Shown here piece after piece: positions 1 to 22,892 of a stretch of DNA of 22,892 nt. Each line of letters starts with the position of its first letter. Position 1 is the first letter of the stretch. The translations under genes and the position numbers were made by a program. Source of the stretch: a virus; IMG/VR virus record IMGVR_UViG_3300047457_000898, positions 1 to 22,892 of that record; one strand, given 5' to 3'. The notes under the pieces were generated by a model that saw only the letters and a list, made by a program, of their open reading frames with translations, was not told the DNA's origin and made no database searches.

Positions 1-112
1 CATCAATATTAGAAATGTTTATATTGATAAAATCTGGATGAGGTTTGATTTCTTGAAAATGTTGTATTTCCATCACAACTTCTTCATTTTCCGAAATAAA
101 TTTGTAAATCAT
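1..112 (-). CDS. Partial hypothetical protein (N-terminus only)
   Basis: An open reading frame starts at the ATG at 112 and runs off the left edge after 37 codons without a stop. The visible peptide begins MIYKFISENEEVVMEIQHF and is acidic at first, then rich in Ile and Asn. I do not recognise it. It is AT-rich (14 of 60 bases G/C at 1-60 by hand count), lower than most of the window. It lies just downstream of the T-tract of a hairpin terminator, so its expression may depend on read-through or on a structured leader. A second in-frame Met at codon 14 is an alternative start. The frame is supported only by being open and in the direction of all other genes. Confidence 0.5.
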   Translation of the reverse strand, partial: MIYKFISENEEVVMEIQHFQEIKPHPDFININISNID

Positions 113-127
113 AATAAAAAAATTAAA

Positions 128-223
128 TAAAAAAACCCGACCATTTTACTTGCGGCTTCCACGTCGCTTTCAAATAATCGGGTAATAATTCGTTTTCAGT
201 TACTATATTGTGGAAGCGTAACT
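128..223 (-). ncRNA. Candidate structured RNA: two hairpins with complementary loops, ending in an intrinsic terminator
   Basis: Read on the minus strand, hairpin 1 has arms AGTTAC/GTAACT (plus positions 218-223 and 198-203) and a 14-nt loop containing GCTTCCAC (210-217). Hairpin 2 has arms ACCCGA/TCGGGT (178-183 and 135-140), and the second arm is followed by a run of seven Ts, as in an intrinsic terminator. Inside hairpin 2, GTGGAAGC (155-162) is the exact complement of loop 1, and a small inner stem GCGAC/GCCGC would present GTGGAA as a hexaloop. The two loops could therefore kiss over six to eight base pairs. A TAnnTTTG box lies just upstream. It may be a small RNA of about 95 nt, or a regulated terminator for the gene at 112. 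The pairing is read directly from the sequence; function is inferred. Confidence 0.4.
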
Positions 224-227
224 TTCG

Positions 228-235
228 CAAATATA
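228..235 (-). promoter_or_regulatory. Possible Bacteroidota -7 box (TATATTTG)
   Basis: The minus strand reads TATATTTG, a match to the Bacteroidota -7 consensus TAnnTTTG. A start about five bases downstream would coincide with the first arm of hairpin 1 of the candidate RNA. No convincing -33 TTTG or TTG stands at the usual 17-23 base spacing; the TTG at 263-265 is too far away. The box lies just past the stop codon of the nuclease gene. Confidence 0.3.
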
Positions 236-239
236 CGTT

Positions 240-626
240 TTATTTAAATGCCATGTATTCGTCAATTATTTTTTTCGTGTCTTCAAACCCAACTGAAAAA
301 GTTGCGTAATATCCAAGTCTATTCAACTGGTCAATAGTGTGTTGTTGATTTGCCAAATGTTCCGATTTCAAAAGACAACCGTCTTTCTTAAAAGGTGATT
401 TTGCTTTCAACTCAATGAACAAACCGCTGAATCGATTATTCGGTTTCAGAATCAAAATATCGGGACAATGAAAACCGCGTTTCTGAATTGAAGAATTCCT
501 GACACGTTGCGGAATTGTCAAATGTAAATTCGCAATCGTGTCGCTCAAATACAAAACTTCTTTATACTGGATATTCAAGTAGTTGCACACAGCCTTTTGA
601 AGTTCAAATTCAGGTTGATTTTTCAT
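240..626 (-). CDS. VRR-NUC-type PD-(D/E)XK nuclease
   Basis: This 128-aa protein has the layout of small phage VRR-NUC nucleases: an N-terminal helix with Glu8 (EFELQKAV), a CPDILI strand with Asp56, then GLFIELKAK with Glu72 and Lys74, and a helix containing Gln94/Gln95 (HLANQQHTID). These match the PD-(D/E)XK metal-binding core followed by the family's conserved Gln. It ends in a GYYATFSVGFED strand-loop. Stand-alone VRR-NUC proteins of this size are common in phages and are thought to cut branched or flapped DNA during replication, recombination or packaging; the exact substrate here is not known. Its ATG overlaps the stop of the previous gene by ATGA, so it is the last gene of the left operon and is probably translationally coupled. 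Confidence 0.8.
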   Translation of the reverse strand: MKNQPEFELQKAVCNYLNIQYKEVLYLSDTIANLHLTIPQRVRNSSIQKRGFHCPDILILKPNNRFSGLFIELKAKSPFKKDGCLLKSEHLANQQHTIDQLNRLGYYATFSVGFEDTKKIIDEYMAFK

Positions 627-913
627 TTCTTTTTCATTACAAAAATCGTGAAACGTTTGCTTTGGTGATTGTGTCCGACAAAATGTTCAAATTGTTTTCC
701 GTTAATCGCGTTTTGGCTTGACGTAATATGTTGGACCGTTCCGAAGTGTTCAATTGAAAGCGTCGCGCATTTGTCCAAGCGTTCGCCATTTAAATATCCG
801 ACAATTTCGTAATCGTTCAAATCCATTCCGACTGGAATGTATTGAACTTGTGAAGGAATCTTTCTAAAACGTTCCTTTCTTTCAGGTGTAAAGATTGCTG
901 TTTTTGTTGTCAT
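623..913 (-). CDS. Hypothetical protein, 96 aa
   Basis: I choose the internal ATG at 913 (MTTKTAIFTPERKERF) because it lies 11 bases after the previous stop, like neighbouring genes. The longer start at 952 would overlap that gene by 28 bases and add an AT-rich leader. The protein is basic, with KERFRKIPSQVQYIPVGMD near the N-terminus and a GKQFEHFVGHNHQSKRF segment near the C-terminus that is rich in His and Lys. No family is recognised. Sitting between a small beta-rich protein and the nuclease in one operon, it may act in DNA metabolism, but nothing in the sequence shows this directly. Confidence 0.7.
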   Translation of the reverse strand: MTTKTAIFTPERKERFRKIPSQVQYIPVGMDLNDYEIVGYLNGERLDKCATLSIEHFGTVQHITSSQNAINGKQFEHFVGHNHQSKRFTIFVMKKK

Positions 914-924
914 TTTTAGTGATT

Positions 925-1161
925 TTAAAGTTTTGATTTGATTACTAAACAACGCTTTCCGTTGATTATTTCAACTCGATAATCGGATTCGTCAGGAATG
1001 ATTTCGAACGTATATTCGTAAATTGATCCGGCTATTGCCTGACGTTCGTGCTTTTGGTGTTGTGAAGCCATTCCAAGAACCTTATTCAAAATGAATTTAA
1101 GTTCATTGAAAGAATTGAATTCAACTTCAAGCGTTACTTTCTTTCTCGGTTTTTGATTCAT
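925..1161 (-). CDS. Hypothetical protein, 78 aa
   Basis: A small protein with a basic N-terminus (MNQKPRKKVTLEVEF), a central helix (NELKFILNKVLGMASQHQKHER) and C-terminal strands (YEYTFEIIP, YRVEIINGKRCLVIKSKL). The beta-alpha-beta pattern suggests a compact domain, but I recognise no family. It starts 4 bases after the stop of the DnaA-like gene, so the two are almost certainly co-transcribed. It could be an accessory partner of that protein; this is a guess from position only. Confidence 0.7.
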   Translation of the reverse strand: MNQKPRKKVTLEVEFNSFNELKFILNKVLGMASQHQKHERQAIAGSIYEYTFEIIPDESDYRVEIINGKRCLVIKSKL

Positions 1162-1165
1162 TGCT

Positions 1166-1609
1166 TCAGTTTAAAAATTTACTGATTTGCTGTTCCATAA
1201 GACGCAAAGTGTTCACCTCGTTTTTTGTATGGTCGTCAGTTGCGTAAAAAAATCTTTCTGTTCCAGCAACTATTTCGTCAATCTTTAATTTCATTGCGCT
1301 GTCATATCCTTCCAGCGCGTTGATTACTTTCTTCAAAGAGTGAACGCAAGTTGAATGGTCTTTGTTTCCAACAAATTGACCAGCGGCTTCAAAAGTTGAT
1401 CCGGAAGCGTATTTGAATGCAATCAAAATTTGTCGCCATTGAACAACCTCTTTCTTTCTTGTTGTCATTCGAATTTCGGTCAACGTGAAAGGGCAAATTT
1501 TCAAAACGTTGTTCGGATCGAAACAATAGTTTTCAGGAAAGAATTCTCGCAACTTGTCAATATGAAACCGAGTTCGCAAGTCTTGCTTTTTTTCTGTGTT
1601 CATATTCAA
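1166..1609 (-). CDS. Stand-alone DnaA domain IV-like DNA-binding protein
   Basis: Residues 76-95 (AGQFVGNKDHSTCVHSLKKV) align without gaps to the helix-turn-helix signature of bacterial DnaA domain IV, the part that binds DnaA boxes (E. coli has RDHTTVLH there). The preceding RKKEVVQWRQILIAFKY (51-67) matches the helix before it. The base-contacting Asp-His-Ser/Thr-Thr and the later His (84-87, 90) are kept. No Walker A or B motif is present and the protein is only 147 aa, so it lacks the AAA+ domain. The N-terminal 45 residues and C-terminal 40 are unassigned. It probably binds DnaA-box-like DNA in replication or regulation. Its start overlaps the methyltransferase stop by ATGA. The domain call is strong, the role inferred. 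Confidence 0.85.
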   Translation of the reverse strand: MNMNTEKKQDLRTRFHIDKLREFFPENYCFDPNNVLKICPFTLTEIRMTTRKKEVVQWRQILIAFKYASGSTFEAAGQFVGNKDHSTCVHSLKKVINALEGYDSAMKLKIDEIVAGTERFFYATDDHTKNEVNTLRLMEQQISKFLN

Positions 1610-2247
1610 AAAAGTTTTTGTTGTGCAACATGGTTTTTAATTCTATTAATAGCCTTTTTGTAATATTCCGTATCTAACTCACAAGCTGTTAATTCAAAAC
1701 CGTAATCGTGACAAGCTATTGCTATGCTACCTGAACCAAGGTGCGTGTCAAGTATTTTATTGCCTTGCTTTGCGTATTTGTCTAAAAGCCATTTATATAG
1801 TTTAATAGGTTTTGTTGTTGGGTGAAATTTCTCTCCTTCCATTCCTATAAAACCGCTGTATGGAATAACGGCTTTTTTTAGCGATTGATTAAGCGAAGTC
1901 CAAGCCAATTCACCATCTGAAAAAAAACATCCTTCAGCTACGCATTTATCCCAAAAAATCCAACCCATAGAAATAGGTAAGTTTTCAGTAAAATAATTTG
2001 CACCCCAAATAATTTGATTTTTTGAAACTCTAAATAATTCATTAAAGTATTCTGCATTTGGGGCTTCGTTATCCCATTTTTTAATGCTTCGTTTCTTTGA
2101 TTTAGTATTTTTTTTTCTACCTGCGTTCATATTAACATTAATACCATAAGGCGGATCAACAATAGCCAAATCAAAATACTTATCAGTATAACGAGCCATT
2201 AAAAGCATATTGTCTTCGTTGGTGATTGTTAAATTATTTATTTGCAT
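1606..2247 (-). CDS. Beta-class DNA methyltransferase (N6-adenine or N4-cytosine)
   Basis: The 213-aa protein carries the catalytic motif IV DPPYG at 31-35 and the SAM-binding motif I DTHLGSGS at 167-174, in the order IV then I that defines beta-class amino methyltransferases (N6_N4_Mtase family). IIWGANYF (79-86) and HPTTKP (142-147) are typical additional blocks. Target sequence and base cannot be told from sequence. There is no restriction partner nearby, so it looks like an orphan phage methyltransferase protecting the genome or marking it for regulation. It is more AT-rich than its neighbours (34 of 120 bases G/C at 1981-2100 by hand count), suggesting separate acquisition. It begins one base after the stop of the 52-aa gene and overlaps the DnaA-like gene by ATGA. 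Confidence 0.93.
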   Translation of the reverse strand: MQINNLTITNEDNMLLMARYTDKYFDLAIVDPPYGINVNMNAGRKKNTKSKKRSIKKWDNEAPNAEYFNELFRVSKNQIIWGANYFTENLPISMGWIFWDKCVAEGCFFSDGELAWTSLNQSLKKAVIPYSGFIGMEGEKFHPTTKPIKLYKWLLDKYAKQGNKILDTHLGSGSIAIACHDYGFELTACELDTEYYKKAINRIKNHVAQQKLF

Positions 2248-2248
2248 A

Positions 2249-2407
2249 TTATTGAAATCTTGCGTTTTGTACTTTCAAATAGTGTTCGACATTAAACGAA
2301 CCGCCTTTGTCGTGTGAAAAGCTTTTTTCCTTCCACCAACGCGCCATTCTCAAAACTGGAACTGGAAGCGGAAAGAATGTATTTTGTTTTTTGGTTTTGG
2401 TTTTCAT
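2249..2407 (-). CDS. Small basic protein, 52 aa
   Basis: A short frame filling the gap between the 110-aa gene and the methyltransferase. Its ATG overlaps the upstream stop by ATGA and its TAA lies one base before the methyltransferase ATG, so it fits the operon on both sides. The product begins MKTKTKKQNTFFPLPVPVLR, has a central RMARWWKEKSF segment rich in Trp and basic residues, and ends HYLKVQNARFQ. The charge and aromatic content suggest nucleic-acid or protein binding. No family is recognised. Confidence 0.65.
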   Translation of the reverse strand: MKTKTKKQNTFFPLPVPVLRMARWWKEKSFSHDKGGSFNVEHYLKVQNARFQ

Positions 2408-2736
2408 ATTTCGCGAATTACTTTGTTTAGACTTTCGTAATATTTTCGAATCAATCGTTCAACGCCTTGGATATCTTGGTCGCGATATTCGAAAAGAATT
2501 CCTTTTTTATCGTTGTGCGCTTTCATTTCACGAAGTTCTTGTTCAAGGTCTTCGATACATTTTGAAATGAACATAATACTTTCAGCTACAATTTTCAAGG
2601 TCTTTAGATCCGGACTTGAATTTAACGCACGTTTTGCGCTTTCAACGACAGCATTACCGAGAACGCTTTTTGTCAGATTTTCGTTTTCTTCAGAAAGGTC
2701 AACGATAAATTGAACTACTTGGTGTTTTGTTTTCAT
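2404..2736 (-). CDS. Hypothetical helical protein, 110 aa
   Basis: Predominantly charged and alpha-helical by composition, with a long amphipathic stretch in the second half (SKCIEDLEQELREMKAHND) likely to form a coiled coil, then a C-terminal helix (GVERLIRKYYESLNKVIREI). I recognise no family. It lies in the left operon between another small helical protein, 11 bases upstream, and the 52-aa protein, with which it shares an ATGA overlap. No catalytic motif or membrane segment is visible. Confidence 0.7.
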   Translation of the reverse strand: MKTKHQVVQFIVDLSEENENLTKSVLGNAVVESAKRALNSSPDLKTLKIVAESIMFISKCIEDLEQELREMKAHNDKKGILFEYRDQDIQGVERLIRKYYESLNKVIREI

Positions 2737-2747
2737 GGTGTTTAAAT

Positions 2748-2960
2748 TTAGTTTTTTGACGGAATGATATTTTCAACGTGTTTTTTCAAATCTTTGAGTT
2801 CATAAATTGCGAATTCAGCTTTCGATTTTACTTCTTCAGTAATGTCGTCACCTAAAATTTCAATTCCTTTTTCGAATCCGTTAATTTTAGCTTGAATCAA
2901 ATCTTTTACGAAAATGATGTTGTCAAGCAATAATTGTTCGTTTGAAGTTAAATTTTTCAT
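2748..2960 (-). CDS. Hypothetical helical protein, 70 aa
   Basis: A small acidic protein made mostly of helix (NEQLLLDNIIFVKDLIQAKI, then EVKSKAEFAIYELKDLKKHV). No signal peptide, membrane segment or known motif is visible. It lies 12 bases after the 29-aa membrane peptide and 11 bases before the 110-aa gene, all in one direction. Function unknown; small accessory protein of the early or middle operon. Confidence 0.65.
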   Translation of the reverse strand: MKNLTSNEQLLLDNIIFVKDLIQAKINGFEKGIEILGDDITEEVKSKAEFAIYELKDLKKHVENIIPSKN

Positions 2961-2972
2961 TTTGTTTCGTGT

Positions 2973-3062
2973 TTAAATTGTTGCTAAATAAAGAATGATT
3001 GCGATAACTGAAACGCCTGAAAAAAGCGCCGCTGTCATTTCGAATTTTGTGTTTTGTTTCAT
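2973..3062 (-). CDS. Possible 29-aa single-span membrane peptide
   Basis: An ATG at 3062 opens a 29-codon frame: a short polar N-terminus (MKQNTKFEM) followed by a hydrophobic run (ALFSGVSVIAIILYLATI) long enough to cross the membrane once, then TAA. It lies 12 bases before the next gene and fills an otherwise empty 153-base gap in the operon. Its shortness makes it uncertain. If real it may be an inner-membrane peptide used in lysis control, superinfection exclusion or host modulation. Confidence 0.4.
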   Translation of the reverse strand: MKQNTKFEMTAALFSGVSVIAIILYLATI

Positions 3063-3113
3063 GTTGTCGTTGTGTTTGATTGTGCGTTGACCGAGCCGCA
3101 CCCCTCGTTTGAT

Positions 3114-3374
3114 TTAAGAAATATATTTTGAAACAAATAATTGGTATTTATTAATGAATTCAATAATTGTTTTTTCAGATTTACTTTTTTTCATTTTATC
3201 AGCTTCAGACCATCCAAAATGATTGCCAATTTCACTACAAATTGATTGTAATTTCATTGAAGCATTATTTTCAAAGATTACAAAAACGCTTGTTTCAATT
3301 TTTTGACTTGTACAATTACGCCCAATTGTGTAAGTTTTCAACTCTTTTCTGTTTTCAATTTTAATTGCTTTCAT
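3114..3374 (-). CDS. Hypothetical protein, 86 aa, AT-rich
   Basis: The first gene of the left operon, starting about 38 bases downstream of a good Bacteroidota promoter. The product is basic (KKSKSEKTIIEFINKYQLF near the C-terminus) with a SEIGNHFGWSEADKMKK segment that could be helix-turn-helix-like, though I do not see a clear family match. Base composition is far from most of the window: 41 of 180 bases at 3121-3300 are G or C by hand count (23%), versus 43-47% in sampled structural and DnaA-like genes. That suggests recent acquisition. The position just after the promoter would suit a regulator or early host-takeover protein, but this is inference. Confidence 0.65.
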   Translation of the reverse strand: MKAIKIENRKELKTYTIGRNCTSQKIETSVFVIFENNASMKLQSICSEIGNHFGWSEADKMKKSKSEKTIIEFINKYQLFVSKYIS

Positions 3375-3411
3375 AGCCTTGTGTTTTTTGTTTTGTGCCT
3401 TATTGACCTTA

Positions 3412-3441
3412 CAAAGATATGCAAGTTTTTTAATTCACAAT
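3412..3441 (-). promoter_or_regulatory. Bacteroidota-type promoter for the left operon
   Basis: On the minus strand an ATTG (-33 element, 3438-3441) is followed after 18 bases by TATCTTTG (-7 element, 3412-3419), matching the Bacteroidota consensus TTG-N17-23-TAnnTTTG. The ATG of the 86-aa gene lies about 38 bases downstream. An intrinsic terminator at 3480-3512 stands upstream and would isolate this promoter from the late operon, so the left genes form a separate transcription unit. No operator is clearly visible. Confidence 0.65.
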
Positions 3442-3479
3442 ACTTTTACACAATTTTTTTAAATTTATTTTTTGAGGGA

Positions 3480-3512
3480 AACAAAAAGCCGACTGACAAA
3501 ATCAATCGGCTT
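3480..3512 (-). terminator. Intrinsic terminator
   Basis: On the minus strand the arms AAGCCGA and TCGGCTT (506-512 and 486-492 in the 3 kb block) form a stem extended inward by three more pairs past one mismatch, and TTTTTGTTT follows. It lies about 70 bases after the late-operon terminator, so it is either a back-up or the end of a separate short transcript. Confidence 0.7.
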
Positions 3513-3570
3513 CCTTGTATCTAACAATTAAACACTATTCTGAACAACTGGGTTCAGACTATGAACAAAA
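3481..3570 (-). ncRNA. Candidate small RNA between two terminators
   Basis: About 90 bases between the late-operon terminator and a second terminator contain no convincing gene. A TACCTTTG box (3576-3583) could start a transcript near 3570. It would carry a hairpin with a perfect 7-bp stem TCTGAAC/GTTCAGA (3539-3545, 3552-3558) and end at the terminator hairpin at 3486-3512. The layout of promoter box, hairpin and terminator resembles a small RNA. Against it, no -33 element is visible and the two hairpins may simply be tandem terminator remnants. Confidence 0.3.
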
Positions 3571-3575
3571 CGTTT

Positions 3576-3583
3576 CAAAGGTA
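3576..3583 (-). promoter_or_regulatory. Possible -7 box (TACCTTTG)
   Basis: Minus-strand TACCTTTG fits TAnnTTTG, directly after the T-tract of the late terminator. A -33 element would have to lie within that terminator hairpin, and no TTG is present at the right spacing, so support is weak. Confidence 0.25.
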
Positions 3584-3616
3584 AATAAAAAAACCAACCC
3601 TTTGACGGATTGGTTT
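3584..3616 (-). terminator. Intrinsic terminator of the late operon
   Basis: On the minus strand AAACCAATCC and GGGTTGGTTT form a 10-bp stem with one T-G wobble around a GTCAAA loop, followed by a T-rich tract (TTTTATTT). It lies about 48 bases after the endolysin stop and closes the virion and lysis gene block. Confidence 0.85.
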
Positions 3617-3663
3617 AAACTGAAAAATCTACTTGGTCCTTGGCAAGACTTAAACAAAGATAG

Positions 3664-4113
3664 TTAAACAAATGGAATGTAAACCGTCTTTCCAGCTTTT
3701 TTGATTGCTCGTAAAGCCTGACGGCGGTTTCTTCCTTTATTGTAACTCAAATGAAACCAAAGCGCTTTTGTGTCATTTCCAAATTCAAAAATTGCTTGGT
3801 CGAATTCAACGTTCGCAATTATCCATTCAAACAATTCTCTGTCGTGAAGGTCAAGGTCCATAGCCGCGCCATTAAAAGCGCAATGTTGGCTTGTCTTCGC
3901 ACCCCCAGCGCGTTTGTTCACGGCTGGTGAACGATAACCGCTGTTGATTCTTATTGGACCGCCTACCTTCTTTCGAATCGGTTCAAATACATTTTCACAC
4001 AAGTCAATTGCCCTTTCGATTTGAAAAGAATCCATTGTATTGTCAATGCCGTAATTTGTAGCTACATCACTTCTTTCGAATTCTTTAATCGTTACGTGTT
4101 CGGAAAGCTTCAT
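3664..4113 (-). CDS. Endolysin, peptidase M15-type
   Basis: The 149-aa protein matches the small M15 peptidases used as phage endolysins to cut peptidoglycan stem peptides. It has SGYRS (58-62), SQH (75-77) with the first zinc-ligand His77, Asp86 as probable second ligand, DQAIFEFG (105-112) and WFHLSY (119-124) with His121 as third ligand. The spacing between His77 and Asp86 is nine residues, where the usual SQHxxGxAxD motif has seven, because two extra residues (CAFN before the Gly) are present; other blocks look intact. There is no signal peptide, consistent with holin-dependent release. Its ATG overlaps the holin-like stop by ATGA, and a strong terminator follows. Confidence 0.9.
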   Translation of the reverse strand: MKLSEHVTIKEFERSDVATNYGIDNTMDSFQIERAIDLCENVFEPIRKKVGGPIRINSGYRSPAVNKRAGGAKTSQHCAFNGAAMDLDLHDRELFEWIIANVEFDQAIFEFGNDTKALWFHLSYNKGRNRRQALRAIKKAGKTVYIPFV

Positions 4114-4322
4114 TTGCTGTCGTCTTTAGTAAGTTGTGACAAAGCCGCTGTTAACGATCCGGCGACAATCAAATAACCGCTAACTGAAACAATGGCGGCT
4201 GGTAATGCAATCGGAGCGCTAACAAGTGCCGCGCCAACAATACCACAAGCAACACCAATTTTTTGGACCTTTTTCCAAAATGTCGGTGTCTTTGAATTCC
4301 AGCGTTCTTTCAATTCTTTCAT
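4110..4322 (-). CDS. Holin-like membrane protein, 70 aa
   Basis: A basic N-terminus (MKELKERWNSKTPTFWKK) is followed by hydrophobic stretches at about 22-38 (IGVACGIVGAALVSAP) and 42-62 (AAIVSVSGYLIVAGSLTAAL) and a short charged tail (TKDDSK). Two membrane spans with a charged tail and 70 residues fit a class II-like holin, which would perforate the inner membrane to release the endolysin. The case rests on topology and on the tight coupling to the endolysin gene; there is no sequence family I can name. It starts 2 bases after the stop of the coiled-coil membrane protein. Confidence 0.7.
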   Translation of the reverse strand: MKELKERWNSKTPTFWKKVQKIGVACGIVGAALVSAPIALPAAIVSVSGYLIVAGSLTAALSQLTKDDSK

Positions 4323-4324
4323 AT

Positions 4325-4615
4325 TTAATTGGTTTGTCTTGTGTTCATTTCAATCAATCGACGAACTTGCGTTGTCAATTCATTTACTTGTTCAGCCAAA
4401 TGTTTGATTTCATTTTGCGTGACTTCTTCAATTCTTTGAAGCTTCAAACGATTTTCTTGTTCAACCAGTTCAATTCGACCTCGATTCTTTCCGTTTTCAG
4501 TCACTACTTTCTGAAGGTCTTCGCGGACCTTTTTCAAGTCGCTGTGAACTTGCTTTAAAAAATATCCAATTATCGAAAAAACAACTGAAAAAATCGGAAT
4601 AATTAACTGGTCCAT
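4325..4615 (-). CDS. Membrane-anchored coiled-coil protein, lysis cassette
   Basis: I prefer the ATG at 4615 (MDQLIIPIFSVVFSIIGYFL), which is 4 bases after the previous stop. The longer frame from 4666 would overlap that gene by 47 bases and push the membrane segment inward. The 96-aa product has one N-terminal membrane span (about 3-20) and then a long charged heptad-rich coiled coil up to near residue 90. This resembles the architecture of an i-spanin, whose periplasmic coiled coil helps fuse the inner and outer membranes, or a holin accessory protein. No lipoprotein partner is seen, so the spanin reading is tentative. It precedes the holin-like and endolysin genes. Confidence 0.65.
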   Translation of the reverse strand: MDQLIIPIFSVVFSIIGYFLKQVHSDLKKVREDLQKVVTENGKNRGRIELVEQENRLKLQRIEEVTQNEIKHLAEQVNELTTQVRRLIEMNTRQTN

Positions 4616-4619
4616 TCTT

Positions 4620-5792
4620 TTATCTGTAATACGTTCGTTGGTCTTTAAATTTGTCCCCAGCCACACATTTCAAACTCGCTTCGCGTGAACCTTCATAATA
4701 CGTTATTTCAGGTGAATTTTCAACTATTGCTGGTAAATCCTGAAAACGGTACGAATGATTCGCCGCGTTGTAATCTGACAAAAATAATTCATTTTCGGAT
4801 AAAAGCAAATTGTCCGTCAGCTTTCGAATAATGCCTTCACAAGTTGGATCAGTGATAATTTCGTAAGTGTTCAAATTCTCACGAATCACTTTCTTCATTT
4901 CCCTATTTTGATAAATTAGGTTATCTGTTATCATGTTCGGTTGACGGTTACCAATGAACCCATAAAAACGACAGCTATCTTCGACCATTGAATTCGTAAA
5001 ATCAATTTGTTCGACTTCGTTGTAGTCATTGTAAAATGCACGAACTCGCGCTGTGAAATTTGCCGTTTCTGTCGTGAATGGCTTCAGTTCGTAAATTCCC
5101 CATGTAAACGTCAATTGAACGCCTGAAATGTCATAACTGATTTTTAAGGTGTAACACCCAGCGCCGTCAGAATTCAGTACGTCGTTCCAATTTATGGACC
5201 AATAGAAAGCAAACGGTTCGTTTACAAATGGCACGGCTGTCGTTGAATAAGCTGTTTCAATTCCGTCTTTGTAAAGTTTAGCTTCAGCGGTGTCAGTAAG
5301 TGAAGACAATTTGATCCAAGCCGAAGTTATGTCGTTTTTCCAGCTGTCAGAAGAACTTGACGCAAGAACTGGAACAACACAACAGCAACGCGCAAAACCT
5401 CGGTCTTCTTCTTCAAAAACACGCGGCAAACGGATTGAATCATATTTCTTGAAAATTCTGTCTTCAACTGGTGTACAAACTTCAACACATTTTTCAACAA
5501 TAAATTCTTCAATTTTTGGCGAAATGATTGTCCAAGTTCCAATTGCGCATGGCGGTTCGTCAACGTTTTCAAAATAACCGACAACACCGCTTAAAGAACC
5601 AACTCCAGCGTTAGTCATTATCCATTGATTTGTCGGTTCGTTGTACCAAATTGTTAATAAACCGCCGCCGCCGCTAAAAAATGGAAATTCGAAATAATCA
5701 AACCCCAAATATTGACCGACTGGATTCAGTTCATAAACTTGTGTCGATTCACCTTGTTCACGAAAAGTAACTATTAAACAATCACACGCCAT
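4620..5792 (-). CDS. Cysteine-rich putative virion protein, 390 aa
   Basis: I do not recognise a family. The protein has about 12 cysteines, including Cys3 and Cys5 at the N-terminus, Cys82, a CVEVC pair (102, 106), three adjacent Cys (136-138) and four more in the second half. The rest is beta-rich (WIKLSSLTDTAEAKLYKDG, GCYTLKISYDISGVQLTFTW), with repeated short strands as in tail or adhesin proteins. No signal peptide is visible. It follows the fibre genes and precedes the lysis cassette, a usual place for the last tail or receptor-binding genes. The clustered Cys suggest metal binding or disulfides formed outside the cell. Confidence 0.75.
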   Translation of the reverse strand: MACDCLIVTFREQGESTQVYELNPVGQYLGFDYFEFPFFSGGGGLLTIWYNEPTNQWIMTNAGVGSLSGVVGYFENVDEPPCAIGTWTIISPKIEEFIVEKCVEVCTPVEDRIFKKYDSIRLPRVFEEEDRGFARCCCVVPVLASSSSDSWKNDITSAWIKLSSLTDTAEAKLYKDGIETAYSTTAVPFVNEPFAFYWSINWNDVLNSDGAGCYTLKISYDISGVQLTFTWGIYELKPFTTETANFTARVRAFYNDYNEVEQIDFTNSMVEDSCRFYGFIGNRQPNMITDNLIYQNREMKKVIRENLNTYEIITDPTCEGIIRKLTDNLLLSENELFLSDYNAANHSYRFQDLPAIVENSPEITYYEGSREASLKCVAGDKFKDQRTYYR

Positions 5793-5804
5793 TTTTTAAA
5801 CTCT

Positions 5805-6026
5805 TTATTTGTTGAATTGTGCTTTTAAAACGCCATCAACCAATGTCAAAACAGAAATTTGAGGGAAATCAGGTACAATATAAATGTTTGCAATTGCTTC
5901 AAATGTAGCTTCGTCAGCTGTCCAGTCTGACATTACAACCAAATACGAAATATCTGTATTTTCGTCACAAAAAACAACGTTTCCATGTTGTTCAAGTTCT
6001 TCAACCAAAGCTTGTCTGTCAACCAT
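5805..6026 (-). CDS. Hypothetical protein, 73 aa
   Basis: A small acidic protein (MVDRQALVEELEQHGNVVF) with a mixed helix-strand pattern (YLVVMSDW, DEATFEAIANIYIVPDF, ISVLTLVDGVLKAQF). No family is recognised. It starts 4 bases after the stop of the 194-aa adhesin-like gene and ends 12 bases before the cysteine-rich gene, so it is part of the tail and fibre block. It may be a fibre assembly helper or a minor virion component; this is inferred from position only. Confidence 0.65.
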   Translation of the reverse strand: MVDRQALVEELEQHGNVVFCDENTDISYLVVMSDWTADEATFEAIANIYIVPDFPQISVLTLVDGVLKAQFNK

Positions 6027-6030
6027 TTTA

Positions 6031-6615
6031 TCAATATTTAAGTCTTAAATTCAATCTGTTTGAAATTCTTGTTCCGTTTCCAGTTGGGTAATTTGCGTCA
6101 AGAAAAGCAATTGCGCCTGAACTTGAAGAACTTATTGTTTCGCCCCAACCGTATCCCGAAGTCCAAGTTCCGTCACGATTTTCCCAACCGATAATTAAAT
6201 TCGAAGTTCCGTTGTAACAAAAATTTGTGTCGAAATTTATGTCAATTATTCCGTTCGCTGTAATGATCCAGTTGAATTCTTTTACAATTGTCACGTCACT
6301 GACTGGCATATCCGACCAATTTATGGCTGGTGCGGTGTCGAAAATTGTTGTTGCTGGTGCTAAATGCGCGAGTTTAATTGTTTGATTGTTGAACGTGTAC
6401 GGCGTTGAATAACCATTAACTTCAATTTGAATTCCAGTAATCTGACGCGCCGCACCAATTAAACCAGCCGTGTAAATAAAAGAAGACCATGAATAATTAT
6501 AAAGTCCATAGGCTGGTGCTTCAAAAACGTTTGTCGTTCCACTTGCTATTAGTGAAGAACCGCCAGTTGTCGGAACACAAACTGGATTTTTATACACGTA
6601 TGGGTTTATTATCAT
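6031..6615 (-). CDS. Adhesin-like beta-sandwich protein, probable fibre tip
   Basis: The 194-aa protein reads as one beta-rich domain: TGIQIEVNGYS, QTIKLAHLAP, DVTIVKEFNW, GIIDINFDTNFCYNGTSN, LIIGWENRDGTW. Segments of this type (a strand giving I-x-L-A-H, then F-x-YNGTSNLIIxWENRDG) remind me of carbohydrate-binding or jelly-roll domains found in secreted Bacteroidota proteins. It begins with an ATGA overlap with the 775-aa fibre and so is likely part of the receptor-binding apparatus. No signal peptide is seen. The family assignment is by pattern memory and should be regarded as tentative; a role in host recognition fits the position. Confidence 0.65.
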   Translation of the reverse strand: MIINPYVYKNPVCVPTTGGSSLIASGTTNVFEAPAYGLYNYSWSSFIYTAGLIGAARQITGIQIEVNGYSTPYTFNNQTIKLAHLAPATTIFDTAPAINWSDMPVSDVTIVKEFNWIITANGIIDINFDTNFCYNGTSNLIIGWENRDGTWTSGYGWGETISSSSSGAIAFLDANYPTGNGTRISNRLNLRLKY

Positions 6616-8939
6616 GACCTTGTTCCTAATAAAGTTACTTTCAATCCTTTTGCCGTTCCGTCACCAATTTGAGTGATATCAATACGAATTTCAGAATCGT
6701 CTGTCAAAGCGCTCGTTGAAATCACCGCTGGTGTTGCCGCTGTCGTTGAAGTTCTTTCAGTGTTGTCAATTGTTAGCAATGTACTCAAAATTGAAACGCC
6801 ATTTTGTTTAACGTCAACGGTGAAAATTGTGCCGCTCGTTTGCGCTGTTGTTAAGGAAGCACGGATTCCAGTCAATGTCATTGCGTACGGCATTCTGAAT
6901 GTCGTTTTTCCATTTCCAACCGTCAAAGCCGAAATTTCGTCACTTGCCGCAACTTGTACTTCAGCTGGTAATGATTGAAAGGAAACAATTCCTGAACCAT
7001 TTGTTCGCATTACCTGACCATTTGATCCAGCCGCTGTCGGTAAATTGTATGCTCCATTTAAACGAAGACTTCCGTCAGTTCTGTTTAATTGAAGCGCAGT
7101 TCCTTTAAAAGTTCCAGCGTCAGAATAGTAATCAAATGCAAGAACGCTTCCGTCATCACTTCCTAATTCAGTACCTGAAACGCGTTGTTTCCAACGAAGA
7201 CCTGAACCAACTTGAAAATTTAACGCTTTTGCTCTATTTGCCGCGTTTGTTTTAAAAAACAAATTTGAACCAGTTGCTGTTGTTCCGCCGTCAAGTGTTA
7301 AAGTAAAGTTGTTTTGTGTCATTACTCGGTCAGCTGTCAGCGTTCCGTCAGTATTGTAAATATTTGTATCAGTACCGCTTGAATAATTTGGAACGTTCAG
7401 CGTGTTTCCAATAAATGTCGCCGCGCCTGAAGTTCCAGTTGTCGTCAATGTAATTGCGTCTTGTTTTCCACTGAAACTTGTATAGTCGGTTGAGTTTAAC
7501 AAACCAGTATTTGACGCGCTTGAAATTGGAATGTTGAAAGTATGCGTGTCACCTGACGAAGTAATGTTGAAATTAGTGCCAGTTGATCCGATTGCGAAAT
7601 ACTGAACTTGGTCAGTCAATCCGTTTAACGTTGCGATACCAGTTGAAAAAGTCGTAACTACTTCGGACAAGTGATTCGCTTGTGTGTGTAAAGTTATTGT
7701 TCTACCGTCGTGTGTTATATATACACGAATCGCAATTCTGTCGTCAATGTCAAGAATCGTTTCAGGAATCGCAACAGACGTGTAATAAAGGTCAATTGAC
7801 GTTCCGCCAGTAATTCCTTCAGGTGAACCCGAAGAAGTACCCAAAAGAGTAAACGCAACGCCGTCGTATTTTAATACTTCAACGTAAAAAGTTGGCGTTC
7901 CACCGCCTGAAGAAGCGCTGAAATAAAATTGAGTGTTCCAATTTCCAGCTGGTATCAACGTTCTTTTCGGTTCAGCGTTATCTGTAATGAATTGAGCAAT
8001 CAATCCGTCAGCTGTTAACGAAAAATCGGCATTTACCGCAAGACTTGCATTTTGTGAAAGCTGGTAATATTGACCGCCTAAAATCGTGCCTTGTGAAGTA
8101 CCCCCATTCAAATAAAATGAAACTGAAGAACCCGCGCCAACTGGTGCTGGAAAGTCAGCGAGTGAACCGTCACCGCGAACGTATTGTGAAGGTAACCCAG
8201 CTGGATCGTCAAATTTTCCGTCAAGCGCTGTTTGAAGGTCAGTTTGGTCCGCAAGTGTTCCAACAATATCACCCCAAGATACGACCGTTGAAGGTGCATT
8301 TTGCCACGAAGTAACACCAGCGCCGTCGGTTGTTAAAATTTGGTTTAAAGTACCGTCTGAATTCGGTAAATAATATGCTCCATTTATTTTTAAACCGCCT
8401 GAATCAACCGTGAATGTTTTGATGTTTCCAATTCCGTCGTTATATTCAATGAATAACTGACCGCTTTCTTGTCTAATTTTAGTGAATTGAATGCCGTTTT
8501 GTTTAAGCCATTCAGTATAAAACGCTTGGTAAACCATAGACGACCAATTCGAACCGCCGTCATTCGATTCCATGTTTAAATTTACGCCTTGACAATTTAA
8601 AAAACTATTGTAACCGCCCGAAATTGCTTGTAATACAAGTGCGCTAATATCTTGAACAAGTGTTGTATAGTCACTTCCGTCGTTAACTTCATGAGTTATT
8701 ATTGAATCACCAACGTTATCTGAAAAATTTAAATTTTTTCCGTCTAAATCGACGCTTCTGTTTCCGTTCAAACTTCCGTCAGCGTTGTAAAGTGTTTCAA
8801 TAGCCGCCGCAATTCCAGCTTTTATTGTTGATCCTTTGATTTTTTTCGTTTGGTAACCGCTTCCAGTCCAAAAATCAATGTCATAATAGTCATTATCTTG
8901 AAACGTGAAGCTTTCCAAAGGGTATTGATTGATTTCCAT
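6612..8939 (-). CDS. Tail fibre with duplicated module, 775 aa
   Basis: The protein shows typical fibre modules of Bacteroidota phages. An N-terminal part (1-48) is followed by a module starting LYNADGSL (50-57) and ending INGAYYLPNSDGTLNQIL. Then come a WGDIVGTLADQTDLQTALDGK stretch (222-242), a central beta-rich region to about 490, and a second copy of the module starting IYNTDGTL (527-534) and ending LNGAYNLPTAAGSNGQVM. The C-terminal domain (about 661-775: GKTTFRMPYAMTLTGIRASL, then TSTTAATPAVIS) is a widespread phage virion domain, probably receptor-binding. It is rich in Ser, Thr, Gly and Asn. It starts 7 bases after the 48-aa gene stop and overlaps the following gene by ATGA. It likely attaches to the distal tail and binds the host surface. 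Confidence 0.88.
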   Translation of the reverse strand: MEINQYPLESFTFQDNDYYDIDFWTGSGYQTKKIKGSTIKAGIAAAIETLYNADGSLNGNRSVDLDGKNLNFSDNVGDSIITHEVNDGSDYTTLVQDISALVLQAISGGYNSFLNCQGVNLNMESNDGGSNWSSMVYQAFYTEWLKQNGIQFTKIRQESGQLFIEYNDGIGNIKTFTVDSGGLKINGAYYLPNSDGTLNQILTTDGAGVTSWQNAPSTVVSWGDIVGTLADQTDLQTALDGKFDDPAGLPSQYVRGDGSLADFPAPVGAGSSVSFYLNGGTSQGTILGGQYYQLSQNASLAVNADFSLTADGLIAQFITDNAEPKRTLIPAGNWNTQFYFSASSGGGTPTFYVEVLKYDGVAFTLLGTSSGSPEGITGGTSIDLYYTSVAIPETILDIDDRIAIRVYITHDGRTITLHTQANHLSEVVTTFSTGIATLNGLTDQVQYFAIGSTGTNFNITSSGDTHTFNIPISSASNTGLLNSTDYTSFSGKQDAITLTTTGTSGAATFIGNTLNVPNYSSGTDTNIYNTDGTLTADRVMTQNNFTLTLDGGTTATGSNLFFKTNAANRAKALNFQVGSGLRWKQRVSGTELGSDDGSVLAFDYYSDAGTFKGTALQLNRTDGSLRLNGAYNLPTAAGSNGQVMRTNGSGIVSFQSLPAEVQVAASDEISALTVGNGKTTFRMPYAMTLTGIRASLTTAQTSGTIFTVDVKQNGVSILSTLLTIDNTERTSTTAATPAVISTSALTDDSEIRIDITQIGDGTAKGLKVTLLGTRS

Positions 8940-8946
8940 TTTTATT

Positions 8947-9093
8947 TTAAATTAAAGTTCTTGTTTTGATTATTCCGTCAGTTGTAGTTTTGTTTTCGCC
9001 AGTTGTCGTTGTTTTGGCAAATGGGTTGACTGGTGTCGAACCGCCGCCGAAAAACTTAATTGGGTACAAAACCGAGTAAAAAAAGCCAAACAT
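8947..9093 (-). CDS. 48-aa protein with KTTTDG repeat tail
   Basis: A short frame lying exactly between the 94-aa gene (1 base upstream) and the tail fibre (7 bases downstream). It begins with a hydrophobic stretch (MFGFFYSVLYPIKFFGGG) and ends in two 8-residue repeats, KTTTTGEN and KTTTDGII, followed by KTRTLI. The same repeat closes the 756-aa protein two genes upstream. I do not recognise a family. The shared tail suggests a common docking or assembly element between neighbouring tail proteins. The gene call rests on the tight spacing and the shared peptide. Confidence 0.65.
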   Translation of the reverse strand: MFGFFYSVLYPIKFFGGGSTPVNPFAKTTTTGENKTTTDGIIKTRTLI

Positions 9094-9094
9094 A

Positions 9095-9379
9095 TCACAA
9101 AACGATTACGACGCTTCCCGAAGACAATTGAACCGAACTGAATTTGTTCGGAACGTCAAACGAATTCGGATTCTTTGGTCGAATGATTGCACCAAGTTTA
9201 ACAGCGGTTGAAGCGTTGGCAATGTATTCAGAAGTTACGTCAACGTCGTCAATTTTAATTGACGAAATAATCGTGTCTTCAAGAACAACAATTGCGTCAA
9301 AGTTTCCAGTAAATTCAGACGTATCGTTCAAAACAAATGAACCAGCGCCGCCCGAAATTATTCTCAAATCATTTTCCAT
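9095..9379 (-). CDS. Small beta-rich virion protein, 94 aa
   Basis: Starts MENDLRIISGGAGSFVLND, then FTGNFDAIVVLEDTIISSIKI and LGAIIRPKNP, ending FSSVQLSSGSVVIVL. The repeated short beta strands with Gly and Ser turns and a hydrophobic strand at the end look like a single compact beta domain. Similar short proteins sit among tail or fibre genes of Bacteroidota phages, but I cannot name a family with confidence. It starts 1 base after the 756-aa gene stop and ends 1 base before the 48-aa gene, so all three are co-expressed, and a structural role on the tail or fibre base is likely. Confidence 0.7.
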   Translation of the reverse strand: MENDLRIISGGAGSFVLNDTSEFTGNFDAIVVLEDTIISSIKIDDVDVTSEYIANASTAVKLGAIIRPKNPNSFDVPNKFSSVQLSSGSVVIVL

Positions 9380-9380
9380 A

Positions 9381-11651
9381 TTATTCAGCTATTGTTTTAA
9401 TGTCGCCGTCTGTTGTTGTTTTCGTGTCGCCGTCTGTCGTTGTTTTTTCAATTACAACAAAAGGCGAATCATTACAGCCTTTGATTTTTGTAGTAAATTT
9501 AACACCATTTTCCAAATTTATTCGCGTCGGATCGAAAAAACATTCCATGACCGCAACGTTAGGCGTTGGGAAACTGATATTTACCAATGATCCAGATAAC
9601 GGATAAAGAGGGTTATTGACGTTATTATCGTAAGGAACAACCGACGAAAGAATCCAACGTTGACCGCTTTCAAAAGGTTCGACGGTTATCATTCCCCAAA
9701 TTTCCGATTGATTCCAAGCGGTTAAATTGTTAAGCGTATGCGTCGCAACAACTCGCATTAATTGACCTTCGGTAACGATTCCAACATTTTGGTTTGTTGA
9801 ATCGACGTAAAGTTCAATTGTTTGGTCGATAATTGGTTCGCTGTCGTAATCTTTGATTGTGATTTCTTCAACAAAGTCATGTGTTAAATCGTCAGTCAAA
9901 GTAATGCGAAGACGCGTTGACCAGTCGCCAGTGTTGTCGTAAGGTGTCCAGTTTTTATTTTGATTTGGGTAAAAATCAGTTGAAGCGTTCAATTGTTGCA
10001 ACCAATATTCCCAACGCAAAAGAAAAGGTAAATAAACCGAAACGCCGTAATCGGTCATTGTGTCAAGCGAAGGCGCAAGTTGAATCGTTGCGTTTCTTTT
10101 TACTGACGTGTTTGGAAGCGAAGAAATAACGCTTTGCGTTTCATTCAATAAATACCTTCCGTCACCTGAAATTTGTGCGGCTGAAAAATTAAAGTTCACT
10201 TGTAATAACGTGAACGCATCTTCAGTTACTGAATTGAATGCTTCAACAACAGCCTGAACGCTTTGGTAGGTGTTGCCTTTTGTCAGTAAAAAAGTACCAT
10301 AAAAAGCAAGGTCGTCTTCAGTATTGAATTCAAATTGTTCCTGAACACCAGTTTGACTTGTGATATTTTCTGAATGGTCAAAATACGTTGTTTTGTCAAT
10401 CATTGTCAACGGCGCTCCTACTGGCGGTTCGCACGTTAATTGGTCCGCATACGCGAGTAAATTCGAATTTCCGCATTTGATCCACAAATAAAACAATCGG
10501 TCACCAACCTCACGCGCCGACATGAATGCATCAAATTGTGTATTTGGAACGAAATCAAATTCGATTGTATGTTCAGTGCCGACGGTTGAAATTGTAATAT
10601 TTTGAATTTCATATTGTGCGCCGTCAGCATTTGCAAAACTCGTTTTATCACCCGAAAGAATATCTTCAGACGGAACAAGCATTGTCAAATTGTTTTGACT
10701 TAACGATTGATTTTTGTAATAAGTTTCGTCAAGTGAAACGTAAGCTGAACCGATTGCCAAATCTGTCGAAGGTCCGTCAACAATAACTTTGTAATGTTTT
10801 GTTGTGCAATAATCCATTTCGTCAATTGCCTGAATCAACGAAGAATTTAAAATCGACGTGTTATTCGGTTCATTAAACCAGCCAGTATTTGCGTCAGGGT
10901 TAATAACCAAAGAAAAACGATTCGAAAGTTCACCAGTTGAAGCGGACCAAAGAATTTGTGTGTACGTTTTAAGACAACCTGAAGTGTCAAACCAATTTTG
11001 GTCGTAAATTCCTGAATTGACGTATTGAATTGTTATTGAATAGGCTTTTTGATACGTTGAAGGATTCGCCAACTTTTCAAGAATAACTGACGACACAAAC
11101 TGACCTGACTGATTTCCAACCAAAGAACCAGTAATTGTTGCGCCGACTGGAAATAAAGCGTCAACACCAACGAAAACGGCACGAGTTGCTTCGCCGTCAA
11201 TAAGTGAATATTGATTCCCAGCTGTTCCGTTTTGAACATGGTTGAATAAAACGTCAAGGTCGTCACGATTTCGATTCGTCACTTCAATAACAATGAATTC
11301 GCCAACGGTCAAATCATACCAATAAGGAACAGAATTAACATCGAGAATCGTATCATCAACATACGTGACGGCTGTGGTCCATTGTTGAATTATCGTTCCA
11401 GTTGAAGAATAAAGTGTGAATTGAACCAAGTCAGAAACCCTGAAACCCTCGGTTAACCATGAAATCGAAGAACTTTGAATCGTGTTAATTGACGGATCGA
11501 GAAATAACGGATTCGTCAACGACGAAAGTCTTATGTTGGTATGCAATGTATGGACAACCGTAAACTGGTCACCAGCATTTGAAACATACGACGCAAACGG
11601 ACCATTCCCGAAATTGTCATAAAATTCAGTCGTTATTAGTTGAACTGGCAT
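9381..11651 (-). CDS. Large tail or baseplate structural protein, 756 aa
   Basis: A beta-rich protein of the distal tail region, with no domain I can name. It has many strand-forming segments (ISWLTEGFRVSDLVQFTLYS, YSLIDGEATRAVFVGVDAL, DWSTRLRITLTDDLTHDF) and low charge, as in virion proteins. The last 21 residues are a tandem repeat, KTTTDGDT then KTTTDGDI, ending KTIAE; the same repeat closes the 48-aa protein downstream. The start overlaps the 77-aa gene by 26 bases. Between the distal tail protein and the fibres, it may form the tail tip or anchor fibres. That is from gene order; no enzyme motif is seen. Confidence 0.8.
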   Translation of the reverse strand: MPVQLITTEFYDNFGNGPFASYVSNAGDQFTVVHTLHTNIRLSSLTNPLFLDPSINTIQSSSISWLTEGFRVSDLVQFTLYSSTGTIIQQWTTAVTYVDDTILDVNSVPYWYDLTVGEFIVIEVTNRNRDDLDVLFNHVQNGTAGNQYSLIDGEATRAVFVGVDALFPVGATITGSLVGNQSGQFVSSVILEKLANPSTYQKAYSITIQYVNSGIYDQNWFDTSGCLKTYTQILWSASTGELSNRFSLVINPDANTGWFNEPNNTSILNSSLIQAIDEMDYCTTKHYKVIVDGPSTDLAIGSAYVSLDETYYKNQSLSQNNLTMLVPSEDILSGDKTSFANADGAQYEIQNITISTVGTEHTIEFDFVPNTQFDAFMSAREVGDRLFYLWIKCGNSNLLAYADQLTCEPPVGAPLTMIDKTTYFDHSENITSQTGVQEQFEFNTEDDLAFYGTFLLTKGNTYQSVQAVVEAFNSVTEDAFTLLQVNFNFSAAQISGDGRYLLNETQSVISSLPNTSVKRNATIQLAPSLDTMTDYGVSVYLPFLLRWEYWLQQLNASTDFYPNQNKNWTPYDNTGDWSTRLRITLTDDLTHDFVEEITIKDYDSEPIIDQTIELYVDSTNQNVGIVTEGQLMRVVATHTLNNLTAWNQSEIWGMITVEPFESGQRWILSSVVPYDNNVNNPLYPLSGSLVNISFPTPNVAVMECFFDPTRINLENGVKFTTKIKGCNDSPFVVIEKTTTDGDTKTTTDGDIKTIAE

Positions 11652-11859
11652 ATTTGTTTGAAATTTCTTGAAGTTTATTTAAATCGCCCTCTTTTGCGGC
11701 TTTCATTATTTGATTAATGTCGTTATTTACGAACTGAAGTTTCTCGCGTTCTTCTTTCGGCAAGGAATGAAGCGTTTGACGCTGAATTTCCAGCAACTTG
11801 TCAAGGTTCTTTTTGAGTTCTTCAGCGGTTTCAAGCGCGTTTTTGGCGTAATTATTCAT
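11626..11859 (-). CDS. Small helical protein, 77 aa
   Basis: A charged helical protein (ALETAEELKKNLDKLLEIQR, then NDINQIMKAAKEGDLNKLQE), with likely coiled-coil segments separated by a Pro-containing turn (HSLPKEEREKL). It overlaps the 568-aa gene by 8 bases and the 756-aa gene by 26 bases, so it is tightly coupled with both. No family is recognised. Its position inside the baseplate block and its helical nature fit an assembly chaperone or small structural linker, but neither is shown by the sequence. Confidence 0.65.
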   Translation of the reverse strand: MNNYAKNALETAEELKKNLDKLLEIQRQTLHSLPKEEREKLQFVNNDINQIMKAAKEGDLNKLQEISNKYASSTNND

Positions 11860-13558
11860 TGATTGTAAGCGTTGTGACCTTACCAGTTGCGTAAGTGTCA
11901 GGTTGTCGATAATTTATTTTTGCGAAACTTTTTTCGTCAATGTATTCAATTCGTAAAATTTCACATCGAACGCCGTTAATTGTCGCGTAGTTATTATTTA
12001 ACAAAGCTACAAAATCACTTTCTGAAATTCGTGTTCGAACGTCACTTCGAACTTGAAATTGATACAACTGGATTTGATTAATAAAGTGAAATTTGTCCCA
12101 AAGACCAGCCGCGCTGACAAAAGAAGTGTAATTTGCTGGTTGTTTATTACCAATCAAATACAAAAATTTCGTTTGCGTAAAGAATTGCTGACTGATTTGC
12201 AACATTCCGATTCGGTTGTCAATGCTTCCAGCGAAATTCGTTCCTGAACCCAAAACTGAAGTCAATGCGTCAACCAAAATGAAGAACACCTTTGCCGCTT
12301 TTTCAACGAAATTCAGGTTGTTTTTACGAACACCCAAAGCGAAAGGAATATTCACATCGTGCAAACCTTTAATCGAAACAAGGTCGGCATTTACAACGTT
12401 CGCTGGTTCGGTGCTATATTCAGCGTCGGTCGGATCAAAGAAATCCATTGTGTGAATATCCGACAAGTCGTATTGATAATGAATGTAGTATCGTTTCCAA
12501 ATGTCGGAAGTGTTCAACGTATATTCGTCTTGACGTTCAGCCTGAAGCGCCAAAGCTGGAATGATTGCGTTCGGTGTTAAATTTTGCCAGTAATCGCGTC
12601 TTTCAAGCTGAACAATTCCGTTAACGACTTTTGTTTCGGCGTTACATTGCGTTTCAATTGCTGAAATCAATGAACCGAGTGTCGGCGTTGAATCTTGCGC
12701 TGTTGGATATCCTTTCGTGAAAGCCGTGCCACTTAATGAATTTGAAAGATTGTCGAAGATTGAAACTTTTTCTTTGACAAGCGGAACTGGTAAAATCGTT
12801 GCTCCCGAATAATTGTCAAGAAGATTCGATTGAAATTGATATCCGAGAAATTGACAGCCTTTCGAAATCAATTCCTTCACTTTACACGCTTTCAAATATC
12901 GAACGTTTGGAAAATAGACCTGAATCAATTGTGAAGCGAGTTCACCGACAGCAATGAAAACAGCGGCTGTGTAAGCGGCTTGAATAATTACTTTAATACC
13001 GAGTGAAATCACAGCGCCCAACGGCGGAACTGGTGAGCCAACCGTCGCTTGAATAAAGTCAGTTATTGCCGTACCCAAATCTTTTGCCGCCTGAATCAAC
13101 TCTTTGGTCATTACGTACGTTGAAATTGCCAACTGAACAAATGATTCTTCAAGATTGTCGCGAACAATTAAGAACGGAACATCGATAAATTGGAATTGTG
13201 TCCCCTTTGCCGCCATTAATTCAAAAGAAGTTCCGTCGGCTCGGTCAAAGAATGAATCCTTTGCAATACGTCTTTTAATTGTCACTTCAATTTCAAAGTC
13301 GCGAAAGATTGCGTTTTCAGTTAAATCAACGTAATACTGAAGAACAACGCCTTGCGCCATTTCAACGCGGTAAGGAATACCTTCAAAGACACCTTGCGTT
13401 TGCAAATGGTTTTGAATTATTCCAAGCGCTTCACGCGGCAAAACTAACTTGTCAACATTCAGCGAAAGTTCGTCAGGTCGATTTGTAAAGTCAGAAACAA
13501 CACCAATGTCAAGCAAATTGCGCGGCGCTATTTCAATATCGTTCAAAAAATGTCGCAT
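11852..13558 (-). CDS. Distal tail or baseplate protein, 568 aa
   Basis: The gene directly follows the tape measure, sharing one base with its stop, as distal tail or hub genes usually do. The N-terminal 150 residues are strand-rich (DELSLNVDKLVLPREALGII, FRDFEIEVTIKRRIAKDSFF). A strongly hydrophobic stretch at about 178-215 (LGAVISLGIKVIIQAAYTAA onward) follows, then a mixed region with VQLERRDYW and a C-terminal beta-rich part ending VTTLTINE. I cannot assign a named domain. The hydrophobic segment is unusual in a tail protein and could insert in the host membrane or be an assembly helix. Role inferred from position. Confidence 0.75.
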   Translation of the reverse strand: MRHFLNDIEIAPRNLLDIGVVSDFTNRPDELSLNVDKLVLPREALGIIQNHLQTQGVFEGIPYRVEMAQGVVLQYYVDLTENAIFRDFEIEVTIKRRIAKDSFFDRADGTSFELMAAKGTQFQFIDVPFLIVRDNLEESFVQLAISTYVMTKELIQAAKDLGTAITDFIQATVGSPVPPLGAVISLGIKVIIQAAYTAAVFIAVGELASQLIQVYFPNVRYLKACKVKELISKGCQFLGYQFQSNLLDNYSGATILPVPLVKEKVSIFDNLSNSLSGTAFTKGYPTAQDSTPTLGSLISAIETQCNAETKVVNGIVQLERRDYWQNLTPNAIIPALALQAERQDEYTLNTSDIWKRYYIHYQYDLSDIHTMDFFDPTDAEYSTEPANVVNADLVSIKGLHDVNIPFALGVRKNNLNFVEKAAKVFFILVDALTSVLGSGTNFAGSIDNRIGMLQISQQFFTQTKFLYLIGNKQPANYTSFVSAAGLWDKFHFINQIQLYQFQVRSDVRTRISESDFVALLNNNYATINGVRCEILRIEYIDEKSFAKINYRQPDTYATGKVTTLTINE

Positions 13559-16500
13559 TATTTTACTTTGTATTTGTTGTAAGTTACCGAATTACCCTTC
13601 TTAATTGACTTCACAATTGACATCGTTGCACCAACTATTTCACCAAGTTCAATATTCGTTTCAGGTTTGTTAACAATTGCCTTTTTAATGTCTTGAAGTT
13701 CTTCTTTCAAACCGTTTAATTCGGAAAGAACACCCAAATTTTCCCAACCTTTTGGTTCAACTTGGTTGATTTTAGCGTTTTGAACAATCTTCACAACTTC
13801 GTCGTTTGTCATTCCCATTAACGCCGCGTTTTGTTCTTTGGTCATTACGCGTTCATTCGGGTGTAATACGGAAAGAAAACCGCCGTCAGCGTCTAAATTT
13901 CCACCTCGACCAGTGTCTTCTGTTCCTTCCAAGAATGTCGGAAGCGTTTCAATGATTGCGTCAAGTACGGCTTTGTCACCGAGCGCAATTGTAAGTGATT
14001 CACCGAGCGTTTTACCTTCGGCTCTGGCATTTGTGTAAGCATTTAAAAAAGCCGTTATTGATTGTAATTGCGCTTTCTTGCGTTCAAGTTTTTCTTTACG
14101 ACGCAATGCTTCAACTTCAATTTTTTCTTGTTCAGCTAACGATTGCGAAGCTTGAATGTTTCCATTCGCGGCGAGTTCCTGAAGAATTTGTTGTTGTTTC
14201 TGACTGGCTTCGATTTCCTTTTCAAGTAACGCAATACGTTTATCAATGTTTTTTTCAAGATATTTCGTTGTAAAATCAATATATTTTTGTTGATTTTCAG
14301 CGCGTTTTTTTAGCTGTTCTTTTTGTGCTTCAGTTTCTTGTTGATCCAGTTGATACATCTTGTCGGCGTGTTCTTCTTGCGCCGTTTCAAGTTGTTTATT
14401 CACGTCTTTTTTCAGGTCAACACGTTCCTTTTCAAGTTTACCGAGTTCAAAATCGCGTTTCATTTGCGCGTTAATGACTTCTTGTTCGTTCGTTGCCGCG
14501 TCAACTTGTTCAAGGTAATTCCTTTCGATAATTGCCTTTTTCAACTCATATTCAGCGTCAATTCTTTGGTAAATTAAATCAATTGAATATTGACCGCTTT
14601 CGTTTATCGAATCCAGTTGTGATTGAATCGCGCTTTGAACGTCAGCTTCGGCTTCATAAAGAGCAATTTCGTCTGTCAAATCTTGCGTTTCCTTCATAAG
14701 ATTGACCATTCTTTCGATTTCGTCGTTCGCGTCTTTGAGCGTCTTTGTTTTTTCTTTGGTTTCTTTGTTGTTCTTTTTTGTTTTTTCGGTGTTTTTTTCC
14801 GTTTGTGAAGTGTTGTCTTCAAGATTAATTGAATAAGCTTTTACTTCCGAAGCCGCGTCTTTTCCAGCTTCAGTTGTTGCTTCAAGTTCTTTTCGATATT
14901 CAGCAATTTTAACATTACCACCAGCAACGTTTGCTTTTAATTGTGCAATTGCGTCAGTAAGTGTTTCAATTCGTTTGCCGTAATCACCTGACAATTGTGG
15001 TGTCAATCTAATTTGTTCTTGCAAGTCACGAATTTGTTGTTCGTAATCTTTGATTGTTGCCAAACTCGTTTTTTGACGACTTGCAACGGCTTTAATATCT
15101 TCTTGAATCTGTTTTTGTGTCAGATTAATTGCATATTGTTTACGCTTCAAAAATTGTTCTTCAGTAATCTTGTTTTCGTTGCGTAATCTTTGAAGCGCGG
15201 AAATGTCTTTTTCAAGTTCCTTTTGACGTTTTTGACTTCTTTCAGTTGCAAATTTTTGTGATTCTTGCGAAGTCTTTTCAAGTCGTGCTTGTTCTTCACG
15301 CGCCGCCGCCGCTCCCGAAGCAATATCATAAAATGCCATAGCTAACTCAATAGCCAAATCAATCGCAATTGCAAAACCGATTGACTTCAAAGCTGAACCA
15401 AATGCGGAAGCTTTTCCAGCGCCGTCTTCTAAAGCGTCACCAGTTTCTTCAATTGCTTTCTTTTGACTTCGCCAGTCGTCAAAACTTTGCTTCAGTTCAA
15501 GCGCCTTGACAACAGCTTTATATTCAACCCACAATCGGATCAAACGACCAACGACTGAAAGAATTGTTTCCAAATTTCGTGAAAGAAAATCGAGCGAAGA
15601 AGTTAAACCTTGCGTTACATCTTTACCTTCAGCAACACCCAAAACGAACGAATTCCAAGTTTCTTTTAAACGATTGAACGCTTCAGAAAGGGTTTTCGAA
15701 CGAACGTCAGCTTGTTCAAAAGCTGTATTTGTGTCAGTAACTTGTGAATTCAATTCACGAATTCGCGCCGTTGAATCAATTAAATTTCTTGCGGCGACCG
15801 CGTTTTCCATTCCAAAAACTTTGACAAGCGCGGCGCTGTCATTTAACAACGGCTTTAATTTGTCAAGACGTTCAGAAAACGGTTTGCTTTTATCCTGAAG
15901 GTCAGCGAAAGAAATACCAAGTTCTTCAAGTCTTTCTTTGGCTTCCTTCGGCAACGCGTCAGGCGCTGAAAGTTTCAACATGACATTACGTAAAGCCGTA
16001 CCAGCTTCAGCGCCCTTCAATCCGCGTTCGGCAAGTGCTTCAATTAATGCTGTTGATTCTTCAATACTTACATTCGCCGCTTTCGAAACCGCTCCAAATT
16101 TCAACAACGCTTCGGTCACTTGTGGAATTTCAGCCGCACCGAATTTTGAACCAGCGGCAAGAACGTTGATAAATTTAGCCGCTTCGTCAGACGACGCTCC
16201 AAACTGATTCATTGCGTCAGTCAAAGCTGTTGCCGCGTCAGGTAATTCCATGCCTGAAGCCTTTGACAATGTTCGTGCGGCTTTGGTTACTTCAATCAAT
16301 GCGTCAGCGTTTTCAAGAAGGTCAGGTTTTGCCGAACCAATCAATTTGAAAGCTTCAACAACGGCTTTCGCACCGCCTTGTGTTTCCTTTCCGAGTTCAA
16401 TGGCGGCTTTCTTATATTTTTCAAGGTCAGGACCTGAAGCGCCAGTAATTGCGGAAAGGTCAGCAATAGATTGACCGAATTCCTTTATCGTTGTTATTGA

Positions 16501-17151
16501 ACTTCCTAAAATTTGAGCGCCACCAACAGCAAGACCAAGTTGACCAGCGACACCAAGTAAACTTTTCCATTTGCTTTTTAAGTTGTCCCACGCTGAACCA
16601 TAGTTTCCAACATTTCGTTGATATTGTCCAACTGAAGCGTCAACGTTTTTTAATTTAGCGTCAAGCTTTGTAATTTGTGCGAGTAAATCCTTTGCCTCTT
16701 TTGTGTTCGTTTTTTCTTGAACAGCAAGGTCTTTATAATCGTTGCGAAGTTTATTTAAAAGTTTTGATTGTTCTTTGTAAGCTGACGTTGTTCTTTGCGT
16801 TTCATTGTTCAACAACTTTTCAGTTCGAATTTGCGCTTGTTTATTGCGTTCAATCTGTAATTCTGTTTTCAATTGCGCCTGACGAATCTTTTCTTGTTCC
16901 AGCAACAATTTATTAGCTTCGCGTTGCTTATTGTTTAGGTCATTCAGTTGTTTCGTGTCAGACGGATCAACTTTTTGAATGTCTACTTTCAAGCTTTTTG
17001 CGTCAGCTTTGAGTTTCTTCATTGCTTCGTCAATGGCAATCAAAGAAGCTTTTAAAAGGTCACCTTGCGCCTTTGTTTTTTCCAGTGACGAACGCAAGTC
17101 AGCTAAAACGTCGCCCTGAACAATATCTATTTTTGAAATTTTCTTCGCCAT
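13558..17151 (-). CDS. Tail tape measure protein, TP901 type, 1197 aa
   Basis: It sets tail length during assembly and helps deliver DNA. Residues 1-185 are coiled coil; about 215-490 match the TP901 tape-measure domain (ALTDAMNQFGASSDEAAKFI, ALIEALAERGLKGAEAGTAL, AGTALRNVMLKLSAPDALP). A hydrophobic stretch at about 590-612 (IGFAIAIDLAIELAMAFYDI) and moderate ones at 197-220 and 525-550 may span the membrane during DNA entry. Residues 620-1070 are mostly coiled coil rich in Gln, Glu and Lys. At the family's rough 0.15 nm per residue the tail would be about 180 nm long, which points to a siphovirus. It starts 3 bases after the stop of the 144-aa gene. This is the firmest call in the tail block. 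Confidence 0.96.
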   Translation of the reverse strand: MAKKISKIDIVQGDVLADLRSSLEKTKAQGDLLKASLIAIDEAMKKLKADAKSLKVDIQKVDPSDTKQLNDLNNKQREANKLLLEQEKIRQAQLKTELQIERNKQAQIRTEKLLNNETQRTTSAYKEQSKLLNKLRNDYKDLAVQEKTNTKEAKDLLAQITKLDAKLKNVDASVGQYQRNVGNYGSAWDNLKSKWKSLLGVAGQLGLAVGGAQILGSSITTIKEFGQSIADLSAITGASGPDLEKYKKAAIELGKETQGGAKAVVEAFKLIGSAKPDLLENADALIEVTKAARTLSKASGMELPDAATALTDAMNQFGASSDEAAKFINVLAAGSKFGAAEIPQVTEALLKFGAVSKAANVSIEESTALIEALAERGLKGAEAGTALRNVMLKLSAPDALPKEAKERLEELGISFADLQDKSKPFSERLDKLKPLLNDSAALVKVFGMENAVAARNLIDSTARIRELNSQVTDTNTAFEQADVRSKTLSEAFNRLKETWNSFVLGVAEGKDVTQGLTSSLDFLSRNLETILSVVGRLIRLWVEYKAVVKALELKQSFDDWRSQKKAIEETGDALEDGAGKASAFGSALKSIGFAIAIDLAIELAMAFYDIASGAAAAREEQARLEKTSQESQKFATERSQKRQKELEKDISALQRLRNENKITEEQFLKRKQYAINLTQKQIQEDIKAVASRQKTSLATIKDYEQQIRDLQEQIRLTPQLSGDYGKRIETLTDAIAQLKANVAGGNVKIAEYRKELEATTEAGKDAASEVKAYSINLEDNTSQTEKNTEKTKKNNKETKEKTKTLKDANDEIERMVNLMKETQDLTDEIALYEAEADVQSAIQSQLDSINESGQYSIDLIYQRIDAEYELKKAIIERNYLEQVDAATNEQEVINAQMKRDFELGKLEKERVDLKKDVNKQLETAQEEHADKMYQLDQQETEAQKEQLKKRAENQQKYIDFTTKYLEKNIDKRIALLEKEIEASQKQQQILQELAANGNIQASQSLAEQEKIEVEALRRKEKLERKKAQLQSITAFLNAYTNARAEGKTLGESLTIALGDKAVLDAIIETLPTFLEGTEDTGRGGNLDADGGFLSVLHPNERVMTKEQNAALMGMTNDEVVKIVQNAKINQVEPKGWENLGVLSELNGLKEELQDIKKAIVNKPETNIELGEIVGATMSIVKSIKKGNSVTYNKYKVK

Positions 17152-17154
17152 TTC

Positions 17155-17589
17155 TTAATTATTTTTTCCGTATTCTTCAACCATTGTAAAAAATTCAAGA
17201 ACCGAAATCGTTTCAGCCGTTATTCTATACCCCATAAATTTGGATAAATGAATAAAAGTTGTTGTGATATTTGCGTTTGGTTGGTCCGATACAAATACGG
17301 TTGACATTTCGCGTTCAATGTCGTCAATTCTATTTAATAAAAACTTGTCTTCGGAAATCAAATATTCCATTCGAACAAGCAAAAGTTCTTTTTGAAGTTG
17401 CAAATATCGAACGTGTTTTCGGCTTACGCCAAACGTTTCAACATAGTTTTGATTAACCATTTCCCACGCAACGAAATCTTGTTCTTCAGTTCCGATTGCT
17501 GGATCAACTCGCAAAGCTGTTAAATCACCTTCCTGACATTTCAGCCAACGGTCCATAGTTAATTTATCAATTGTCAGAAAGTAATTCAT
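17155..17589 (-). CDS. Putative tail assembly chaperone-like protein, 144 aa
   Basis: It immediately precedes the tape measure, the usual place for tail assembly chaperones. It overlaps the previous gene by 23 bases. The product is helical and charged (QLQKELLLVRMEYLISEDKF, RIDDIEREMSTVF), with ETISVLEFFTMVEEYGKNN at the end. I see no slippery heptamer and no extended second frame at its end, since the tape measure starts 3 bases later, so the classic frameshifted G/GT pair seems absent. The chaperone label is from position and size only. Confidence 0.65.
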   Translation of the reverse strand: MNYFLTIDKLTMDRWLKCQEGDLTALRVDPAIGTEEQDFVAWEMVNQNYVETFGVSRKHVRYLQLQKELLLVRMEYLISEDKFLLNRIDDIEREMSTVFVSDQPNANITTTFIHLSKFMGYRITAETISVLEFFTMVEEYGKNN

Positions 17590-18025
17590 TCAATACGAAA
17601 TTAATGTAATTTTCAAGAATCATTTGTTTAATATAGTTCATATTGTCGTCAGTCAATCCAAGAACGTCAACACCCCAAACTTCGAAAAGCGGTTTGTTGT
17701 ACTTGCTGGAATCGTCAGCGTCAATGATTATTTCGTTCACGTTAACTTTGACGTTGAATGAATTGTAAAAATCACCTTCGTCTTTCAAAGTTACATGGTC
17801 ATAACGTTGACCTTTTCGCCTTTTGTATGCAATTGTTGAAGGCGCGTAATCACCTAATTTGCGACCAAGCGAATCAATTCCTTCTTCTTCAAGCTGTTCT
17901 TCAGTATTGATCCGGATAATTTCATCCTGAACGTCTTTGTCGACCGCAAAAATCCAAATTTTATCTTCAGTTAGGTTATCCAACGCTGAAAATAATCTGT
18001 CCAATCTTGTAAAGTCAACAACCAT
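17567..18025 (-). CDS. Putative neck or tail-completion protein, 152 aa
   Basis: The segment from GRKLGDYAPSTIAYKRRKGQ to LKDEGDFYNSFNVKV resembles small phage proteins that join head and tail or complete the tail (an open basic loop followed by a conserved GDFYNSF-type strand). The N-terminal half is acidic and helical (VDKDVQDEIIRINTEEQLEE), the last 40 residues mixed. It is the first gene after the terminator at 18041-18070, so its transcripts depend on read-through or on an unseen promoter. It overlaps the 144-aa gene by 23 bases. The family assignment is by resemblance and not certain. Confidence 0.65.
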   Translation of the reverse strand: MVVDFTRLDRLFSALDNLTEDKIWIFAVDKDVQDEIIRINTEEQLEEEGIDSLGRKLGDYAPSTIAYKRRKGQRYDHVTLKDEGDFYNSFNVKVNVNEIIIDADDSSKYNKPLFEVWGVDVLGLTDDNMNYIKQMILENYINFVLNELLSDN

Positions 18026-18040
18026 TCAATTTTTACTTAC

Positions 18041-18070
18041 AAAAAAAGGGTGCTTTTACACACCCTTTTT
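18041..18070 (-). terminator. Intrinsic terminator after the tail-tube genes
   Basis: Minus-strand arms AAAAAGGGTG and CACCCTTTTT form a 10-bp perfect stem with an 8-nt loop (18053-18060), and a T-tract follows. The plus strand also ends in a T-run, so it may work in both directions. It lies 21 bases after the stop of the 53-aa gene and splits the structural operon. Confidence 0.85.
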
Positions 18071-18090
18071 GCCATTAAACACGTATTGTT

Positions 18091-18252
18091 CTATTTTTTT
18101 CCGTTTGCTCGTTTCCAAGCGTTTCGGATTTGTCCCTCATGAACACCAAGTCGTTCAAAATGTTCGATAGCTTCCTTCAAAGTTACGCTTTTCAAGAATT
18201 CGACACTATATTCGGAGCGACCGAGTTTGATTGTTAGAACCGTTTTATTCAT
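18091..18252 (-). CDS. Small basic protein, 53 aa, after the major tail protein
   Basis: A short frame 2 bases after the major tail protein stop and 21 bases before a strong terminator. It begins MNKTVLTIKLGRSEYSVEFL, continues with an amphipathic helix (SVTLKEAIEHFERLGVHEGQ) and ends in a basic tail (NAWKRANGKK). The exact fit in the operon and the terminator directly after it argue that it is translated. The place after the tail tube is where small tail assembly proteins often sit, so a chaperone or tube-accessory role is possible; no family is recognised. Confidence 0.7.
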   Translation of the reverse strand: MNKTVLTIKLGRSEYSVEFLKSVTLKEAIEHFERLGVHEGQIRNAWKRANGKK

Positions 18253-18254
18253 TG

Positions 18255-19187
18255 TTATGCTGGATCAACGTAACTAATTACGGGAATCGCGTAACCATTC
18301 GCCGAAATTGTAAGTTCAAAATCATTTTGACCAGCAACAGCTGAATAAACAAGCGTGTAAGTTCCGTCAGGACCTTCAGTAACGCCAGTAATTGCAACTG
18401 GAGCGCCACCAGTAACGTCGTAAAGTGCGAAGTTAGCCAAAACTAAACCAGTCAACGGCGTCGCGTTAGCGAAGATTGCTGAATAAGCTGGTTTTGACAA
18501 TGCAACTTCAACGCCAGTTGTTGTAATATTCGAAACAACGCTATTGATTGGAACAAGACCTTTCAATTCTGTCGCTGAATAACCCAAATCTGAAGGTGTC
18601 AGATAATAGATTTTTCCGTCGTTGAAATATTGTGTTTGGTCAAAAGACAACATGATTTTTTGAACCGCTGAATCCGTTGCATACATCAAAATTGCGTTGT
18701 ATGTTGACGTTTCCATTGGGTAAGGATAAAAATCTGTTGAATCAACGCTGTCTTTGTACCCTTCAAGTTTTCCTTCGATATCAACAATAAAGTACGCAAG
18801 TTGTGAGCAACCGAATTTTTTCAATTCAGCCAACATTCGAACTGAAGAAGCTTTGTCCCAAAGTTCAAACGCAATTGTACGAATTCCTTCTTTGATTTTG
18901 TATTTGTTCCCTGAAGGTCCAGTTTCGTAAATTGTGTCACTTTTTGTGATTACGAAGTTTTCACCAAACGGCAAAGGATAAATTCTTTCTTGCGCTGGTG
19001 TTGTGAATTGCGCCAAAGCTTGAATATCCGCACCGATTGTTGGTGAGTTCAAGTTAATCTTGTTAAGACTTCCGTCTTCAGCGTAACGCGGCATGATAAT
19101 AACGTTGTGCGGGGTTCTTCCTATTACTGGACAGCCGTCAAGACCAGTTTCACCATAAGAAACGCCGCAAGTGCAAAATTCTGACAT
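18255..19187 (-). CDS. Major tail (tube) protein with C-terminal Ig-like domain, 310 aa
   Basis: The N-terminal 220 residues are the likely tube-forming part (GADIQALAQFTTPAQERIYP, IRTIAFELWDKASSVRMLAE). From about 225 to the end (VVSNITTTGVEVALSKPAYS, ALYDVTGGAPVAITGVTEGP, NDFELTISANGYAIPV) it has the strand pattern of an Ig-like domain, a common decoration on phage tail-tube subunits. It has four Cys near the N-terminus and middle (CTCG, DGCP, GCSQ). The position between the tail-completion gene and the tape measure block fits a tube protein, and the terminator just downstream fits a highly expressed one. The Ig-like part may bind host surface sugars. Confidence 0.8.
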   Translation of the reverse strand: MSEFCTCGVSYGETGLDGCPVIGRTPHNVIIMPRYAEDGSLNKINLNSPTIGADIQALAQFTTPAQERIYPLPFGENFVITKSDTIYETGPSGNKYKIKEGIRTIAFELWDKASSVRMLAELKKFGCSQLAYFIVDIEGKLEGYKDSVDSTDFYPYPMETSTYNAILMYATDSAVQKIMLSFDQTQYFNDGKIYYLTPSDLGYSATELKGLVPINSVVSNITTTGVEVALSKPAYSAIFANATPLTGLVLANFALYDVTGGAPVAITGVTEGPDGTYTLVYSAVAGQNDFELTISANGYAIPVISYVDPA

Positions 19188-19214
19188 TTTATTTGTTTTT
19201 TGAGTTGTTTAAAA

Positions 19215-19907
19215 TTAACAATTACATTCACTTTTTTTGTAAATCGGTAGTGATAACCGCAATTCGACACCAGTTAAGTCAGCGTCAATAATATTCGCTG
19301 TGAAGCCGTTCGTTGATTCAGTTCCAAATCGTGTGAAGTTTTTCACGTCGTATTCAGGTAAGTTTCCGAAAATCGGATTGTCCTGAATCGTTCGAATAAA
19401 TTGTTCAACACAATTGTAAACTGATTGAAGTCGGTTTTCATGAACTTCAGTTGTCAACCATTTCCGAGCAAAGTTGTCGTCAAGAAAAATGATTCTCAAA
19501 TCACTCGTTCTTTCAAGGGAATTTTCTAAAGTAGCGAATCGTTCCGAAGTCGGTTCAACCAGCCAAATGAAAGGAACTTTCTTTCTTTCGTCGCTATTGA
19601 ACGCCTTCCATTCTTCGTTAGTTGAAATAGGTGTTCCGACAAAAAATTTGTAAGCTTGAAGAATTCCGTTTCCTGACCAAGCAAATGAACCAACAACGAC
19701 AAGCGTATTCGTTTCCGGATCAACCGAACTAATAACAAAAGAATGACCATTTTCGTCAGTAATTGTCAGACCTTTACGCGCCCATTTCACCGAACAAACA
19801 ACCAAAGCGTAAGTGTCAGGTGACACCAAAGAAACGCTTTCAACGTTGATTGTCAAATTCATTTTTGCGTGAATTTCGTCTTTTACTATTTGATAAATGT
19901 CTTTCAC
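19215..19907 (-). CDS. Putative tail-completion or head-tail joining protein, 230 aa
   Basis: A protein with a beta-rich N-terminal half (YALVVCSVKWARKGLTITDE, NTLVVVGSFAWSGNGILQAY), a middle region with WLVEPTSERFATLEN and DLRIIFLDDNFARKW, and a C-terminal stretch (VELRLSLPIYKKSECNC) that ends in two Cys. It starts 3 bases after the stop of the connector-like gene and precedes the major tail protein, where neck and tail-terminator proteins are encoded. I do not recognise a named family. The FLDD-type segment resembles those in head-closure or tail-terminator proteins of Bacteroidota phages, but only loosely. Confidence 0.65.
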   Translation of the reverse strand: MKDIYQIVKDEIHAKMNLTINVESVSLVSPDTYALVVCSVKWARKGLTITDENGHSFVISSVDPETNTLVVVGSFAWSGNGILQAYKFFVGTPISTNEEWKAFNSDERKKVPFIWLVEPTSERFATLENSLERTSDLRIIFLDDNFARKWLTTEVHENRLQSVYNCVEQFIRTIQDNPIFGNLPEYDVKNFTRFGTESTNGFTANIIDADLTGVELRLSLPIYKKSECNC

Positions 19908-19910
19908 TCT

Positions 19911-20414
19911 TTACAATGCTAAAGCTGGGTATTCTCTTTGTCCTTTGAAAGTTGGATAATCAACTGTTTTGTTCAGTTCAATGTATCGTTGAATTGCGCG
20001 ATACGATTCAACCGCTTCATTCCAACGTGCATTTAAACCGCTCATCACGTACGTTGTGCTTTCTGAATTCTCACCTTTATTTTTAACCGCTCCCAACGTA
20101 CTCATTTGGGTATACTGGTCACGAACGTAATAAAAGTATATCATTCCAGTCAGCAAGTCTTTCATTCCTTTTGATTCCAAAATTTCACCGCATTCCGTTT
20201 GCTCAATAAACGGCAAGAAAATCTTGTCGTAAATTGGTTGTGGCGTTGGTAAAACTATGTCGGCAATGAATAAAGTGTAAAGATCCACACCAAGCAATTT
20301 ATTCAAAATGCTTGTTTCATATCGGTCAATATATTCCTGAAGCTTGTCAGCTGTGAATTGACTAATATGAACTTCATATTTGCCAGTAAAATCGTCAGCA
20401 ATGATTAAACTCAT
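19911..20414 (-). CDS. Putative head-tail connector protein, 167 aa
   Basis: The layout matches small connector proteins of Bacteroidota phages: an N-terminal strand (MSLIIADDFTGKYEVHIS), a helix with YIDRYETSILNKLLGVDLYT, then KGMKDLLTGMIYFYYVRDQY, a typical aromatic-rich helix, and a C-terminal helix region (WNEAVESYRAIQRYIE). Such proteins (gp6-like) attach beneath the portal and start the neck. The gene overlaps the 66-aa gene by ATGA and lies 3 bases before the next one. The family call is by pattern and position, and is stronger than for the surrounding small genes. Confidence 0.7.
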   Translation of the reverse strand: MSLIIADDFTGKYEVHISQFTADKLQEYIDRYETSILNKLLGVDLYTLFIADIVLPTPQPIYDKIFLPFIEQTECGEILESKGMKDLLTGMIYFYYVRDQYTQMSTLGAVKNKGENSESTTYVMSGLNARWNEAVESYRAIQRYIELNKTVDYPTFKGQREYPALAL

Positions 20415-20611
20415 TTTCCGTAACCTTTTTTAACGAATAATTGATAAAGTTCAGCTGTCAGAATGTATCGTTTACCTTTTTTAAGGTATTTCGATTTTCC
20501 GCTCGATTCGAACTTGTACAATTTGCCTTTTTCAACTTTTACTTCTTGAACCGCTTCAGCTGTTGCAACTAAATCTGTTGCGATTGCTTCGGTTGTTTTT
20601 GCTGTTGCCAT
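20411..20611 (-). CDS. Small hypothetical protein, 66 aa
   Basis: The first gene after the terminator that follows the capsid gene. It starts with an Ala/Thr/Glu-rich stretch (MATAKTTEAIATDLVATAEA), then a basic segment (KSKYLKKGKRYILTAELYQL) with the pattern of a small beta domain. It overlaps the connector gene by ATGA. Function unknown. The position between the capsid protein and the connector would suit a head decoration or small neck protein, but no evidence in the sequence decides this. Confidence 0.7.
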   Translation of the reverse strand: MATAKTTEAIATDLVATAEAVQEVKVEKGKLYKFESSGKSKYLKKGKRYILTAELYQLFVKKGYGK

Positions 20612-20615
20612 TTTG

Positions 20616-20655
20616 AAAATTTTTAAAAGAGGGGGAATTTCACCCCCTCGTTTTT
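20616..20655 (-). terminator. Intrinsic terminator after the major capsid gene
   Basis: Minus-strand GAGGGGG and CCCCCTC form a 7-bp G/C-rich stem around a 7-nt loop (arms at 20643-20649 and 20629-20635), followed by a TTTTAAAAATTTT tract. It lies 15 bases after the capsid stop. The plus strand also has a T-run beyond the stem. It likely limits transcription into downstream genes and raises the share of capsid message. Confidence 0.85.
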
Positions 20656-20664
20656 ATTCAATGA

Positions 20665-21885
20665 TTAAACAGCAAGTGCCGCTTTTGCAACGTCGAATTG
20701 ACCTTTGATTAAACAACCAGTGTCGTTCGCTGAAGCAAACTGAACAACGCGTTTTTCAAGAAGCATTGTTTTCTTGTTGTTAATAAAGTCATTTCCGTCA
20801 AGACCGATTTGAATACCTAATTCTTCGCGAATAAGTACGTTCAAAACTGAAAGGTCACCACCAATAAAGTCTTCACCAGTAACGGCTGTCGTTGGAATTA
20901 CTCGCATTCCTGAAACTTCCAAACCGTTTGCTGTTGCGAAAACTGGCAAAACGTACTGACCAACTGAATCTTTTGTCAATCTCATTCGTGCAACCACAGC
21001 TGGATTCACGAAGATAGCTGTCGGCATTCCGAAAGCAAGTTCACACTGAAGCGCAACTGATTCAACAACGTCATAATCTGAAGGTGAAACGATTGTTCCA
21101 GCCAAAGCACCAGCCGCCCAAGGTGTTGCAAGATTGAACGCTCCGTTCAAGTTGTCACCAAGGTTGTCACCGTTGAAGAAATTATCTTCAAGAACGATAT
21201 CCAAACGCTTCATTAAGTTGTTTTGAATGTACGAAATCAACTGCGGCAAGTCAGACATCATTTCAGTCGTAACTTTTCCGTAAACAGCGATTTTTTTAAC
21301 GTTTGCCGTTCTTTCTTCGTAACGAACTGAAGCTTCAGGTTTTGTTGCACCTTCAGCCAACATGATTGGATTCCCTTCTTCGTCAAGTTCTTCGATCCAA
21401 AGAGCGCGGTTTCCTGAAGTTGATCCGACAGAAACATTTGCCAAATAACGCAATTCGCGTTTTCTTATTGGTGAAATGATTCCAGTGTTGTCAGTAATGG
21501 TCACTTGTGTTGGACCAGCGCCGATTGTATCGTCAACTGACATTGTGATTACAGCTTTAATTGCCGCGTCTTGTTTTCCGTCGATTGCTTTCTTAATGTC
21601 AGCTTCAGCCGCTTTCAAAGCGTTTGTCAAAGCCTGACCGATTGTTTTCGCGCCTTCAACTTTTGCTGGTGCTTCTTTCAATCCTTTCAATTCAACCGCT
21701 ACGTTATTCAATTCAGCTTTCAAAGCTTCAAGTTCACCTGAAGTTTCTTTTTTAGCGTCAGCAATAGCCGCTTCGATTTCAGCCTTACGAACATTCAGTT
21801 CGTGTGCCTTTTTTTCCGTAAGGTAAGCCGCTTGTTCAGTCATTGACATCGCGCTTACTTCTTCAATTGTTTTTTCTACAAACAT
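20665..21885 (-). CDS. Major capsid protein, HK97 fold
   Basis: I place the start at 21885 (MFVEKTIEEVSAMSM), 13 bases after the protease stop; a longer upstream frame to 22059 would lie inside the protease gene. The 406-aa protein has an N-terminal delta or scaffold region (about 20-105) of coiled coil that the protease likely removes. The capsid domain follows: GIISPIRKRELRYLANVSVG, then RYEERTANVKKIAVYGKVTT, a P-domain-like segment (LIREELGIQIGLDG) and KKTMLLEKRVVQFASANDTG near the end. These blocks are typical of HK97-like capsids in Bacteroidota phages. The major capsid role is supported by the upstream protease and the downstream terminator. Confidence 0.93.
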   Translation of the reverse strand: MFVEKTIEEVSAMSMTEQAAYLTEKKAHELNVRKAEIEAAIADAKKETSGELEALKAELNNVAVELKGLKEAPAKVEGAKTIGQALTNALKAAEADIKKAIDGKQDAAIKAVITMSVDDTIGAGPTQVTITDNTGIISPIRKRELRYLANVSVGSTSGNRALWIEELDEEGNPIMLAEGATKPEASVRYEERTANVKKIAVYGKVTTEMMSDLPQLISYIQNNLMKRLDIVLEDNFFNGDNLGDNLNGAFNLATPWAAGALAGTIVSPSDYDVVESVALQCELAFGMPTAIFVNPAVVARMRLTKDSVGQYVLPVFATANGLEVSGMRVIPTTAVTGEDFIGGDLSVLNVLIREELGIQIGLDGNDFINNKKTMLLEKRVVQFASANDTGCLIKGQFDVAKAALAV

Positions 21886-21898
21886 TTGATTTGTGTTT

Positions 21899-22741
21899 TT
21901 AGAGTAAATTAATAAATAAACTATTTGATTTGATTTGAGTGTCAATGATTGACGGCTCGGTTTTTTCAGTGTCATTGTCTGACGGCTGAATATTTTTTTC
22001 TTCAATAGAAAGAACTGGTGTCGCGTAATTTGAACCCATTGGAACGGCTGAACCTTCAATCAATTTCGCTTCAAGAACTGGATAAAAATATCCAACGGCT
22101 TCAGCGTCTTTTCGATTGACAACTTGGTCAATGTACTTATTCCAAATTTTGAATTCTTCAGGATAACGTTCGTCGTTTACGGCAAGTTCGACTTTCACGT
22201 AACGCATTCCAACAGAATGATTTTTCACGTACCCATTTTTATATTGTTCGAACATGAATTCATTACGTTCTTCAGGGATCTCAACGTCAAAAATCAACGC
22301 TTGTGTTTGTCCAGCGGCTTTGATTCCAACGCTTGACCAATCCAACAATTCAACCGAAGTTTTGATATTGTCTGAAATGATTCCTTCGAAACTCATGTCG
22401 TGTTCTTGGAGCAAATAAAGAAGTCGTTGTTCCTTCAGCGTTTTATTCCAAAGACCGTCAATGTGAACGTCAAAGTGTGAATCCATTATTCGCGTCGTGT
22501 TTAAAACAAGTCGCGCTTTCAATCGATTTGGTTCTTCAATTGGTTCTTCATTGTTCTTAAAAAATGGATCATCTGAACTTGAAAGAACAGCTTTTGAAGT
22601 TTCTGTTTTATCGATTGTCGGAATGAAATGAATCGCGTCTGTGTGCTTATTTGACATCTTTTTTGTTGCAATCAACATTTCTTTGTTGGCAACAATGTAC
22701 TCGATTTCTTCAGCTTTATTTTTGAATTGTGGCAATTTCAT
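21899..22741 (-). CDS. Prohead protease (HK97 family serine protease), 280 aa
   Basis: The protease matures the capsid by cutting scaffold and capsid N-termini. Visible features are the likely catalytic His114 in LLQEHDMSFEGII, Ser176 in KNHSVGMRY, and LIEGSAVPMGSNYATPVL (about 227-244), which resembles the conserved EGSAV-P block of family U35 proteases. The first 75 residues are lower in similarity and may be a pro-region or a linker. It overlaps the upstream 30-aa gene by ATGA, and the capsid gene follows 13 bases later, the usual protease-capsid order. A portal gene would be expected upstream, outside the window. Confidence 0.88.
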   Translation of the reverse strand: MKLPQFKNKAEEIEYIVANKEMLIATKKMSNKHTDAIHFIPTIDKTETSKAVLSSSDDPFFKNNEEPIEEPNRLKARLVLNTTRIMDSHFDVHIDGLWNKTLKEQRLLYLLQEHDMSFEGIISDNIKTSVELLDWSSVGIKAAGQTQALIFDVEIPEERNEFMFEQYKNGYVKNHSVGMRYVKVELAVNDERYPEEFKIWNKYIDQVVNRKDAEAVGYFYPVLEAKLIEGSAVPMGSNYATPVLSIEEKNIQPSDNDTEKTEPSIIDTQIKSNSLFINLL

Positions 22742-22830
22742 TTCTTTACTATTTCGTTATCGGTAACCTTTTTTTTCTTTACAGCTTTAATAGTTTCAAG
22801 CTGTTCAGGTGTCAATTTGGTCTTTGTCAT
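22738..22830 (-). CDS. Short 30-aa basic peptide gene
   Basis: A frame of 30 codons from the ATG at 22830 whose TGA overlaps the protease ATG (ATGA). The product is MTKTKLTPEQLETIKAVKKK and then a short polar end. A TACATTTG box lies about 17 bases upstream of the ATG. No family is recognised. The ATGA coupling and the promoter-like box support translation, but such a short gene could also be a leader peptide that feeds the protease start. Confidence 0.5.
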   Translation of the reverse strand: MTKTKLTPEQLETIKAVKKKKVTDNEIVKK

Positions 22831-22846
22831 AATCAAATTATTCTGA

Positions 22847-22854
22847 CAAATGTA
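22847..22854 (-). promoter_or_regulatory. Possible -7 box (TACATTTG) upstream of the head genes
   Basis: Minus-strand TACATTTG fits the Bacteroidota -7 consensus and would start a transcript roughly ten bases before the ATG at 22830. A second TAnnTTTG (TAAATTTG) lies further upstream at about 22862-22869. No TTG or TTTG stands at the proper -33 distance for either, so the assignment is weak. Nothing else is recognised in the last 62 bases of the window. Confidence 0.35.
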
Positions 22855-22892
22855 AGAATTTTCAAATTTATTGCTTAAAAAACTTAATTTTG

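Follow-up and report, generated by a model that had tools for sequence, protein, structure and literature searches.

What is the stretch of DNA between two minus-strand genes of this phage that no gene accounts for, and what would it do for the gene that follows it? The window, which is the whole stretch of 22,892 nucleotides that was analysed, is a phage contig whose minus-strand genes include a DnaA-like HTH protein, a DNA methylase, a tape-measure protein and a capsid protein. An initial annotation reported two hairpins with exactly complementary loops followed by seven Ts on the minus strand, and proposed either a small RNA or a switch for the gene at 112. Both hairpins, the complementary loops and the Ts are present, the pairing spans 8 nt, and the stretch is uncovered by any ORF, the ORF before it ending at 240 and the one after it beginning at 112. 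The features are collected in Table 1.

Table 1. Coordinates of the kissing-loop element and the flanking genes in the window.
Feature	Position	Strand	Basis or remark
Kissing-loop element, whole	235-129	minus	~95-nt RNA predicted
-7 box of a Bacteroidota sigma-A promoter (TAnnTTTG), TATATTTG	228..235	minus	sequence
Hairpin 1: stem AGTTAC (223-218) / GTAACT (203-198); wide loop of 8 kissing nt + 6	198..223	minus	sequence, MFE
Kissing sequence K, GCTTCCAC, in the hairpin 1 loop	210..217	minus	exact complement of 155-162
14-nt linker joining hairpins 1 and 2, GAAAACGAATTATT	184..197	minus	alignment A1
Hairpin 2: 12-bp outer terminator stem, internal loop GAAA / AAGTA, inner stem GCG/CGC	135..183	minus	plain folding
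Kissing sequence K', GTGGAAGC, in the tight hairpin 2 loop (2 nt, AC, + 8 nt)	155..162	minus	exact complement of K
T-tract of 7 T, putative intrinsic termination site, abutting or merging with the hairpin 2 stem	129..135	minus	sequence
Downstream gene start, MIYKFISENEEVV..., runs off the window	1..112	minus	ATG 112-110, first codon 16 nt past the T-tract
Upstream gene, 128 aa, PD-(D/E)XK/VRR-NUC-like by eye	240..626	minus	stop 4 nt before the promoter box

Within the hairpin 1 loop the kissing sequence GCTTCCAC is followed by AATATA and then by the GTAACT arm. Hairpin 2 is as real as the initial annotation held, but the six-pair stem quoted for it is too short; its outer arms, ACCCGATTATTT (183-172) and AAATGGTCGGGT (146-135), pair over 12 bp and enclose the inner arms GCG (167-165) and CGC (154-152). 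Plain folding of the element recovers both hairpins (-23.6 kcal/mol, z -2.7, equalled by none of 200 shuffles). The loop-loop pairing is a pseudoknot, which is beyond what plain folding can show; taken alone, the 8-bp K/K' duplex has a predicted energy of -12.3 kcal/mol. The GC-closed 12-bp stem followed by seven Ts has the sequence form of an intrinsic terminator. The upstream box was also correctly reported. A box of the TAnnTTTG type lies at -12 to -5 in Flavobacterium psychrophilum (PMC9723704), which would put the start of transcription at about 223, at the foot of hairpin 1. A generic scan of the window for sigma-70 promoters and short-loop terminators picked up neither signal, because the promoter is Bacteroidota-type and the terminator loop is long.

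Relatives were collected by scans of IMG/VR and of cultured phages, giving about 90 non-identical elements; the IMG/VR pattern scans account for more than 100 loci among the matches listed, and many relatives are metagenomic fragments. Among the matches listed, 89 sequence-distinct elements contain 24 different kissing 8-mers, and their loop positions are Watson-Crick paired in 701 of 712 cells, at least 7 complementary nucleotides having been an entry requirement for this set. Selection by the promoter and hairpin 1 only gives a complement of at least 7 nt in 81 of 90 non-coding matches; among the coding matches 6 of 43 have a complement, and five of these six are true elements under chance ORFs. 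In a MAFFT alignment of 64 non-redundant elements all eight loop-loop pairs are altered on both sides, and 91.6% of cells pair. The whole-structure covariation of 0.467 compares with a shuffled mean of 0.158, is reached by none of 500 shuffles, and drops to 0.170 or less when the pairing is slid by 1-3 columns. The covariation check that had been suggested for the locus thus upholds the kissing-loop reading, and the pattern named beforehand as speaking against it, terminator arms kept while the loops go uncompensated, is the opposite of what the relatives show. Complementary loops with compensatory changes at 8/8 pairs and across 24 codes place the element in the structural class of kissing-loop RNAs, and its fold is well supported.

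The remainder of the element is conserved to differing degrees. Both-side changes occur in 4 of 4 pairs of the inner stem of hairpin 2 and in 11 of 12 pairs of its outer stem. Hairpin 1 hardly varies in elements of the window's design (class I), its sequence having belonged to the search patterns; at L076:3324-3439 its stem reads GTTGG/CCAAC, altered on both sides. The promoter box, which was part of some search patterns, is kept in nearly all relatives. GTTAC begins 4-8 nt past it, so that the foot of hairpin 1 falls at predicted +1 to +4. The linker is A-rich, AAARRAATT-like in most relatives (alignment A1) and 9-16 nt long in 90% of elements, and the start-to-start spacing of K and K' is 52-57 nt in 80%. 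T-runs of 4-10 (commonest 6) are found in 84 of 88 relatives. Plain folding likewise sees both hairpins in 84 of 88, with no alternative antiterminator evident. A blastn search against phage genomes matches only the promoter and hairpin 1 in Flavobacterium phages hattifnatt and snusmum, and the loops there read GCTTCGAC / GTCGAAGC, a compensated change. With the class I model (R1) true members reach 47-108 bits, and everything else, noise or other classes, stays below about 38 bits; the window scores 100.5 bits, being itself one of the 64 seed sequences.

Two pairs of loci, L079 with L091 and L010 with L124, have backbones only 2-4% apart and differ in their kissing sequences by two to four compensated changes; the code is therefore able to jump while the scaffold stays nearly the same. 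Faster evolution of K, as under diversifying selection, was rejected, as apart from a few jumps such as these K changes at about the rate of the rest or more slowly. An apparent length compensation between linker and hairpin 2 arms (r = -0.78) was also dropped, being largely a product of stem-boundary choice and the constant K-K' spacing.

The design is not confined to class I. The requirements of a sequence-blind scanner were TAnnTTTG, two hairpins with mutually complementary loops and a T-run, with no loop or stem sequence given. At a score of at least 42 it finds 99 elements in the related loci (1.88 Mb), against none when these loci are reversed; the window element scores 46. Sister types occur in Flavobacterium phages hattifnatt, mumin, snusmum and morran and in Tenacibaculum phages Gundel_1 and JQ. 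Class II has a 7-bp kissing interaction between two tight loops (hattifnatt 13299, GTCGTCG). In class III (hattifnatt 14334) the loop types are swapped: hairpin 1 has the tight loop, AA+8, and hairpin 2 the wide one, 8+5. At one orthologous class III site shared by closely related phages the loops are exact complements in each of them, reading GTGAGACG/CGTCTCAC in hattifnatt, GTGGAACG/CGTTCCAC in mumin and snusmum and GTGAGAAG/CTTCTCAC in morran. Genomes contain up to three or four elements, each time with a different loop code (three in hattifnatt, snusmum, G007 and G021, one of those in G021 low-scoring). Those of hattifnatt (hattifnatt9-1) lie at 9358, 13299 and 14334. Gundel_1 has one element, ahead of an antirepressor gene, and JQ has one, with GCATCCTAC. 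More divergent combinations of promoter, kissing loops and terminator with other stem designs were observed at L076:11889-11999, G021:3827, G008:15528, G009:23129 and G031:20853; the superfamily exceeds the class I model.

Rfam 15, which includes c4 antisense RNA, Bacteroidales-1, Flavo-1 and phage RNAs, gives no match at the gathering threshold for the window and four loci spanning all classes, and no match up to E 5 at a loose threshold in window 60-300. One class I pattern run over 84,980 bacterial genomes gives a single match (L143), which lies in coding sequence and was rejected as a chance match; restriction to phages is strictly shown for this one pattern. Matches in Prevotella Lak phages are not the element. 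No description of such an element was found in the open-access literature, and the Baltic phage paper (PMC7077304) does not contain 'terminator', 'promoter', 'intergenic' or 'RNA' as whole words.

All 89 class I elements are followed by a same-strand ATG. Its distance from K' is 25-47 nt for 80 elements and 57-68 nt for the other 9, whereas the gap separating the upstream stop from hairpin 1 ranges between 14 and 234 nt. The elements end about 5-20 nt short of the ATG of diverse, often accessory genes. Among 72 downstream genes there are 10 DUF6291, 8 NUMOD4 and 7 HNH_3 members, and others encode AP2, GIY-YIG, antirepressor, helicase, methylase and many small proteins, with nothing common to all. 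Confinement to housekeeping genes or to one downstream family was rejected on this diversity. Elements that are nearly identical and share their upstream gene are followed by different genes in L012, L017, L019 and L021, and also in L064, L071, L077 and L109. Hattifnatt and morran cease to be homologous 36 nt before element II, and morran is without this element and its endonuclease; for hattifnatt and mumin the break comes directly after element III. These breaks indicate that the element moves with an exchangeable block or, often, marks its boundary. The nuclease-like gene upstream in the window, which has no Pfam match, is also upstream in L008, L010 and L124. A gene for a DnaA C-terminal HTH (window 1166-1609) lies upstream of it, a neighbourhood as in the hattifnatt and mumin phages.

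We consider, with a probability of about one half (0.52), that the window element belongs to a phage-specific family of 5' leaders and acts in cis as an attenuator of an exchangeable early gene. Its fold, the kissing interaction, the restriction to phages and the position are supported by the data. Read from the sequence, a host-type promoter would start the RNA at about 223, and hairpin 1 would fold at the extreme 5' end, ready before hairpin 2 emerges. The apical loop of the emerging hairpin 2 would then form 8 bp with the hairpin 1 loop in an intramolecular kissing complex, a geometry suggested by the near-constant K-K' spacing. The outer stem of hairpin 2 and the U-tract would form an intrinsic terminator immediately ahead of the ATG, as the GC-closed stem and T-run suggest, and kissing, which is compatible with the terminator stem, probably fixes it. 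Most transcripts would end as a ~95-nt RNA, the downstream gene being expressed by read-through only, and the module may set, or conditionally release, its expression. No alternative antiterminator structure turned up, so the sequence does not reveal a switch mechanism, and we infer termination, the effect of kissing upon it and any trigger, like the transcription start.

Between the two possibilities of the initial annotation, the position of the elements speaks for a leader belonging to the gene at 112, because the distance to the ATG is constrained in 89/89 elements and that to the upstream stop is spread. A small RNA gene, whose ~95-nt kissing-loop product acts in trans on host or phage targets beside an incidental neighbour, is somewhat unlikely. 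It would explain the complete transcription unit with its own predicted promoter and T-tract, the stable compact fold, the short conserved A-rich linker and the lack of anything in common among downstream genes, and a terminator ahead of a gene could just as well release a small RNA on its own. The constant distance to the ATG might also be due in part simply to how densely phage genes are packed. However, the element is always co-directional with and near the next ATG at a variable upstream distance, several different copies share one genome, and the most accessible loops are consumed by internal pairing and vary freely, so that no fixed RNA target is possible. The different codes per genome fit parts that each act in cis; they are only mildly informative, because random loops would rarely match either. 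The matched, varying loops might instead be an address code by which the terminated leader acts in trans solely on its own nascent leader. Such autoregulation is distinctly improbable; if true, exchangeable phage genes would have an RNA counterpart of plasmid incompatibility, each copy or phage keeping its own code.

That the kissing structure is a 5' stabilising leader, shielding the mRNA of accessory genes from RNases and supplying a U/A-rich start region with termination of minor importance, is unlikely. The hairpin foot at predicted +1 and the U/A-rich stretch before every ATG agree with it, as does the expectation (PMC6847099) that Shine-Dalgarno sequences are not used in Bacteroidota, but a GC-closed stem with an immediate T-run in 84 of 88 elements exceeds the needs of a U-rich leader. 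Covariation cannot separate pairing within a molecule from pairing between molecules, as in phi29 pRNA-like dimers or rings that serve in structure or packaging; such pairing is very unlikely given the nearly constant K-K' spacing, the several loop codes per genome and the place of the elements before early or accessory genes rather than near terminase in the cultured phages. Finally, an ordinary terminator beside an unrelated repressor operator, the inverted repeat GTTAC/GTAAC at +1, could account for the near-invariance of that repeat in class I, which comes partly from its place in the search patterns. As a whole this is barely credible: all eight loop positions show compensatory changes, and other classes with wholly different stems still keep the loop pairing. 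A coincidental loop match is thereby refuted; an additional operator may be present.

As a putative cis attenuator the element is reminiscent of several known systems. The plasmid antisense attenuators of pT181 and pIP501 also combine loop-loop pairing with an adjacent intrinsic terminator in a 5' leader, and in synthetic attenuators of this type pairwise loop changes give orthogonal versions (PMC3753616). Their partner hairpin is on a separate antisense RNA, whereas the phage element has both in one leader and would need no antisense promoter. The complementary segments of c4 antisense RNA in phages P1 and P7 differ in matching fashion between heteroimmune phages. Similarly to the present element, c4 (RF01695) is a phage RNA that heads a transcript and has short complementary segments. 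It pairs with mRNA further downstream, whereas the partner here is the second leader hairpin. The two loops of phi29-family pRNA vary between phages yet stay complementary, their pairing being intermolecular on the packaging motor. The element shares the varying but matched loop pairs, but occurs in multiple copies before accessory genes with constant internal spacing, a promoter and a terminator; the constant spacing and the lack of a terminase neighbourhood in the cultured phages set it outside that family. In T4, leader hairpins of homing endonuclease genes hide the ribosome site, which resembles a structured leader before freestanding homing endonucleases (here NUMOD4/HNH), but the phage element is a kissing pair with a terminator and also precedes many non-endonuclease genes. 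The HIV-1 DIS kissing loop is a self-complementary dimer site. It resembles the tight loop, in which two unpaired 5' nucleotides (mostly AA, AG or AC) precede the pairing nucleotides, whereas a single phage RNA contains both hetero-complementary loops, one being wide.

The element thus represents an RNA family outside Rfam whose pairing is backed by strong covariation and which is present in phages but absent from every bacterial genome scanned with the class I pattern. It provides a natural library of matched kissing-loop codes joined to putative terminators. This is relevant to the way in which phages control the dose of genes they have recently gained, homing endonucleases among them, and to RNA parts for genetic work in Bacteroidota. 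A single host (Flavobacterium LMO6/LMO9) has cultured phages with up to three elements each, which makes the effect on termination directly testable.

Two further observations concern the region after the T-tract. In the longer-distance (57-68 nt) elements and at class III sites the interval from T-tract to start codon contains a second short conserved motif, possibly a small hairpin, and small proteins of about 65-75 aa follow. The motif is seen in L021, L027 and L064 (AAAGGTTACTCGTAATCCTAAAACGTTTA-like), in L013, L062 and L200:14450-14485 (TAGTTGTCGGTAATCTTTAAACC-like), in L006, L033 and L190, and in L047, L083 and L090. By eye, many of the short downstream proteins (MANIKLVF..., MIYKF...) resemble variants of one small β-rich fold; candidates lie downstream of L013, L021, L027, L062, L064, L066, L081, L100 and L130, together with the window gene at 112, which resembles the MIYKF... 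proteins of L066, L100 and L130. They possibly form an accessory or anti-host family.
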